Of a stretch of DNA of 59,954 nt, positions 1-59,954 are shown one piece after another (the stretch's first letter is position 1; every line of letters begins with the position of its first letter). The notes under the pieces are model-generated. The model was given only the letters and a program-made list of their open reading frames with translations. It made no database searches and had not been told where the DNA came from. Made by a program: the position numbers and the translations under genes. The DNA is from Trichococcus palustris (GTDB lineage Bacteria; Bacillota; Bacilli; Lactobacillales; Aerococcaceae), in the NCBI RefSeq assembly GCF_900114465.1, contig NZ_FOTD01000018.1:1-59954 (forward strand), given 5' to 3'.

Positions 1-67
1 AACAATTGGCGAAATAGATTTTCTGTTCCCGATTGGGGTACAAACGGAACTGATAGGCTTTCAGCAT
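1..67 (-). CDS. tnpB: TnpB-type RNA-guided nuclease, N-terminal fragment at window edge
   Basis: Only the first 22 codons are in the window; the gene runs off the left edge. The minus strand reads MLKAYQFRLYPNREQKIYFA, the classic N-terminus of IS200/IS605-type TnpB proteins, which are RNA-guided DNA nucleases. The ATG is at 67-65 and is preceded by a good ribosome binding site (GAGGTGAG on the minus strand, 79-72). No tnpA lies upstream, so this looks like a tnpB-only (IS1341-type) element, with its end hairpin at 141-184. Completeness of the nuclease cannot be judged here. Confidence 0.85.
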   Translation of the reverse strand, partial: MLKAYQFRLYPNREQKIYFANC

Positions 68-140
68 GATACTCACCTCTTTGGCTTCATTATACACCTC
101 CGAACAGGCGTTCGCAAAAGATGAAGTAAAGAAAAAGACC

Positions 141-184
141 GTGCCGCCTAACTCATGACTGAAGTCACGAGAGTGCGGCGGCAC
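141..184 (-). repeat. Nested stem-loop at the left end of the tnpB element
   Basis: An outer perfect 8-bp stem (gtgccgcc 141-148 / ggcggcac 177-184) encloses the imperfect palindrome CTCATGACTGAAGTCACGAG (152-171). The same 20-nt core, in the same orientation, recurs at 42882-42901 upstream of another IS200/IS605 transposase and alone at 59534-59553. Its position about 85 bp before tnpB fits the subterminal hairpin of an IS200/IS605 left end. The exact cleavage site cannot be placed. Confidence 0.6.
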
Positions 185-424
185 AATTTCAAAGAATACG
201 GAGAACGGAGTCGCCGAAGCCATCATGCGTTGCATCAATGAAAATCTCTGAGTCATTTCCCCTCGCTTATAATCCGGTTTTTTCGTGGTCCAATCTTATT
301 CTGCAGTCGCGCTCCAAAATGCTGTCGCGGCGTGCGTTGGACCCAAAATGCTCTTTCTTTCATCCTCTTGGTTACACCGCCACCTTTTCTTACGTCTTTA
401 TAGGTAGAGAAAGGAGTTGAGACC
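185..424. other. Intergenic region between the tnpB element and yvrJ
   Basis: I see no convincing gene. Segment 307-345 weakly resembles an intergenic repeat at 28743-28806 (shared pattern of CCAAAA, a GC-rich run with CGTTG, then CCCAAAA). A TATAAT at 268-273 could be a -10 box for yvrJ, but no good -35 lies at the right spacing. Confidence 0.35.
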
Positions 425-577
425 ATGGAGATGAATTCGGACCTGTTGGCCTATATGGAATTGATAAGCAACACCGGCTTTCCGATCGTGATATCGTTGT
501 ATTTGCTGCATCGAATGGAGAAGAAATTGGATGCACTCGTTTCAGCGATCCAGGACTTAAGCCGCGCCTTTCAGTAA
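425..577 (+). CDS. yvrJ: YvrJ-family small membrane protein
   Basis: A 50-residue protein. It opens with a short polar segment, then one hydrophobic segment around residues 13-28 (ISNTGFPIVISLYLLHR), and ends in a charged helix (MEKKLDALVSAIQDL). This hydrophobic-then-RxEKKLD pattern is the signature of the YvrJ family (about 40-50 residues, function unknown). The start has a strong ribosome binding site (AAAGGAG about 9 nt upstream) and a rho-independent terminator follows, so it looks like a real monocistronic gene. Known YvrJ genes in Bacillus often sit near regulators or holin-like genes; nothing comparable is beside it here. Confidence 0.75.
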   Translation: MEMNSDLLAYMELISNTGFPIVISLYLLHRMEKKLDALVSAIQDLSRAFQ

Positions 578-604
578 TCCTATCGGTCAACTGCCGCTCT
601 AACT

Positions 605-658
605 GAAAAAACACATGAAGATGGCACTAAAGCTATCATCATGTGTTTTTTCGCTTTT
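605..658 (+). terminator. Terminator of yvrJ
   Basis: Arms AAAACACATGA and TCATGTGTTTT close an interrupted loop, followed by TTTTTTCGCTTTTTT. Confidence 0.8.
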
Positions 659-766
659 TTATCATTTTTTCATAATCCCCCTCATAAACAGCTCACTTTC
701 CTAACAGAAGTCCCTTCCATTTTTAGTTGATGTCAGATTCATTGACCTGATATCGTTACCCTGCAA

Positions 767-795
767 TTGTAATTGCTAAATTTTTCAAATATAAT
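767..795 (+). promoter_or_regulatory. Probable glnPQ promoter
   Basis: TTGTAA at 767-772 and TATAAT at 790-795 are separated by 17 bp. A second TATAAT lies at 809-814. The start codon of glnP is about 85 bp downstream. Confidence 0.6.
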
Positions 796-881
796 ACCTC
801 TATGTTATTATAATAATATGCAAGCGGGTTTCTCATCATAATGTCATTATTATAAAAGAATCTGCTAAAGGAGGAAAAGCT

Positions 882-3035
882 ATGTTAAGCAAGAAATTAA
901 GACGAACGCTGCCCATGATTGTCATGGCGCTCACCCTCTTCCTGTTTGGATCCTCAAAGTACCAAGAGGCTCAAGCTGCAGAAGACAAAACGTTTGTCAT
1001 CGCAACGGATACCACTTTCGCACCCTTTGAGTTTCAGGATGCCAGTGGTGAATATGTCGGCATCGACATGGAACTTATGAAAGCCATCGCCGAAGATCAG
1101 GGGTTTAAAATCGAAATAAAACCGCTGGGATTCAATGCCGCAGTTCAGGCTTTGGAGGCTAAACAAGTGGATGGGGTCATCGCCGGCATGAGCATCACCG
1201 ACGCCCGGAAACAGACTTTCGATTTTTCGGACCCCTACTTTGAAAGCGGGGTTGTCATGGCGGTCGCCGCCGACAGCAATATCGCCAGTTATGAAGATCT
1301 GAAAGGCAAGAACGTTGCCGTCAAAACCGGTACGGAAGGCTATACCTTCGCCGAATCCATCAAGGCAAAATATGGCTTCACGACGACTGTCTTCGAAGAC
1401 TCCGCCAACATGTATCAAGACGTGATTGCCGGCAATTCGGTTGCCGCTTTCGAAGATTACCCGGTTATGGCCTATGCCATCGAGGGACAAGGCTTGCCGC
1501 TGAAATTGGCTACCGAAAAAGAAGCCGGCAGCTCCTATGGATTTGCGGTCGCAAAAAACACTAATCCAGAGTTACTTGCCATGTTCAACGCTGGGTTGGC
1601 CAACCTGAAAGCAAATGGGAAATATCAAGAAATCCAAGAAAAATACTTGGGTACCTCCACTGATGCAAGCTTGGACGTGCCTGCTGGAAACGGAAAGACA
1701 TTCATCATCGCAACGGATACAACCTTCGCGCCATTTGAATTCCAGGATGCCAACGGAAATTATGTCGGCATCGATATGGATCTGATCCGTGAAATCGCGA
1801 AAGACCAAGGTTTCGGTATCGAAATCCGGCCTTTGGGTTTCAATGCTGCTTTACAGGCTTTGGAAGCCAAACAAGTGGATGCCGTCATCGCCGGCATGAG
1901 CATCACCGATGAACGCAAGCAAACTTTCGATTTTTCGGAACCGTACTTTGAAAGCGGAGTTGTCATGGCGGTCGCCGCCGACAGCAACATTGCCGGCTAC
2001 AAAGACCTGAAAGGCAAGAACGTTGCCGTCAAAACCGGTACGGAAGGCTACACCTTCGCCGAATCCATCAAGGCAAAATATGGCTTCACGACGACTGTCT
2101 TCGAAGACTCCGCCAACATGTATCAAGATGTGATTGCCGGAAACTCGGTGGCTGCCTTTGAAGATTACCCCGTAATGGCTTATGCCATCGAAACACAAGG
2201 TTTGGCATTGAAATTGGCTACCGAAAAAGAAGCCGGTAGTTCATATGGAATCGCCGTCGCAAAAGGCGAAAATGCTGAATTGCTGAGCATGATCAATATA
2301 GGCTTGGCTAATCTGCAGGCAAACGGAAAATATAAAGAAATCGAAGCCCGCTATCTGGGTTCCGCTACGGCAACAAGCGATACCTCCTTCCTTGGTTTGA
2401 TCAAGGAAAACTGGAAAGTCTTGTTGGATGGATTGGGAAGAACAATCTTCATCACCTTCATTTCCATCCTGATCGCCTTAGCTTTAGGGATCGTCATCGG
2501 ACTGTTCAGTGTATCGCCGAACAAAGCGTTGAATTGGATCGCTACCATCTACGTCGACATCATGCGCGGAGTGCCGTTGATCGTCTTGGCCTTCTTCGTG
2601 TACTTCTCCATTCCGCAGCTGATGGGCATTCGTTTGACCTCGACGATTGCCGGAATCATCACGCTAAGCTTGAACGCGGCAGCCTATCTGGCAGAAATCT
2701 TCCGCGGCGGTATCAAGGCTGTCGATGTAGGACAAATGGAAGCTGGACGCAGCTTGGGTCTGCCTTACCAAACGACGATGAATAAAGTCATCTTGCCGCA
2801 AGCCATCCGGATCATGATTCCGTCCTTCATCAACCAATTTGTCATCACCTTGAAGGATACGTCCATCCTGTCCATCATCGGCTTGGTCGAATTGACACAG
2901 ACCGGTAAAATCATCATCGCAAGAACCTATGCCTCCGGAAACATGTGGCTGATCATCGGTATCATGTATATCGTTGTCATCACTGTCTTGACCAAGGTTT
3001 CAAAACAACTCGAAAGGAGATTGAAGAATGACTGA
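882..3035 (+). CDS. glnP: Glutamine-type ABC transporter, two substrate-binding domains fused to permease
   Basis: A 717-residue fusion. It has a signal peptide (residues 1 to about 33, ending AQA, no lipobox), two tandem family-3 amino acid binding domains (about 34-262 and 274-500), and a permease domain with several membrane spans and the EAA loop ([16 protein letters not shown], about 628-643). This is the architecture of lactococcal GlnP, which imports glutamine, glutamate or asparagine as a dimer with GlnQ. The start has AAAGGAGG upstream. The two binding domains are 708 bp apart and nearly identical over part of their DNA (1301-1420 against 2009-2128, one difference in 120 bp). glnQ overlaps its end by 8 bp. 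Exact substrate is inferred from family. Confidence 0.93.
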
Positions 3036-3762
3036 CGCAAAAGTAAGTGTCGTTAACCTAAAGAAAAGTTTCGGCAATAATGAAGTGTTGAAAGGCATCG
3101 ATTTGGAAGTGGCCGAAGGAGAAGTGGTCTGCATCATCGGACCCTCCGGTTCAGGGAAAAGTACCCTGCTGCGTTGCCTGAACAAATTGGAAGATATCTC
3201 CGGCGGCACCGTCATCGTCGACGGGAAAGACATCACGGATCCCGCAACGGACATCAATAAAGTGCGCGAAGACATCGGAATGGTATTCCAGCATTTCAAT
3301 CTGTTCCCACACCTTTCCGTTTTGGATAACATCATCTTGGCTCCCGTCCAATTGAAGAAACAAACCAAAGAAGAAGCGCGGGCAAAAGCTTTGGAACTGT
3401 TGGATACGGTCGGCTTATCCGAGAAGGCTGACGCCTTCCCTAGTTCACTATCCGGCGGTCAAAAACAACGGGTTGCCATTGCGAGAGCGTTGGCAATGAA
3501 TCCTGACATCATGTTGTTCGATGAACCGACATCCGCCCTTGACCCTGAAATGGTCGGCGATGTATTGGAAGTAATGAAGAAATTAGCGAAACAAGGGATG
3601 ACGATGATCGTCGTTACCCACGAAATGGGCTTCGCCAGAGAAGTTGGCCACCGTGTCATCTTTATGGATGGCGGCTATATCGTGGAGCAAGGCACGCCGG
3701 AAGAAGTATTCAAAAACCCTCAAAATCCGCGTACCCAAGATTTCCTGAACAAAGTGCTTTAA
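3028..3762 (+). CDS. glnQ: Amino acid ABC transporter ATP-binding protein
   Basis: A 244-residue ATPase that powers the GlnP importer on the cytoplasmic side. All nucleotide-binding motifs are present: Walker [10 protein letters not shown] (about 39-47), Q-loop FQHFNLFPH, signature [10 protein letters not shown], Walker [13 protein letters not shown] and switch histidine VVTHEMGF. It starts inside the end of glnP (8-bp overlap), which implies translational coupling. A strong terminator follows directly, so glnPQ is a two-gene operon. The polar amino acid (GlnQ/ArtP) branch is indicated by the [19 protein letters not shown] segment. Confidence 0.95.
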
Positions 3763-3765
3763 TCG

Positions 3766-3814
3766 AAACCAAAGACGCCGCATACCAGAAAATTGGTATG
3801 CGGCGTCTTTGGTT
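3766..3814 (+). terminator. glnPQ terminator
   Basis: A perfect 21-bp stem (3766-3786 / 3794-3814) around a 7-nt loop, with A-rich and T-rich flanks. It could work in both directions. Confidence 0.85.
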
Positions 3815-3993
3815 TGTTCGATGGCAATAATCAACCGACCCAAGCCAAGATAACCGTGGCTGCCCAGGCAAATGAGATTGCTCCTCCCAAACGGATGAGC
3901 CTTTCCTTTCACATCCCTAAATCTGATAGGTAGTCCGCCCATAATTTTCCCGGGTCTCCATGTTGACGATAAAAAGACTCCAAATCAAAATAA
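3815..3993. other. Intergenic region with a possible decayed coding fragment
   Basis: No intact gene. On the minus strand a 25-codon stop-bounded segment (3908-3834) reads as a hydrophobic helix (RLIRLGGAISFAWAATVILA). This may be the relic of a membrane protein gene or chance. Confidence 0.3.
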
Positions 3994-4038
3994 AAAAGAG
4001 CGGATTGCGGACAAATTTTGCCCGTGACCCGCTCTTTT
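3994..4038 (-). terminator. Terminator of the 3D-domain hydrolase gene
   Basis: Arms aaaagagcgg (3994-4003) and ccgctctttt (4029-4038). On the minus strand the stem ends in a T-run. Confidence 0.75.
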
Positions 4039-4054
4039 GATTGCGTTCAGTCTA

Positions 4055-5314
4055 TTACTGCAGGATGGTGATTGTCAACGTCTGTCTGCCATAAGCATTG
4101 CAAGCCGCCAAATCTTCCATATGCAGGTCAATCTTGTTCCCGACGATTGCTCCGCCGGTATCCCCCGCGATCGCGACGCCATACCCTGGCACGCTGACCA
4201 GGCTGCCCAACGGGATGACGGATGGATCCACTGCGATGACCATCGGATTGACCGCCAGATTGATTCCCGTCGCTGTATAGTCCGACATGCCCGCCTCATG
4301 ACGTGAATAGGCCGTTGCAGACACTACCAAGGTTTTCCCTTGCGTCTGTGCTGCTACCGGTTCCGAAACAACGGGCTGGCTTACTGCAGCCGAAGCCGTT
4401 GAACTGTCCGTAATTCGGCTGCTTGATTCTTGGCTCGAAGCTGAAGAAGCAGCGGCAACAGTTTCCTGGGCAGGTGCTGCTGCCTGAGCCGCGGCTGGAG
4501 CGGCTTGGGTTGTTTGAACGGTTTGGGCGCTCTCAGCAACAGCTTGCTCGGAAGCGGCGGTTGCCGTCGCAACGGATTCCGCTTCGACTGGGGTTGCTTC
4601 CGCCTTCTGAGCCGCTTCTGTTTCTGCTTTGGCAACTGCCGTTTGAGCGGCTTCCGCCGCCAAACGCGTTTCTTCACTGTTGACATCCGTCAGCAGTTGC
4701 GACAAGGTCATTTTATTTTCGCTGAGCGTTTCTCGTAGAGAACTCATGTCAGCGGCAAGTGCAACAGATTCTTTATTGATGCGGGCTTCCGCATTTTTAA
4801 CGGTTTGGATTTCATCCGCTAATTTTTGTTCCAACTCTTCCAGCTTTTGTTGTTCGGCGATGGCCGTTTCAAAGTGCTCGTTGTCGGCTGATTGTAATTG
4901 GCCGACGATGTAGGCACGGTTGATGAAATCGGTAAAGCTTTCCGATTCAACCAGCAGCAGGATGCGGTTCGTTGTGGCATTGGAAGTCTGCAAAGCTACC
5001 AGACGGGATTCCAGTTGCTCTTTTCTTGATGCAACCACTTCTTTTTGCTCACTGATCGCTTCCGCGGTTTGGCTTTGGCTCGCTTCCGCGGCGGCAATTT
5101 GTGCCTGGAGATCTTCTATTTCCATTTGTTTCAGATTGATGGATGACAGTTTTTTGCTGATTGTCACTTCCAATTCTGAAATTTGGTTTTGGTGTTGTTG
5201 CTCTTGTTTATTTAATGAATCTAAGGTGGCTCCTTGAACTTGCGAAATGGAAAGTACGAAACTGGAAGCCAAAACGGCCAGCAGCAAGTTCCCAATACGT
5301 TTCTTATGTTTCAA
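4055..5314 (-). CDS. Secreted coiled-coil protein with C-terminal 3D domain, peptidoglycan hydrolase
   Basis: A 419-residue exported protein. It has a signal peptide (residues 1 to about 28), a long PcsB-like coiled coil (about 30-220), and a low-complexity Ala/Gln/Glu/Val linker (about 220-325). It ends in a 3D domain (about 328-419) with the acidic motifs TAYSRHEAGMSDYTATG, VIAVDPSVIPLGS and AGDTGGAIVGNKIDLHM. 3D domains are double-psi beta barrels related to MltA and Stp/YocH/YuiC muralytic enzymes, so it probably cleaves wall glycan during growth. The start is TTG at 5314, preceded by GAGAGGCGTGA, with a TATAAT further upstream on the minus strand. A WalR-like box lies about 131 bp upstream. 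Confidence 0.85.
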   Translation of the reverse strand: MKHKKRIGNLLLAVLASSFVLSISQVQGATLDSLNKQEQQHQNQISELEVTISKKLSSINLKQMEIEDLQAQIAAAEASQSQTAEAISEQKEVVASRKEQLESRLVALQTSNATTNRILLLVESESFTDFINRAYIVGQLQSADNEHFETAIAEQQKLEELEQKLADEIQTVKNAEARINKESVALAADMSSLRETLSENKMTLSQLLTDVNSEETRLAAEAAQTAVAKAETEAAQKAEATPVEAESVATATAASEQAVAESAQTVQTTQAAPAAAQAAAPAQETVAAASSASSQESSSRITDSSTASAAVSQPVVSEPVAAQTQGKTLVVSATAYSRHEAGMSDYTATGINLAVNPMVIAVDPSVIPLGSLVSVPGYGVAIAGDTGGAIVGNKIDLHMEDLAACNAYGRQTLTITILQ

Positions 5315-5444
5315 TTATGTCACGCCTCTCTCCCGAATGTCTTCCCATTATACCGAAATCCCCTTAACATTGGATTGCAGTCTCCTTACCGTTCCGTATC
5401 AAAAATGTGTTTTTGTGATAAAAATGCCTTCAAAACCATTTTTT

Positions 5445-5461
5445 TGTAACACCCCTGTAAT
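5445..5461 (+). promoter_or_regulatory. WalR (YycF)-like box
   Basis: TGTAAC-acccc-TGTAAT matches the known WalR consensus TGTWAH-N5-TGTWAH exactly. It lies between the divergent 3D-hydrolase gene and ppx. WalRK controls autolysins in Firmicutes, so the hydrolase is the likely target, although in its direction the box is inverted. The sequence TAACACCCCTGTA (5447-5459) recurs at 45820-45832 upstream of the LysM hydrolase. Confidence 0.55.
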
Positions 5462-5656
5462 ATTTGTCACCTTTCCCAAAATGAAGTTCCCCTTCTGCAT
5501 GGGAATCCTCGCAGAAGGGGAATTTTTTGGAAGCTCAGGACTTTCCCGTAAAGACCTGCCAAAAAGCATTGAAATTCTATGACAAAACCGCATCATTCCT
5601 ATACAATATAAGAAAAGGAATCCCTCGAAAAGTCGGCATTCAAAAAGGAGAATCTC

Positions 5657-7195
5657 ATGCTAAAAGAACTTATTGGCTTAATCGATATAGGCTCCAACAC
5701 AATCCGGCTGGTCATTTTTGAAATGGACGAAAACTACAATCTGTTTCAGGTGCAGAACATAAAAACCCCTGCGCGCCTTTACCAATATTTGGACAAGGAT
5801 AAGGTGATGTCGCAAAAAGGGATCGAGGTATTAAAAAAAGTCCTGAAGAGCTTCAAAAAAGTGACGGAACACTATGAAGTCAATGTCCTGATGCCGGTAG
5901 CCACAGCAGCGATTCGGCAATCAAAAAACCGAAAGGCCATCATGGATCAGGTCCGGGATGAAGTCGGGATAAACATGATTTTGTTGCCTGAGGAAAAGGA
6001 AGCCTTTTACGGCAATTACGCCGTTCTGCACACAACCCAATTTTTGAACGGGATCACCATCGATATCGGCGGCGGCAGCACGGAGGTAACCTACTACAAA
6101 GACAAAGAAATCGTGAACTACCATAGCTTCCCCTTCGGCGTCGTCACCTTGAAACAATTGTTCTTTGAGGGAAAAGCGCACAACGATCCGAAAGCAATAA
6201 AAAAAATGCAGGACTTCGTCAAGGAACAATTTAAGTCCATCAAATGGCTCTCAAAAAAACAAGTCCCCATTGTGGCCATGGGCGGTTCCGCCCGCAGTAT
6301 CGCCAATGTCCATCAACGTCTGGTCAATTATTCTTTGGCTGGCGTCCATGGCTACCGCATGTATCGGGATGGTTTGCAGATGACCTTGGATTTATTCAAA
6401 TCCCTGTCGATTCCGCAACTGCAGGATCTAGACGGCTTAAGCCGTGACCGGACCGACCTGATCATACCGGCGAATGTCGTTTTTAATACTCTTTTCGATG
6501 AAGTAAAGGCACCTGAGTTCATGTTCAGCAACAAGGGGTTGCGCGAAGGCATCGTGATGGAATATTTGAACAACAAATATGATAATAAACCCTTCAGTCT
6601 GTTCAATATCGCCGCCCAGACCGTTTTCCGGTTGGCGGCCAGCTACCACACGCTACAGAACGTCGCCAAACAGCGGGTCGCTCTGGTGGATATGTTGTAC
6701 AGCGAGTACTGCAGGCTCGGCATCTTCGTACAGAACCCCGATACCGAAAAACTGCTGCATTACGGCAGTTATCTGTATTATCTTGGAGAATTTGTTGAAA
6801 CAGGGGCAAGTTCGCAACATACTTTCTACATCATTTCGAACAGCGACCTGAACGGCCTCAGCCACAAGGAACGCATCAGCATCGCCCTCTTGGCAAGCTT
6901 CAAAAACCGCTCCCTGTTCAATCAATACATCTCGCCTCACCTCGGTTGGTTTACGGTCACCGCCGTCAATCAGCTGCAGCAATTGGGTGGGATCATCAAA
7001 TTTGCCGACGCCTTGAATGATTCCCACATGAAGGTCATCCAAGACATCAAAATCAGCAAGAATAAAAACGGCTACGACATGTTCCTCTATTACAAAGGAG
7101 ATATCCTGGCTGAGGAATACCGTGCAGAGCGGCAGCGAAAACATGTGGAACGCCTCTTGGACGGCAAACTTAATATTATCTTTACAGAAATCTAA
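5657..7195 (+). CDS. ppx: Exopolyphosphatase, Ppx/GppA family
   Basis: A 512-residue protein of the ASKHA fold that removes terminal phosphate from inorganic polyphosphate (or pppGpp). The N-terminal phosphate-binding loop LIDIGSNTIRLVIFEM (about 7-22) and the second glycine loop TIDIGGGSTEV (about 134-144) are present. A third motif, VAMGGSARSIA, follows (about 208). The C-terminal half is the HD-like helical domain of long Ppx proteins. The start has AAAGGAGAA upstream. ppk follows 62 bp later on the same strand with no terminator between, so synthesis and breakdown of polyphosphate are likely co-transcribed. Confidence 0.9.
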   Translation: MLKELIGLIDIGSNTIRLVIFEMDENYNLFQVQNIKTPARLYQYLDKDKVMSQKGIEVLKKVLKSFKKVTEHYEVNVLMPVATAAIRQSKNRKAIMDQVRDEVGINMILLPEEKEAFYGNYAVLHTTQFLNGITIDIGGGSTEVTYYKDKEIVNYHSFPFGVVTLKQLFFEGKAHNDPKAIKKMQDFVKEQFKSIKWLSKKQVPIVAMGGSARSIANVHQRLVNYSLAGVHGYRMYRDGLQMTLDLFKSLSIPQLQDLDGLSRDRTDLIIPANVVFNTLFDEVKAPEFMFSNKGLREGIVMEYLNNKYDNKPFSLFNIAAQTVFRLAASYHTLQNVAKQRVALVDMLYSEYCRLGIFVQNPDTEKLLHYGSYLYYLGEFVETGASSQHTFYIISNSDLNGLSHKERISIALLASFKNRSLFNQYISPHLGWFTVTAVNQLQQLGGIIKFADALNDSHMKVIQDIKISKNKNGYDMFLYYKGDILAEEYRAERQRKHVERLLDGKLNIIFTEI

Positions 7196-7257
7196 CAAAC
7201 AAATGCTATATATGAAACCTAGGAATAGATAGAAATGAAAGAAATGGATGTGGAAAA

Positions 7258-9396
7258 ATGGCAATCGAAACCAAACTTGACCTTGCCAGCCCTGATTACT
7301 ATTTTAATCGCGAGTTAAGTTGGCTGGATTTCAATAGAAGAGTATTGGAGGAAGCAAAAGACCCGCATAACCCTTTGTTTGAACAGATTAATTTTCTGTC
7401 CATCGGAAGTTCAAACTTGGATGAGTTTTTCATGGTACGCGTTGCCGGTCTGCAGGATCAATTAAAAATGAATTTTGATATTCCCGACAGCAAAACGGGC
7501 ATGCTCCCGGAAGCTCAATTGGAGGCAATCGCTCAAAAAAACGGCGATAACGTCGCCATGCAGTACGGAACCTATTTTGAATTGCTGCAGAAGCTGGCCG
7601 ACAAAGGCATCCATTTCAAAGGCATGCGTGACCTGACGAAGGACGAGTACGCCTTCGTGGAAGAGATTTTCAACGAACAGCTCTTCCCGGCCCTTACCCC
7701 CTTAGGGATCGACGCTTATCGGCCTTTCCCGAATCTGAACAATAAACTGATCCACACTTTTGTGAATCTTGAAAAAGACGGCACGACCCGCGTCGCGATT
7801 GTGCCTGTCCCTGCGCTCATTCAGCGGTTCATCCTGTTGGAAGGAAATGGGGTTACGGGTGTCATCCTGATAGAGGATGTCATCCGACACTTCATCCATA
7901 CCCTTTTCAAGGGCTATACCGTCACGAACAGTTTCAGCTTCCGGATTACCCGCAACGCGGATTTGGATCTTCATGAAGATGGAGCGGACGACCTGTTGTT
8001 GGTGATCCAGGATTACCTGAAAAAAAGGAAGAATGGGATGGCTGTGCGTTTGGAGGTCGATATCCGCGACACCATCGCAACGCTGCAAACCGATGTCCAA
8101 TTCTTGGCGGCGGAATTGGATTTGAACGAGCGCGACATTTACAGGATCAGCGGTCCGCTCGATTTGACGGTCCTCAGCAAAATCACCCGGGTGCTGTCCG
8201 TTTCCTTTCCGGAAGATGTCTATCCCGACTTCAAACCGGTGACCCCCTTGGAGCTGGCGGGTAAAGACATTTTCGATGTGGTCGAAAAACAGGACGTGTT
8301 CATGCATCATCCCTATGACTCCTTTGATCCGGTCGTCGATTTCATTAAATTAGCCGCCGAAGATGAGAATACGGTAGCCATCAAGCAGACGCTTTATCGC
8401 GTCAGCAACGACTCCCCCATCATCGAAGGCCTGAAGACGGCCGCCGAAAAAGGGAAGCAGGTGACCGTTCTGGTGGAATTGAAGGCCCGTTTCGATGAAG
8501 AGAGCAATGTCCAATGGGCGAAAGAGCTGGAGGAGGCAGGCGTGCACGTTCTCTATGGCATGACCCATCTGAAGACACACAGCAAAATTGCGATGGTGGT
8601 GAAAAAGCAAAGCGATAAAATCATCCGTTATGTCCATCTGGGCACCGGCAATTACAACGACAAAACGGCCCGCCTGTACACCGATATGGGACTCTTCACC
8701 GCCAATAAGGAAATCGGGGAGGATGCGACAAACTTCTTCAATTACTTAAGCGGCTATTCGGATCAGCCGGAATACAACCACTTGCATGTGTCCCCCTTCG
8801 AAATCCGTGATTCCTTCATCGAATACATCGACGATGAAATCGATTCCCATAAGCAGTTCGGCAACGGCCATATCCTTGCCAAAATGAATTCGCTGACCGA
8901 TAAACGCGTCATCATGAAACTGTATGAAGCCAGCCAAGCCGGTGTGCGTATCGATCTCATCATCCGCGGCATCTGTTGCCTGAAGCCGCAAGTCCCCGGC
9001 GTCAGCGAGAACATCCAGGTGCGCAGCATCATCGGCCGTTTCTTGGAGCATAGCCGGATCTACTACTTCCATCACAACGGGGAAGAAAACCTGTTCCTGT
9101 CATCGGCGGACATGATGACGCGGAATATGATCAAGCGTGTCGAAATCGAATTCCCTATCCTGGATAAGGAAATCAAGAAAGAAATTCTTTCCGCCTTGGA
9201 CATCTATTTGGCCGACAACACCAAGGCTCGGGAACTGTTCCCAGATGGCACGTACCGCTACATCCGCAACGAGTTGCCGCCCGTCTATGCCCAACAACTT
9301 TTCATGGAAAAAGCGAATGCCGAAAAGGTTACGCCGCCCGCTTTCCCGACAAAAGACAAGTGGTTCCACAAAATCCAAAGGCGCTTCAACCTGTAA
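7258..9396 (+). CDS. ppk: Polyphosphate kinase 1
   Basis: A 712-residue enzyme, the usual PPK1 length, which makes polyphosphate reversibly from ATP. The PPK1 opening (YYFNRELSWLDFNRRVL, about 15-31; SNLDEFFMVRVAG) is clear. The catalytic part shows the first histidine block (GMTHLKTHSKIAMVVK) and the autophosphorylated-histidine block (IRYVHLGTGNYNDKTARLYT). A second PLD-like half follows (SRIYYFHHNGEENLFLSSAD). The start ATG has only a weak upstream site (GGATGTGG). It is downstream of ppx, and a shared terminator separates it from the convergent brnQ. Confidence 0.95.
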   Translation: MAIETKLDLASPDYYFNRELSWLDFNRRVLEEAKDPHNPLFEQINFLSIGSSNLDEFFMVRVAGLQDQLKMNFDIPDSKTGMLPEAQLEAIAQKNGDNVAMQYGTYFELLQKLADKGIHFKGMRDLTKDEYAFVEEIFNEQLFPALTPLGIDAYRPFPNLNNKLIHTFVNLEKDGTTRVAIVPVPALIQRFILLEGNGVTGVILIEDVIRHFIHTLFKGYTVTNSFSFRITRNADLDLHEDGADDLLLVIQDYLKKRKNGMAVRLEVDIRDTIATLQTDVQFLAAELDLNERDIYRISGPLDLTVLSKITRVLSVSFPEDVYPDFKPVTPLELAGKDIFDVVEKQDVFMHHPYDSFDPVVDFIKLAAEDENTVAIKQTLYRVSNDSPIIEGLKTAAEKGKQVTVLVELKARFDEESNVQWAKELEEAGVHVLYGMTHLKTHSKIAMVVKKQSDKIIRYVHLGTGNYNDKTARLYTDMGLFTANKEIGEDATNFFNYLSGYSDQPEYNHLHVSPFEIRDSFIEYIDDEIDSHKQFGNGHILAKMNSLTDKRVIMKLYEASQAGVRIDLIIRGICCLKPQVPGVSENIQVRSIIGRFLEHSRIYYFHHNGEENLFLSSADMMTRNMIKRVEIEFPILDKEIKKEILSALDIYLADNTKARELFPDGTYRYIRNELPPVYAQQLFMEKANAEKVTPPAFPTKDKWFHKIQRRFNL

Positions 9397-9420
9397 CCTG
9401 ATAGAATCAAAAAATCCCAA

Positions 9421-9462
9421 AAAGAAATCCCCGGACGTTTGCATGCGCCCAGGGATTTCTTT
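9421..9462. terminator. Bidirectional terminator between ppk and brnQ
   Basis: Arms aaagaaatccc (9421-9431) and gggatttcttt (9452-9462), with A and T flanks on both sides. Confidence 0.85.
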
Positions 9463-9468
9463 TCCATA

Positions 9469-10818
9469 TTAGATGATTTCTTTTTTTATTTTCGAAAGGA
9501 TGATGCCGACGACAAAGCCGATCAATGCCGGAACAAGCCAGCCCATGCCGAGACCGGCCAAAGGTATCGTTGCATCGGTCCACGCGATGAAGCCATTCAC
9601 ATGCATACCATCCTTCAACCCTTGCGGCAGAGCCTTCATGAAATCGACCAACGCAAACGGCAAAGTGAACAGTGTCGTCAGCTGATAGACGATGGTCCGA
9701 TCATTGAACAAGGGACTCGCGATCGAAAGGATGATCAACGTTATCGCCAAAGGATACAGGAACATCAAAACCGGAATGGAAAAAGCGATGATCTGATTCA
9801 AGCCGATGTTTGCCACGCCGAAGGAAATGGCAGTGAACAGGTAAACATATTGTCTATACTGCAGCGACTTCGGAAACATATGGACGAAGGTTTCGCTGAT
9901 CGAAGTGATCAGCCCGATTGCCGTTTTCAAGCAAGCAACCGAAATGATGATCGCAAACAGGATGGCTCCGAAAATGCCGAAGTAGTGTCCGGAAATTTGG
10001 GATAAAGCGATCCCACCGTTTCCGCTGATTTCAAAAACCCCTCTGCTGGTGGATCCCAGATAGACCAAGGAACCATAGATGACTGCCATCAGCAGCATGC
10101 TGATCAGCCCCGATTTGATTGTGTCCTTTGCGATGGCGCCGGGCTTGGTGACGCCCAAGCCTTGGATCGTCGTGACGACGATGATTCCGAAAGCCAATGA
10201 GGCCAAGGCATCCATCGTGTTATAGCCTTCAAGAACCCCCTTGAAGAAGGTTCCGCTCTGATAGGTCACATCAGCAGGAACTGCGCTGACCGTGCCCATC
10301 GGTGCAAAGAAGCCGAACAGGATCAAGAGCGACAGGAACACCAGAAAAATGGGGTTCAACACTTTCCCTACCCATTTCAATATTTCCGAAGGTTTCAGCG
10401 AGAACCACAATACCGCGCTGAAAAACAGCAACGAGAAGATGAACAGCGCGACTTTTGTCAGTGCGGGGTCCATATAAGGGGCGAATGCCGCCTCGAAGGA
10501 AACCGTCGCCGTCCTGGGCGTCGCGAAGAAAGGCCCGATGGTCAAATACAGGGCCACTGTGAAAAATACGCCATACTTAGGATGGATCTTGCTTGCCATT
10601 TCGACAAGGCTTTCCTTGCCCGATAACCCCATCGCAACAATCCCCAAAAACGGCAACCCGACTGCAGTGACAATGAATCCCAGCATCGCCGGCAGCATAT
10701 TTTGTCCAGCCAATTGGCCCATGTGGACAGGGAAAATCAGATTACCAGCCCCAAAGAAAAGGCCAAAAAGCATGGAACCGATGAAGACATAATCTTTCAA
10801 TGTCAATTTTTTATCCAT
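9469..10818 (-). CDS. brnQ: Branched-chain amino acid transporter, LIVCS family
   Basis: A 449-residue polytopic membrane protein, the normal BrnQ length, that imports leucine, isoleucine and valine with Na+ or H+. The family opening is clear (LKDYVFIGSMLFGLFFGAGN, then LIFPVHMGQLAG, residues about 7-40), as are GPFFATPRTATVSFE (about 93-107) and the later hydrophobic spans. It is transcribed alone, convergent with ppk. No leader peptide or T-box is visible in the short upstream region (10819-10975), although the leu operon 23 kb away does have a leucine leader. The start has a weak GGAATTGGGGA upstream site. Confidence 0.93.
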   Translation of the reverse strand: MDKKLTLKDYVFIGSMLFGLFFGAGNLIFPVHMGQLAGQNMLPAMLGFIVTAVGLPFLGIVAMGLSGKESLVEMASKIHPKYGVFFTVALYLTIGPFFATPRTATVSFEAAFAPYMDPALTKVALFIFSLLFFSAVLWFSLKPSEILKWVGKVLNPIFLVFLSLLILFGFFAPMGTVSAVPADVTYQSGTFFKGVLEGYNTMDALASLAFGIIVVTTIQGLGVTKPGAIAKDTIKSGLISMLLMAVIYGSLVYLGSTSRGVFEISGNGGIALSQISGHYFGIFGAILFAIIISVACLKTAIGLITSISETFVHMFPKSLQYRQYVYLFTAISFGVANIGLNQIIAFSIPVLMFLYPLAITLIILSIASPLFNDRTIVYQLTTLFTLPFALVDFMKALPQGLKDGMHVNGFIAWTDATIPLAGLGMGWLVPALIGFVVGIILSKIKKEII

Positions 10819-10975
10819 TTTGTCGTCCCCAATTCCTATAAAATAATTTTGTTCATTTTATCATGAGAGCAAAGCATTATCCATAAAGAAAAACCTATCC
10901 CCTCCAAATTCTTTCCCATTTCTCATTTTCACACGGAACGTTCGGTTTCCTGCCCCTTTACCGTTGCGGCAATGG

Positions 10976-10981
10976 TATAAT
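10976..10981 (+). promoter_or_regulatory. -10 box for the hypothetical gene at 11034
   Basis: TATAAT at 10976-10981 overlaps an ATG at 10980, so that ATG cannot be the start if this promoter is used. No convincing -35 is visible. Confidence 0.45.
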
Positions 10982-11033
10982 GGGTGCAATGGAAATCGAT
11001 CCCAAAAATTATATAGTCGAAGGGGGAGTCTTA

Positions 11034-12065
11034 TTGGAGTTGGAGAATCTTTTGGTCACCCGCATCAAAATTGCCGGATCTTTTCAAAATGTTACCCTCT
11101 ACAGCGGCGTCCTGTATCTGTTGAAAAGCCCCACCACATTATACCTGTACGATTGGAACAAATGGATCCAGAGTGCGTCAATCGGAGATGTACCTATCTA
11201 TAGGGATCCCTTCCCGTCCCAAAACATCGAGGCTACGCTTGAGACGCTGAACCCCTTTTTTATCCGGGCGGTGGCTTTTCCGAGTGCGCTCAAGGATTTT
11301 TTCGTGTACAACCATGTCCTCTATTATATCGATGAGAGCGGATTTTGGAACATGTCCATGGAGCGGCAAGATGCCGTGAAGCAGCGCTTGCGGGAAGGGA
11401 ACTTCCTTGAATTGCTGCTGTCCAACAAGAAGCGGGTCGCCTTGGTAGCCGGCGAAAAAGGGATCTACGAATATCTGCTTTCGCCCGCCTATAGCCTCGG
11501 CCTGCCGGCTGTCGATGAGGAAGAGCGTTTCTATCTTTTGGATGCGGCGCCTACCTATCATGCCGAATGGCATGGCCATGACTTGCTCCAATCGGATGAA
11601 CAGGGACAAGCTGTGCAATTGCTCTCTTTCCGTCATTCAAGAGGACAGCTCACCCTGTTCGCTAAAATACCGGCGACAGCCTTGACGGCGCAGCGCATCT
11701 ATTTTTCGGAGGAGCTGCCCCTGTTCCAAAAGGACCTGACGCCCACGAATGCCCTCTTTACCTTCTTTAAGCATGGGAAGTCAGCAAAGAAAAGCAATCC
11801 CTTCAAGCAGCAGGCTGTCCCGATCTACATCCTGTCCCATCCGCTTTTTCCTGAAGTCACGTTTTCGAACAATGTCATCACCGTCTCAAACGGCGAGAAG
11901 GAGCTGGTAATCCAGCTGAATAACGCTAAGCTGTTGGCATTGGACAAAGCAGCTATCCTCCGTTGGCATCATTATGACCGTTCCCGCTACTACCGGAATC
12001 AGCTGCACATCGTCGAACCGGAGCAGGTCATTCTCTATCTGTTCACCGAGTTGGAACCGGACTAA
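11034..12065 (+). CDS. Protein of unknown function
   Basis: I do not recognise this family. From TTG at 11034 it encodes 343 residues (MELENLLVTRIKIAGS at the N-terminus). An upstream in-frame ATG exists at 10980, but it overlaps a TATAAT and has no ribosome binding site, whereas GGGGGAG lies 5 nt before the TTG. The protein is rich in Phe, Tyr and Leu and alternates short hydrophobic strands with polar turns, which suggests a beta-rich fold. It has no signal peptide and no membrane span. Short YLY/LYLYDW-type segments recur, but I cannot show a true repeat. It stands between brnQ (divergent) and the ABC-F gene (same strand, 141 bp downstream). Confidence 0.7.
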   Translation: MELENLLVTRIKIAGSFQNVTLYSGVLYLLKSPTTLYLYDWNKWIQSASIGDVPIYRDPFPSQNIEATLETLNPFFIRAVAFPSALKDFFVYNHVLYYIDESGFWNMSMERQDAVKQRLREGNFLELLLSNKKRVALVAGEKGIYEYLLSPAYSLGLPAVDEEERFYLLDAAPTYHAEWHGHDLLQSDEQGQAVQLLSFRHSRGQLTLFAKIPATALTAQRIYFSEELPLFQKDLTPTNALFTFFKHGKSAKKSNPFKQQAVPIYILSHPLFPEVTFSNNVITVSNGEKELVIQLNNAKLLALDKAAILRWHHYDRSRYYRNQLHIVEPEQVILYLFTELEPD

Positions 12066-12142
12066 GGGGAAAGTTTTGGATTTTTACCATATTGCAAAAA
12101 ATCGATTTCACGGTTTTTTTCCTTATACTTTGGTTAAATTCC

Positions 12143-12170
12143 TTTCATTTTCCCAAGAATATGCTAGAAT
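12143..12170 (+). promoter_or_regulatory. Probable promoter of the ABC-F gene
   Basis: TTTCAT (12143-12148), a 16-bp spacer, and TAGAAT (12165-12170) with an extended -10 TG at 12162-12163. Confidence 0.5.
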
Positions 12171-12206
12171 GAATTGACTATAATAAGAATTGAGGAATGC
12201 GTAAAA

Positions 12207-13841
12207 ATGATTACCGTATCAAATGTAAGCTTACATTTTTCTGACCGCAAGTTATTTGACAATGTTAATCTAAAGTTCACGCCGGGTAACTGTTACGGCG
12301 TTATCGGTGCCAACGGGGCTGGGAAATCTACCTTCTTGAAGATTTTATCAGGCGCTATCCAACCGACTACCGGCGATATCATCCTGGATCCGAACGAACG
12401 TTTAGCTGTCTTAAATCAAAATCACTATGGCTTTGAAGATTATCAAGTACTCGACACTGTTATCATGGGACACAAACGTCTTTATGAGATCATGGATGAA
12501 AAAAATGCCCTTTATGCAAAAACGGATTTCACCGAAGCAGACGGCATCAGAGCCGGCGAATTGGAAGGCGAATTTGCCGAATTGGATGGTTGGGAAGCAG
12601 AATCCGATGCCGCCAACCTGTTGCAAGGCTTGGGGATTTCCGAAGAATTGCACTACAAAAAAATGGAAGACTTGTTGGAACCGCAAAAAGTAAAAGTGTT
12701 GCTTTCGCAAGCATTATTCGGCAAACCGGACGTATTGCTGTTGGACGAACCGACCAATGGTTTGGACAAAGAGTCGATCGAATGGCTTTCGGAATTCTTG
12801 ATCAACTTCCCTAATACCGTCATCGTTGTTTCCCATGACCGTCACTTCCTGAATACGGTATGTACGCATATGTGTGACGTAGACTTCGGAAAGATCAAAT
12901 TTTACGTCGGTAACTACGATTTTTGGATGCAATCAAGTCAATTGGCCGCTAAACTGGCTGGTGACCAAAATTCGAAAAAAGAAGAACAAATCAAGGAATT
13001 ACAAGAATTTATCGCTCGATTCAGTGCCAATGCATCTAAATCAAAACAAGCGACTTCCCGTAAAAAGACGTTGGATAAAATTACATTGGACGATATTCAA
13101 CCATCTTCCCGTAAATACCCATTCGTCGGATTTACACCGGAACGCGAAATCGGTAACGACTTATTGATCGTCGCCAACCTTTCAAAAACAATCGATGGCG
13201 TCAAAATATTGGACAACATCAGCTTCGCTTTGAACAAAAACGATAAAGTTGCTTTTACAAGCCGTAAGGATATCGCTACGACTACCCTATTCAGAATCTT
13301 GATGGGCGAAATGGAAGCGGACAGTGGCTCATTCAAATGGGGCGTTACGACTTCCCGCAGCTACTTGCCGAAAGACCACACTTCCGAATTCCCTGATAAG
13401 AACGTCAACATCTTGGAATGGCTACGCCAATTTGCCGGCAAAGAAGAAGACGACAACACCTTCTTGCGCAGCTTCCTGGGACGCATGTTGTTCTCCGGCG
13501 AAGATGTCATGAAAAAAGTTTCTGTTCTTTCCGGAGGAGAGAAAGTTCGTATCATCCTATCCAAAATGATGCTTTCAAAAGCGAACGTCTTGGTATTGGA
13601 TGATCCGACAAACCACTTGGACTTGGAATCCATCACAGCATTGAATGATGGCATGATCGCATTCAAGGGCGCTTTGCTGTTCACTTCGCACGATTACGAG
13701 TTCATCAATACGACTGCAAACCGCATCATTGAACTGACTCCTAACGGGGTTGTCGACAGAATGGAAACAACCTATGAAGTATTCCTGGAAGACAAGGACG
13801 TACAAAAAAGAATCGACGCTTTGTACTCACAAGAAGCTTAA
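12207..13841 (+). CDS. ykpA: ABC-F ATPase, YkpA/YbiT-like
   Basis: A 544-residue soluble protein with two ABC cassettes and no membrane part. ABC-F proteins bind the ribosomal E site and act in translation. Cassette 1 has Walker A IGANGAGKST and Walker B VLLLDEPTNGLD. Cassette 2 has signature LSGGEKVRI and Walker B VLVLDDPTNHLDLES, but its Walker A position reads FTSRKDIATTT, without the usual GxGK. The charged linker between cassettes (about residues 245-300) is the arm region. The start is ATG 12207 (MITVSNVS), preceded by GAGGAATG; the in-frame codon at 12174 lacks a site. Closest by memory to YkpA of Bacillus. Confidence 0.88.
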   Translation: MITVSNVSLHFSDRKLFDNVNLKFTPGNCYGVIGANGAGKSTFLKILSGAIQPTTGDIILDPNERLAVLNQNHYGFEDYQVLDTVIMGHKRLYEIMDEKNALYAKTDFTEADGIRAGELEGEFAELDGWEAESDAANLLQGLGISEELHYKKMEDLLEPQKVKVLLSQALFGKPDVLLLDEPTNGLDKESIEWLSEFLINFPNTVIVVSHDRHFLNTVCTHMCDVDFGKIKFYVGNYDFWMQSSQLAAKLAGDQNSKKEEQIKELQEFIARFSANASKSKQATSRKKTLDKITLDDIQPSSRKYPFVGFTPEREIGNDLLIVANLSKTIDGVKILDNISFALNKNDKVAFTSRKDIATTTLFRILMGEMEADSGSFKWGVTTSRSYLPKDHTSEFPDKNVNILEWLRQFAGKEEDDNTFLRSFLGRMLFSGEDVMKKVSVLSGGEKVRIILSKMMLSKANVLVLDDPTNHLDLESITALNDGMIAFKGALLFTSHDYEFINTTANRIIELTPNGVVDRMETTYEVFLEDKDVQKRIDALYSQEA

Positions 13842-13850
13842 TCAAAAAAA

Positions 13851-13898
13851 TACGAAAAAGGAGCCTCGGACATTTTTGTCCGGGGCTCCTTTTTCGTA
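13851..13898 (+). terminator. Terminator after the ABC-F gene
   Basis: Arms tacgaaaaaggagcc and ggctcctttttcgta with an inner GGAC/GTCC stem. It is probably also used by the convergent thioesterase gene. Confidence 0.85.
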
Positions 13899-13948
13899 TG
13901 GCCGATTGTTGGTCACAGCAGTTCCATATGAGATCTGAACGGATCCGT

Positions 13949-14707
13949 TCAGCTTTTCTGTACTTTCTTCCAGATGATATGGGCTTCACAGGACAGGTCT
14001 TCGCCATTGCAGATTTGGTGCGCCGTGACGAATTCGCCGTTTTCCCTTTCACTCGTCGTCATCACGCTCTTGACGACATTGCCGTACTCCACTTCTTTCT
14101 CATACTTTATGTTTACGGCAACCATCTGATGATCCATGATGAACTTGGGATCCAATGTGTTGATGATCCAGTCCAGATATTTCGAATTGTTCACATGTCG
14201 ATTATAATCGATGTCCAAATAACGGACGCGGAATTCTTGTTCGCTGCGGCCTTCTTGCTCCAATTTTTCCGGTTTCGGTACGCGGAGAAGGTTACGGATT
14301 TCTTCGACTTGGTAAGGCGCAATCAGATCCTTCTGAATCTGCACCATTTTTCTTGACTCGAAATCCATCATCACAAACGTCACCATCACTTCCAGGCAGA
14401 GTTGGTCGTTTGCATCAAACACCTTGAATTGGCGATAGGTAAAGAAGCGGTTATAGCTGATGGCTTGCGTCTGCAAAACCAGCTCTTCACCCGCGTGGGG
14501 CATCCGCTCGATTTTCATATCGTATTGGACAATGACCCAACTCAACCCCCGTTCCAACATTTGTTCCGTTGTATTTCCCAGCGCGATGCTTTGTACCCCG
14601 GATACGTGAAGCATCAAATTGATGAGTGTCGGCAAAGTGATTTCACCGGTCACATCACATTCATATCCTTTTACACGATGGGGCATACGATAGATTAATC
14701 CACTCAA
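13949..14707 (-). CDS. Acyl-ACP thioesterase
   Basis: A double-hotdog enzyme of about 252 residues that releases fatty acids from acyl carrier protein. The first hotdog half (about 1-140) contains GLSWVIVQYDMKIERMP. The second half carries the family active-site segment DIDYNRHVNNSKYLDW (about 164-179), with the conserved Asp/Asn/His. The start is uncertain: TTG at 14707 has GGAGG 10 nt upstream, while the longer ATG at 14725 (six more residues) has no clear site. A single gene facing the ABC-F gene, with fetB upstream on the same strand 80 bp away. Confidence 0.88.
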   Translation of the reverse strand: MSGLIYRMPHRVKGYECDVTGEITLPTLINLMLHVSGVQSIALGNTTEQMLERGLSWVIVQYDMKIERMPHAGEELVLQTQAISYNRFFTYRQFKVFDANDQLCLEVMVTFVMMDFESRKMVQIQKDLIAPYQVEEIRNLLRVPKPEKLEQEGRSEQEFRVRYLDIDYNRHVNNSKYLDWIINTLDPKFIMDHQMVAVNIKYEKEVEYGNVVKSVMTTSERENGEFVTAHQICNGEDLSCEAHIIWKKVQKS

Positions 14708-14786
14708 CGCATTTTCGCCTCCCATTAGTTATTTCTTTTAGGTTACCACAATTCGTTCCCCTAACCCAATCAAAACATTTATCGCT

Positions 14787-15545
14787 CTAATTGCGCAGTT
14801 GCTGTCTTTCGTTGAAGAATTCGCGGTAAGCCAGGAAAGAGGCGATGTATGAGGAGATGCTCGTCGTCGCGACCAGCATGAAGGTCACCATGATTTGGTA
14901 CATGATGGCTGTCATCGGCGTCGTACCAGCAAACATCAAACCGGACATCATCCCCGGCAGGGAAACGATGCCGATCGTTTTGGCTGCATCCAACGAAGGC
15001 TGCATCCCGGACTTGATCGTTTCCCTTAGGATGGTACGGGAAGCCTGGTTAGGCGTCGCCCCCAAAGACAGTTTCTCCAATATTTGTTGGCGTTGGTCGC
15101 GGAACAGGGAATTCAGGTTGCGGTAGCACAATCCGATCGTCGTCATCGCGTTGCCGGCGATCATCCCTGAAATCGGCACAATCTGCGACGGGATGAATTT
15201 CACCGATCCGGACAGGACCAAAATGGAGAGCGTCAAAATGATGGCCGAAAATATCGCAATCAGTGATATCTTCAAGGCATGCGGTATATGGTTGCTGCGT
15301 TTGCTCGCGTTCCAGGATGCGTTGAAGGAGATGACCAGCACCATCGCCAGTGTTACGATCGTATTGTTGACGTTGAACAGGTAAGTCAAGACATACCCGA
15401 CGATGATCAGTTGGATGACCGCACGCGTTATGCTGTATAGAATTTCTTTCGCCGTTCCCAGTTTTTCCCTATAGGAAATGAATACCCCCGCCAATACCAA
15501 GGTGAAACTGAGGACGAGCGTTATCGGGCTGACTTGTAGGTCCAT
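14787..15545 (-). CDS. fetB: Iron export ABC transporter permease, UPF0014
   Basis: A 252-residue membrane protein with about six or seven spans, of the UPF0014/FetB family, which exports iron with the ATPase FetA and protects against oxidative stress in Escherichia coli. Characteristic segments are PISGMIAGNAMTTIGLCYRN (about 124-143), SLGATPNQA and GIVSLPGMMSGLMFAG. It starts 2 nt after the fetA stop, so the two are co-translated. No metal-site residues can be assigned from sequence alone. Expression is probably set by the box upstream of fetA. Confidence 0.9.
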   Translation of the reverse strand: MDLQVSPITLVLSFTLVLAGVFISYREKLGTAKEILYSITRAVIQLIIVGYVLTYLFNVNNTIVTLAMVLVISFNASWNASKRSNHIPHALKISLIAIFSAIILTLSILVLSGSVKFIPSQIVPISGMIAGNAMTTIGLCYRNLNSLFRDQRQQILEKLSLGATPNQASRTILRETIKSGMQPSLDAAKTIGIVSLPGMMSGLMFAGTTPMTAIMYQIMVTFMLVATTSISSYIASFLAYREFFNERQQLRN

Positions 15546-15547
15546 GA

Positions 15548-16201
15548 TCAGAAGCCCTCCCTTTCGGTTATTTTTCCGCCGACGATGTGGATCCGTTTAT
15601 CCGCCATGCCAGCTTCTTCCTCGTTGTGGCTGACCATCAGGATCGTCATGTCGGAATGTTCGCGCATACTGCGCAGCCATTCCCAGATGATCACCCGGTT
15701 CGCTTCATCCAAGGCGCTGGTCACTTCATCCAGCAACAGGATTTCTGGCTGGAACAGGACATTCCGGACCAGGGCGACCCGTTGTTTTTCGCCGCCCGAT
15801 AAGGAGTTGATGGATTTATCCAAATACTCTTCCGGCAGGCCGACGGATTTCAGGTAAGCGATGGCTTTTTCGCTGTCGAATGGAACTTTGCGGATTTCAT
15901 AAGGAAATGCCAAATTGTCCCGCACCGTCTTCCCGAACAGAACAGCGGTCTGGAAACAATAGGACACCTCCTTACGGTATGCCGTCGCCTCGTAATTTTC
16001 CAATGGTTCGCCTTTATAGACGATTTCCCCATTCGTTTTTGAAAGGATGGTTGCGATGATCTTCAACAAGGTGCTCTTCCCGCTTCCGGAAGGCCCGGTG
16101 ATGGACAAGAAATCGCCCTTCTCGATTGAAAAGTGGATGTCATCCAGGATCGTTTTCCCATCCGATGCAAAAGTTAGATTGTTGATCTCCAATAATGCCA
16201 T
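15548..16201 (-). CDS. fetA: Iron export ABC transporter ATP-binding protein
   Basis: An ATPase of about 217 residues paired with FetB. Walker A is GPSGSGKST, the Q-loop region is SYCFQTAVLFGKT, the signature is LSGGEKQRVALVRN and Walker B is ILLLDEVTSALD. The start is ATG 16201 (MALLEINN), with AAAAAGGAG about 11 nt upstream. An in-frame ATG at 16225 would contain that site. The upstream region holds a PerR/Fur-like box and a perfect 16-bp palindrome, which fits iron- or peroxide-controlled iron efflux. Confidence 0.9.
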   Translation of the reverse strand: MALLEINNLTFASDGKTILDDIHFSIEKGDFLSITGPSGSGKSTLLKIIATILSKTNGEIVYKGEPLENYEATAYRKEVSYCFQTAVLFGKTVRDNLAFPYEIRKVPFDSEKAIAYLKSVGLPEEYLDKSINSLSGGEKQRVALVRNVLFQPEILLLDEVTSALDEANRVIIWEWLRSMREHSDMTILMVSHNEEEAGMADKRIHIVGGKITEREGF

Positions 16202-16274
16202 GAATCGTGATGCTCCTTTTTTCATAAGAATTTGTCTGTTAATATTGTAACACTATTTATCTTCTCACTGCTAA

Positions 16275-16289
16275 TGATAATGATTATAA
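16275..16289 (-). promoter_or_regulatory. PerR/Fur-like operator upstream of fetAB
   Basis: TGATAAT-G-ATTATAA differs by one base from the PerR 7-1-7 consensus (TTATAATNATTATAA) and by one base from the Fur 7-1-7 consensus (TGATAATNATTATCA). It lies 74 bp before the fetA start, next to a weak promoter on the minus strand with a TACAAT -10. Confidence 0.6.
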
Positions 16290-16292
16290 TTT

Positions 16293-16308
16293 AGGGATAA
16301 TTATCCCT
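16293..16308. promoter_or_regulatory. Perfect 16-bp palindrome upstream of fetAB
   Basis: AGGGATAATTATCCCT is fully self-complementary and lies 3 bp from the PerR/Fur-like box. It may be a second operator; the factor is unknown. Confidence 0.45.
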
Positions 16309-16315
16309 TACATGC

Positions 16316-16349
16316 AAAAAGGCAAATCAAAACGCTGATTTGCCTTTTT
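16316..16349 (-). terminator. Terminator of the chbG gene
   Basis: Arms aaaaaggcaaatca (16316-16329) and tgatttgccttttt (16336-16349). Confidence 0.85.
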
Positions 16350-16371
16350 ATGGATTGACCTGCTTCCCAGA

Positions 16372-17139
16372 TTATTCTTCCAGATCGCCAAAATGAATCA
16401 ATTCGATATTATCGTATTCCTTCACGCGCTGCGCGAAATCGGAATGGATCAGGAAATCCGTCATATAGGGCCGCTCCAACTGCAAGCTGGTTTCCCGCAG
16501 AACAGTGGCATCCAGATAACCCGGATGTACGATCAATTCCACCGATTGATCCGCTTTTGCCAAAAGAATGAGGAGATCATCGAGTTTTTTCAGCGCTTCG
16601 TCGCTCAGTTCCTGATGGACCGTTTCCGCCGCAAACTGCATGTCGATCGTTTGATCCGTATGTCTGACGGCATGGCTCCCTTCGAAGTGGTCCCGGATCG
16701 GCACCTCATATTGCAGCGCCAAGGACAGGATCACTTTATTCAATGGTTCCAGCATATGCACATGGTGATGGGAATCCAGATGCGTAGGCTTTATGCCAGC
16801 CTCGATGACCTTCTCGATCTGCGCTGCCCATTCAGCATAGACTTCGTTGAGGTCGAATTCCTTCACGTGCTCCTTCACATATTTCCGGAAATGGAAACTC
16901 CCATCCGCGCTTATGGTGGCGGCGTTTGCGATTAGCGGTGCGCCTTTCGTCAGGTTCAGATGCACCCCAATCCCCATCTCGGGATATTCCGAGGCCAAAG
17001 CCACCGCATGATCAAAAGCCTCTCCGTTCGCCATGATTGTAGTGGATGTGGTGATGCCTTCCACATAGCTGTCGACGATGCCATAGTTGACGCCTCTGCT
17101 GAAGCCAAAATCGTCAGCGTTTATGATTACTTGTCCCAT
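16372..17139 (-). CDS. chbG: ChbG/YdjC-family carbohydrate deacetylase
   Basis: A 255-residue metal-dependent enzyme that deacetylates chito-oligosaccharides or related N-acetylated sugars. The N-terminal metal-binding aspartates are in INADDFGFSRGVN (about 5-17). A histidine lies in GIGVHLNLTKGAPL, and the HxxxH-type pair in THLDSHHHVHM (about 118-128). Length and order match YdjC proteins. It stands 39 bp downstream of the SDR gene on the same strand, so they may be co-transcribed. No cellobiose or chitobiose PTS is nearby, so the substrate is open. Confidence 0.85.
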   Translation of the reverse strand: MGQVIINADDFGFSRGVNYGIVDSYVEGITTSTTIMANGEAFDHAVALASEYPEMGIGVHLNLTKGAPLIANAATISADGSFHFRKYVKEHVKEFDLNEVYAEWAAQIEKVIEAGIKPTHLDSHHHVHMLEPLNKVILSLALQYEVPIRDHFEGSHAVRHTDQTIDMQFAAETVHQELSDEALKKLDDLLILLAKADQSVELIVHPGYLDATVLRETSLQLERPYMTDFLIHSDFAQRVKEYDNIELIHFGDLEE

Positions 17140-17178
17140 ATTCTCAGCTCCCGTTCCAAAGTGGACAATTCCTGTTTT

Positions 17179-17964
17179 TTAGGTGGCTTTGACCAGTCCT
17201 CCGTCGACATAAATCGTGCTGCCTGTGATGTAGGTGTTCGCATTCGACAACAGGAAGGCGACTGCTTTCGCAAATTCCTCCGGAGTGCCATAGCGGCCCA
17301 AGGGAATCTTAGCGATTGCTTCCGCATCGACTTCCTCGAGCGGCCGGTTTTGGTTTTTGGCCCTGGATTCATTCAGGAATTTGATGCGGTCCGTCGCAAT
17401 CTGACCAGGAGCGACGACGTTCACCAAAATATTATCCGCTGCCAATTCCTCGGCCAACGTCTTGCTCATCCCGACGATGCCATTGCGGAACGTATTGGAA
17501 AGAATGAGATCAGGCAGCGGCGTCTTCACCGAAATGGATGCGATATTCACGATCCGTCCGCCTTCTTTCCGGAGGTCCGGCAACACCTCGCGGATGACGC
17601 GGATATAGCTCAACAGATTCAATTCAAATGACCTTTGCCATGCTTCATCGGAAAAACTGTCGAATTTCCCGGTCGGCGGTCCTCCTGCATTGTTCACCAA
17701 GATATCGATCTGGCCGAAGACGGCATGCGTCCGTTCAACCAGCTTTTTGATGTCTTCCGCATTTGTGATGTCACACGGAAAATAGGCTACTCTCCCTGCA
17801 TGCAATGTTTCTAATTCTTCCTTCACTTCCGCCAACTTGTCCTCGCTTCTGCTCGTCAGCATGACCTGTGCGCCCTCTTTGACGAGTTCCTTCGCAACCG
17901 CTTTGCCCAAACCTTGGCTGGATGCGATCACCAAAGCGACTTTATTTTCCAATCCCAAATCCAT
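17179..17964 (-). CDS. Atypical short-chain dehydrogenase/reductase
   Basis: A 261-residue Rossmann-fold protein. It keeps NNAG (NNAGGPPTG) and the C-terminal GSTIYVDGG. The nucleotide loop is altered (VIASSQGLGKA in place of TGxxxGxG). At the catalytic position it reads SNTFRNG where classical members have YxxxK, so Tyr and Lys are replaced. From memory this matches a known divergent SDR branch with LSN-x-x-R at that site, whose substrates are mostly unknown. The start ATG 17964 has GGAGGAAATAAC upstream. It precedes chbG on the same strand. Confidence 0.85.
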   Translation of the reverse strand: MDLGLENKVALVIASSQGLGKAVAKELVKEGAQVMLTSRSEDKLAEVKEELETLHAGRVAYFPCDITNAEDIKKLVERTHAVFGQIDILVNNAGGPPTGKFDSFSDEAWQRSFELNLLSYIRVIREVLPDLRKEGGRIVNIASISVKTPLPDLILSNTFRNGIVGMSKTLAEELAADNILVNVVAPGQIATDRIKFLNESRAKNQNRPLEEVDAEAIAKIPLGRYGTPEEFAKAVAFLLSNANTYITGSTIYVDGGLVKAT

Positions 17965-18129
17965 GTTATTTCCTCCTCATTTCCGAATGAAATTTTCTTT
18001 CCCTATTTTCTCATACCTATAATATAGCCCAAAACCGGCGTAGGAACTAACAATTACCCCTGCCATTTCCGATATTCGGCGATTCTTTTCTGCGCCAGTC
18101 AGGAACACATGCGCGTAGCTGAAAATATT

Positions 18130-18138
18130 TGTTATAAT
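18130..18138 (+). promoter_or_regulatory. Extended -10 promoter for sbcDC
   Basis: TG-T-TATAAT (TG 18130-18131, TATAAT 18133-18138). No clear -35. The start codon is 90 bp downstream. Confidence 0.5.
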
Positions 18139-18227
18139 GGGAAATGAATTGAATATAAAGATAGAACAAAGAAAAAGCGCACGCTCGCGTATAGTAATCA
18201 ATAGACTGAAAGAGGGGGACTCCATCC

Positions 18228-19358
18228 ATGCGGATTCTGCATACCGCCGATTGGCATTTGGGAAAAATGGTCAATGATTTTTCCATGCTTGAAGGCCAAA
18301 GCTATTATTTAAATGCACTGATCGAAACACTAAAAACAAAAGAAATCGACGCCATCATCATGGCCGGTGACCTCTACGACCGTTCGCTGCCTCCGAAAGA
18401 AGCCGTCGCATTGGCGAACACGATTTTGACGCGGATGATAAAAGAACTGCAGGTGCCGGTCTTCGTCATCGCCGGCAATCACGACAGCAATGAACGGGTG
18501 GAATACGGTTCCCTTCTATTGGCCGACAGCCAACTGTATATCGAAGGGACCGTCAAAAAGGAGACCAGGAAAATCTCCCTGAACGGCACGAACTTCTATC
18601 TACTTCCCTTCGCCGACCATGTCTTCATCCGGGAACTGCTGCAGGATGACAGCATCAAAAACATCGAGGACGCTACGCGCATGCAGATCGAAGCGATAAA
18701 AGCGACGATGGATCCGGACGAAGTGAACATCCTGATCGCACACGGCTACATCATCGACTATGCACAGGACACCAGTGAAACCTCCGACTCCGAACGCCCG
18801 CTCAGCATCGGGACAGCCGAATATGTCAACGTGCACCTATTCGATGATTTCGACTATGTCGCCTTGGGGCATCTGCACAAAGCGCAGAAAGTTTCGAGCG
18901 ACAAGGTGCGTTACAGCGGCTCCATCCTGAAATATTCCAAGTCGGAAACGGCACATAAGAAGCAGGTTTCGATCGTCACCATCGACAAGAGCGGCGTAGC
19001 GATCGAACCGCTTTACATCAAGCCCTTGCGGGATATGCGCATAGTCAGGGGGACCTTTGCGGAATGCATGAAGGGCCAATCGGACGACTATCTCTTCTTC
19101 GAACTGGAAGATACGGAATACGTAATGGATGCCATGAACCAGCTGCGCCTGCGCTATCCCCAGGCGATGGGGCTGGAATACGTGACGCAACGCCAAGCGG
19201 AAACCGTTTCGTTGCAGCACAACCAGGAGGATCTGCAGAGAGCGACATTGCCGGAGCTTTTCAAGGACTTCTATGAACAATACCGCAATCTGGAGTTGGA
19301 CGAGGAAGCCTTCAAAGTCGTTTCCGATGCCTTCGCCGCCGTAGAAAGGGATGAGTAG
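18228..19358 (+). CDS. sbcD: Exonuclease subunit SbcD
   Basis: A 376-residue Mre11-type nuclease that with SbcC opens hairpins and processes DNA ends. The phosphoesterase motifs are all visible: ADWHLGK (about 7-13), MAGDLYDRS (about 45-53), VIAGNHDSNERV (about 80-91), NILIAHGYI (about 167) and LGHLHKAQKV (about 211-220). The C-terminal part is the capping domain. The start has AGAGGGGGA upstream. It abuts sbcC (TAG then ATG with no gap), so the two are one operon ending at the terminator at 22424. Confidence 0.95.
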   Translation: MRILHTADWHLGKMVNDFSMLEGQSYYLNALIETLKTKEIDAIIMAGDLYDRSLPPKEAVALANTILTRMIKELQVPVFVIAGNHDSNERVEYGSLLLADSQLYIEGTVKKETRKISLNGTNFYLLPFADHVFIRELLQDDSIKNIEDATRMQIEAIKATMDPDEVNILIAHGYIIDYAQDTSETSDSERPLSIGTAEYVNVHLFDDFDYVALGHLHKAQKVSSDKVRYSGSILKYSKSETAHKKQVSIVTIDKSGVAIEPLYIKPLRDMRIVRGTFAECMKGQSDDYLFFELEDTEYVMDAMNQLRLRYPQAMGLEYVTQRQAETVSLQHNQEDLQRATLPELFKDFYEQYRNLELDEEAFKVVSDAFAAVERDE

Positions 19359-22300
19359 ATGAGACCATTAAAACTGGAAATGAACGCATTCGGCCCCTAC
19401 AAAGGGAAAACGTCGCTGGACTTCACCCAATTCCAGAACCAGACGCTTTTCCTCGTCAGCGGTCCGACCGGCGCAGGCAAGACGACCATCTTCGATGCCA
19501 TCGCCTATGCGCTCTATGATGACTCGAGCGGCAGCAGCCGGGAAAAAGACACCTTCAAATCGCAGTTCGCCACCGACATGGACATGTGTTATGTGGATTT
19601 CACATTCGAATATAACGGTCAGCCTTACCGGATCGTACGGACCCCGGCCCAGACTGGGCCCGGCAAGAACGGCAAACCAAAAAATGTCCTTTCGGCCGTG
19701 GAATACTACCACGATGACACGGTCACGACGAAAGTCCGCGATGCCAATCTTGAAATCCAACAGTTGCTCTCCTTGACGTACGACCAGTTCAAGCAAATCG
19801 TCATGCTGCCGCAGGGAGAATTCAAGAAATTATTGGAATCGAACAGTGACGACAAGCAAAATATCTTCCGCAATATTTTCGGGACCGCCGTCATCAAAAA
19901 CTTCCAGGATCACCTGAAGAAGAAGACCAGCGAACTGCAGGGGCAGGCTAACTCCGCCATGGACGGTTTGAAGACGGCCTTCACCTTCGTTTCCGGAATA
20001 CCGGACGAGGAACTGCAGCAGGCGATTGCACTCGAGGATACACAAGCCGTGCAGGCACGCATCGCGGTCATCCTTTTGAAAAAAGAACAGGAACGGACAG
20101 AGCTCGAAGCAAGGCTGGCCCACTTGCGCGAACAAAGCCAGATCGCCGAAGGCAACCGCAAGCTCCTGCTGGAAATCGACCAGCTGGAAGCAGAAAAGAC
20201 GCAGCTCGTTCTGCAGCAGACAACCATCCTTGAAATGAAAAAGCAACTGGTGGACCATGAACAGGCCGCCGCAGCCGAAGCCAAAAGGAAGGCGCTGGTT
20301 TCGGAGGAAACGGATGAAAAAGGCAAACTCCTGCAGCTCGCTGAAAATGAGAATATGCTCAAAAAGGCGGAAGAGAGTTATGCGGATAAGAAGGCAGCAG
20401 CCGAAATGCTGGAAACCACCTATCAGCAAATACCCGTCTGGCGGGAGCTCGTCGATGCATTGAAGGAGCAGGAGAAAGAAATCGAAGCTTTGATCGGCAA
20501 AAAAAAGCAGCTGGACATCTTCAACGGAAACATCATCCAAGCCGAAAAGGATAAACGGGATGGAGAAGTAAAACGTGCCGAACTTTCCGAAGGAATGAAG
20601 GGCTTAACGGACAGCCTCTCCTCCATCCAGGCTGCCCAGAAAGAAGCCGTCCAGCTCCAAGAAACACTTGGCGGTATCCGGACGACAATGGCTCAATCAG
20701 AAAATCAAAAAGGCAAAACCAAACAGATTGCTGCTCTGCTGACCCGACAAATACGGGAAACAAGAGCCATGCAGGAACAGTATCAGCTTTTCTTGGCGAA
20801 AGACGAAGAACTCCGCAACGAAACAAGCCATTACAACCAAAATCTCGCGGGCATACTCGCAGAAAATCTTGCCGATGATGAAGCCTGCCCGGTTTGCGGC
20901 TCCCGCCATCACCCTGTCCTGGCCCAAAAAGCGTCAGCTACCTTGTCTGTGGATGAGTTGGAAGTTTTGGGAGAGGCACGCAATAAGGAGTACGCATCTT
21001 ACCAAACGCTTGCAGCTTCCTTGCAGAGTCTCCAGGAACAATTACAGGCACTGCATGACGAACTGGGCATCGCAACCGATCAATACGAAACTTTTGCAGC
21101 TTCACTGGAAATCCGGATGAACGATCAGGCACGCGCAGAAAAAACGCTATTGGCTGAAATCGAAGCCGTCAAAGCCTTGCTGGCCCAGCAAGATCTACTG
21201 CAAAGGCAACTGCAGATAGCTGAAGCGAAGAGCAAAGAGACGGACACAACCATCCAGAAATCGCTGTCCGCCATAGCATTCAACCGGGAACGCCTAGCGG
21301 AACTAAGCGAAGACATCGTCCAAACCGAAACGAAGCTTTCGGAGACAGATCTGCAGACGGTCCAGGATAAACGCAAGCAGCAGACCGAACAGATCGAATC
21401 CGTTACCCGGCAACATGCGGCTATGCAGACGGAAATCAATGAAGTTTCGCAACAGATTGCGGTATGCAAGGCAAACGCAATCGCCTATGCCACACAGGCA
21501 GCGGAAGCGGCTGAACGCGTAAAAACCGCAAAAACGGCCTTCGAAGAAGTCCTTGCGGCCACCAATTTGACCGAACCGTTTGACGGCTTGATCCTGAGCA
21601 CGGAACGTGTCCAAAAAAACAAAGAGGCGATTGAACAATACGAAAGCCACATGGCCATCAACCAAGACCGTTCGGAAAAACTGCAGGCATCCGCACAAGG
21701 ATTGGACCCCGCCAGCACGGCGGATTCCTTCGCGGAACAGAAAACAGCACTGGACGATGAAATCCGCACGATGGACAAGGAAAAGGAAGAGCTTGCAAGT
21801 GTCCTGCACCAGTTAAACACTGCGTCGGAACGGATTGCCGCAATCTTCAAAAAGCAACAAAAGATCCTGACTTCCTTCAAACAGTACAAGACCTTGTCCG
21901 AAATCGCCAATGGTTCGAAAGAAACGGACTATGTATCCTTTGAACGCTACGTGTTGGCGATCTACTACTCCGATATCATCGAAGCCGCCAATCACCGTTT
22001 CCAACAGATGACCAATAACCGCTACCTGTTGAGCCGCAAAGAAGACAAAGGAAAAGGCGCCGGAGCCAAAGGTTTGGACCTGGATGTCCTTGACCAATAC
22101 ACCGGACAGACCCGCAGCGTCAAAACACTGTCCGGCGGAGAAAGCTTCAAGGCTTCGCTTTCTCTGGCGCTGGGGCTGAGCGATGTCATGCAGAGCCGCA
22201 GCGGCGGCATCCACATCGATACGCTCTTCATCGACGAAGGGTTCGGAACGCTGGATTCGGAATCTTTGGATGCGGCCATCGAGGCCCTCTTCGAACTGAA

Positions 22301-22418
22301 CAGCCGCGGCAGATTGGTCGGAATCATCTCGCATGTGGATGAATTGAAGACGAGGATACCGGTCCACATCGAAGTCACCCGCTCCGCTGAAGGAAGCGAA
22401 GCGAAAATCGTGATGTAA
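19359..22418 (+). CDS. sbcC: Exonuclease subunit SbcC, SMC-like ATPase
   Basis: A 1019-residue Rad50-type protein. The N-terminal Walker A is SGPTGAGKTTIFDAI (about 34-48). Long coiled coils fill about 180-490 and 520-830, separated by the zinc hook ACPVCGSRHHP (about 509). The C-terminal half-ATPase has signature LSGGESFKASLSLALGLS and Walker B TLFIDEGFGTLD. Length matches the family. Codon use and overlap with sbcD look normal. The complex probably also limits palindrome-containing DNA, of which this window has several examples. Confidence 0.95.
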   Translation: MRPLKLEMNAFGPYKGKTSLDFTQFQNQTLFLVSGPTGAGKTTIFDAIAYALYDDSSGSSREKDTFKSQFATDMDMCYVDFTFEYNGQPYRIVRTPAQTGPGKNGKPKNVLSAVEYYHDDTVTTKVRDANLEIQQLLSLTYDQFKQIVMLPQGEFKKLLESNSDDKQNIFRNIFGTAVIKNFQDHLKKKTSELQGQANSAMDGLKTAFTFVSGIPDEELQQAIALEDTQAVQARIAVILLKKEQERTELEARLAHLREQSQIAEGNRKLLLEIDQLEAEKTQLVLQQTTILEMKKQLVDHEQAAAAEAKRKALVSEETDEKGKLLQLAENENMLKKAEESYADKKAAAEMLETTYQQIPVWRELVDALKEQEKEIEALIGKKKQLDIFNGNIIQAEKDKRDGEVKRAELSEGMKGLTDSLSSIQAAQKEAVQLQETLGGIRTTMAQSENQKGKTKQIAALLTRQIRETRAMQEQYQLFLAKDEELRNETSHYNQNLAGILAENLADDEACPVCGSRHHPVLAQKASATLSVDELEVLGEARNKEYASYQTLAASLQSLQEQLQALHDELGIATDQYETFAASLEIRMNDQARAEKTLLAEIEAVKALLAQQDLLQRQLQIAEAKSKETDTTIQKSLSAIAFNRERLAELSEDIVQTETKLSETDLQTVQDKRKQQTEQIESVTRQHAAMQTEINEVSQQIAVCKANAIAYATQAAEAAERVKTAKTAFEEVLAATNLTEPFDGLILSTERVQKNKEAIEQYESHMAINQDRSEKLQASAQGLDPASTADSFAEQKTALDDEIRTMDKEKEELASVLHQLNTASERIAAIFKKQQKILTSFKQYKTLSEIANGSKETDYVSFERYVLAIYYSDIIEAANHRFQQMTNNRYLLSRKEDKGKGAGAKGLDLDVLDQYTGQTRSVKTLSGGESFKASLSLALGLSDVMQSRSGGIHIDTLFIDEGFGTLDSESLDAAIEALFELNSRGRLVGIISHVDELKTRIPVHIEVTRSAEGSEAKIVM

Positions 22419-22423
22419 AAAGG

Positions 22424-22459
22424 AAAAGTCTAGATACCGGATGGGTAACTAGACTTTTT
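22424..22459 (+). terminator. sbcDC terminator
   Basis: Arms aaaagtctag (22424-22433) and ctagactttt, followed by further T. Confidence 0.8.
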
Positions 22460-22479
22460 TGCGTTTCCTGACTTTGTTC

Positions 22480-22914
22480 TTAAAAATCGGTTTGTTGACT
22501 TTTTCTTACTATCAATAAATCACAAGGCGCATTGCGAATGACATGGTTGGTGACAGAGCCGACAACCAATTTAGCGATGGCGCCCTTTCCAGTTGCACCC
22601 ATAACGATCAGGTCAATATTCCATTCTTCCAACAGATCTTTTGAGATCAGTTCCTTAGGATCGCCGGTACGCATATCTTTATGCACCGCCACTCCGTGCG
22701 CTCTCGCATACCTGTCCAGTTCATCAAATAAAGAATCCTTATCTTTTTGCAGTTGGGCTGCTTCCTCAGCATTATCCATTTTATCCAATATCGCAACAAG
22801 ATACAAATCAGCCTTGTTGCGTTCGGCGATATGTACCCCTTGTTTGAAAGCTGAAATCGAAGTTTCCGATCCATCAACTGGAACTAAAATACTTTTGTAC
22901 TCACTCATATCCAT
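22480..22914 (-). CDS. Universal stress protein, UspA family
   Basis: About 144 residues with one UspA domain. The first strand is KSILVPVDGSETS, and the ATP-binding glycine motif is VMGATGKGAIAKLVVGSVTNHVI (G-2x-G-9x-G-S/T type), so it is probably an ATP-binding Usp. It ends in CDLLIVR as usual. The start is probably ATG 22914 (GAAGGAG 5 nt upstream) or ATG 22908. It is a single gene; an AT-rich inverted repeat (23003-23034) lies upstream where its promoter should be. Confidence 0.9.
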   Translation of the reverse strand: MDMSEYKSILVPVDGSETSISAFKQGVHIAERNKADLYLVAILDKMDNAEEAAQLQKDKDSLFDELDRYARAHGVAVHKDMRTGDPKELISKDLLEEWNIDLIVMGATGKGAIAKLVVGSVTNHVIRNAPCDLLIVRKSQQTDF

Positions 22915-23002
22915 ACCCACTCCTTCGGGATAATCAACCAGAAAACGCTTTCCTTCCCTTTATTTTACTATATTATCTAAATAAACAAAAGATTTGTTAC
23001 TA

Positions 23003-23034
23003 TCATTATAATTAATTTATATAAATTATAATGA
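23003..23034. other. AT-rich inverted repeat upstream of usp
   Basis: TCATTATAATT (23003-23013) and AATTATAATGA (23024-23034) are perfect 11-bp arms around 10 bp. It could be an operator or part of the usp promoter. Confidence 0.4.
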
Positions 23035-23038
23035 CACG

Positions 23039-23067
23039 AAAAAAAGAGGAACGCCATAGCATCCCTC
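23039..23067 (-). terminator. Terminator of the HTH-PfkB gene
   Basis: GAGG/CCTC-based hairpin with a T-run on the minus strand. Confidence 0.6.
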
Positions 23068-23083
23068 AAAATTCTGCATCAAA

Positions 23084-24211
23084 TTAAATTTCAACGCTTT
23101 CTAACGTGCCGATTTCCTTGATATCTTTCCGCAATGTCGCCTGCGACAGGTTCGGGCGGACTTTATAGGCGGACTTCGCAGACATGATTGCGTTGACCAA
23201 GCCCGTCTGGATAATTTCCGGTAAGGTGTCCTTTTTCAAATAGGAGAACACGATGCCGGCACAAAGCGCCTCGTTGGTACCCCAAATGTACGTATCCGCG
23301 CCTTTGTTTTTCAAATCAAAGACCCGCATGCCGTGTTTTTCGCTCGCATATGCGACAGAGTGGCTATCCTTCGTCATAATCACATGCTGCACACCTTTAT
23401 CCAGCCACTTCTGCAGTGCAATCCGTAGGGAAGCAGGGCTATCGATCTCCATATCGAAATATTTTTCCGTTTCATCCTTTTTTGTGATCAGCAGTTTCAA
23501 TCCCTTCAAATTCTCAGGAATCGTGTGCAGTTTCAAAACAGATGCCGTGATCAACACGATGGGGATATTGTATTTCATGCCTATCTCCAACAGATGTTCC
23601 ATGCTTTCTTTCGGGCAATTTGAATCGCTCACGATGGCATTCGCCCTCTTCAAGGTGGCGATATGCTTCATGATCCATTCCGGTTGCATATAGTCATAGA
23701 TATCCATTTCGGCTAATCCAATCAGCATTTTTCCGTTGTGGTCGATGACTTCCATGAATGTTCCGGTCGCCAAACCGTTGACGGCTTCCACTTCGTTTAT
23801 TTTCATGAAGGGCCGCATCGCTTGTTCGATGGTTTGCCATTCCGCATCATTGCCCGCCAAAGACAGGAGGACCACTTCTTCTTGCAACCTCCCCAAATTT
23901 TCGGCAACGCTCAACGCCACTCCGCCGATGGATGTTTGCGAGGTCACATTATTCGATTGTCCATGGATTAAATCTTCTTCAACAAAATACCGTCTGTCTA
24001 TGCACGCTGCGCCGATGCAGACGATGGGACGCGTATCGTTGATGACATACGCTTTGCCCAACAAATAGCCGCGTTTCACTAAGCTGGAAATGATATTTGC
24101 AACAGCCGGTCGGGACAATCCAATTTTTTCCGCCAAATCCTGTTGGGAAATAAACGGATTTTCCTTGATGTAACTCAATATTTTAGATTCTTTTTCATTT
24201 AATGACATCAT
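23084..24211 (-). CDS. HTH-PfkB protein with degraded kinase motifs
   Basis: 375 residues. An N-terminal winged helix (SQQDLAEKIGLSRPAVANII, about 22-41) is fused to a PfkB-type sugar kinase fold, as in pseudouridine kinase-like proteins. The substrate motif GGxAxNxA reads GGVALSVAENLG. The C-terminal GAGDAF motif, which holds the catalytic Asp and anion hole, reads GTNEALCAG. Both the Asp and the key Gly are therefore replaced. No psuG or nucleoside hydrolase gene is adjacent. I infer a sugar- or nucleoside-sensing regulator rather than an active kinase. A promoter with a palindrome just downstream (24256-24271) suggests autoregulation. Confidence 0.8.
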   Translation of the reverse strand: MMSLNEKESKILSYIKENPFISQQDLAEKIGLSRPAVANIISSLVKRGYLLGKAYVINDTRPIVCIGAACIDRRYFVEEDLIHGQSNNVTSQTSIGGVALSVAENLGRLQEEVVLLSLAGNDAEWQTIEQAMRPFMKINEVEAVNGLATGTFMEVIDHNGKMLIGLAEMDIYDYMQPEWIMKHIATLKRANAIVSDSNCPKESMEHLLEIGMKYNIPIVLITASVLKLHTIPENLKGLKLLITKKDETEKYFDMEIDSPASLRIALQKWLDKGVQHVIMTKDSHSVAYASEKHGMRVFDLKNKGADTYIWGTNEALCAGIVFSYLKKDTLPEIIQTGLVNAIMSAKSAYKVRPNLSQATLRKDIKEIGTLESVEI

Positions 24212-24255
24212 TGTAATCCCCTTACGCTATAAAAAAGTCGGTCTTATCCCCACTC

Positions 24256-24271
24256 AATTTCATTTGAAATT
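24256..24271. promoter_or_regulatory. Palindromic operator candidate before the HTH-PfkB gene
   Basis: AATTTCA-TT-TGAAATT is a perfect 7-2-7 palindrome. It lies about 11-26 bp downstream of the predicted start point of the minus-strand promoter at 24289-24316. Confidence 0.45.
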
Positions 24272-24288
24272 CATTTTCACTGAACTTT

Positions 24289-24316
24289 AGTATACATCCA
24301 AAAAGTCCTAATGCAA
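24289..24316 (-). promoter_or_regulatory. Promoter of the HTH-PfkB gene
   Basis: On the minus strand TTGCAT (24316-24311), a 16-bp spacer and TATACT (24294-24289). Confidence 0.6.
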
Positions 24317-24393
24317 CATACTATTCAATAATTTACCATTATTTTTAACTTTAATGGGGATTTTCCATCCAGTGTAGCAATCCAAAACAGTTG

Positions 24394-24402
24394 TGCTATA
24401 AT
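24394..24402 (+). promoter_or_regulatory. Extended -10 promoter of the HAD gene
   Basis: TG-C-TATAAT; TATAAT at 24397-24402. Confidence 0.5.
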
Positions 24403-24433
24403 GAACGGGACTATTTTAAGGGAGTGATTGGCA

Positions 24434-25057
24434 ATGATCCAAACATTTATCTTTGATATCGACGGTACCATCATCGATACGGAACAATCCATCTTTATCG
24501 GCTTGGACAAAATTTTAATCAAGCATGCGGGACGACGGGCAACAAAGGAAGATATGCTCAAAGTATTCGGCATTCCGGGCATAAAAGGCTTGATTGCATT
24601 GGGATTCACGCATGAAGAGGCAACCGACCTTCATCCGAAATGGAGCGCCATCTCTCGGGAACATATAGATACGGTAGCCATTTTCGATGGGATGAAAGCA
24701 ACATTGCAACACCTGAAAGATAACCACCATCGCCTAGGCATCGTCACATCAAAGACCCGCGAAAGTTTTGACAGGAGCTTTACGCCTTTCGGACTGACTC
24801 ATTTGTTCGACGAAATCATCACATCCAGCGATACGAAAGAGCATAAACCCTCAGGCGAGCCTTTGACGGAATGTCTGAATCGCCTGGATGTACCGGCAGA
24901 GCAAGCCATCTACATCGGCGATTCCATCTTCGATAATTTGTGCGCCCGCAATGCGGATGTTGCCTTCGGCCTCGCCGAATGGGGTTCCCACACCAGCGAA
25001 GGCTTCGACGCCGATCATATCTTCAAAAAACCTCAGGACATCTTGTCCGTTCTTTAA
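24434..25057 (+). CDS. HAD-family phosphatase, phosphoglycolate phosphatase-like
   Basis: A 207-residue haloacid-dehalogenase hydrolase. Motif I is FIFDIDGTIIDTE (nucleophile Asp), motif II is IVTSKTRESF, motif III is the Lys in HKPSGEPL, and motif IV is YIGDSIFDNLCARNA. A helical cap sits between motifs I and II, as in the PGP/PpaX group. The start is ATG 24434, with GGGAGTG about 8 nt upstream; the in-frame TTG at 24428 is too close to that site. Substrate is not predictable; sugar phosphates or pyrophosphate are typical. It is convergent with the TPR gene. Confidence 0.88.
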   Translation: MIQTFIFDIDGTIIDTEQSIFIGLDKILIKHAGRRATKEDMLKVFGIPGIKGLIALGFTHEEATDLHPKWSAISREHIDTVAIFDGMKATLQHLKDNHHRLGIVTSKTRESFDRSFTPFGLTHLFDEIITSSDTKEHKPSGEPLTECLNRLDVPAEQAIYIGDSIFDNLCARNADVAFGLAEWGSHTSEGFDADHIFKKPQDILSVL

Positions 25058-25072
25058 TGAAAAGATTGAAAG

Positions 25073-25110
25073 AAAAAATAGGCACTCTCTTTTGGGGGTG
25101 CCTATTTTTT
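25073..25110. terminator. Terminator between the HAD and TPR genes
   Basis: Arms aaaaaataggcac (25073-25085) and gtgcctatttttt (25098-25110). The TPR gene's stop codon lies inside the second arm. Confidence 0.85.
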
Positions 25111-25788
25111 CTGCTCATTATTTTTGTGCTGTCCCCTGTCATCCAAACACCGAATCCGCTTCAGCAATTCATCGGCCGCTTCATGATTCCTATGCAATTT
25201 ATAGAGATAATGGCTATCCAGGTACAGTCCGCGCGCTTTTTCCAATTCATTGATGGTGAAATGATAGTCGCCTAAGCCGCGCAATACGCCCGCTATAACG
25301 ATGCTGTCTCCCGATTTTTCAGCGTAGTGTTTCGCTTTATCGATGTACACTTTGCCTTTGATCGGATTCCTTTGCAATAAAGACAACATGGCGGCCTCAT
25401 GATAGGTTTCCGCCAATCCGATATAATCATCCGGAAAATGCGTCATGCGGAAGGCCAACTCTTCTTCACACATGATGGCGGCTAAATCATATTCTTCCGT
25501 CTGGCGGGCATTCACAGCCAATTTATGAAGATATTCCGCTTCTTTTTTCAAATTTTTATCTTTTCTCGCATGCCAATAGAGCTCTTCCAAGCATTCTTTT
25601 GCTCCATCATAGTTTTCTTGTACCGTGTAACATTTCTCTAGTTCAGATACGATGGTCTGATATTCTTCCGCTTCGGGATTGTCCATCAGATACAACGCAT
25701 CCACATATTTTTTTTCTGCAAGTTCAAAATCATTTGCATCAAATGCAAGTTTAGCGGCATCAACCAGTTCCTGGACAAGCTTCTCCAT
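25102..25788 (-). CDS. TPR-repeat protein of unknown function
   Basis: About 228 residues, all helical. Several TPR-like units can be seen, for example AAKLAFDANDFELAEKKYVDAL, EKCYTVQENYDGAKECLEEL and GLGDYHFTINELEKARGLYL, spaced in the usual 34-40 residue rhythm. There is no signal peptide or membrane span, so it is probably a cytoplasmic interaction scaffold. The start is ATG 25788 (MEKLVQEL), preceded by GAGAGGGG. The last residues are a charged tail (KNNEQKK). Partner unknown. Confidence 0.75.
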   Translation of the reverse strand: MEKLVQELVDAAKLAFDANDFELAEKKYVDALYLMDNPEAEEYQTIVSELEKCYTVQENYDGAKECLEELYWHARKDKNLKKEAEYLHKLAVNARQTEEYDLAAIMCEEELAFRMTHFPDDYIGLAETYHEAAMLSLLQRNPIKGKVYIDKAKHYAEKSGDSIVIAGVLRGLGDYHFTINELEKARGLYLDSHYLYKLHRNHEAADELLKRIRCLDDRGQHKNNEQKK

Positions 25789-26144
25789 TATGCTACCCCT
25801 CTCACCAATCAAAAAAAATCTGTTAACGTTCTCATTTCATCTTACCACCAATTACCGTCTTTAGCAAAAGACAGCAATTGGTGGAGCATTTAATACGATT
25901 GCTTGCGTTTATTTCTTTAGAAAAGAACGACGCTAAAAGAAATAGCCAGTATTCCGGCAAGGATGACCAGCCGATTTATCCCTTTATGGTTACGCGCCAC
26001 GGAAGAAATTTCGCTGTTCAGCCCAGCGGTTTGAAGAGTTCGCTGATCCGTAATGGCAGTCGCTTCTGACAGGCTTTCCGCACCCGCATTGGATGCATCC
26101 TCGGCTGTAGAAGTTGCTTTATCCCGGCTGAAGTTGGAACATGC
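25789..26144. other. Intergenic region with a hairpin and a doubtful small ORF
   Basis: A hairpin at 25845-25884 has a 9-bp stem (CCACCAATT / AATTGGTGG) but no T-run. A minus-strand open frame ends at 25917 and codes for a Ser/Ala-rich segment with a C-terminal hydrophobic helix (RLVILAGILAISFSVVLF). Its only ATG (26180) lies inside the nspC terminator and no ribosome binding site is seen, so it may be a decayed gene. Confidence 0.3.
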
Positions 26145-26191
26145 CAAAAAAATGCCGCCACAGGAGATGAGACACCTCATGTGGCGGCATT
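26145..26191 (-). terminator. Terminator after nspC
   Basis: Perfect 12-bp stem aatgccgccaca / tgtggcggcatt with a 7-nt T-run on the minus strand. Confidence 0.85.
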
Positions 26192-26208
26192 AAATGATTG
26201 GTTTGCTT

Positions 26209-27348
26209 CTATAACCGGGACTTGAAGACCTCATAGCCGAATGTCTTGATGACTTTCGTGCCTTCTTTGACCGTATGCGCCGCGATGGCAGGCAGTTGGA
26301 TGCCATTGAAGGTCGTATTCTTAACCATCGAATAGATTGCCATATCCGTGAAGATCAATCTGTCGCCCGCCTGCAGCGGTTCATCGAACGAATAATCGCC
26401 GATCACGTCGCCGGCAAGGCAAGTCTGGCCGCCCAGACGATAGGTATGGACTTTCTCGCCCGCTTCGCCCGATCCGATGATGAAAGGCCGATACGGCATC
26501 TCCAGAACATCGGGCATATGACAAGTCGCGGAAGTGTCCAGAATCGCCAGATTCATTTGGTTGAAGTTTGTCTCCAATACGCTGGCCACAAGGAATCCCG
26601 CATTCAAAGCAACCGCTTCGCCGGGCTCCAGATAAACCTGCACATCGTATTTCCCCTTGATGTGGTTGACGCATTTCACCAATTTGGCGATGTCGTAGCC
26701 TTCGCGGGTGATATGGTGTCCTCCGCCGAAGTTTACCCACTTCATGTCATACAAATATTTGCCAAACTTCTCTTCGAAGACTTCTAAAGTCGCTTCCAAG
26801 GCATCGGAATCCTGTTCGCAAAGCGTATGGAAATGCAGGCCGTCCAGAATGCCTACTTGGCTGGCATCGAAATTGGCTTCCGTCGTGCCCAAGCGGGAAA
26901 ATGGACTGGCCGGATCATACAAAGCATGATCTTGTGTCGACAGTTCCGGATTGACGCGCAGACCGATGTGGATCGGACGCCCGCTGTTTTTCACCGCTTC
27001 GGCATACAGGTTCACTTGATTGGGGGAATTGAAGACGATATGATCCACAATCGGAATCAATGCTTCCATTTCCTCTTTCTTGAAGGCCGGCGCGAAGACA
27101 TGCGTCTCTTTACCAAACTCTTCAAAGCCCAATCTGGCTTCGTGGACGGAACTTGCCGTTGTACCGTCAAGATATTCGGCGATCAACGGATAGAAATGGT
27201 ACATGGAGAAAGCCTTTTGTGCCAGCAAAATTTTGCAGCCCGTCTGGTCCTTCACCGCTTTCAGAATTTCCAGGTTGTGCCGCAATAAGGTTTCATCCAC
27301 CACGTAGCTCGGTGTCGGCAACGCCTCAAAGTCAATTTTTGTTTCCAT
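26209..27348 (-). CDS. nspC: Carboxynorspermidine decarboxylase
   Basis: A 379-residue PLP enzyme of the alanine-racemase-like fold III that decarboxylates carboxyspermidine or carboxynorspermidine. The PLP lysine is probably in KILLAQKAFSMYHF (about 39-52). Other family blocks are LHFHTLCEQ, WVNFGGGHHITREGYD, YLEPGEAVALNAGFLVASV, LDTSATCHMPDVLE, and GGQTCLAGDVIGDYSF with the second-subunit Cys/Asp. It lies 9 nt after the carboxynorspermidine synthase gene, forming the two-step branch from putrescine or diaminopropane plus aspartate semialdehyde. The start has GGAGGAACGC upstream. Confidence 0.93.
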   Translation of the reverse strand: METKIDFEALPTPSYVVDETLLRHNLEILKAVKDQTGCKILLAQKAFSMYHFYPLIAEYLDGTTASSVHEARLGFEEFGKETHVFAPAFKKEEMEALIPIVDHIVFNSPNQVNLYAEAVKNSGRPIHIGLRVNPELSTQDHALYDPASPFSRLGTTEANFDASQVGILDGLHFHTLCEQDSDALEATLEVFEEKFGKYLYDMKWVNFGGGHHITREGYDIAKLVKCVNHIKGKYDVQVYLEPGEAVALNAGFLVASVLETNFNQMNLAILDTSATCHMPDVLEMPYRPFIIGSGEAGEKVHTYRLGGQTCLAGDVIGDYSFDEPLQAGDRLIFTDMAIYSMVKNTTFNGIQLPAIAAHTVKEGTKVIKTFGYEVFKSRL

Positions 27349-27357
27349 GCGTTCCTC

Positions 27358-28569
27358 CTAGTCTACCAAGGTAGGATTGAAGTCTTCTTGCCAAGGCAAG
27401 CCATATACGTTCAATGCTTCCATGAATGGATCCGGATTGAATTCTTCGATGTTATAGACGCCTGGTTTCTTCCATTGTCCGGTCAAGACCATCGCTGCCC
27501 CGATCATGGCTGGAACGCCGGTTGTGTAGGAAACGGCTTGGGAGCCGACTTCTTTGTAGCATGCTTCATGGTCGCAGACGTTATAGATGTAGTAAGTCTT
27601 TTCTTTGCCGTCTTTGATCCCTGTGAAGATGTTGCCGATGTTTGTTTTCCCTTTTGTGCGCGATCCCAATGAGCCCGGATCAGGCAATACGGCTTTCAGG
27701 AATTGTAGCGGCACGATTTGTTTGCCTTCGAAATCGATCGGTTTGATCGAAGTCATGCCGACATTTTCCAAAACCTTCAAGTGAGTCAGGTAGCTTTCGC
27801 CGAAAGTCATGAAGAAACGGATGCGTTTGATCCCTTTTATGTTCAAGGCCAATGACTCGATTTCCTCATGGTGCAAAAGATACATGTCTTTTTTGCCCAC
27901 TTGGTCGAAGGTATACTCGCGTTTGATTTCCATCGGTTCGGTTTCGATCCATTTGCCGTCTTCCCAATAGCTGCCGTTAGCAGTCACTTCGCGGATATTG
28001 ATTTCCGGATTGAAGTTCGTCGCGAATGGGTAACCGTGGTCGCCGCCGTTGCAATCCAAGATATCGATGGTTTGGATTTCATCGAAATGATGTTTTTGGG
28101 CATAGGCTGCAAACACGCTTGTCACGCCTGGGTCAAAACCGGAGCCCAACAAAGCCGTGATGCCGGCTTTTTCAAAGCGTTCGCGGTAATCCCATTGCCA
28201 TTTATATTCAAATTTCGCCGTATCTTCCGGCTCGTAATTCGCTGTATCGACATAGTCCGTTTTTGTTTCAAGACAGGCATCCATAATGGTCAAGTCTTGG
28301 TATGGCAAAGCCACATTAATCACGATATCTGGTTTATATTCATTGATCAAAGCAACCAATTCGGGTACATTGTTCGCGTCCACTTGGGCAGTCGTAATTT
28401 TTGAACGACCAGCATAGATCCCACTTTCAATCCGATCTTTGATTTCATCGCATTTCGATTTTGTGCGGCTGGCAATCATGAACTCTTCGAATACTTCAGA
28501 ATTCTGAGCACACTTGTGACAGACCACGTTGGATACCCCACCGGCACCAATAATTAACGCTCTACTCAT
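27358..28569 (-). CDS. Carboxy(nor)spermidine synthase, saccharopine dehydrogenase family
   Basis: About 403 residues. The Rossmann motif ALIIGAGGVSNVVCHKC is at the N-terminus. The rest is typical of carboxynorspermidine/carboxyspermidine dehydrogenase (VNVALPYQDLTIMDACL, GSGFDPGVTSVFAAYA, DCNGGDHGYPFATNFNPEIN). It condenses aspartate semialdehyde with a diamine using NADPH. The start is ATG 28569, with AGGAGG about 9 nt upstream; the ATG at 28578 is too close to that site. An extended -10 (TG-T-TATAAT) lies about 100 bp upstream on the minus strand (28676-28668). It forms an operon with nspC. Confidence 0.93.
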   Translation of the reverse strand: MSRALIIGAGGVSNVVCHKCAQNSEVFEEFMIASRTKSKCDEIKDRIESGIYAGRSKITTAQVDANNVPELVALINEYKPDIVINVALPYQDLTIMDACLETKTDYVDTANYEPEDTAKFEYKWQWDYRERFEKAGITALLGSGFDPGVTSVFAAYAQKHHFDEIQTIDILDCNGGDHGYPFATNFNPEINIREVTANGSYWEDGKWIETEPMEIKREYTFDQVGKKDMYLLHHEEIESLALNIKGIKRIRFFMTFGESYLTHLKVLENVGMTSIKPIDFEGKQIVPLQFLKAVLPDPGSLGSRTKGKTNIGNIFTGIKDGKEKTYYIYNVCDHEACYKEVGSQAVSYTTGVPAMIGAAMVLTGQWKKPGVYNIEEFNPDPFMEALNVYGLPWQEDFNPTLVD

Positions 28570-28667
28570 CTTATCCATTCCTCCTGTAGGGAAATATAAT
28601 TACTGCATCTGCCTTAGCCATTCAGGTGCTTCTTGCGCGTACGAATGTTTTCAAGACAGGTCAAAAC

Positions 28668-28676
28668 ATTATAACA
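28668..28676 (-). promoter_or_regulatory. Extended -10 for the carboxy(nor)spermidine operon
   Basis: Minus strand TGT-TATAAT; no clear -35. Confidence 0.45.
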
Positions 28677-28742
28677 TAAAGTGCCTTAAGATTATATTAT
28701 TTCAAATACAACGACAACATATCGCAAACACCGAACGGGAGT

Positions 28743-28806
28743 GCCAAAAAGCGCTACGGCTCGGGTCGTTGCCCCAAAACGAACGCCGCTACGGCTGTTT
28801 GGGACC
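28743..28806. repeat. GC-rich intergenic repeat with self-complementary segments
   Basis: The decamer CGCTACGGCT occurs twice (28752-28761 and 28791-28800). GCCG/CGGC and CCCAAA/TTTGGG can pair to form a compound hairpin. It lies between the leu operon terminator and the next promoter, so it is probably not a leader. It weakly resembles 307-345. Confidence 0.4.
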
Positions 28807-28889
28807 CGATTACTTACTTGTCCAGATTGTGAACATCTCGAATCCATCACCTCTGCTGTGCACTTTCATGTTACCGCGAAAACGGAAAA

Positions 28890-28936
28890 GAAGCGAGCAA
28901 TCCCCCTCCCCTATTGGAGACGGATATGCTCGCTTC
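28890..28936 (-). terminator. leu operon terminator
   Basis: Arms gaagcgagca (28890-28899) and tgctcgcttc (28927-28936), with a T-rich exit on the minus strand. Confidence 0.7.
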
Positions 28937-28944
28937 TTCTATAT

Positions 28945-29037
28945 TTATTTCTTTTTTTTGTTCCGGGCATTGCAGGAGACCGGTGCTTTCCAAAAAGATA
29001 ACCAGATTTTTTTCAACCATTTGAACAAAATAGGCAT
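28945..29037 (-). CDS. Possible 30-residue cationic peptide after leuD
   Basis: An open frame in the same frame as leuD, directly after its stop codon. It reads MPILFKWLKKIWLSFWKAPV and ends in four lysines, followed at once by the operon terminator. The peptide is rich in Trp, Lys and hydrophobic residues, like some leaderless membrane-active peptides. It could equally be a relic of a longer LeuD tail or chance. Only AAGGGG sits right against the ATG, so initiation is doubtful. Confidence 0.25.
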   Translation of the reverse strand: MPILFKWLKKIWLSFWKAPVSCNARNKKKK

Positions 29038-29070
29038 CCCCTTATTAACGAATTTGATGAGACCTTTACG

Positions 29071-29658
29071 CTACGCGTAGATGTTATCCCATTTCGCTTC
29101 ATAGGCGTCGATTTCATCTTTGTAGCCCATTGTTTCGGTGATGTCATCGATGCCGTTTTCCAATTTGTGTTTCCAGGTCGGGTCGATGTCGAACGGATAT
29201 TCCGCAGCTTGGGTCCTAACGACTTGGTTCGGAAGATCGATTTCGATCGTTTCATCAGCAGACAGCTGCGCCAATGCATCGCGCTGGTCCTGCGGCAATT
29301 CAATCAAAAGCAAGCCGTTTTTCAATGAATTCATATAGAAGATGTCGCTGTAGCTTCCGGCGATGATGACGCGGAAACGGTAATCCTTCAACGCCCACGC
29401 CGCATGTTCGCGGGATGAACCGCAGCCGAAGTTATCTCCGGTTATCAGGATGGTCGCTTCTTGGCGATCCGCATCGTTCAAAGGGAAATCGGGATTTGGA
29501 TCCCCATTTTTCAGGAAACGCCATTCATCGAACACGAACGCTCCAAAACCGGTTTTTTCGATCCTTTTCAGGAATACCTTCGGGATGATTTGGTCGGTAT
29601 CGATGTTGTTGTTCATCAAAGCGACTGTTTTTCCCTTATGCACTTTAATTGGCTCCAT
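29071..29658 (-). CDS. leuD: 3-isopropylmalate dehydratase small subunit
   Basis: A 195-residue swivel-domain subunit. It has the conserved start ([21 protein letters not shown], about 9-29), [17 protein letters not shown] (about 77-93) and [11 protein letters not shown]. With LeuC it isomerises 2- to 3-isopropylmalate in leucine synthesis. It overlaps the end of leuC by 14 bp, so the two are translationally coupled. It is the last gene of leuABCD. The frame stays open after the stop for another 42 codons. Confidence 0.95.
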
Positions 29659-31033
29659 ATGTCACAGCTTCCTTTCTGATATCCACAAATTTTCCGTTCA
29701 CTGCCGCTGCCGCCGCCATCGCAGGGCTGACAAGGTGGGTTCTGGAACCTTTCCCTTGACGTCCTTCGAAGTTGCGGTTGGAGGTAGAGGCACAGTGCAC
29801 ACCAGCCGGCACTTTATCGGGGTTCATTCCCAGACATGCGGAACAGCCTGGCTCACGCCATTCGAACCCGGCATCGATGAAGATTTTGTCGAGGCCCAAT
29901 TCCGTTGCGGCATTGCGGACGGCACGGCTGCCCGGTACGACCATGGCGCGGATATGGGATGGCACTTTTCCGCCATCCACATATTTTGCGGCTTCCACCA
30001 AGTCGGACAAGCGCGCATTTGTACAAGATCCGATGAATACAAAGCCCAATGGGATGTCTTCCGCCGTTTGGCCAGGAGTCAAATCCATATAGTTGTAAGC
30101 ACGTTCATCGTTTTTATCGGCTATTTCAGGGAATTTTTCGCCGAATGGCACACCCATTCCAGGATTTGTTCCCCAAGTGACATACGGTCCAAGATCCGTT
30201 ACATCGATTGCAATCTCTTCATCATAGGTTGCACCAGCATCGCTCTTCAGTGTATCCCAATCGGCGATGGCTTTTTCCATATTTTTCGGTGCATAAGGTC
30301 GTCCGCTAAGGTAGTCGTAGGTTGTTTGGTCAGGTGCCATCATGCCGATTTTCGCACCGAATTCGATGGACATGTTGCAGATGGTCATCCGTTCTTCCAT
30401 CTTCAGGTTTTCGACCGTCTCGCCGAAGAACTCGATGGCGTAGCCGCTACCGAAGGCAGTGCCGTAAGTGGCGATCAGATGCAGGATGACGTCTTTTGCA
30501 TAGACCCCCGGCGACAATTTGCCGGTTATTTTTACGCCCATCGATTTCGGTTTCTTTTGCCAAATCGATTGCGTCGCAAAGACATGTTCCACTTCCGAAC
30601 TGCCGATTCCGAATGCCAACGCGCCGAATGCGCCGTGCGTTGCGGTATGGGAATCGCCGCAGACGACAATTTTCCCGGGTTGTGTCGCACCCAATTCAGG
30701 GCCGACCATATGGACGATCCCTTGGTTGGCTGTGCCGATGTCCATCAAGGGGATGTTGAACTCCTTGCAGTTTTTTTGCAGCGTTTCAATTTGTTTCTTC
30801 GAAATCAAATCCTTGATGTTGTAGATGTCTTCGGTCGGAACATTGTGGTCCAGTGTTGCGATTGTCTTGTCCGGGCGGCGCACTTGACGGTGTGTTTCGC
30901 GCAAACCGTCAAATCCTTGCGGAGAAGTCACTTCATGAATCAAATGCAAATCTACATATAACAATTGCGGTTCCCCCGTTGGGCCTGCAATGACGTGTCG
31001 GTCCCAAAGTTTATCAAATAGTGTTTTGCTCAT
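29645..31033 (-). CDS. leuC: 3-isopropylmalate dehydratase large subunit
   Basis: A 462-residue aconitase-family protein carrying the [4Fe-4S] cluster. Family blocks are present: [31 protein letters not shown] (about 131-150, first cluster Cys), [14 protein letters not shown] (about 336-349) and [11 protein letters not shown] (about 397-407, last two cluster Cys). It overlaps leuD and lies 16 bp after leuB. The opposite strand is open over most of this gene, but without a ribosome binding site or any recognisable family, so I treat that as antisense shadow. Confidence 0.96.
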
Positions 31034-31049
31034 TGTGTGTTTCTCCTTT

Positions 31050-32096
31050 CTATTCAGCTAGGTTTGCTTGAACTGCTGCAGTGAATTCTGTCGTTTTTGT
31101 ATCGCCGCCTAAATCAGCGGTCAGGAAGCCGGCATCCATCGCATCGTTTGCCGCTTTTTCAAGGGCGTCCGCTTCTTCATACAGATGGAAGCTTTGGCGG
31201 AGCATCATGACGACCGACAAGATCATCGACATCGGATTCGCGATGTTTTGGCCGGCGATATCCGGCGCTGAGCCGTGGATCGGTTCGTACAAGGATGGCC
31301 CTTTTTTGCTGTGGCTTCCGGAAGGCAACATCCCCAGCGACCCGGTGATGACGGAGGCTTCATCGCTCAGGATGTCGCCGAACATGTTTTCCGTCACGAT
31401 GACGTCGAATGCCGTCGGATGTTGGATGATCTTCATGGATGCTGCATCCACATAAAGGTGTTCAACCGTAACTTCCGGATATTCGGTCGCGATTTCATTG
31501 ACCGTCTTGCGCCATAGTTTGCTGCTTGCCAGCACATTGGCTTTATCCACGGAAGTCAATTTCTTTTTGCGGGTCATCGCAATGTCGAAGGCTTGGCGGA
31601 CGATTTGCTCGATTTCGCTTTTTTTGTAGTAGAGCGTGTCGGTCGCTTCTTCGTCATTCCACATTTTTGGTTGGCCGAAGTATAGGCCGCCCGTCAGCTC
31701 GCGAACGACGACAAAGTCGGTTCCCTTGACGCGCTCCGTCTTCAATGGCGATAGATGCGCGATGCTGTCGCTTACCGCAATCGGGCGGATGTTGGAGAAG
31801 AGTCCCAATGTTTTACGCAATTGCAGTAAGCCATCTTCAGGCGTTTTTTCAGCTTTCTCCCATTTCGGTCCACCGATTGCTGCAAGCAGGATCGCATCCG
31901 CTTCTTGGCAACCCTTGATGGTTTGAGGCGGAATCGGATCCCCTGTTTCATCGATGCCGGCACCCCCGAAAGGATAAACCGTCACGTTAAAGTCATGTTT
32001 AAATTTTTTGCCGATCGTTTCCAGTAATGACAATCCGCTTTCCATAATCTCTGGGCCAATGCCGTCTCCCGGTAATGCTGCAATTGTATAATTCAT
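31050..32096 (-). CDS. leuB: 3-isopropylmalate dehydrogenase
   Basis: A 348-residue beta-decarboxylating dehydrogenase that makes 2-oxoisocaproate with NAD+. Motifs seen are [17 protein letters not shown] (about 4-20), the substrate arginines in [39 protein letters not shown] (metal-binding Asp), and the nucleotide-binding [24 protein letters not shown] segment. Length is normal. It is the second gene of leuABCD, 18 bp after leuA. Confidence 0.96.
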
Positions 32097-32114
32097 GTTC
32101 CCTATTCCCCCTTA

Positions 32115-33671
32115 TTAGAAATGTGCCGATACTTTTTCTTCTGTCTGTTTATTTTTTGCTTTGCCGCTTGCTTGGATATAGGCTTTCGCCGATGCCGTCA
32201 ATACGTCGAAGTCGATGCCGGTTCCGTTGTGGCTCTTGCCTTCTTCATCCTCGACGACGACATGCACTTCCGCTTGCGCATCTTTCCCGCCGGTGATGGC
32301 TTCGATGTTGTATTCCTTCAGGATGATTTCTTGTTGCATGATGCGGTTGATGGTATTATAGATGGCTTCGATGCTGCCTGATCCGGTTGCGGAGTCTTCC
32401 ATCTTCGCCTCTTTGTTGCCTTTGTCTTGGATGCCGACGATGGCTGCCTGGACGCCATCCTTCACGAATTGGACTTGCAGGCGTTTCAGTTCATAGGCCG
32501 ATTCGTCTTCGATGGATTTCCCTACCATCAAGGCATGGATATCCTCTTCGGTCACGTTCTTCTTCTTGTCGGCCAGATCTTTGAATCGTGCGAAAAGGAC
32601 TTTAATCTCTGCCGGATCGGTGACGTCATAGCCCATTTGTGCGATGCGGTCTGCGAAAGCATGACGGCCGGAAAGTTTTCCGAGCGGCAAGGAATTTTGT
32701 TCCACCCCTACCAACTGCGGAGTGATGATTTCGTATGTTTCCGGATTCTTCAACACGCCATCTTGGTGGATGCCGGATTCATGTGCGTAGGCATTGCCAC
32801 CGATGACGGCTTTGTTGCGCGGAATCGGCATGCCCGATAGGCGGCTTACCAAATCGCTGGTGCGTTTCGTTTCCTTCAAGACGATGCCGGTTTCTTTTTG
32901 ATAGAAGTCTTTGCGGATATGGAAAGCAACTGCCACTTCTTCAAGGGCTGTATTGCCGGCGCGTTCCCCGATGCCGTTGATGGTTCCTTCAACGCGGCGC
33001 GCACCGTTTTCGACTGCCGCCAACGCATTTGCCGTAGCCATCCCCAAGTCATCGTGGCAGTGTGAAGAGAAGATGGCATCATCGAAATGCGGTACATTTT
33101 GCTTCAGATATTTGAATAGGTTGCCGTATTCAGTCGGATTGGAGTAGCCTACCGTATCCGGTACATTGATGACCGTCGCACCGTTCGCGATGGCGATATT
33201 CACGACTTCCACCAAGAAATCCCAATCACTCCGCGTCGCATCTTCAGGCGAGAATTGCACTTTTTCAAATTTTTGTTTCGCATAGGCTACATGGTGTGCA
33301 ACCGAGGCCAATACTTCTTCTTTGGTCATCTTCAATTTATATTCCATGTGGATGGGGCTGGTTGCAAGGAAGATATGGATTTGTGGATCCACCGCATCCT
33401 TCAGCGCATCATAGGCTGCATCGATATCTTTTTCGCTGCAACGGGCAAGGCCGACAACGGTCATATTTTTGACGGCTTTGGCTATCGCTTGAACCGCTTC
33501 GAAGTCTCCGGAGGAAGAAATCGGAAAACCTGCTTCGATTGCATCAATCCCCCATTTTTCCATTTGCAATGCGATTTGAACTTTTTCCTTCGTGTTGAAG
33601 TTGACCCCTGGTGTTTGTTCTCCGTCCCGTAGAGTCGTGTCAAAAAATTGAATATAATTTTTGTCTATCAT
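32115..33671 (-). CDS. leuA: 2-isopropylmalate synthase
   Basis: A 518-residue enzyme that starts leucine synthesis by condensing acetyl-CoA with 2-oxoisovalerate. The TIM barrel has the metal/substrate motifs [17 protein letters not shown] (about 9-25) and [19 protein letters not shown] (about 197-215), with a conserved [15 protein letters not shown] region (about 284-298). The C-terminal about 130 residues form the LeuA regulatory domain that binds leucine. It is the first gene of the operon, downstream of a leader peptide and attenuator. Confidence 0.96.
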
Positions 33672-33736
33672 GATAATTTCCTCCGCTTCGATAGATGTTT
33701 TTTTTTTTGATTAAAAAGTCATAAGATAGTTTTTCG

Positions 33737-33861
33737 AAAAAAAATGCATCCACAAATAATGGATGCATCCCGAAGTTTGTTAAAAAAGTCGCTTCAGCCC
33801 CATTATTTGTCAATGCCAAGCAGGGCTCAAACGACTGAAGGTTCAGCGTTCAAGCCCTGCT
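33737..33861 (-). promoter_or_regulatory. Leucine attenuator of leuABCD
   Basis: On the minus strand, hairpin A:B (AGCAGGGCT 33861-33853 with AGCCCTGCT 33827-33819, extended inward) competes with B:C' (33836-33823 with 33801-33787), which is followed by six T. A second hairpin (33768-33760 / 33752-33744) is followed by T-rich sequence. ACAAATAATGG (33810-33800) can pair with 33762-33752 in its 5' part. A ribosome at the leader stop codon would mask A and favour termination. Confidence 0.7.
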
Positions 33862-33934
33862 ATAATAATAAGCCTTTGTAAGAAAGGGAAGCGTGCACTA
33901 TTCCGTCCATTGGTTTGCCATCTGAATTTTTCAT
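33860..33934 (-). CDS. leu operon leader peptide
   Basis: A 24-residue leader, MKNSDGKPMDGIVHASLSYK followed by GLLL and stop. The last three codons before TAG are TTA TTA TTA (33871-33863), so translation reports on charged leucine tRNA. AGGAGGGG upstream is an excellent ribosome binding site, and a near-consensus promoter lies 64 bp upstream. It ends where the first attenuator hairpin arm begins. No T-box motif is present, so control is ribosome-mediated. Confidence 0.85.
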   Translation of the reverse strand: MKNSDGKPMDGIVHASLSYKGLLL

Positions 33935-33997
33935 GATTTTTCCCCTCCTCTTTTTCCGTAGCCTCTAATGTTTCTTTAATTTTATTATCGTATTCTC

Positions 33998-34026
33998 ATT
34001 TTATGCAATTACCGTCTATTTGTCAA
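33998..34026 (-). promoter_or_regulatory. leu operon promoter
   Basis: Minus strand TTGACA (34026-34021), a 17-bp spacer and TAAAAT (34003-33998). Confidence 0.85.
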
Positions 34027-34080
34027 TCCTAAACAGTGATTATTTTTCGAATTATTCATTCATTTTCCTTTTCCCCCCAA

Positions 34081-34125
34081 AAAAAGACTAGCAGCAGGAG
34101 CCTCATACGGCTCCCGCTGCTAGTC
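34081..34125 (-). terminator. Terminator of the TrpX-type gene
   Basis: GACTAGCAGC / GCTGCTAGTC with an inner GGAGCC/GGCTCC stem and T-run on the minus strand. Confidence 0.85.
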
Positions 34126-34156
34126 CAATTCCGCTGTTCTGCCGGATGGTTTTCTG

Positions 34157-35170
34157 TTATTTGTTAGATGATTCTGGAAGTTTGATGCTTGCAGGATCGA
34201 TTCCCAAAGCTTTCGCAAATTCTTCGTTCACCACTAAATTTAATGTTGTAGGGTATTCCACCGGGATTTCGGAAGGGGATTTGCCGTCTTGCAAGATTTG
34301 CAATGCCATTTTACCCGTTTGACGGCCTAATTCTTTGAAGTCGATTCCGTATGTTGCCAATCCCCCGCCATCAACCATTTCCGTTGAACCAGGGATTACC
34401 GGAATTTTAGCTTCCATAGCGATTTTCCCGACGGTTGCCATCGTGCTGGCCAATGTGTTGTCTGTAGGGATGTAGATGGCATCGACTTTTTGCACAAGCG
34501 ATTCCATCACTTGTTGCACATCGTTTGTGGAAGTGACGGTCATGACTTCAACATTCACACCTTTAGCTTCCAACAATTGTTTCGCTTGGTCCCCCTGCAA
34601 GACAGAGTTCATTTCACTTGAATTGTAGATGATGCCGACTGTTTTGGCGTTTGCTGCGACGGATAGCAACAGATCGATCTGTTCTTTCAGCGGGCCTTGG
34701 TCGCTTGTACCGGTGATGTTCGCACCCGGTTTTTCAGCACTTTCAACCAATCCGGCATCTATCGGATCCGTAACGGCAGTGAAGAGGACAGGGTTTTCTT
34801 TTTCCGCGTTTGCAACCGCTTGTGAAGCCGGTGTAGAGATGGATAGGATGATGTCGTTATTGCCTGCCAAACGTTCCGCCATGCTCTGCAGATTTGCTTG
34901 ATCACCTTGGGCATTTTGATAATCGACGATCAGATTATCCCCTTCGACATAACCAGCCTCTTTCAATACTTCAAGGAAACCGATTCTTGCTGCTGAAAGA
35001 GATTCATGTTCCATAATTTGGAGAATCCCTATTTTTACCGCATCCTTTGAAGCGGTCATACTTTCTTCAGAAGAAGCCGTTTCTCCACCGTTTCCACACG
35101 CCGCCAATACTAATGCTGAGGATAATGCCACTGCTGCCGCCATTTTCTTTTTCCAATTCATCTTCATCAT
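34157..35170 (-). CDS. trpX: TrpX/YtsA-like ABC substrate-binding lipoprotein
   Basis: A 337-residue lipoprotein. The signal peptide ends in a lipobox (LVLAAC, Cys at about 25). The mature part is the ABC_sub_bind fold (KIGILQIMEHESLSAARIGF, then ILSISTPASQAVANA, PVLFTAVTDPIDAGLV and the C-terminal YPTTLNLVVNEEFA). Relatives include the tryptophan/aromatic binding protein TrpX. It is an orphan: no permease or ATPase gene is adjacent and a terminator follows it. A 300-nt leader upstream carries a Phe-rich peptide and an attenuator, which suggests phenylalanine or another aromatic amino acid as ligand. GGGGGAAATAAA precedes the ATG. Confidence 0.85.
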   Translation of the reverse strand: MMKMNWKKKMAAAVALSSALVLAACGNGGETASSEESMTASKDAVKIGILQIMEHESLSAARIGFLEVLKEAGYVEGDNLIVDYQNAQGDQANLQSMAERLAGNNDIILSISTPASQAVANAEKENPVLFTAVTDPIDAGLVESAEKPGANITGTSDQGPLKEQIDLLLSVAANAKTVGIIYNSSEMNSVLQGDQAKQLLEAKGVNVEVMTVTSTNDVQQVMESLVQKVDAIYIPTDNTLASTMATVGKIAMEAKIPVIPGSTEMVDGGGLATYGIDFKELGRQTGKMALQILQDGKSPSEIPVEYPTTLNLVVNEEFAKALGIDPASIKLPESSNK

Positions 35171-35250
35171 TTTATTTCCCCCTATAATTTGTTTTTTTTT
35201 TTTGAGTGTGAGAATCCCCTATACAATCCAACATTCCCGTTTCCCAACAG

Positions 35251-35434
35251 AAAAGCCCATTTAGATTCTTCAATCTAAATGGGCTTCTTATGTATAAGTT
35301 AATGAAAACTCAACGCACCACTTAGATTTTTCATCTATGTGGCCATTCACGTCACGTGAAAATGCTTTAGCCTTCATAGATACAAACAAATACATGTTCA
35401 TTGTTTGTATCCATGTTTGACATGTCTACAAACA
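35251..35434 (-). promoter_or_regulatory. Multi-hairpin attenuator before trpX
   Basis: On the minus strand six segments pair in an alternating chain: 0 (35434-35427) with 1 (35409-35402), 8 bp; 1 with 2 (35415-35401 with 35389-35375), 15 bp with one G-U; 2 with 3 (35381-35375 with 35339-35333), 7 bp; 3 with 4 (35342-35333 with 35327-35318), 9 of 10; 4 with 5 (35328-35318 with 35282-35272), 11 bp with one G-U; 5 with 6 (35285-35272 with 35267-35254), a perfect 14-bp terminator followed by T. Masking segment 0 predicts termination; leaving it free predicts read-through. Confidence 0.75.
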
Positions 35435-35497
35435 GCATCTAAAGAAGCTAAAGTCGAAGCTATTTATGTGATTGTGAATGTTTCTTTGAGTTTGCAT
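35426..35497 (-). CDS. Phe-rich leader peptide upstream of trpX
   Basis: A 23-residue open frame (MQTQRNIHNHINS followed by FDFSFFRCCL) starting at ATG 35497, with GAGGG 6 nt upstream. Codons 14-19 contain four Phe codons (TTC, TTT, TTC, TTT). It lies between a consensus promoter and a terminator, the classic place of an attenuator leader such as pheL. Its last codons form pairing segment 0 of the hairpin chain. Confidence 0.75.
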   Translation of the reverse strand: MQTQRNIHNHINSFDFSFFRCCL

Positions 35498-35532
35498 AAG
35501 TATCCCTCGCACTTGTTTTATTTGATGACATC

Positions 35533-35561
35533 AGTTTATAAAAATTAAATAAGAATGTCAA
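35533..35561 (-). promoter_or_regulatory. Promoter of the trpX leader
   Basis: Minus strand TTGACA (35561-35556), 17-bp spacer, TAAACT (35538-35533). Confidence 0.8.
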
Positions 35562-35631
35562 GAGAATAATTAAAATCCCCTGAGTTTTTGATATTATCCA
35601 TTCCTTGAACCTTTTCCGGTTGATGGCTTGC

Positions 35632-36207
35632 TCAGGCAATGATCAATGTATGGGTTGTCGGCTTCAGCAACTGGAAAACCCTTTTTGGATCGGCTTTTTG
35701 ATCCAGATAAAGTGCTTCGTCTTCCGGATCCAATATCACCGGCATGCGGTCGTGGATGGCCGCCATCTGCTCATTTGCAGCGGTCGTGATGATGGAGAAA
35801 CGCGTGAACGCCTCACCGTTCTCATCTTGGTAGGTTTTTAAAATGCCGGCCATCGAAAAAATCGGAATATCCCCTATCCAAATCTTACGTTTGATTTTTT
35901 CCTTTCCCGACTTCTCCCATTCAAAAAATGAGGTTGCCGGGACGAGGCATCGGCTGCTGAGGAAGGGTTGCCGGAAGGTCAGTTTTTCCAAAATCGTCTC
36001 CGCACGGGCATTGATCAGCGGGCGGCTGGCAAAAGGCTCCACAAAACCCCATTTCTGATAGACCAACTCATTTCCGGGCAGGATGATCGGCGACTCGTTG
36101 GTCGGAAAAATCTCTTCCCTGCCTACGAATCCTTCATCCATCTCACCCAACAGATACCTTTCCCATAAATCCTTCCTCGATGCTTCCAAAGCGTACCTTC
36201 CGCACAT
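35632..36207 (-). CDS. yedK: SRAP/HMCES-family abasic-site DNA-protein crosslinker
   Basis: A 191-residue YedK-type protein. It begins MCGRYAL, so Cys2 becomes the catalytic N-terminus that bonds covalently to abasic sites in single-stranded DNA. The other active-site elements are present: NARAET (about 67-72, Asn), ATSFFEWE (Glu) and AAIHDRMPVIL (about 149-159, His). Its role is to shield abasic sites from strand breakage. The start has AAAGGGGAATTTG upstream. It is transcribed alone from the minus strand. Confidence 0.92.
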   Translation of the reverse strand: MCGRYALEASRKDLWERYLLGEMDEGFVGREEIFPTNESPIILPGNELVYQKWGFVEPFASRPLINARAETILEKLTFRQPFLSSRCLVPATSFFEWEKSGKEKIKRKIWIGDIPIFSMAGILKTYQDENGEAFTRFSIITTAANEQMAAIHDRMPVILDPEDEALYLDQKADPKRVFQLLKPTTHTLIIA

Positions 36208-36305
36208 ATCAAATTCCCCTTTCCATCCAACTCTTCTGTTTCAGTATAAAGGAATGGGCGTCGCTCCACAAAAAAAAACGCCCAAAGGACGCCTTTTGTC
36301 ACAAA

Positions 36306-36992
36306 TCACATAAATAATCCCAAGATGATTGGAATGAAGACCGCCGGTGCATAATTCATGATTTTCAGATCCGTCACTTTCAGCATGTTCAAGGAAAGTC
36401 CGATAATCAAAAGGGAGCCGACACAGGTCATCTCATTGATGACGCTTGTGGTCAACACAGGGGCCAGAAAATTGGCGAACAACGTGATGCCGCCTTCGTA
36501 AATAAAGACCAAGACTCCCGAAAGCAGAACGCCGATGCCGAGGCTGGATGCCATGATGATGGCCGCGATGCCGTCAATCAACGCTTTCGCAAATAACGTA
36601 TCATGGTTGCCGGTCAGTCCGCTCTGCAAGGAACCGACTATCGCCATTGCCCCTACGCAAAACAATAGACTCCCCGTAACGAAACCTTCCGAAACAGAAA
36701 CACCTTCACCAGGGGATGACACTTTGCTTTCAATCGTATCCCCCAACTGGTTGATTTTCTTGTCCAGCTCAAACCCTTCGCCGATCAGTGTTCCGAAAAC
36801 CATTGAAAGGATAGTGATCAAGATATTTTCCCCTTTCAGGGTTCCGCTGATGCCGATGTACAGCACACATAACGCTAGGGCGTTCATGATGGCTGTACCC
36901 ACTCTTTCCGACACCCCCTTTTTAAACGCCAGGCCGACACCTCCGCCTACCACGATGGCCACACTATTGACCAAACTACCTAATAAAACCAC
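36306..36992 (-). CDS. DUF554 family membrane protein
   Basis: A 228-residue protein with about six or seven membrane spans. The Gly-rich first span GSLVNSVAIVVGGGVGLAFK (about 5-24) and VFGTLIGEGFELDKKINQLG (about 65-84) are typical of DUF554 (YdfK/YqgA type). The function of the family is unknown; transport has been suggested but not shown. There are no enzymatic motifs. It is a single gene with AGGAGGGGTTAAGT upstream of the start. SRAP lies about 100 bp downstream on the same strand. Confidence 0.88.
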   Translation of the reverse strand: MVLLGSLVNSVAIVVGGGVGLAFKKGVSERVGTAIMNALALCVLYIGISGTLKGENILITILSMVFGTLIGEGFELDKKINQLGDTIESKVSSPGEGVSVSEGFVTGSLLFCVGAMAIVGSLQSGLTGNHDTLFAKALIDGIAAIIMASSLGIGVLLSGVLVFIYEGGITLFANFLAPVLTTSVINEMTCVGSLLIIGLSLNMLKVTDLKIMNYAPAVFIPIILGLFM

Positions 36993-37163
36993 TTAACCCC
37001 TCCTATAAATTCTGTTTCTTCCATATAATATATTTTAGGCGTATCATGCAAAAAAATTATTCCCGTTCAGTATAGAACGATATTTACGGAAGGTCAATGT
37101 CTCAAAGCAATCACTATCGCAAGAGGCATGATTTGCGGAACGTGTTTACGCCGGAAACAACAC

Positions 37164-37202
37164 AAAAAGACCGCCATGCTCACTGGGCATGACGGTCTTT
37201 TT
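37164..37202 (-). terminator. Terminator of the FMN reductase gene
   Basis: Arms aaaaagaccg / cggtcttttt with an inner CATGC/GCATG stem. Confidence 0.85.
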
Positions 37203-37215
37203 ACGTTTGTAATGA

Positions 37216-37773
37216 TTATCTGATTGTTTTTAAAGCGCCAGACCATTTGATTACTTCGTCAAACATAGCTGTTGCATTGCCTGCATGGTAATCGTTAGGA
37301 ACGAAGTTGCTCATGTTTTCGAAGTCAGTCATCAATGAGAAGTTAACGGTTGTATGAACCGTAGCGACGCTCAATTCCCCCAAGATGACACGCATGTTTT
37401 CGTGGGCGCGGGCGCCGCCTAAACTGCCGTAGCCAACGAACCCGGCTGCTTTGTCGGCAACTTCAGGTTTCAAAAAGTCCAATGCATTTTTCAGAGCGCC
37501 ACCAACCGCATGGTTGTATTCAGGCGTAACGAAGATATAGCCGTCGAATGATGCAATTTTAGCGGACCAAGCTTGGATGGCTGCGCCGGCTTCTGCTTGG
37601 CGTTCTGCTGAAAGTTTAGATCCCAATAATGGCAAATCGTAGTCAGCTAAAGCGACCATTTCGTATTCCACGCCTTCGTCGTTTCTTTTGACTGCGAAAT
37701 CATGGATCCATTCTGTTACCGCTGCTGAGTTTCTTCCTTCACGTACGCTGCCTGAGATAATGCCGATTTTCAT
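37216..37773 (-). CDS. NADPH-dependent FMN reductase
   Basis: A 185-residue flavodoxin-fold oxidoreductase. The FMN phosphate loop GSVREGRNSAAV follows the first strand (MKIGIISGS), and FVTPEYNHAVGGALKNALDF is the conserved flavin-contact segment. Such enzymes reduce quinones, azo dyes or chromate. The start at 37773 has AAAGGGGAAATTAAAT upstream. A second start is possible: TTG at 37866 has GGAGG 8 nt upstream and would add 31 residues (RNTSFISRISNALFGG and a linker). A perfect palindrome (37921-37935) just after a promoter-like -10 suggests a stress-responsive repressor. Confidence 0.88.
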   Translation of the reverse strand: MKIGIISGSVREGRNSAAVTEWIHDFAVKRNDEGVEYEMVALADYDLPLLGSKLSAERQAEAGAAIQAWSAKIASFDGYIFVTPEYNHAVGGALKNALDFLKPEVADKAAGFVGYGSLGGARAHENMRVILGELSVATVHTTVNFSLMTDFENMSNFVPNDYHAGNATAMFDEVIKWSGALKTIR

Positions 37774-37920
37774 ATTTAATTTCCCCTTTTCTTCTGTTGG
37801 TTGTGTTTGAGTATTGCCTCCGAATAAAGCATTGCTGATTCGAGATATAAAGCTTGTGTTCCTCAAATTGATTTCCTCCACTATGATATATTTTTATAGG
37901 AGGGTCCCCTCCGATTCCTT

Positions 37921-37935
37921 CTTACGTTTCGTAAG
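37921..37935. promoter_or_regulatory. Palindromic operator candidate upstream of FMN reductase
   Basis: CTTACG-TTT-CGTAAG is a perfect 6-3-6 palindrome. On the minus strand it follows a possible promoter (TTGAAA 37973-37968, TACTAT 37948-37943, 19-bp spacer), so a bound repressor would block it. Confidence 0.5.
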
Positions 37936-37973
37936 TACATACATAGTATGCCACAGAATGAAAAGTATTTCAA

Positions 37974-38190
37974 GTAAATTATTCGCGAATTCGAGATATT
38001 TTACTTAAACATTATCAAAATACGGATAAGTCAATGTTTTCAGTATAATATTTTTGGGAATATCCTTCATGCTATTCCCCTGTTTGATTTTTGGCGGCTG
38101 TTTTTATCACAGGATAGTTATGTCAATCCGGAAAGAAAAAATAGATCCGACCTGCTTCGGATTCTTCCATACGGTAGCACAGGGTGAACA
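37974..38190. other. Intergenic region, no gene seen
   Basis: It holds a short hairpin (GGGAATA / TATTCCC, about 38056-38079) and an isolated TATAAT (38044-38049), but no open frame with a start signal. Confidence 0.4.
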
Positions 38191-38232
38191 AAAAAATCAG
38201 CGGACTTGCGAAAGGCAAGCCCACTGATTTTT
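38191..38232 (-). terminator. birA-bioY terminator
   Basis: AAAAAATCAG / CTGATTTTT with an inner CTTGC/GCAAG stem. Confidence 0.8.
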
Positions 38233-38248
38233 AATTTTTTGTATGCAT

Positions 38249-38773
38249 TTATTGGAAAGCGCGTACGCGTCCTTTCAGACGATTGGACAGCGCAACAGCC
38301 AATAGCACTTTCGCGACATCGCCCGGGATAAACAACAGCATGCCCATTTTGAAGATGTCTAGGATGCCGAATTGATTGCCCATGAAAACGTTCAGTATGA
38401 CCGTCATATAAGGTAAACCTATGGCATAAATCACGATGGAGCCGACCAATGCTGCCCAGGTATAAGAAAGGATGCTGCCATCGCTCTTATGGACAATGTA
38501 GGAAATGACCGTTGCCCCTGCGATGAACCCAAATACAAATCCAAAACTTGGGCTTAAAAACGATTGGAAACCTCCCAATAAAAGTTTCAATAATAAGTGC
38601 AACGTTTGTGCCAAAAAAGCACCGCGCGGGCGCAAGAACAAGCCCGTCAATAAAACAAGCAACGTTTGCATCGTAATCGGAACAGGTCCGACCGGGATGC
38701 TGATAAAGCCGCTGACAAACGTCAAAGCCGCAAAAATACTGATTTGTGTCAATTCTTTCGTTGTTATCTTCAT
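38249..38773 (-). CDS. bioY: Biotin transporter BioY, ECF S component
   Basis: About 174 residues with six predicted membrane helices. The BioY opening FAALTFVSGFISIPVGPVPITMQ is followed by LTGLFLRPRGAFLAQTLHLL and FGFVFGFIAGA, all characteristic. It binds biotin and works with a shared ECF energising module encoded elsewhere. The start is ATG 38773 (MKITTKEL), with AGAAGG upstream; an in-frame ATG at 38794 lacks a site. It follows birA by about 50 bp with no terminator, so one transcript carries both. Confidence 0.93.
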   Translation of the reverse strand: MKITTKELTQISIFAALTFVSGFISIPVGPVPITMQTLLVLLTGLFLRPRGAFLAQTLHLLLKLLLGGFQSFLSPSFGFVFGFIAGATVISYIVHKSDGSILSYTWAALVGSIVIYAIGLPYMTVILNVFMGNQFGILDIFKMGMLLFIPGDVAKVLLAVALSNRLKGRVRAFQ

Positions 38774-38825
38774 ATATTTAACCTTCTTTCGCATTTGTTG
38801 ATGAAGCGCCGTAACGCCTCTCGTT

Positions 38826-39815
38826 TTATCCCTGAGATGCGGTCAGTTTCACACTGATTTCCCCAAAAGTGATCGTCTTTTCTTCTCCGTTCGGCATCGC
38901 GACAACCAAACCGCCATTGTCATCGATTGCAACAGCTTGCGCCTGGAAGGTTTCTTTCCTTTCTTGGAAAGAAACCTGCTGGCCTAAAATAAAGCAGCGT
39001 TTGCGGTATTCATCCAAATAAGAGCGGGACGCTAAATTTCCATAAAGGCTATAAAAATGATTGATGATCTCTGCTGCCAACTGGTTTCGTGTCAATTCCG
39101 TATTTTTTGCTTCGAACAGCGTTCCGGCAATGTGCTGGATTTCTTCCGGGAAATCAGCTTCGGGATGACGGAAATTCACGCCGATTCCCAATATGATGGT
39201 GCCGATGGTGCCCGACTCCATGTCCATGATGCCTTCTGTCAGGATGCCGCATATTTTGCGGCCATCCAGAAAGATATCGTTTACCCATTTGATCTGCGGC
39301 TTTTTGTCGGTCAGCTGTTCGATTGCCTGGCAGACGGCCACGGCCGCAGCCGTTGTGATCAACGTCGCGTTATCCATATCCGCAAAAGGCTTCAAAACTA
39401 AACTCATGTATAGACCCGATTCACTTGGCGAAAAAAAGACTCTGCCCAGACGTCCACGGCCTTTTGTCTGCTCTTCCGCTACAACGACACCTTCAAAAGC
39501 GGCATCTTCATTCACGATCCGTTTCGCTTCCAGATTGGTGGAATCGATGGTTTTATAAGCGATGATCCGCTTATTTTCCAGAGCTACAGACAGCAACGGC
39601 ACGATCGCCTCTTCCGACAGAAGATCCGTTTCAACGGAAAGCTGATAGCCCTTGTTTGTCGCCGCATTTATCTGATATCCCTCTGCCTTTAGTGTATTGA
39701 TTGCTTTCCATACGGAAGTTCTGGATATCGCCAGACCGTCCGCAAGTTCTTGGCCAGAGACACTCTCTCCTCTGTGTTGCTCAAGATATTGCAATACTTT
39801 TTGTTTCGTTGACAT
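38826..39815 (-). CDS. birA: Bifunctional biotin-protein ligase and repressor
   Basis: About 329 residues. The N-terminal winged helix (SVSGQELADGLAISRTSVWKAI) is followed by the ligase domain with KGRGRLGR (biotinyl-AMP loop, GRGRxGR), IKWVNDIFLDGRKICGILTE (catalytic Lys region) and the C-terminal SH3-like cap. It attaches biotin to carboxylases and, as biotinyl-AMP complex, represses biotin uptake or synthesis genes. The start is ATG 39815 (MSTKQKVL). No clear BirA palindrome is visible before this operon. Confidence 0.94.
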   Translation of the reverse strand: MSTKQKVLQYLEQHRGESVSGQELADGLAISRTSVWKAINTLKAEGYQINAATNKGYQLSVETDLLSEEAIVPLLSVALENKRIIAYKTIDSTNLEAKRIVNEDAAFEGVVVAEEQTKGRGRLGRVFFSPSESGLYMSLVLKPFADMDNATLITTAAAVAVCQAIEQLTDKKPQIKWVNDIFLDGRKICGILTEGIMDMESGTIGTIILGIGVNFRHPEADFPEEIQHIAGTLFEAKNTELTRNQLAAEIINHFYSLYGNLASRSYLDEYRKRCFILGQQVSFQERKETFQAQAVAIDDNGGLVVAMPNGEEKTITFGEISVKLTASQG

Positions 39816-39947
39816 ACTTTCCCAACTCCCATACCGGTATGAAAAAACCACCACTCAATTCAAAGTGATGGCCTCAATTGATATATTCAGTTTACCGGAG
39901 CCCTCCCTCTTTGTCAACCATTTAAAATAAAAGGGTAACAGCAAGTT

Positions 39948-40787
39948 TTATTTTTTCGCGCTTCCATGATTGTCTTTATACTGCTTCACTAATTCCGCAT
40001 AATCGGACAGGATTGTCTGCACAATTTCGTTCGTCATCGTCGGGATAGCTTCTTCTCCGATTGCCGAAATCGGTAAAATATTGTTGCCCGTTCCGGATAC
40101 GAATGCCCCTTCACAAGAATCTATCCAAGCTACTGGAATGGGCAGCTCATGGATCGGGATTTGTCTCTTTTCGCAGATTTCAAATACTTTCTTGCGGACG
40201 ATTCCCAACAAGACGGATTTAGCCGGCGGTGTATACAAAGCAGACCCTTTCACGAAAAAGACATTCGTGCGGCTTCCTTCCGTTATTTCTTCGTTCGCAT
40301 CGACCAACAACAACTCATAGACGTCCTTTTCGGCACGCTCCTGCAGGACAGCCTTTTGATAATCCCCACGGACAAGTTTGATGTTCGGATCCAAGCGTTC
40401 AATATGGAAAAGGCTTGTGCGGATACCCTCCTCATAATAGGCAGCCGGCGGATAGATACTTTGGGTAAAGAATATCCATAGCAGGCTTTCGCCTGATGTA
40501 CCTTTACCCAGGATCAATTTCACATTTTTTTCATTCACCTGATTCGCTTCGGTCAGCTTATAGATCCTTTCTGCAATGTCCGAAGGTGTTGCATCAGGGG
40601 GCAGATCCAAATAGGCAGCGGATCTAAAGAAGCGCTCCAAATGGTCCTCCAAGAACAAGGCGATTCCGTCCTGTACACGAATCAATTCATACACCGTCTG
40701 CCCTTCAAATACCGGAAAGGCGGCACTGTCCTCCGTTTTTTCCAGCCTCTCATTAACAAAATAAAACTGTCCCTCGATTTTTTCCAT
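39948..40787 (-). CDS. PLP-dependent aminotransferase, class IV (fold type IV)
   Basis: About 279 residues. The class IV pattern is clear: FEGQTVYELIRVQDGIALFLEDHLERFFRSA near the N-terminus, the likely PLP lysine in NIKLVRGDYQKAV (about 153-165), EEITEGSRTNVFFVKG (about 184-199), and the C-terminal substrate loop FVSGTGNNILPISAI. The family includes D-alanine and branched-chain aminotransferases and aminodeoxychorismate lyase; I cannot choose between them. The start is ATG 40787, with GGAG 8 nt upstream. The IS element ends about 70 bp before this start, so its promoter may have been altered. Confidence 0.85.
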   Translation of the reverse strand: MEKIEGQFYFVNERLEKTEDSAAFPVFEGQTVYELIRVQDGIALFLEDHLERFFRSAAYLDLPPDATPSDIAERIYKLTEANQVNEKNVKLILGKGTSGESLLWIFFTQSIYPPAAYYEEGIRTSLFHIERLDPNIKLVRGDYQKAVLQERAEKDVYELLLVDANEEITEGSRTNVFFVKGSALYTPPAKSVLLGIVRKKVFEICEKRQIPIHELPIPVAWIDSCEGAFVSGTGNNILPISAIGEEAIPTMTNEIVQTILSDYAELVKQYKDNHGSAKK

Positions 40788-40859
40788 CCCCAACACTCCG
40801 TTCCTTCACGTTGTTTATAGTTCTATTGTCAACAACCCATGACTTTCACCCACGGTGAA

Positions 40860-40874
40860 CTTTTCTCCGAAAAG
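40860..40874 (-). other. Right-end hairpin of the IS element
   Basis: cttttc-tcc-gaaaag, perfect 6-bp stem with a 3-nt loop, directly inside the TTCAC terminus. Confidence 0.6.
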
Positions 40875-41000
40875 GAAGTCGTAGGCTTGTGAGCCTCTTG
40901 CGAGGCTCTGGTTTATATACAGCGGACTACGCATCCATTGACACGCCCTTTCATCCTAGCGAGAGGAACTGTCAGGTACCAAGCAAACCTGTTTCTATGG
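40875..41000 (-). ncRNA. Probable TnpB guide RNA (omega RNA) scaffold region
   Basis: In IS200/IS605 elements the omega RNA covers the 3' end of tnpB and the right end. Here the region after the tnpB stop contains a strong hairpin (40891-40908, seven-bp stem GAGCCTC/GAGGCTC with a GCAA loop on the minus strand) before the right-end hairpin. The RNA's 5' limit is not predictable; this is family inference. Confidence 0.45.
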
Positions 41001-42302
41001 TTAAGCAGCCACCAATGGGGATGCCTTCAATACTTCATCAATCCAGCGGATACCATAATTGCGTAGGTTCACCCCAGCGTTATGGTCTCTGTCGTGCCAT
41101 TCATGACAATGATCACACGTCCATTCACGCGTGGAAATATCGCCCTTGAGGGCTGTATTTTTCACGCCACAATCAGAACACATTTGTGTTGAAGCGAAGG
41201 TTTTCGGTGTTTTCACGAAATATTTCCCTTGTATCTCAAGTTTGTACGTGAGATACAGACGGAAGTTACCGAACCCATTATCTTGTTGGTTTTTCGCCAA
41301 CTTCAAAGTTTGTCCGATTGCACGAAGGTCAAGGTCTTCCACCACAACCATGTCATAACGCTTTGCGAGGGCATAAGCCTTCTTATGGAGCCAGTCTTTC
41401 CGTTGGTTCACAACTTTCGTATTGAGTTTTGCTACTACCAAACGTTGACGTTCCCAACGTTTAGAGCCTTGTACCATGCGGGATAGTTTACGCTGTTCTT
41501 TTGCTAGACGTTCTTCCATAATTCGATAGTAGTGCGGGTAATTGGCTTTCTTACCTTCACTGTCTACAAAGAAATTGGCTTGTGAGTAATCTAGTCCAAG
41601 AATACGTTCAACAGCGGGGATCCCAATGCTTTCGACTTCCATTTCAAACGCAACAGTGATGGATACTTCGAACTTTCCTTGGGAGTTCATTGTTACCGTA
41701 ACATGCTTGATACAACTGCCCTTTGGTAAGGGACGATGTGTATTCAATTTGATTGTTACTTCTGACAACTTACTCTTTCTGGCAGTTGGAAGATGGAGAA
41801 CTTCGTTCTCATCAATGAAGATATTGTCATTTTGGTTGAATGTAGTATAACTTAGCTTGCTGTTCTTACGAGAATGGAATTTCGGCATTCCTTTAAGGTC
41901 GCGGAAAGTAGGCTCAATCCCAAGATTTTTCTGACGTTTAAGCGCAGACTTCTTGAATTGTCCTTTGAACGCGTTCTTGTCGAACGCGGAAATTGCTTTC
42001 TTGAAATGCTGTTTTGCTTCGTTCGAAGCGAATGCATCCACTTCGTAAAGGTATTTGTTGCCTTCATCATTCATACGCGTTTGCTTGAATTCTTTGACTG
42101 TCGGCATGCCCATTTCTTTGAAAGTAGGCAGTTTGTCACCGATGGTGTAGCCATTCTTTTCAAGATACTCATATAAGTGAGCGGTATGAAGGTTGTACAT
42201 CAAGCGGTCTGCACCAAAACATTGACGGAAGTAGCTTTCTATCTCATCAGACATTGGCGTTCCGCTATACACATAACCACGATGGACTGTTTCTACTGAC
42301 AT
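41001..42302 (-). CDS. tnpB: TnpB RNA-guided endonuclease
   Basis: About 433 residues, full length for the family. The RuvC catalytic residues are in place: Asp in ILGLDYSQANFF (about 229-240), Glu in MVVVEDLDLRAIG (about 323-335) and Asp in WHDRDHNAGVNLRN. The zinc finger CSDCG...CDHC lies between the last two. It cuts DNA matching the guide next to the target motif and promotes retention of the element. The best start is ATG 42302 (MSVETVHR), with AGGAAG about 9 nt upstream; GTG 42311 is too close to that site. It follows tnpA by 21 bp. Confidence 0.88.
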   Translation of the reverse strand: MSVETVHRGYVYSGTPMSDEIESYFRQCFGADRLMYNLHTAHLYEYLEKNGYTIGDKLPTFKEMGMPTVKEFKQTRMNDEGNKYLYEVDAFASNEAKQHFKKAISAFDKNAFKGQFKKSALKRQKNLGIEPTFRDLKGMPKFHSRKNSKLSYTTFNQNDNIFIDENEVLHLPTARKSKLSEVTIKLNTHRPLPKGSCIKHVTVTMNSQGKFEVSITVAFEMEVESIGIPAVERILGLDYSQANFFVDSEGKKANYPHYYRIMEERLAKEQRKLSRMVQGSKRWERQRLVVAKLNTKVVNQRKDWLHKKAYALAKRYDMVVVEDLDLRAIGQTLKLAKNQQDNGFGNFRLYLTYKLEIQGKYFVKTPKTFASTQMCSDCGVKNTALKGDISTREWTCDHCHEWHDRDHNAGVNLRNYGIRWIDEVLKASPLVAA

Positions 42303-42323
42303 TGGTTTCACTTCCTATCAGTT

Positions 42324-42719
42324 TTATTGTTGGCTTTGGATGTATTTCCGTACTTGTTCCTCAGTATTTCCGCTGACTGTCGCAATGAAATAACTAGGAT
42401 TCCACATGTGTCCACCCCATAAATATTGCTTTATTTCGGGGTGCAGCTTGAACAGTCGTCTTGCTGATTGACCTTTGAGCGTTTTAACTACTGATGGTAT
42501 ATAGTGTTGCGGTTTCATTGAAATGAGAAGGTGGATATAGTCTTTATCCGTTTCCATTTCTTCCACTTCAATCCCTTGTGCAACACAGATGTCTCGCACG
42601 ATTTGTTTGAGTGATTGCTCTACTTGATTTACTAGAACTTTACGTCTGTACTTCACACACCAAACCAAATGGAACTACAAGGAATAGACATACCCTCGAC
42701 CGTGTTTGACTTCTGCCAA
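42324..42719 (-). pseudogene. tnpA: TnpA Y1 transposase, interrupted by an in-frame stop
   Basis: From TTG at 42719 (GGGGTGA upstream) the frame reads LAEVKHGRGYVYSL, then TAG at 42677-42675 (codon 15), then FHLVWCVKYRRKVL and on to the end. Relatives have a sense codon at that position, probably Gln. The HUH motif also looks damaged: the segment expected as DHxHLLI reads DYIHLLI, so the first His is Tyr. The C-terminal catalytic region (YFIATVSGNTEEQVRKYIQSQ) is intact. TnpA is therefore probably inactive while tnpB remains open. Confidence 0.8.
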
Positions 42720-42832
42720 AGCAATCACCCCACAAGAACAGTATACGAAAATATGTTCGGCTTTTCAAATCATACGTTATTATTTAAGTTTTATTGAATC
42801 AAGGTTAATAATAAATGTCAGAAAGTCATATG

Positions 42833-42869
42833 TCGGGCTTTGAGGTGCCTGAGGCACCCCTAATCCCGA
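42833..42869 (-). other. Small hairpin within the IS left end
   Basis: GGTGCC-tga-GGCACC inside an outer CGGG/CCCG pairing. Confidence 0.4.
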
Positions 42870-42871
42870 AC

Positions 42872-42911
42872 GGCGATTCATCTCACGACTAAAGTCACGA
42901 GGGTTCTCGCC
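42872..42911 (-). repeat. Left-end nested hairpin of the IS element
   Basis: The core CTCACGACTAAAGTCACGAG (42882-42901) is enclosed by ggcga (42872-42876) and tcgcc (42907-42911). It is the same architecture as 141-184, with a different outer stem. Confidence 0.65.
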
Positions 42912-43153
42912 TAACTCCTAACCCGCAATACGAAATTGTACACCAAAATGTAACCGACCCAGTAAATCCATGTGAACAAATCTTAACAATAAGCACTCAC
43001 CCCTTTCCGCTCTGCCTTTGAAGCGTATACGCTTCCCCATCATCTGTGCTATACTTTCGATACATTCCGTCCCTGTAGCCTTATTTGTTGGCGAAAAGGG
43101 ACCGATTCCGCCATCAGATCTGGGGCGCAGAAATATTTTTGGAGGATGAAGCC

Positions 43154-43792
43154 ATGAGAATTGCATTAATAAACGAAATCAGCCAATCGGCAAAAAATGA
43201 ACTGATCCATTCGACCTTGAAGAATACCGTGGAACCGATGGGCCATGAAGTATTCAACTACGGCATGAGGGGCGCTGACGATCCCAATCCGTTGACCTAT
43301 GTACAGAACGGTCTGCTGGCCGCCATTCTGCTGAATGCGGGTGCTGTCGATTATGTCGTCACCGGCTGCGGTTCCGGCCAAGGTGCCTTATTGGCCTGCA
43401 ACGCCTTTCCGGGAGTGGTTTGCGGCTCCATCGTCGATCCGACCGATGCCTATCTGTTTGCCCACGTCAACGATGGCAATGCCATCTCCTTGCCTTTGGC
43501 CAAAGGATTCGGATTCGGGGCAGAACTGAATCTGCAATTCATTTTCGAGAAACTGTTTATGGAAGGAAGCGGAAAAGGCTATCCACGGGAAAAAGTCGTT
43601 CCGCAGCAGCAGAATGTAAGCATCCTGAATGAGATAAAGAAAATAACCCAGCGGGATATGCTCACGGTATTGAAAAATCTTGATCAGGATTTCCTGCGTG
43701 AAACGATCGGCGGGTCAGGTTTCCATAGCCATTTCTTTGAAAATTGCAGAGATGAAAAGATAGCCGATTACCTAAAAAATATTGCACAATAA
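43154..43792 (+). CDS. RpiB/LacA/LacB-family sugar-phosphate isomerase
   Basis: A 212-residue isomerase. It starts MRIALINEISQSAKNELI, has GHEVFNYGM, and the catalytic cysteine lies in VVTGCGSGQGALLACN (about 69-84). The long C-terminal helical part distinguishes this group from plain RpiB (about 150 residues). It probably interconverts aldose and ketose phosphates; the exact sugar is unknown. GGAGGATG lies about 8 nt before ATG 43154, and an earlier in-frame start at 43085 lacks a site. A single gene just outside the IS element. Confidence 0.82.
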   Translation: MRIALINEISQSAKNELIHSTLKNTVEPMGHEVFNYGMRGADDPNPLTYVQNGLLAAILLNAGAVDYVVTGCGSGQGALLACNAFPGVVCGSIVDPTDAYLFAHVNDGNAISLPLAKGFGFGAELNLQFIFEKLFMEGSGKGYPREKVVPQQQNVSILNEIKKITQRDMLTVLKNLDQDFLRETIGGSGFHSHFFENCRDEKIADYLKNIAQ

Positions 43793-43964
43793 TCCACCAA
43801 CAACCTCTAGGGACAATCGCATACAGTACGTCTCATTACTTAAGCAATTGTTAAAGTGAAACAAAGCACAACATTTCACTTTATTTTTGATTCCAAACGT
43901 TGTATAGTATGTTCATTCATGAAAAGAGAATAAAAATACCCATAAAAAGGATGATAGAAAAAGC

Positions 43965-44495
43965 ATGCAGAATGCACAATCTAGTTGGAAAGACGATGCT
44001 GAATACGTTACTATAGTCGAAGATCTGATTTATCATGAAGAGCTGTTACAGATGGAAGAAATCACGCATCATCACTTCACAAATCGCTTAGAACATTCCA
44101 TCAGAGTATCCTATACTAGTTTTAAAATTGCGCAGAAATGGAATTTGGATGCTTGTGCCACTGCCCGCGCCGGTCTGCTGCATGATTTCTTTTTAGAAGA
44201 CCGCGATGGCGTTGCTGCGCTGAATATCGGATCCCATGCGGATGCCCATCCCAAAATCGCCTGTGATAATGCTTGCCGCATCACAGAAATCAGCGAATTG
44301 GAACGCGACATCATTTTGAAACACATGTTCCTTGTAAGCCGTTGTGGTATTCCCCGTTACAAAGAAAGCTTTGTTGTAACGTATGTGGATAAATATATAG
44401 CCATCAAAGAAGTCACGGTTCCCTTGAAGGATATAATCAGTAACCGTATCCGCAGTTTCATCACAAAGCTGAACCCGGCAAATAGTAACGCATAA
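43965..44495 (+). CDS. HD-domain hydrolase
   Basis: A 176-residue HD-superfamily protein. The metal-binding residues are NRLEHSIRVSYTSF (first His), LLHDFFLED (HD pair, about 72-80), a histidine in GSHADAHPK, and a late YVDKYIAIKE (Asp). This is the single-domain HDIG type that often acts on nucleotides or phosphorylated metabolites. No nucleotidyltransferase domain is attached. The upstream site is weak (AAAGGATGATAG). A terminator follows directly. Confidence 0.82.
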   Translation: MQNAQSSWKDDAEYVTIVEDLIYHEELLQMEEITHHHFTNRLEHSIRVSYTSFKIAQKWNLDACATARAGLLHDFFLEDRDGVAALNIGSHADAHPKIACDNACRITEISELERDIILKHMFLVSRCGIPRYKESFVVTYVDKYIAIKEVTVPLKDIISNRIRSFITKLNPANSNA

Positions 44496-44497
44496 TC

Positions 44498-44534
44498 AAA
44501 ATCCCCCACTGGCGCCTCAGTAGGGGATTTTTTA
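44498..44534 (+). terminator. Terminator of the HD gene
   Basis: aaatcccc / ggggattttt with a T-run. Confidence 0.85.
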
Positions 44535-44545
44535 ATAACTTATTT

Positions 44546-44598
44546 ACAACAGCCAAGGGGATCATTTTGCTGAGGAAAATGATTCCCTTGGCTGTTGT
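44546..44598. repeat. Long near-perfect inverted repeat, not a terminator
   Basis: Arms 44546-44568 and 44576-44598 pair over 23 bp with one mismatch around a 7-nt loop. No T-run follows on either strand, and both neighbouring genes have their own terminators. It could be a MITE remnant or a structured RNA. Confidence 0.5.
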
Positions 44599-44738
44599 CG
44601 TCAAAGAAGGTAGCATGTAGGACAGGAAATTCTTATCCACACTCAAATTTTACTGCTGCGGAACGAAAAGAAAAATTGTGAAACTATGCAGCCGAGGCAC
44701 ATTCCGCAGCCACGAAATTGTATGCTTCCTTATAGCCG

Positions 44739-44775
44739 AAAAAAGCTGAAAACCTATAACGACAGGTTTCCAGCT
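44739..44775 (-). terminator. Terminator of the LysM gene
   Basis: AGCTG-AAACCT / AGGTTT-CAGCT hairpin with six T on the minus strand. Confidence 0.8.
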
Positions 44776-44816
44776 CATTTGTGTCTATCTTTTTTTGACC
44801 AGTGATTTATTATTAA

Positions 44817-45641
44817 TTAATAGAAAACATTCGTTACGCCATCGCCAGAAGCACGGAAACTTAGGGCTGATGTTGTACGGTTTCCGTTCAATACCTGGTT
44901 GACCGCTTGGATTGTTTCGGCAGATGGTGTTTGGGCTGCAGCGGATCCGTTCGAAACTACTGAGAATTGACCAGCAGCATGCAATACCGCATCAATGGTC
45001 GTGCCACCCCAGATTCCTGAGTCAACACGGTTCAAGATGACAGAAGCAACGTTCATTTTTTCCTGATAGCTTGGACCTGCTTCAGCTTGGACAACTTGGT
45101 AAAAGAAATAGTTGCTTGAAGCGTTTTGGACAGTGGCTACTGGGGTAGCCGCCGCTGGTTCAGCTACAACTGGCTCAACTGCTTGCACTTTTTCTGCAGC
45201 TGCAACGGGTTCAGTTGCTTGAACTTCTTCTGCAGCTGCAGCTGGTGTTGCTACTTCCACAACTTTTTCATTGCTGACATCATAGCTCTTCACTTCTTTG
45301 CCTTGTTCTACTGTTACAACGTTATGATCTGCTGAAAGGACGATTGAGTTACCGGCAATAATTAAATCTGCATTCCCGATATCGTTCACTTCAACTAAGG
45401 CATTAACGGAAACATCTGTTGCAGATGCGATTGCTGATAAAGTATCTCCCCATTGGAAAGTATATTTGCTGCCGTTGTCCAGGCTTTGGATGTCTGTTTT
45501 AATTTGATCTGAAGTACGAGCTCTCCAAGTGGATGCTCTGTATTCTGCTGCGTTTGCTTGTGACGGATTCGCTGTTGCCATTAGACCAACAACTGCTAAA
45601 GTTGCGCTAGTTACGAATAATCTAGATTTGAAGTTTTTCAT
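44817..45641 (-). CDS. Secreted LysM protein with SleB/CwlJ-like hydrolase domain
   Basis: About 274 residues. A signal peptide (residues 1 to about 32, ending NAAEY) is followed by one LysM domain (YTFQWGDTLSAIASATDVSVNALVEVND) for wall binding. A Val/Ala/Glu/Pro-rich linker follows (about 115-175). The C-terminal domain (YFFYQVVQAEAGPSYQEK, then MNVASVILNRVDS and AGQFSVVSNG) matches the Hydrolase_2 fold, with the likely catalytic Glu in AEAG. The start is ATG 45641 (MKNFKSRLF), with AAAGGA upstream. The upstream region shares a 13-nt motif with the 3D-hydrolase gene. It probably acts in peptidoglycan turnover. Confidence 0.85.
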   Translation of the reverse strand: MKNFKSRLFVTSATLAVVGLMATANPSQANAAEYRASTWRARTSDQIKTDIQSLDNGSKYTFQWGDTLSAIASATDVSVNALVEVNDIGNADLIIAGNSIVLSADHNVVTVEQGKEVKSYDVSNEKVVEVATPAAAAEEVQATEPVAAAEKVQAVEPVVAEPAAATPVATVQNASSNYFFYQVVQAEAGPSYQEKMNVASVILNRVDSGIWGGTTIDAVLHAAGQFSVVSNGSAAAQTPSAETIQAVNQVLNGNRTTSALSFRASGDGVTNVFY

Positions 45642-46141
45642 TATATTATTCCTTTCTTCTCTTCGCAATGTTTTCGTATTGCAATTTATACTCCTGATGC
45701 CCTTTTTTATTTGATAAATTCATATTTATCTGAGGCGCTATCGGAGTTCTTTCAACAAAAACAATCCTAACATGAAAAAAAGCGATTAGGTGGAAAACGG
45801 CCTTTTTGTTATTCCTTCTTAACACCCCTGTATTAAAAATCGCCGAATCTTACAAACATAAGTCAGATATTACGATATCGTTAGATAGACAATCAATTTG
45901 TAACAATCCAATAGTTGTGTGTCAATTTAGAATAAAAACTCGAAGCAAAAAGAAAGGAACGCTGCTCTATCGGCGTTCCTTTCTGTAATAATTCTAAATT
46001 ATTTCGTAATATTCATAAAAAATAGTGGGCTGGAAAAAAAATTTTTTTGTAACAAACGTGAAACATTTGCTCGGATGTGACAACCATGCGAGCAATCGCC
46101 ACCTAAGAACGTTCGGTTCAAAGTATCCTGTCAGCAAAAAT
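45642..46141. other. Long intergenic region upstream of the LysM gene
   Basis: No gene seen. It holds TAACACCCCTGTA (45820-45832, shared with 5447-5459), a hairpin with T-rich exits (45951-45984, AGAAAGGAACGC / GCGTTCCTTTCT) and a WalR-like TGTAAC-N5-TGAAAC at 46048-46064. A possible minus-strand promoter (TTGACA, 17 bp, TACAAA) lies near 45900-45925. Confidence 0.5.
46048..46064 (+). promoter_or_regulatory. Imperfect WalR-like box
   Basis: TGTAAC-aaacg-TGAAAC, one mismatch to TGTWAH-N5-TGTWAH. It is far (about 400 bp) from the LysM start. Confidence 0.3.
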
Positions 46142-46170
46142 AAAAAACCTCATCGCAATTGATGAGGTTT
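46142..46170 (-). terminator. tRNA-Gly terminator
   Basis: AAACCTCATC / GATGAGGTTT with a T-run on the minus strand. Confidence 0.8.
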
Positions 46171-46197
46171 ATTTTTGAAAACTTCTTTTATTAAATA

Positions 46198-46268
46198 AGC
46201 GGGCGACGGGAATCGGACCCGCGACATGACCTTGGGAAGGTCGCATTTTACCACTAAACTACGCCCGC
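46198..46268 (-). tRNA. tRNA-Gly, anticodon CCC
   Basis: A 71-nt cloverleaf. Acceptor GCGGGCG / CGCCCGC, D-loop with GG, anticodon loop TTCCCAA (anticodon CCC, reads GGG) and discriminator T. CCA is not encoded. Two oddities: pair 27-43 is C-A, and the T-loop reads TCCGATT, with C where U55 (pseudouridine) is nearly universal. It stands alone and is followed by a terminator. Confidence 0.88.
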
Positions 46269-46495
46269 ATATCCGGTCTTTCAACCCGACTGCACTATCC
46301 ATTCTACTCCTAATCTATCGCAACCACAATATCTTTTTGAAAAAAATCTAAATTTTTTACATTTTATTACAAATGAAATCGGAGAATGCGGTTACATGCT
46401 ATAATAATAACAAGGTCTTATTGTAAAAATGTTAAATCTCACACCTGAAGCGATCCGCTACTATAAAGAATCAAAAATAAAAGGAGAAATTTCTT

Positions 46496-46798
46496 ATGAA
46501 TAATAAAGAATTTGCAGACCGCTACGCGGTCGTAACCGGCGGTGCGAGAGGAATCAGTTATGAAGCCGCCAAAGTATTGGGCGCCGACAACATCAACGTC
46601 AATGCCGTCTGCCCCGGTGTGGTGAACACGGCCATGACTGCCAATACCGATTACTCGAAAACGATTGCCATGATTCCACTGAAACGTTTAGGCGAAACCG
46701 ATGACATTACAGGTATCATCGCGTTTCTTGCCAGTGAAGACTCCAAATACATCACCGGATGCGGCATTGATGTAAACGGTGGCTCGTTCATGTTCTAG
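46496..46798 (+). pseudogene. SDR oxidoreductase remnant with a large internal deletion
   Basis: A 100-residue frame joins an SDR N-terminus (RYAVVTGGARGISYEAAKV, residues about 9-27) directly to an SDR C-terminus (LGADNINVNAVCPGVVNTAM ... GIDVNGGSFMF). About 130-150 residues are missing, including NNAG and the YxxxK active site. The frame is still open and AAAAGGAGAA precedes the ATG, so a short product may be made, but it cannot be a working dehydrogenase. The parent was probably an acetoin/diacetyl reductase-like SDR. Confidence 0.8.
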
Positions 46799-46852
46799 GG
46801 TGCGATGAAATGCAGAACAGATTTCTGAAAAAGCGATTTTTGCCCATAAGAA

Positions 46853-46900
46853 AAAACCTCCCGGTGTCCTCTTCGTTTGAGAAGGACAACGGGAGGTTTT
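46853..46900. terminator. Bidirectional terminator before copZ
   Basis: AAAACCTCCCG / CGGGAGGTTTT with an inner TGTCCT/AGGACA stem. Confidence 0.85.
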
Positions 46901-46970
46901 ATTGTTTTGTTCACGACATTCCGAACCGGAAGAAAAGGGCATCGGCCAAGCCGGCTTTTTGCTGCCCTAT

Positions 46971-47180
46971 TTATTTGCTTCCGACCACTTTGAATTTCGT
47001 GTCAGCTAAAGCTTCGTTGAAGGTCGCTTCGGAAATTTCCTTGTTCGTCTTCACGGTTGCCTTTTTGCCGGCCAAGTCGACAACGACTTCTTCGACTCCG
47101 GCAATCGCCGAAAATCTTTTTTGTACCGTCTCCACACAACCGTCGCATTTCATTCCTTCAATTGCTAGTTCTTTTTCCAT
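46971..47180 (-). CDS. copZ: Copper chaperone CopZ
   Basis: A 69-residue heavy-metal-associated domain with the Cu(I) motif GMKCDGC (about 9-15). It ferries copper to CopA or CopY in the cytosol. The beta-alpha-beta-beta-alpha-beta pattern is complete (VEEVVVDLAGKKATVKT). It lies 46 bp after copA, the last gene of the copYAZ operon, and a shared terminator follows. AAATGGGGAAATAGAG precedes the ATG. Confidence 0.92.
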   Translation of the reverse strand: MEKELAIEGMKCDGCVETVQKRFSAIAGVEEVVVDLAGKKATVKTNKEISEATFNEALADTKFKVVGSK

Positions 47181-47226
47181 CTCTATTTCCCCATTTCTGA
47201 TTTTTTTGTTTTTTTTATCCTCTTCA

Positions 47227-49689
47227 TCATTTCGATGCTGAGGGTTTAAACCTTTTTAGGCGTAACGCATTGATCAGCACCGATACCGAGCTGAAGCTCA
47301 TCGCGGCTCCGGCAATCATCGGGTTCAGCAACGGGCCACCGAACAGATGCAACAATCCCATCGCGACAGGAATCCCCAACACATTGTAGGCAAATGCCCA
47401 GAACAGATTTTCCTTGATGTTTTTGATGGTCGCTTTGCTCAATTCCACCGCTGTCGGCACGGCCATCAAATCGCTCTTCATCAAGACGATATCGGCGGAC
47501 TCGATTGCGACATCCGTGCCGGTACCGATGGCGATGCCGACGTCCGCTTGAGCCAAGGCTGGTGCATCGTTGATACCGTCCCCCACCATCGCCACTTTTC
47601 TGCCTTCGGCTTGAAGTTTCTTCACTTCTTTCGCCTTGTCTTCCGGAAGCACTTCGCTCAAAACACGGTCGATGCCGACCTGATCTGCAATGGCTTGGGC
47701 TGTCCGTTTGTTGTCCCCGGTGATCATAGCTATCTCGATACCCATTTCATGGAGTTTCTTGATGGCTGCAGCACTGCTGGCCTTCACCGTATCGGCTACG
47801 GCTATGATGCCGGCAAGCCGGTTATCCATTGCGATGTACATGGGCGTTTTCCCCTGGTTCGCCAACGCATCCGATTGATCGGAAAAATCGTCCAAAGGAA
47901 TGTTGCGGCTAGTCATCAATTTTTCATTGCCGAGCAATACGGCTTTGCCGCTGAAAGTCACTTCGATGCCGAACCCGGGAATGGCGGTGAAGGATTCCGG
48001 TTTCAAGAAAATCAATTGCTTCTCTTCCGCTTCCCTGACGATGGCTTCACCAAGGGGATGTTCCGACCCCTTTTCGGCGGACGCAGCCAACTGCAGCATC
48101 TCCTCCGCTTGTAGGTCATCGCGCACCAGGATATCCGTCACTTTCGGTTTGCCTTCCGTGATTGTTCCCGTTTTGTCGAATACGATGGTCTGCACTTTAT
48201 GCGTCGTTTCCAGAGCCACCCCGCTCTTGATCAACACGCCGTTTTCAGCGCCCTTGCCCGTGCCGACCATAATGGCGGTCGGCGTCGCCAATCCCAGTGC
48301 GCAGGGACAGGCGATGACCAAAACGGAGATTGTGATGGTCAAGGCAAAAATCCACGATTCCTGTCCCAGGAAATACCATCCCAAGCCGGCCAAGACGGCC
48401 AAGACAATGACGATGGGAACAAAATAACCGGAAATGGTGTCTGCCAATTTTGCGATCGGCGCTTTTGATCCCTGCGCATCTTCCACCAGCTTGATGATTT
48501 GGGCAAGCGCTGTATCTTTCCCTACTTTTTTCGCTTCGTATTGGATGGTCCCGTTCTTGTTGATGCTTCCGCCGATGATTGTGTCTCCCATTTTCTTTTC
48601 AACCGGCATGCTTTCGCCGGTCAGCATGGATTCATCCACCGAAGTTAGACCTTCCGTCACCAGACCATCGACCGGCATTTTTTCGCCGGGACGGACAATG
48701 ATGACATCGCCGACCAAGACGGAATCCACGGAGACTTCCAGCTCTTGCCCGTTGCGGATGACCCGCGCCGTTTTAGGGGCAAGCCCCATCAATTTTTTGA
48801 TTGCTTCGGATGTTTTCCCTTTCGAAACGGCCTCAAAATATTTCCCCAACGTGATCAACGTCAGGATGACGGCGGCTGACTCGTAGTAAAGGTTCATGAC
48901 AAAACTGGTATCCCCCACTAGCGCCTGAACCGTCCCATATAGACTGTAAAGGAAGGCTGCGCTTGTGCCGAGCGCCACAAGGGAATCCATGTTCGGATGG
49001 CCATTGAATAAAGATTTGAAGCCCACTGTGTAGAATTTTGTGCCCAGAATCAGCACCGGAAGGGTCAGGACCAGTTGCGTCAGCGCAAAGGCCACGGGAT
49101 GCATCATCGGATCGATGGAACCCGGCAAAGGCATGCCCAACATGTGCCCCATCGAAATGTACAGCAAGGGGATTGTAAAAACAGCCGATACCCAGAAGCG
49201 TCGCCACATGCTTTTTATGTGTTGCTCTTTCTTCTCATGGTTTTTGTCGTTCTCCTCGACCGTATCCGTCTCCTCGATGGCCGCATAACCGGCATCCGCA
49301 ACGGCCCTGCTGATGTCGGAAAGGTTCAAGACGGACGGATCATAGTCTACGACCATCTTTTCGGTCGCCAGATTGACGCTTGCGCTGACGATGCCCGCCA
49401 ACTTCTGCGTCGCCTTCTCGACCGTCTGTGCACAGCTGGCGCAAGACATCCCTTCTATAAGGAAGGTCTTGTGTTTGGTGTTCACAACAACTTCGTATCC
49501 CGCCGCCTCCACAGCAACCTGAAGCGCATGCTCCGAAAAAGCCGCATCATCATAGGCGACCGTCAATTTTTCGGTCGCAAGGTTCACGTTCGCTTCTTTC
49601 ACGCCGGCCACTTTCGCTGCCGCCTTTTCGACGATTTGCGCACAGGAGGCGCAGGTCATGCCATCTATCAAATATGTTTTATTCCCCAA
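47227..49689 (-). CDS. copA: Copper-exporting P1B-type ATPase
   Basis: About 820 residues. Two N-terminal metal-binding domains (GMTCASCAQ about 10-18 and GMSCASCAQ about 82-90) precede the transporter. Membrane CPC is in [13 protein letters not shown], the phosphorylation site in [11 protein letters not shown], and the hinge motifs TGDNKRTA and [17 protein letters not shown] are present. It pumps Cu(I) out of the cell. The start is probably TTG 49689, with AGGAG 8 nt upstream; GTG 49698 overlaps the copY stop but is too near the site. Operon copY-copA-copZ. Confidence 0.95.
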
Positions 49690-49694
49690 TTCCC

Positions 49695-50174
49695 TCACTC
49701 CTCTACACGATAATGCTTCTTATGATGTTGCTGATGTTTATGTTTGCAGTTGCATTGCCCTGGAGTGCAATTGCACTTCACTTCATCGACTGCTGTCACT
49801 TTTTTCTTAGCCAAGGCTTCCTCCAGCAACTTGACATCAGCATGGCTCAACAACGCTTGGTCGATCAGCTCGGCAATCGTGCTGCCGACTTTCCGGCTGC
49901 AGACATGTGCCAACATATTCTCCGTCACGTCGCGGACGCTTTCTTCTTCGCTGACTTTCGCCGTGTAAAGAAACTTGTTCCCTTGCGGTTCCGTCTTCAG
50001 CAACCCTTTATCGACCAACCGGCCGATCAGTGTCTTGATGGTCGCTTGCTTCCAGTTCATCTTATCTTCCAATACGGAAATGATCTCTCTGCTGGTGACT
50101 TGTTTATTAGACCAAACGACGCGCATGACTTCCCACTCGGCATCGGTTATCTTATTTTGGGCTTGCGCTGTCAT
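49695..50174 (-). CDS. copY: Copper-responsive repressor CopY
   Basis: About 159 residues of the BlaI/CopY family. A winged helix comes first ([24 protein letters not shown], about 9-32). The C-terminal metal motif [10 protein letters not shown] (CxCx4CxC) binds zinc or Cu(I) and controls DNA release. The tail after it is unusually rich in His and Lys ([13 protein letters not shown]). The start is ATG 50174 (MTAQAQNK). It represses its own operon through the cop box 50 bp upstream. Confidence 0.94.
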
Positions 50175-50220
50175 GTTCCATCCCCCTCTGACAAAAAGAA
50201 AGTATTTCTTTGATGGTTTA

Positions 50221-50249
50221 AGTTTACATCTGTAAACGAAACTTGTCAA
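50221..50249 (-). promoter_or_regulatory. copYAZ promoter with cop box
   Basis: Minus strand TTGACA (50249-50244), 17-bp spacer, TAAACT (50226-50221). The cop box TACATCTGTA (50225-50234, consensus TACAnnTGTA) overlaps the -10. Only one full box is present. Confidence 0.88.
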
Positions 50250-50264
50250 CAAGTAAGTACAAAA

Positions 50265-50301
50265 AAAGACAAGACCGGAAATCAACTCCAGTCTTGTCTT
50301 T
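50265..50301 (-). terminator. adaA terminator
   Basis: AAAGACAAGAC / GTCTTGTCTTT, T-run on both strands. Confidence 0.85.
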
Positions 50302-50327
50302 CTTGATGAATGCGGCGGCCGCGCCAT

Positions 50328-50963
50328 TCAACGGTGTCCTTCCCGAGAACGGGCGGGAACAGCCGCTGCTAGCTGACGAGCCATCTCCCGCCTTTTCTTC
50401 CGCATGATTTTCCGGTAGGTAGATGGTGGAATGCCTTCCTTTTTTTTGAATTGGAGCGAAAATGCGGCCGCATTCGGAAAACCGATCAGCAGGCTGATTT
50501 CTTTGATGAAACAGGCTGACTCCACCAATAGTTTCCGCGCCTGATCCAACCTGACGCGCTCCAGGTAATCCATGACGGAGACGCCATTCGCATGGATGAA
50601 TACTTGCTGCAGGTCAGAAGGATTGCCATGACACTCCGCCGCAATACGGCTGACGGAGAGCGCTTCGCCGTAATGTTCATGGATGTAGGCTTCGACTTGC
50701 CCCGCCCATTCGACATCCGTCACTTCTTTCCCTTCCGGACGGCACATCCGGCAGGGGCGGAACCCCGCTTCCACTGCAGCTTCCGCCGTATCAAAGATGC
50801 AGATATGATTAAATTTTGGAACCTTGGAAGGACAAGATGGTTTGCAAAAAAAGCGAGTATTCGTATCCGCATAATAGAATACCCCATCGAACGCCTCATC
50901 CTTTTCATAAATCGCACACCACTGCTCCACGTTCACCAATTGCCCCTGTATATCCTCTTCCAT
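50328..50963 (-). CDS. adaA: AdaA-like methylphosphotriester repair protein and activator
   Basis: About 211 residues. The N-terminal Ada zinc domain has the four cysteines (RFFCKPSCPSK, about 43-53, and CRMCRP, about 77-82). The first of these accepts methyl groups from DNA phosphotriesters. An AraC-type double HTH follows (LSVSRIAAECHGNPSDLQQ and IKEISLLIGFPNAAAFSLQF). It activates the alkylation response when methylated. No adaB/ogt gene is adjacent. The start is ATG 50963, with GGAAGGG 8 nt upstream. The tail is Arg-rich. Confidence 0.9.
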   Translation of the reverse strand: MEEDIQGQLVNVEQWCAIYEKDEAFDGVFYYADTNTRFFCKPSCPSKVPKFNHICIFDTAEAAVEAGFRPCRMCRPEGKEVTDVEWAGQVEAYIHEHYGEALSVSRIAAECHGNPSDLQQVFIHANGVSVMDYLERVRLDQARKLLVESACFIKEISLLIGFPNAAAFSLQFKKKEGIPPSTYRKIMRKKRREMARQLAAAVPARSREGHR

Positions 50964-51082
50964 CCACGGTTCCCTTCCTGCATCCATCACAACAGTTCAT
51001 TTTTTCACACTCTCCATTATAGTACAGCGCCACCGTTTTGGCTTGCACTTCTTCAGAAAAAATAAAGGCCGTTAAAAGGAAC

Positions 51083-51120
51083 AACGAGGCACCCGCTGTA
51101 TTCGCAGTGGGTGCCTCGTT
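51083..51120. terminator. Terminator after the deoxynucleoside kinase gene
   Basis: AACGAGGCACCC / GGGTGCCTCGTT with inner CTG/CAG, T-run on both sides. Confidence 0.8.
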
Positions 51121-51170
51121 TTCATTCAGTGATTTGATGCGGATGGAACACTTTGTTGTGAAAAAAGCTG

Positions 51171-51851
51171 TTATGCCAACGTTTTTTCTCCGGCCGTCAG
51201 GATCGCTTCTTCCCCGCGCACGTCCACTAACGCCTCTTGGATGATGTTCATGACTCTCATCTCATCCTCAGGGTTATTGACGATATCGTATTCATCGATG
51301 CTGATCCTGATTTTTGCGCTTTGATCGTAATCCAGGAACCATTGCTCATAGTTGTTGAAAAGCAGTTCGTAATACGCCAATAAATCCGGATCATCCTCAA
51401 TTTGCTCGAATTCCCGTCCGCGTCTGCGGATATGTTCCAAAATGGTTTCAAAAGAACCATCCAAGTAGATCAGCAAATCCGGAGCCTTTTTCGGCATCCC
51501 TTCCAATTCTTCCATCATGTTTTCCAAAAGGTCATTATAGATTTCCATCTCTTCTGCGGAAATGTTCCCCTGCAGATGGTTCACTTGCGTAAACAGAGCA
51601 TCTTCATAGATGGAACGGTCCAAAACGTTATTATCGTCCGTCAAGGCTGCCTTGATGCTGCGGAAGCGCGTATTCAAAAAATATACTTGCAAGCTGAATG
51701 CCCATTTTTTAGGGTCAGCATAAAATTTATCCAGAATGGGATTGTAGTCGACGCTTTCGAAGAAAGCCTCCGTCCCCAAGTTTTTTGAAATCATTTCTGT
51801 ATAGGTGGATTTCCCTGCTCCTATCATCCCAGCCATAACTAGCACGCTCAA
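51171..51851 (-). CDS. Deoxynucleoside kinase (dAdo/dGuo kinase type)
   Basis: 226 residues. The P-loop is MAGMIGAGKSTYTEMISK (about 6-23), the base-binding segment is FFESVDYNPILDKFY, and the DRS motif with catalytic residues is NVLDRSIYEDALF (about 74-86). The lid is HIRRRGREFEQI. It phosphorylates purine deoxynucleosides for salvage. Lactobacillales often have paired dAK/dGK genes; here a single copy is seen. The start is TTG 51851 or GTG 51845, after AAGGGGATATGA. Single gene. Confidence 0.9.
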   Translation of the reverse strand: MSVLVMAGMIGAGKSTYTEMISKNLGTEAFFESVDYNPILDKFYADPKKWAFSLQVYFLNTRFRSIKAALTDDNNVLDRSIYEDALFTQVNHLQGNISAEEMEIYNDLLENMMEELEGMPKKAPDLLIYLDGSFETILEHIRRRGREFEQIEDDPDLLAYYELLFNNYEQWFLDYDQSAKIRISIDEYDIVNNPEDEMRVMNIIQEALVDVRGEEAILTAGEKTLA

Positions 51852-52108
51852 TCATATCCCCTTCCTTTGGTGTCTTTCGATTATTTTTCTAACGGACGGT
51901 TCTCCTCTAGCGGAGCCCGCTGATTCTTCCTCTTTCCGTCCTAAAACGGAACAACATCTAGTATCATATCACGGATCATATGCGATATGTAGTATTTTTT
52001 ACCTAAAATAATCGTTCAACATTTTAACCGGAACTTCATTTTCCTTGCGAATCAACTCTGGTAAAATAGAGGCACTTGTACTATTCTAGAGGAAAGGAAG
52101 TGAAATCC

Positions 52109-53077
52109 ATGACCATCAGCCAACGAACCATCAAAATCGCTTTAGCCACCGTCATTTCCATCTTGATTGCCCAATTTTTCCAGCTGGAGTACACGGTCTC
52201 CGCCGGGATCATCGCCATCCTAAGCGTTTTGGATACAAAAAAATCATCCGTGACGACGGCTATCCAACGGGTCATTTCAACCATATTGGCCTTGACGATA
52301 GCGACCATCCTCTTTCAACTGTTCGGCTTCAATACCTATATTTTCGGTATTTATCTGTTTTTTTATGTGCCCTTGGCCTACCGTTTCAATGTGCAATCGG
52401 GCATTGCCCCTTGCTCCGTCCTGGTAACCCATCTGTTGTTGGAAAAAAGCACCTCTTTGACCTGGGTACTCAATGAATTTTCACTGATGCTGATAGGCGC
52501 CGGGATTGCCATCCTGTTCAATCTTTACATGCCTTCAAAAGCCACCCAAATCATCTCCTTGCGGGAACAGGTGGAAGCAAAAATGAGAGAAGTCCTGTTG
52601 AGCTTCGATCGTTCCCTGCAGGATGGCCGAGGAAAAAACCAATTCCAACTATTGGATGAGTTGGATGACCTGTTGGAAAAAGCCAGACAAGTCGTCTATG
52701 TTGAATTCGACAACCAATTGCTTGCCCAATCAACCTATGATATCCGCTACTTTGACATGCGGAAAGAACAGTCCACCATCCTACGGTATATGGCCATCAA
52801 TCTGAATCTATGCCGATTGCCCACAAGGGAGAACAAAATCCTGGCCGGGATGTTTTACCTTACGGCGGATCAGTTGCATGAACAAAATACCGGCATCTAT
52901 CTGATGGATGACATCAACGCCCTCCTGCAGTTTTTCCGTGAAAGCGAGCTGCCGGTGACCCGGGCTGAATTCGAAAATCGTGCCATCCTCTTCCAGCTAT
53001 TGAACGATTTCACCCGTTTCATCCAGACAAAGAAAGATTTCTACGAAGCGCATGCAGATGTGCTGAATGCTCGCTGA
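52109..53077 (+). CDS. FUSC/ArAE-type aromatic acid exporter family protein
   Basis: A 322-residue membrane protein of the DUF939/ArAE_1 group. The N-terminal half has about five or six spans (TIKIALATVISILIAQFF, VSAGIIAILSVLDTKKSSV, FSLMLIGAGIAILFNLYMPS). The C-terminal half (about 150-320) is a cytosolic helical domain (EQVEAKMREVLLSF, ELDDLLEKARQVVYV). Relatives are proposed exporters of aromatic acids or peptidoglycan-linked metabolites; function here is unproved. The start is ATG 52109, with AGGAAG upstream. Confidence 0.85.
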   Translation: MTISQRTIKIALATVISILIAQFFQLEYTVSAGIIAILSVLDTKKSSVTTAIQRVISTILALTIATILFQLFGFNTYIFGIYLFFYVPLAYRFNVQSGIAPCSVLVTHLLLEKSTSLTWVLNEFSLMLIGAGIAILFNLYMPSKATQIISLREQVEAKMREVLLSFDRSLQDGRGKNQFQLLDELDDLLEKARQVVYVEFDNQLLAQSTYDIRYFDMRKEQSTILRYMAINLNLCRLPTRENKILAGMFYLTADQLHEQNTGIYLMDDINALLQFFRESELPVTRAEFENRAILFQLLNDFTRFIQTKKDFYEAHADVLNAR

Positions 53078-53109
53078 CCCGCTAAATGAAAATTTGATTA
53101 GCGTTTCGT

Positions 53110-53138
53110 TTGACTTATTCTTACCGGATTGTTATTAT
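53110..53138 (+). promoter_or_regulatory. Promoter of the Met T-box leader
   Basis: TTGACT (53110-53115), 17-bp spacer, TATTAT (53133-53138). Confidence 0.75.
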
Positions 53139-53162
53139 ACATCTACAAACATCACAGTGAAA

Positions 53163-53444
53163 AGAAAAGTACGGATAAAGGAACTGCACAGAGAACCTCG
53201 GTAGCTGAAAAGAGGACAGGAAGCGTATCCGGAAAATGGTCTTAGAGTGAATAAGTTGCGAACGTTATAAAAACCTCAGCAGCTTACGGGAACACCCGTT
53301 ATCGTGTCACAGTATAACAAAACAGCCGTTTCGTTTTGCGTACTGGTCGAGGGGAAATTTGAGAGGATTTCCTGAAACAAGGTGGTATCACGATGAGCAA
53401 TCATTCGTCCTTGCACAATTCATTGTGCAGGGACGTTTTTTTTT
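53163..53444 (+). promoter_or_regulatory. T-box riboswitch, methionine type
   Basis: Stem I begins with AGTA and CGGATA, which pairs with TATCCG (53227-53232). The specifier loop then reads GAAA-ATG, placing ATG (Met) at 53237-53239. The conserved T-box AAGGTGGTATCACG is at 53379-53392. The terminator CGTCC..GGACG (53406-53435) with nine T follows. Uncharged tRNA-Met would stabilise the antiterminator and turn on the gene below. Confidence 0.92.
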
Positions 53445-53488
53445 ACTGATTTACGTTTGAAAAAAACATCAGGAAGAAGGAACCAATC

Positions 53489-54595
53489 ATGACGACAGCA
53501 GAAAAAACAACAACGTTACCATTCAGAGCCGACCACGTAGGAAGCTTTTTACGCACCGAGCCTTTGAAGGATGCCCGCACCAAATTTGCAGCCGGAGAAC
53601 TCGATGCAGCAGCATTGAACCAAGTCGAGACGGAAGAAATAACGAAACTGGTCCAAGCACAAAAAGAAAATGGTCTGAAAGGCTTCACGGACGGAGAATT
53701 CCGCCGTTCTTGGTGGCATATCGATTTCATCGAAAATCTGAATGGGTTTGAAGGCTACGAACCGGAAGTCGGCTATGATTTCGGCGGTGTCGAAGTCCGC
53801 AAATACGGTTTCCGCAATGTCGGCAAAATTTCCTTCAATCCGAACCACCCCTTCCTTGCAGCCTTCAAGTCACTGCATGACATCGTCGGCGACCAAGGCG
53901 TGGCGAAATTCACGATCCCAAGCCCAAACGAAGTATTTTACCCTGGCTACCGCAACGAAGAAATCTATCCTTCCGTGGAAGCCTACCAGGCCGATATCCA
54001 AAAGGCGTATATCGATGCCGTCCAAGCCTTCTACGATTTAGGCTGCCGCTACTTGCAATTGGATGACGTCCACTGGGGATTCCTGTGCAACTTCGCTTCT
54101 GACACGGAAGAATATGCCGCCGAAAAACGCATTGCTGCCGAAAATGTCCAAGCGATCATCGAAGCCAAGCCAAAAGATTTGGTCTTGACGACCCATGTCT
54201 GCCGCGGAAACTATAAATCACACCATTCCTTGGAAGGCGCCTACGACCCGATTGCCGAAGAATTATTCGGACAAACGGACTTCGACGGCTACTTCCTGGA
54301 GTACGATACAGACCGTTCCGGCGGCTTTGAACCGTTGCAATACTTCAAAGGGAAAGGCCGCATCGTTTTAGGCTTGGTCACTTCCAAAACAGCCGAGTTG
54401 GAAGATAAAGATGAAATCAAGGCACGCATCAAAGAAGCAAGCAAATATGTGCCATTGGAGCAGCTGAGCTTAAGCACGCAATGCGGCTTTGCCTCCACCG
54501 AAGAAGGAAATCTTTTGACGGAAGAAGAACAATGGGCGAAAGTGCGCCTCGTCGTTGAAATCGCGAAAGAGGTCTGGCCCGAAGAAAACAACTAA
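53489..54595 (+). CDS. Core-MetE / YxjG-YxjH family methionine synthase-like protein
   Basis: 368 residues, matching the C-terminal barrel of cobalamin-independent methionine synthase without its N-terminal half. The zinc and substrate features are RADHVGSFLRT, GFTDGEFRRSWWHIDF, LQLDDVHWGFLC, THVCRGNYKSHHS (His and Cys) and LSLSTQCGFAS (Cys). These proteins methylate homocysteine from simple donors rather than polyglutamyl folate. A Met T-box and promoter precede it, which confirms a methionine role. AGGAAGAAGGA lies before the ATG. Confidence 0.92.
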   Translation: MTTAEKTTTLPFRADHVGSFLRTEPLKDARTKFAAGELDAAALNQVETEEITKLVQAQKENGLKGFTDGEFRRSWWHIDFIENLNGFEGYEPEVGYDFGGVEVRKYGFRNVGKISFNPNHPFLAAFKSLHDIVGDQGVAKFTIPSPNEVFYPGYRNEEIYPSVEAYQADIQKAYIDAVQAFYDLGCRYLQLDDVHWGFLCNFASDTEEYAAEKRIAAENVQAIIEAKPKDLVLTTHVCRGNYKSHHSLEGAYDPIAEELFGQTDFDGYFLEYDTDRSGGFEPLQYFKGKGRIVLGLVTSKTAELEDKDEIKARIKEASKYVPLEQLSLSTQCGFASTEEGNLLTEEEQWAKVRLVVEIAKEVWPEENN

Positions 54596-54617
54596 AGGGT
54601 GCATGTAAGAACCGAAA

Positions 54618-54654
54618 AAAACAGGGAAAGCGACCTATGCCGCTTTCCCTGTTT
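54618..54654. terminator. Terminator between core-metE and mntH
   Basis: Arms 54618-54632 and 54640-54654 (15 bp, perfect), then a long T-run. Confidence 0.88.
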
Positions 54655-54692
54655 TTTTTTTTTTATTGTCCCTGACGGCTTTCGTCACACTA

Positions 54693-56060
54693 TCACAGAT
54701 TGGAAAGGATGTTGACCACCAAAAAGATGTTCAGGAGGATAATGACCAGCGTGGCTGTCCAAGCCAATACTTTTTGTGTCCTCGAATTTACAAAAACCCC
54801 CATTTTTTTCTTGTCGCCCGTGATTTTCAATAGGGGGATAAGCGCAAATGGCAGCTGAAGACTTAGAATTACTTGACTCCAGATCAATAATTTTTCGGTT
54901 CCCGCTTCGCCTGCCAACAAGGTGACTATGAAAACGGGGATGATGGCCAATACACGGGTGATCATGCGACGGACCCAAGGCTTCATCTTCAAATGAATGA
55001 ATCCTTCCATGATGATCTGACCGCTCAATGTGCCGGTAATGGTAGCATTTTGCCCCGAACAAAGCAATGCTACTGCGAAAAGACTGCTTGCGGCGGCCGC
55101 ACCTAATGTGGGGCTGAGCAACTTATATGCATCTTCAAGCGCGCCTACATTTTGATTCATTCCGTGAAAGGCAGCGGCGCCCACAATCAGAATCAGCGAG
55201 TTGATGATGAATGCACCACTTAAAGAGAGGAAGGAATCGATTTTTGCGAATTTGACCGCTTCCCGCTTCCCTTCTTCGGTCCTTTCATAGTCTCTGGTCT
55301 GAATGATCGAAGAATGCAGATACAGATTGTGTGGCATAACCGTCGCACCTAAAATCCCCAATCCCAAGAACAGCATGCCGTGATTCGTCATGATTTGTGT
55401 AGTCGGTAGATACCCTGCCAACAAAGGGCCCCAGCTTGGGGAAGCCATCACCATTTCATAGAAGAAAATCCCAAAAATGGAGAACATCAGCACTCCGACG
55501 ATCGATTCAATCCAACGGAACCCTTTTTTCTGCAGCAAAAGGAGCAGGAAGACATCCGCCGTAGTGATCACAACCCCAACGATCAAAGGAATGTGGAACA
55601 AAAGATTCAAAGCCAATGCGGAACCGATGACTTCGGCTATATCCGTTGCCATAATGGCAAGCTCAGTCAGTATCCAGAGAGAAAAAGCAACTGGTTTTGA
55701 AACCGTGGCGCGAGTCGCTTGGGCCAGGTCCATATTCGTCGCTATCCCCAATCTTGCGGATATCTCTTGGAACATCATCGCCAATAAGCTGGACAAAAGG
55801 ACAACGGACAACAAGATGTATCCATAACGGGAACCGGCTGCTATCGAAGTAGCCCAATTGCCGGGATCAACATAGCCAACAGCCACCAGTGAGCCGGGGC
55901 CCATAAAAGCCAATAATTTTTTTAGAAAAGATGCATTTTTAGGTATGCTTATGGAACTGTTTACTTCTTCAAGACTGACATTATGCGCCTTGCTAATGAA
56001 TCCGTTGGAAATATTCTCATGGATTGTTTCTAATTTGTTTATATTTGTATTAGTTTCCAT
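54693..56060 (-). CDS. mntH: Nramp-family Mn2+/Fe2+ transporter
   Basis: About 455 residues with eleven or twelve spans. The metal-binding motifs of Nramp are present: VGYVDPGNWATS in the first span (Asp and Asn) and ATVMPHNLYLHSS in the sixth (MPHN). An N-terminal hydrophilic extension of about 55 residues precedes the first span. It imports Mn2+ with protons. The start is probably ATG 56060, preceded by GAAGGTGG. A DtxR/MntR-like palindrome lies upstream of its promoter. Confidence 0.93.
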   Translation of the reverse strand: METNTNINKLETIHENISNGFISKAHNVSLEEVNSSISIPKNASFLKKLLAFMGPGSLVAVGYVDPGNWATSIAAGSRYGYILLSVVLLSSLLAMMFQEISARLGIATNMDLAQATRATVSKPVAFSLWILTELAIMATDIAEVIGSALALNLLFHIPLIVGVVITTADVFLLLLLQKKGFRWIESIVGVLMFSIFGIFFYEMVMASPSWGPLLAGYLPTTQIMTNHGMLFLGLGILGATVMPHNLYLHSSIIQTRDYERTEEGKREAVKFAKIDSFLSLSGAFIINSLILIVGAAAFHGMNQNVGALEDAYKLLSPTLGAAAASSLFAVALLCSGQNATITGTLSGQIIMEGFIHLKMKPWVRRMITRVLAIIPVFIVTLLAGEAGTEKLLIWSQVILSLQLPFALIPLLKITGDKKKMGVFVNSRTQKVLAWTATLVIILLNIFLVVNILSNL

Positions 56061-56089
56061 TGTTCCCACCTTCTTTCTTTACGCTCTCT

Positions 56090-56117
56090 ATTTTACACTC
56101 TTTTCGCCATAATGCAA
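56090..56117 (-). promoter_or_regulatory. mntH promoter
   Basis: Minus strand TTGCAT (56117-56112), 16-bp spacer, TAAAAT (56095-56090). Confidence 0.6.
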
Positions 56118-56124
56118 CATTTTT

Positions 56125-56138
56125 TTAGGTTCACCTAA
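56125..56138. promoter_or_regulatory. DtxR/MntR-like operator upstream of mntH
   Basis: TTAGG-TTCA-CCTAA is a perfect inverted repeat resembling DtxR-family half-sites (TTAGG). It lies 7 bp upstream of the -35. Confidence 0.55.
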
Positions 56139-56188
56139 CTTTTTTTATCGATTTGCCAAAACGAATTGTTATATAGCATCTGCAAAAC

Positions 56189-56238
56189 AAGAGGCTGGGC
56201 CAGAAATCATCACTAAATGATTTCTGGCCCAGCCTCTT
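56189..56238 (-). terminator. mgtA terminator
   Basis: A perfect 22-bp stem (56189-56210 / 56217-56238) of the GAGGCTGGG...CCCAGCCTC type common in Lactobacillales. Confidence 0.85.
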
Positions 56239-56252
56239 ATACGATTATAAAA

Positions 56253-58895
56253 CTATAACCATTCTTTATATTTTCGGATATAGACTTTTTTGACCAGTTC
56301 TATGCTGATCGCATACATAAGTAGAATACCGAGCAAGAACAGAAAATATTCTTTCGGCATCGCCACAAAATGAAACGCTGCGATGGAATGCAATAAAACA
56401 GGAACCAGAATCGCTGCCACGATGGCAATACCTGTCGTAAGCAACAGCCGGCTGTCGGCCCTGCTTTGGATAAATGCTATCTTAGAAGTGCGGATAAAAT
56501 GCACAATCAATGTCTGGGAAATCAGCCCCTCCATGAACCAGCCGGTCTGGAAGAAAGCCTCTTTGGCCGCCCCATTATATCCCAACAGGTACCACAAGCA
56601 GTAGAACGTCACCACATCAAAGACGGATGATGTTATCCCCATCGTATTCATGAAATGCCCCAAGCCTTTCGTGTCCCATTTCTTTGGTTTCTCAATGAAT
56701 TCTGGATCCACATTGTCCCATGGAATCGCGATTTGCGAGATGTCATAGATCAAATTTTGGATCAGAATCTGGATCGGAATCATCGGTAAAAACGGCAAAA
56801 AGATGCTGGCGACCAAAACAGAAAAACTGTTCCCGAAGTTCGAAGACAAAGCCATTTTCATGTATTTCATGATGTTCCCATAAATACGGCGGCCTTCATA
56901 GATGCCATCTTTCAAGACCGACAAACTCTTTTCCAGAAGGATAATATCGGATGCTTCTTTCGCGACATCCGTTGCGGAATCGACGGATATCCCGACATCG
57001 GCTACCCGCAGACTTGGCGCATCATTGACGCCGTCCCCCATGTATCCCACAACATGCCCGTTTTTCCGAAACGCAAGGACAACCCTCTGCTTTTGGAGCG
57101 GAGCCAATCTGGCAAAAATGGCATATTCTTCGATTTCTTTAGCCAATTCTTCATCGCTCATTTGTTCTACGGTTGTGCCAAGCATGACGGCTGTCGATTT
57201 CATTCCCACCTGTGCACAGATATGTTGCGCAACAATCGGCGCGTCCCCCGTCAATACTTTGACGTCGACCCCGGCGGCATATAAGCCTTCGATGGCATCC
57301 TTCACATCCGGTTTCGGCGGATCAAAGAATCCCACAAAACCGACAAAGGTCATTTCTGATTCATCCTTGACGGAAAACGCATCTATACCGATGTATTCAG
57401 TTTTTTCGGCCAAAGCGACGACATGCATCCCCTGCTCATTCAAGCGATCTGAGATAGCCATCACTTTTTCTTTGGCTTCATCCGACAACGGAACAATCTT
57501 CCCATCCATATCCATTGTGGTTGCCACCTTTAAGATTTCTTCGATGGCTCCCTTTGTGATGATCCGGTGATTTTTCTCCGTATTGTGCTGCACCACAATG
57601 CTGACCCGTTTCCGGTCATAGTCAAAGGGTATTTCGTCCACGCATGTATATTCTTTGACGTCATCACTGATGTGATGCGTCTCCCCAAAGCTTAAAATGG
57701 CCCGATCAATCAGATTTTTTGAACCAGTTGTAAAATAGCTGTTCAAATAGGCATATTCCAATACTTCCTTATCCTCATTGCCCGATGCATTGAGATAGAC
57801 TTGCAGTGAGATGTTATCGACCGTCAAGGTCCCGGTCTTGTCGGTGCAGAGTATATCGATGGCCCCTAAATTTTGGATCGCACTCATATTTTTTACAATC
57901 GTTTTCTTTTGCGCCAAAAATTTTGCACCTTTGGCAAGCGTTCCATTGACGATCATCGGCAACATTCCCGGCGTCATCCCTACCGCAACGGATATCGAAA
58001 ACATGAAAGCATTCAGCCAATCCTTTTTTACAATGCCGTTGATGAAGAAAACCAATAAAACAATGGCAGCTATGTACTTCAACAGCGTACTCGTCACCCT
58101 GTCGATTCCTACATCAAAATTGGTTTTCGTCTTCACTTCTTCAGCGATATGGGAGATGTGCCCCAAATACGTATTTTTGCCGACCAAAACAACCATCCCA
58201 AGGCCTGAACCGCTGATTACGCTTGATCCCATCAAAGCGATGTTGTCCAATTCCACACTGTTTTTTGATTCATCCGGTTCCAGACTTCTTTTCTCGACTG
58301 GAACTGCTTCACCGGTAAAAACAGATTGCGCCAAGAATAGATTGGTTGCAGCGATGATCCTTAGATCCGCTGGAATAAAGGAACCGACATTCAATTCGAC
58401 TACGTCCCCTAGGGTGATGTCCTCGATGTTCACTTTGACAGGTTTTTCATCCCTGCGCACCATGACTGATATATGCATCATGGCCTTCAATTTTTGACTG
58501 GTTTGATAGGATGAATAGTCTTGAAAAAACCGGATGGAAGCGCTGATGATGGCCAACAGCAAAATGATTCCCGCTCCCAATGCATCTTGCAGGAAAAAAG
58601 AGACCACCGCCAAAACCAGCAAAACGATGATGAATTCATCAATGAATGACTTAGCCAAGAAACGGTACCAAGGGATATCGGCTTCATCCGTTGTAAGGTT
58701 CCTCCCATATTTTGTAAGCCTGGCCCCCGCTTCGACTGTGGCCAGCCCCTTTTCACCAGACTGTAATTCTTGGTATAAATCAGATAGCTCGGCAGCGGAA
58801 AAATGTTTGTATTTCCCCTCTAGATCCTCATTCCGATAGGCTTCCTGAAGATTTGCTTTTTCACGAATCAGATGCTTAATGTCAGCCATTTCCAT
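56253..58895 (-). CDS. mgtA: Magnesium-importing P-type ATPase
   Basis: About 880 residues of the P3B group. The N-terminal cation-ATPase domain is followed by VVELNVGSFIPADLRII (actuator), the phosphorylation site LCTDKTGTLT (about 375), KVLTGDAPIVA and GYMGDGVNDAPSLRVADVG. The last six spans include QNLIYDISQIAIPWDNVD, the MgtA/MgtB signature in the membrane. It imports Mg2+ under low-Mg conditions. The start is ATG 58895 (MEMADIKH), with GGAG 7 nt upstream. No M-box is evident in the short upstream region. Confidence 0.93.
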   Translation of the reverse strand: MEMADIKHLIREKANLQEAYRNEDLEGKYKHFSAAELSDLYQELQSGEKGLATVEAGARLTKYGRNLTTDEADIPWYRFLAKSFIDEFIIVLLVLAVVSFFLQDALGAGIILLLAIISASIRFFQDYSSYQTSQKLKAMMHISVMVRRDEKPVKVNIEDITLGDVVELNVGSFIPADLRIIAATNLFLAQSVFTGEAVPVEKRSLEPDESKNSVELDNIALMGSSVISGSGLGMVVLVGKNTYLGHISHIAEEVKTKTNFDVGIDRVTSTLLKYIAAIVLLVFFINGIVKKDWLNAFMFSISVAVGMTPGMLPMIVNGTLAKGAKFLAQKKTIVKNMSAIQNLGAIDILCTDKTGTLTVDNISLQVYLNASGNEDKEVLEYAYLNSYFTTGSKNLIDRAILSFGETHHISDDVKEYTCVDEIPFDYDRKRVSIVVQHNTEKNHRIITKGAIEEILKVATTMDMDGKIVPLSDEAKEKVMAISDRLNEQGMHVVALAEKTEYIGIDAFSVKDESEMTFVGFVGFFDPPKPDVKDAIEGLYAAGVDVKVLTGDAPIVAQHICAQVGMKSTAVMLGTTVEQMSDEELAKEIEEYAIFARLAPLQKQRVVLAFRKNGHVVGYMGDGVNDAPSLRVADVGISVDSATDVAKEASDIILLEKSLSVLKDGIYEGRRIYGNIMKYMKMALSSNFGNSFSVLVASIFLPFLPMIPIQILIQNLIYDISQIAIPWDNVDPEFIEKPKKWDTKGLGHFMNTMGITSSVFDVVTFYCLWYLLGYNGAAKEAFFQTGWFMEGLISQTLIVHFIRTSKIAFIQSRADSRLLLTTGIAIVAAILVPVLLHSIAAFHFVAMPKEYFLFLLGILLMYAISIELVKKVYIRKYKEWL

Positions 58896-59121
58896 CCCTC
58901 TTCTCCAAATTTGAACGATTACACTGTTTTTCTTCATTATATTCTTTCATCCCCAATAGGCAAGTTTGGGGCACTGAAAGGCAGAAACCAGATGGCCGTC
59001 AGCCCGCAAGCAGCACCGAATTCAGCGTACGTCTAATGATGAGAATATCGGCACCAAAAAACATGTTAAGCGTTTCCATCAAGTGCTATACTGAATCTAT
59101 TAAAAAAATGGAGGAATGGTA

Positions 59122-59529
59122 ATGATTCATATTCTGTTATGTTGCGGTGGTGGATTCTCATCCAGCGCATTAGCAACCAAAGTAAAAAAAGACATTCAAC
59201 AGTACCATTTACACGACGAATTTGAAATTGAATTTTCGCCTTTTATGATTGCTAAAGAAAAAATGGGGAATTTTGATATTGTTGTATGCTGCCCACATTT
59301 AACCTATGATGTCAAACAGATGGTCAAAAACTCAAATCCTGACAAACCCATTTATATTCTTCCGCCACGCATGTATGGATTGATTGATATTCGTGAACTT
59401 TCAACAGATGTTCTGGATGTACTCGAAATGTACAAACATACACCAATAAATCCTGTCCATTTCCCAGGTGAAGAAAATATTATGCGCGTGACAAGATCCG
59501 TAGCCTACCGCAGGAGTAATGCTTCTTGA
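59122..59529 (+). CDS. Orphan PTS IIB component, lactose/cellobiose type
   Basis: 135 residues. The phosphocysteine loop ILLCCGGGFSSSALATKV (about 4-21) is of the Lac/Chb IIB kind, but with CCGGGF in place of the usual single Cys, and SSS after it. The core beta-alpha fold ends at about residue 100 (KPIYILPPRMYGLIDI), followed by a longer tail with HFPGEENIMRVTRS. No IIA or IIC gene is present nearby, so it may be a regulatory or stand-alone IIB. The start is ATG 59122, with GGAGGA about 6-8 nt upstream. Confidence 0.78.
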   Translation: MIHILLCCGGGFSSSALATKVKKDIQQYHLHDEFEIEFSPFMIAKEKMGNFDIVVCCPHLTYDVKQMVKNSNPDKPIYILPPRMYGLIDIRELSTDVLDVLEMYKHTPINPVHFPGEENIMRVTRSVAYRRSNAS

Positions 59530-59564
59530 ACCTCTCATGACTAAAGTCACGAGTTTCTTGGGAA
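59523..59564. repeat. Solo copy of the IS-end palindrome beside the rRNA operon
   Basis: The core CTCATGACTAAAGTCACGAG (59534-59553) is the same motif as at 152-171 and 42882-42901. The flanks (cttc/gaag and gaa/ttc) give a weak outer stem. No transposase is present. Confidence 0.6.
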
Positions 59565-59578
59565 GATGGCATAAAAGT

Positions 59579-59617
59579 AAAAAAAGACTGCCGACATTAA
59601 TGTCAACAGTCTTTTCG
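59579..59617 (-). terminator. rRNA operon terminator
   Basis: AAAGACTG / CAGTCTTTT with an inner GACA/TGTC stem and a T-run on the minus strand, just after 5S. Confidence 0.85.
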
Positions 59618-59620
59618 TTT

Positions 59621-59738
59621 GCGCGGCAACGTCCTAGTCTCACAAAGGGAAACCCTTCACTACAATCGGCGCTAAGAAGCTTAACTTCTGTGTTCGAGAT
59701 GGGAACAGGTGTGACCTTCTTGCCATCGTCACCGCACA
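59621..59738 (-). rRNA. rrf: 5S ribosomal RNA
   Basis: The minus strand begins TGTGCGGTGACGATGGC, contains CACACCTGTTCCCATCTCG and AACACAGAAGTTAAGC, and closes with CGTTGCCGCGC pairing with the 5' end. Length is about 118 nt. It follows 23S by about 90 bp with no tRNA between, and a terminator comes next. Confidence 0.95.
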
Positions 59739-59830
59739 TTTTTAATTGGGAGAACGTTGTTCTCTCAAAACTGAATCTACAAAATAGAGGGGAACCAAAC
59801 CCGCTGAAGTTTTTCTTTGTTTTTAAAAAT

Positions 59831-59954
59831 TGGTTAAGTCCTCGACCGATTAGTATTGGTCCGCTCCATACATCGCTGTACTTCCACTCCCAACCTATCT
59901 ACCTGATCATCTCTCAGGGGTCTTACTCACTTGAAGTGATGGGAAATCTCATCT
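59831..59954 (-). rRNA. rrl: 23S ribosomal RNA, 3' end only
   Basis: The minus strand ends CTAATCGGTCGAGGACTTAA followed by CCA, the conserved 3' terminus of bacterial 23S rRNA. The gene runs off the right edge. Confidence 0.95.

What the first reader, a model, noticed from the sequence alone, without database searches (positions are those of the whole stretch)
35251..35561. Phenylalanine-rich leader peptide feeding a six-segment hairpin relay before an orphan TrpX-type gene
Seen: consensus promoter, RBS, a 23-codon peptide with Phe codons at four of positions 14-19, then segments 0:1, 1:2, 2:3, 3:4, 4:5 and 5:6, each pair excluding the next, ending in a 14-bp terminator. A ribosome stalled at Phe leaves segment 0 free, giving 0:1, 2:3 and 4:5 (antiterminator, read-through). 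A ribosome at the stop codon masks 0, giving 1:2, 3:4 and 5:6 (termination). The polarity is right without adjustment. Classical attenuators use three or four segments; a longer relay on an aromatic-type binding protein gene is unusual and points to phenylalanine as the sensed, perhaps transported, amino acid.
Basis: partly seen in the sequence, partly recalled or inferred. Interest (0 to 1): 0.72.

Follow-up and report, generated by a model that had tools for sequence, protein, structure and literature searches.

The report
Swappable amino-acid-sensing RNA leader switch
The RNA ahead of this transporter gene most likely senses phenylalanine by letting a ribosome stall on a short peptide, and it belongs to a widespread family in which the sensing codons have been exchanged to read tryptophan, tyrosine or isoleucine/leucine, including RNAs so far listed as riboswitch candidates or small RNAs.

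Summary
In detail: on the minus strand a promoter, a 23-codon peptide (Phe at codons 14, 16, 18, 19), a chain of mutually exclusive helices and a 15-pair terminator precede an orphan PF04392 binding-protein gene.

It is not rare: a covariance model finds it in 255 of 395 genomes of the order. In 62 divergent cores the alternative helices are kept, mostly with compensatory changes. Phe/Tyr leaders (..FYFSYFR) precede binding proteins, AroE, DAHP synthase or PheA. Relatives with Ile/Leu codons precede branched-chain genes (16 of 17, against 0 of 164 others); relatives with Trp codons (WQSWHR) precede TrpX or TrpB. Binding proteins behind Phe/Tyr and Trp leaders split without exception (150 of 150).

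Best reading: a ribosome-mediated attenuator from a family whose sensor codons were exchanged in evolution, as T-box specifiers are. The published trpB motif (RF04312) and gbs2033/gbs1262 "riboswitches", and sRNA_2410 (RF02863), appear to be members. Nothing was tested experimentally, and equilibrium folding of the window leader shows only part of the switch.

The parts
35533..35561 (-). Promoter: TTGACA, 17-nt spacer, TAAACT
   Evidence: Consensus scan, 10 of 12; the stretch is kept in the genus (positions 10-60 of the query)
35504..35508 (-). Ribosome-binding site GAGGG
   Evidence: Sequence
35426..35497 (-). Leader peptide ORF, 23 codons, MQTQRNIHNHINSFDFSFFRCCL
   Evidence: the homologous ..FSYFR end recurs across the order
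35437..35458 (-). Sensor stretch: Phe codons 14, 16, 18, 19; its bases also pair with segment c
35421..35433 (-).
   Evidence: a:b 99.8% of cells paired, 6 of 7 pairs with two-sided changes
35401..35415 (-).
35364..35390 (-).
35333..35344 (-).
35318..35328 (-).
35251..35286 (-). Intrinsic terminator: T5 35286-35272, T3 35267-35253, U run
   Evidence: (listed on the + strand as the inverted repeat 35253-35286)
34157..35170 (-). Regulated gene: PF04392 binding protein, Phe/Tyr-leader clade, no permease beside it

Best explanation
A ribosome-mediated transcription attenuator. When Phe-tRNA is short, a ribosome stalls on the Phe codons; it covers the sensor stretch and leaves segment a free, so a:b forms, c pairs with d5, d3 is released to pair with the terminator's 5' arm, and transcription runs on into the binding-protein gene. 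When the ribosome reaches the stop codon it covers a; b then takes c, d5 takes d3, and the terminator forms. With no ribosome the Phe codons themselves hold c, again giving termination. The element is one member of a family whose sensor codons have been exchanged (Phe/Tyr, Trp, Ile/Leu; single His and Leu cases), with a short relay in which the d hairpin is the terminator or a long one with a second, similar hairpin. Shown by sequence and comparison: the parts, the helices, the codon bias, the match of codon class with gene class. Inferred: translation, stalling, folding order, effect on expression, common descent of the classes, and that the protein binds Phe.
For: Helices kept across 62 divergent cores: a:b 99.8% of cells paired and 6 of 7 pairs with two-sided changes, b:c 89.7% and 8 of 13, c:d5 93.9% and 3 of 7, d5:d3 93.0% and 5 of 9. 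Segment d3 fits its own locus's terminator arm better than the arms of other loci in 152 of 170. The sensor stretch fits its own c better than the c of other classes in 148 of 148 Phe/Tyr, 17 of 18 Ile/Leu, 4 of 6 Trp. A uORF with a start and a Shine-Dalgarno-like motif is called in 181 of 190 (the caller prefers such starts). Codon class fits gene class: Ile/Leu 16 of 17 before branched-chain genes against 0 of 164. Binding proteins behind Phe/Tyr (106) and Trp (44) leaders separate without exception, support 99; the TrpX equivalog model puts 2 of 2 Trp-leader proteins over its cut-off and 4 of 4 Phe/Tyr-leader proteins, the window's included, under it. Published RNA-seq: the two S. agalactiae leaders of this kind give a short and a long transcript from one start (PMC4448216).
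Against: No experiment on this locus. Equilibrium folding of the window leader with ribosome masks switches c:d5 (0.60 stalled at the first Phe, 0.0004 at the stop) but not d3:T5 (0.81 against 0.80), and cut at d3 it keeps d5:d3 at 0.80 when stalled. Over the set the direction is right but small, and a stall at the last sensor codon looks like the stop state; the 5 Trp members show no c:d5 at all. Two-sided changes in c:d5 are no more than 63 of 500 shuffles give, and in b:c the number of cells with two-sided changes (21) is matched by slid versions (20 and 21 at +2 and +3). Six leaders of genus g24 and L124 have no clear Shine-Dalgarno motif. 8 of 13 genomes of the genus lack the element. Fisher's test ignores relatedness.
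Confidence: 0.85

Rival explanations
1. An aptamer riboswitch that binds an aromatic amino acid or precursor directly, as proposed for gbs2033/gbs1262 and for the trpB motif; the ORF is incidental.
For: Proposed in print (PMC4448216; PMC11109978); the core is strongly conserved in sequence.
Against: The core is shared by Phe/Tyr, Ile/Leu and Trp classes while the uORF codons change with the downstream genes; position -7 keeps Phe or Tyr with free codon choice; the conserved bases are those with two or three alternative partners.
Confidence: 0.06
2. Nascent-peptide arrest (TnaC-like): the peptide itself, with its recurring Gln-Leu-Asn-Asn and FSYFR end, stalls the ribosome in response to free amino acid or a drug.
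For: QLNN before the aromatic run recurs with varied Leu codons, so it may be kept as peptide.
Against: The aromatic residues interchange freely and are swapped for Ile/Leu or Trp in other members; Ser, Arg and one Phe are frozen at codon level (AGC 113 of 115, AGA 119 of 124, TTT 118 of 119), as RNA pairing predicts; the window peptide lacks QLNN.
Confidence: 0.06
3. A trans-acting small RNA, as RF02863 sRNA_2410 is annotated.
For: sRNA_2410 was found by RNA-seq and Northern blot as two transcripts (PMC5593968, passages).
Against: Among the 190 elements a gene follows on the same strand in 186, most of them amino-acid genes; a terminated leader would itself look like an sRNA.
Confidence: 0.02
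4. A T-box leader.
For: S. suis trpXYZ has a Trp T-box (PMC9382623, passages).
Against: No T-box match in 35150-35640 even at E up to 10, while the window's T-box at 53148-53415 is found.
Confidence: 0.01

Closest known systems
Ribosome-mediated attenuators of enterobacterial trp, pheA, his and leu operons (recalled; general description seen in PMC9413887 passages)
   Same: Short ORF rich in the codons of the regulated pathway, alternative helices, intrinsic terminator, same logic for stalled, terminating and absent ribosome.
   Different: Here one sequence-related RNA core serves several amino acids with the sensor codons exchanged; the relay is longer; the hosts are Firmicutes; the main target is a binding protein.
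trpB motif, Rfam RF04312, 'strong riboswitch candidate' (PMC11109978, passages)
   Same: Of 14 RF04312 hits in the class, 11 have a uORF with Trp just upstream, one a His uORF, one a Phe/Tyr uORF, one none. It matches segments b to d3 of the window element weakly (33.5 bits).
   Different: In L233 the d hairpin itself carries the U run (short relay). The published reading is a riboswitch; its authors did not rule out attenuation.
gbs2033 and gbs1262 leaders of S. agalactiae (PMC4448216, passages and section 10)
   Same: Leaders of two paralogous ABC transporter operons, the first also before E. faecium aroFBC-tyrA, the second before a F. nucleatum tryptophan synthase gene; short and long transcripts from one start.
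   Different: Read there as new riboswitches; the section I read does not mention a uORF. I did not compare sequences, so the identity with the Phe/Tyr and Trp types is inferred from gene context.
sRNA_2410, Rfam RF02863 (PMC5593968, passages)
   Same: Same element: 6 of 20 loci pass its cut-off, and its consensus begins inside the FSYFR codons.
   Different: Annotated as an sRNA; the model leaves out most of the uORF.
His-leader attenuators of Firmicutes (PMC9413887, PMC2965389; passages)
   Same: Leader-peptide attenuation in Firmicutes before his genes, hisZ included.
   Different: Described group by group; the passages I saw report no relation to the present core, though L234 hints at one.
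T-box leaders
   Same: One scaffold, exchangeable specificity for the amino acid.
   Different: Read by uncharged tRNA binding RNA, not by a ribosome; no T-box match here.

Membership tests
Ribosome-mediated transcription attenuator | Short translated-looking ORF with regulatory codons ahead of the helices | tested here: met
   Window ORF; uORF with start and SD-like motif called in 181 of 190 elements. Translation itself was not tested.
Ribosome-mediated transcription attenuator | Mutually exclusive helices ending in an intrinsic terminator | tested here: met
Ribosome-mediated transcription attenuator | Regulatory codons match the pathway of the gene downstream | tested here: met
Ribosome-mediated transcription attenuator | Computed switch between read-through and termination by ribosome position | tested here: inconclusive
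   Right direction over the set, only partial for the window leader
Ribosome-mediated transcription attenuator | Response to shortage of the charged tRNA | not testable with these tools
   Needs expression data
Rfam RF02863 sRNA_2410 | Score at or above the gathering cut-off (61 bits) | tested here: not met
   56.5 bits, E 1.2e-8; homologous loci reach it
Rfam RF04312 trpB motif | Score at or above the gathering cut-off (59 bits) | tested here: not met
   33.5 bits; the Trp-type element elsewhere in this genome scores 51.3
T-box leader RF00230 | Match to the T-box model | tested here: not met
   None in 35150-35640 at E up to 10
Amino-acid riboswitch | Direct ligand binding without translation | not testable with these tools
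   Codon swaps speak against it
TrpX equivalog NF041285 (protein downstream) | Score at or above the curated cut-off (390 bits) | tested here: not met
   349.8 bits; the genome's Trp-leader protein L235 scores 424.9

The most novel reading that the evidence does not exclude
Firmicutes hold one homologous, modular class of ribosome-read attenuators: a single RNA relay core into which different sensor codons (Phe/Tyr, Trp, Ile/Leu, probably Leu and His) were exchanged with compensating changes, and whose relay was lengthened by adding a copy of the terminator hairpin. It would be the ribosome-read counterpart of the T-box and would reassign the orphan riboswitch candidates trpB motif and gbs2033/gbs1262 and the sRNA_2410 family.
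Probability: 0.75. Interest if true: 0.82.

Novelty: new variant of a known kind. Interest (0 to 1): 0.72.

Why it matters
Leader-peptide attenuation is often treated as uncommon in Firmicutes and as arising anew at each operon (Naville and Gautheret remark on its rarity there; PMC2965389, passages). A homologous family with exchangeable sensor codons would show that specificity can change by codon swap while the RNA machinery is kept. It would explain control of aromatic, tryptophan and branched-chain genes across many lactic acid bacteria, give a substrate hint for a clade of unassigned PF04392 binding proteins, and resolve a published orphan riboswitch candidate (trpB motif, more than 900 representatives by its authors). 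Simple reporters can test it.

Tried and rejected
Rejected: T-box; chance structure; trans-acting sRNA and riboswitch (see rivals). 'Loss of the Phe codons refutes it': 8 of 13 genomes of the genus lack them, but lack the relay too.

Led nowhere or only part of the way: RF04312 in the phylum, 4 of 348 genomes, of whose 4 places two (L281, L282) are weak and have no uORF; R2 in the family of the His-type genome, 1 of 5 genomes; ribosome-state folding; five paper searches with no relevant text on this element.

Script errors mended: the first peptide scan ignored strand; a column map of A3 was wrong (redone in 62); the uORF caller misassigned L104, L106, L162, L171 and L174 and missed uORFs in L264, L265, L270, L273, L277 and L278; the first binding-protein tree held two permeases (L142, L271) and a duplicate locus (L224/L233), found on checking and taken out. 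The apparent misfit L142 was such a permease. Six Trp labels in the tree (L264, L265, L270, L273, L277, L278) rest on likeness to L235; without them the split is still complete (144 of 144).

Rows dropped: 226 loci, 11 of them without a hit, gave 223 separate hits and 190 distinct elements; 168 passed a length filter, 131 a redundancy filter, and 62 were aligned by my choice. Codon counts use 131 of 162 Phe/Tyr leaders, picked by a pattern that itself constrains positions -5 to -1. Class against gene uses 181 of 190 (4 'other', 4 without a gene, L162 left out). Folding used 151 and 154 elements.

Full report
WHAT IS THERE. On the minus strand TTGACA (35561) and TAAACT (ending 35533) are followed by GAGGG and a 23-codon ORF, MQTQRNIHNHINSFDFSFFRCCL (35497-35426), with Phe at codons 14, 16, 18 and 19. 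Then come segments a 35433-35421, b 35415-35401, c 35390-35364, d5 35344-35333, d3 35328-35318, T5 35286-35272 and T3 35267-35253, the last two a 15-pair terminator with a U run. The leader folds 7.8 sd below shuffles, 0 of 100 as low. It is part of the structure of Rfam RF02863, which matches 35451-35266 at 56.5 bits, under its cut-off of 61. The gene behind (35170-34157) is a PF04392 binding protein with no permease beside it; a terminator, then the leuA leader and gene, follow.

SPREAD. A DNA search gave matches in 33 of 60 relatives, some only to promoter or terminator parts. A covariance model R1 from 21 elements finds the element at E up to 0.001 in 255 of 395 genomes and 62 of 80 genera of the order, 27 of 299 genomes of the class (five outside the order), 20 of 61 of one family of the order, 48 of 75 of the window's family and 30 of 33 of a family outside the order. 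Names include Enterococcus, Vagococcus, Tetragenococcus, Isobaculum, Alkalibacterium, Atopococcus and Aliicoccus, and also Clostridium paraputrificum, C. tertium and Terrisporobacter mayombei, whose leaders end in YYFSYYS, FFFSLFS and YYFSYFR. No call names the window's own organism.

LEADER PEPTIDES. 226 loci gave 190 distinct elements. A script class by C-terminal residues gave 162 Phe/Tyr, 18 Ile/Leu, 6 Trp and 4 other. In 131 Phe/Tyr leaders, positions -7 and -6 are Phe or Tyr in 116 and 124 with free codon choice, while Ser -4 is AGC in 113 of 115, Arg -1 AGA in 119 of 124 and Phe -2 TTT in 118 of 119 (the selecting pattern constrains the residues, not the codons, at -5 to -1). The first is what sensing by aminoacyl-tRNA predicts, the second what pairing with c predicts. 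A Shine-Dalgarno-like motif and a start are called in 181 of 190; six leaders of genus g24 and L124 lack a clear motif, and L104 and L174 are miscalls.

HELICES. On 62 divergent cores: a:b 99.8% of cells paired, 6 of 7 pairs with changes on both sides, no shuffle of 500 as high on any measure; b:c 89.7%, 8 of 13, though its 21 cells with two-sided changes are matched by slid versions (20 and 21); c:d5 93.9%, 3 of 7, a number that 63 of 500 shuffles reach, while none reaches its covariation score; d5:d3 93.0%, 5 of 9. Sliding partners by one to three columns drops pairing to 7-62%. Segments a and c change together, both being partners of b. In 170 of 174 elements a terminator-like hairpin follows d3 within 140 nt; the element's d3 pairs with its own 5' arm better than with those of other loci in 152 of 170 and better than with shuffled arms in 157 of 170. 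Pairing of the sensor stretch with c follows the swap: better than with other classes in 148 of 148, 17 of 18 and 4 of 6.

CODON CLASS AND GENE CLASS. First gene behind the 162 Phe/Tyr leaders: PF04392 binding protein 106, its permease 1 (L142), AroE 21, DAHP synthase 12, PheA 5, an aminotransferase 4, AroC 1, others 8, none in the stretch 4. Behind the 18 Ile/Leu leaders: Peripla_BP_6 binding protein 9, IlvE 3, IlvA 2, IlvB 2, an oligopeptide-type binding protein 1, and one misassigned locus (L162). Behind the 6 Trp leaders: PF04392 protein 6 (one representative each of AroE, DAHP synthase, PheA, Peripla_BP_6, IlvE, IlvA and IlvB was checked; aminotransferase, AroC and oligopeptide-type are named by eye). 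Ile/Leu 16 of 17 against 0 of 164 before branched-chain genes, Fisher 5e-22, not corrected for relatedness.

A model of the core alone, R2, found matches at E up to 0.01 in 60 of 75 genomes and 21 of 21 genera of the window's family. Of 42 further places that I read (40 R2, 2 RF04312), 32 have a called uORF with Trp, 6 have none called but resemble the Trp leader L235, one has Tyr (L255), one has Leu before leuA (L275, MFNTLLLQLNILLLNSDLYFSNL), and two have none. Two precede tryptophan synthase beta (L254 by TIGR00263; L245 by eye).

THE PUBLISHED trpB MOTIF. RF04312 matched in 12 of 250 genomes of the class, 7 over its cut-off, at 14 places: 11 have a uORF with Trp (8 with two Trp, such as WQNWRR); L234 has FHHHHRF before a hisZ-like gene (218 bits, under the 272 cut-off); L236 is a Phe/Tyr leader; L238 has none. 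One, under the cut-off at 51.3 bits, is in the window's own genome (C6:215200), with uORF MRKFTCVSKPNRFDWQSRVE, before a protein over the TrpX cut-off and a permease-like gene. So this genome seems to hold a Phe leader on an orphan binding protein and a Trp leader on a binding protein with permease; that the two share the permease is a guess.

BINDING PROTEINS. On a FastTree of 150 PF04392 proteins the 106 with Phe/Tyr leaders and the 44 with Trp leaders separate without exception, one change of label, support 99; without six rows labelled by likeness, 144 of 144 (the first tree, held two permeases and a duplicate). Labels come from the leaders, the tree from the proteins. NCBI's TrpX model scores two Trp-leader proteins 424.9 and 469.6 and four Phe/Tyr-leader proteins 337.8 to 352.1, cut-off 390.

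HOW IT WOULD WORK. Stall: sensor stretch covered, a free; a:b, c:d5, d3:T5; read-through. Stop codon reached: a covered; b:c, d5:d3, T5:T3; termination. No ribosome: sensor:c with a:b, then d5:d3, T5:T3; termination. In L233 the d hairpin itself carries the U run, so c:d5 is the antiterminator; adding a second, similar hairpin keeps the polarity. Folding with ribosome masks agrees in direction over the set (with T5: d3:T5 higher in 78, lower in 16 of 151; cut at d3: d5:d3 lower in 66, higher in 1 of 154), but the shifts are small, a stall at the last sensor codon resembles the stop state, and in the window leader only c:d5 switches with T5 present. Folding order during transcription, not modelled, would have to supply the rest.

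LITERATURE SEEN. PMC4448216 (passages, section 10): leaders of 270 and 195 nt in S. agalactiae with short and long transcripts from one start, called new riboswitches. PMC11109978 (passages, outline): trpB motif, strong riboswitch candidate, attenuation not ruled out. PMC5593968, PMC9382623, PMC2494555, PMC8632094, PMC2965389, PMC9413887: passages. Ten paper searches listed no paper that I could see reading this family as leader-peptide attenuators; the library is open-access only, most listed papers were not opened, and Panina 2003 was seen only in a reference list.

VERDICT. The finding is real, the mechanism probably right, and it opens onto a wider family with exchanged sensor codons: a new variant of a known kind.

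Noticed in passing
window 34026-33672, minus strand: leuA (33671-32115) has its own leader: promoter TTGACA/TAAAAT, a 24-codon ORF MKNSDGKPMDGIVHASLSYKGLLL (33934-33860) ending in three Leu codons, a GC-rich hairpin and a second hairpin with a U run; z -5.4. Probably a separate Leu attenuator.
   Followed up: partly
L012, L019, L020, L021, L023, L024, L028, L030: In 8 of 13 genomes of the genus the relay is gone: promoter, a short ORF and the terminator remain. In six loci the ORF ends PQSHHQ with its stop codon against the terminator's 5' arm, so a terminating ribosome might itself block the terminator; L030 and L012 run on.
   Followed up: partly
L235 (G000:C6:215200-215307): A Trp-type relative in the window's own genome, before a TrpX protein and a permease-like gene.
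   Followed up: partly
L234 (G426:C19:14519-14626): A His-rich uORF (..FHHHHRFKGL) with a core matching RF04312 and weakly R2, before a hisZ-like gene.
   Followed up: partly
L275 (G014:C43:2422-2545): A Leu-rich uORF before leuA with a weak R2 match (E 0.004).
   Followed up: partly
L087, L088, L154, L207: Two elements in tandem about 1.3 kb apart, with the first gene of each a binding protein or open frame; paralogous genes seem to carry their own leaders.
   Followed up: no
Phe/Tyr leaders, residues -11 to -8: Gln-Leu-Asn-Asn recurs before the aromatic run, with varied Leu codons; unexplained, absent from the window peptide.
   Followed up: partly
L179 and L258: First gene behind Trp leaders of 627 and 630 residues, apparently a binding protein with more fused to it.
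   Followed up: no
window 53148-53415, plus strand: A T-box leader (94.1 bits): the same genome uses T-boxes elsewhere.
   Followed up: no
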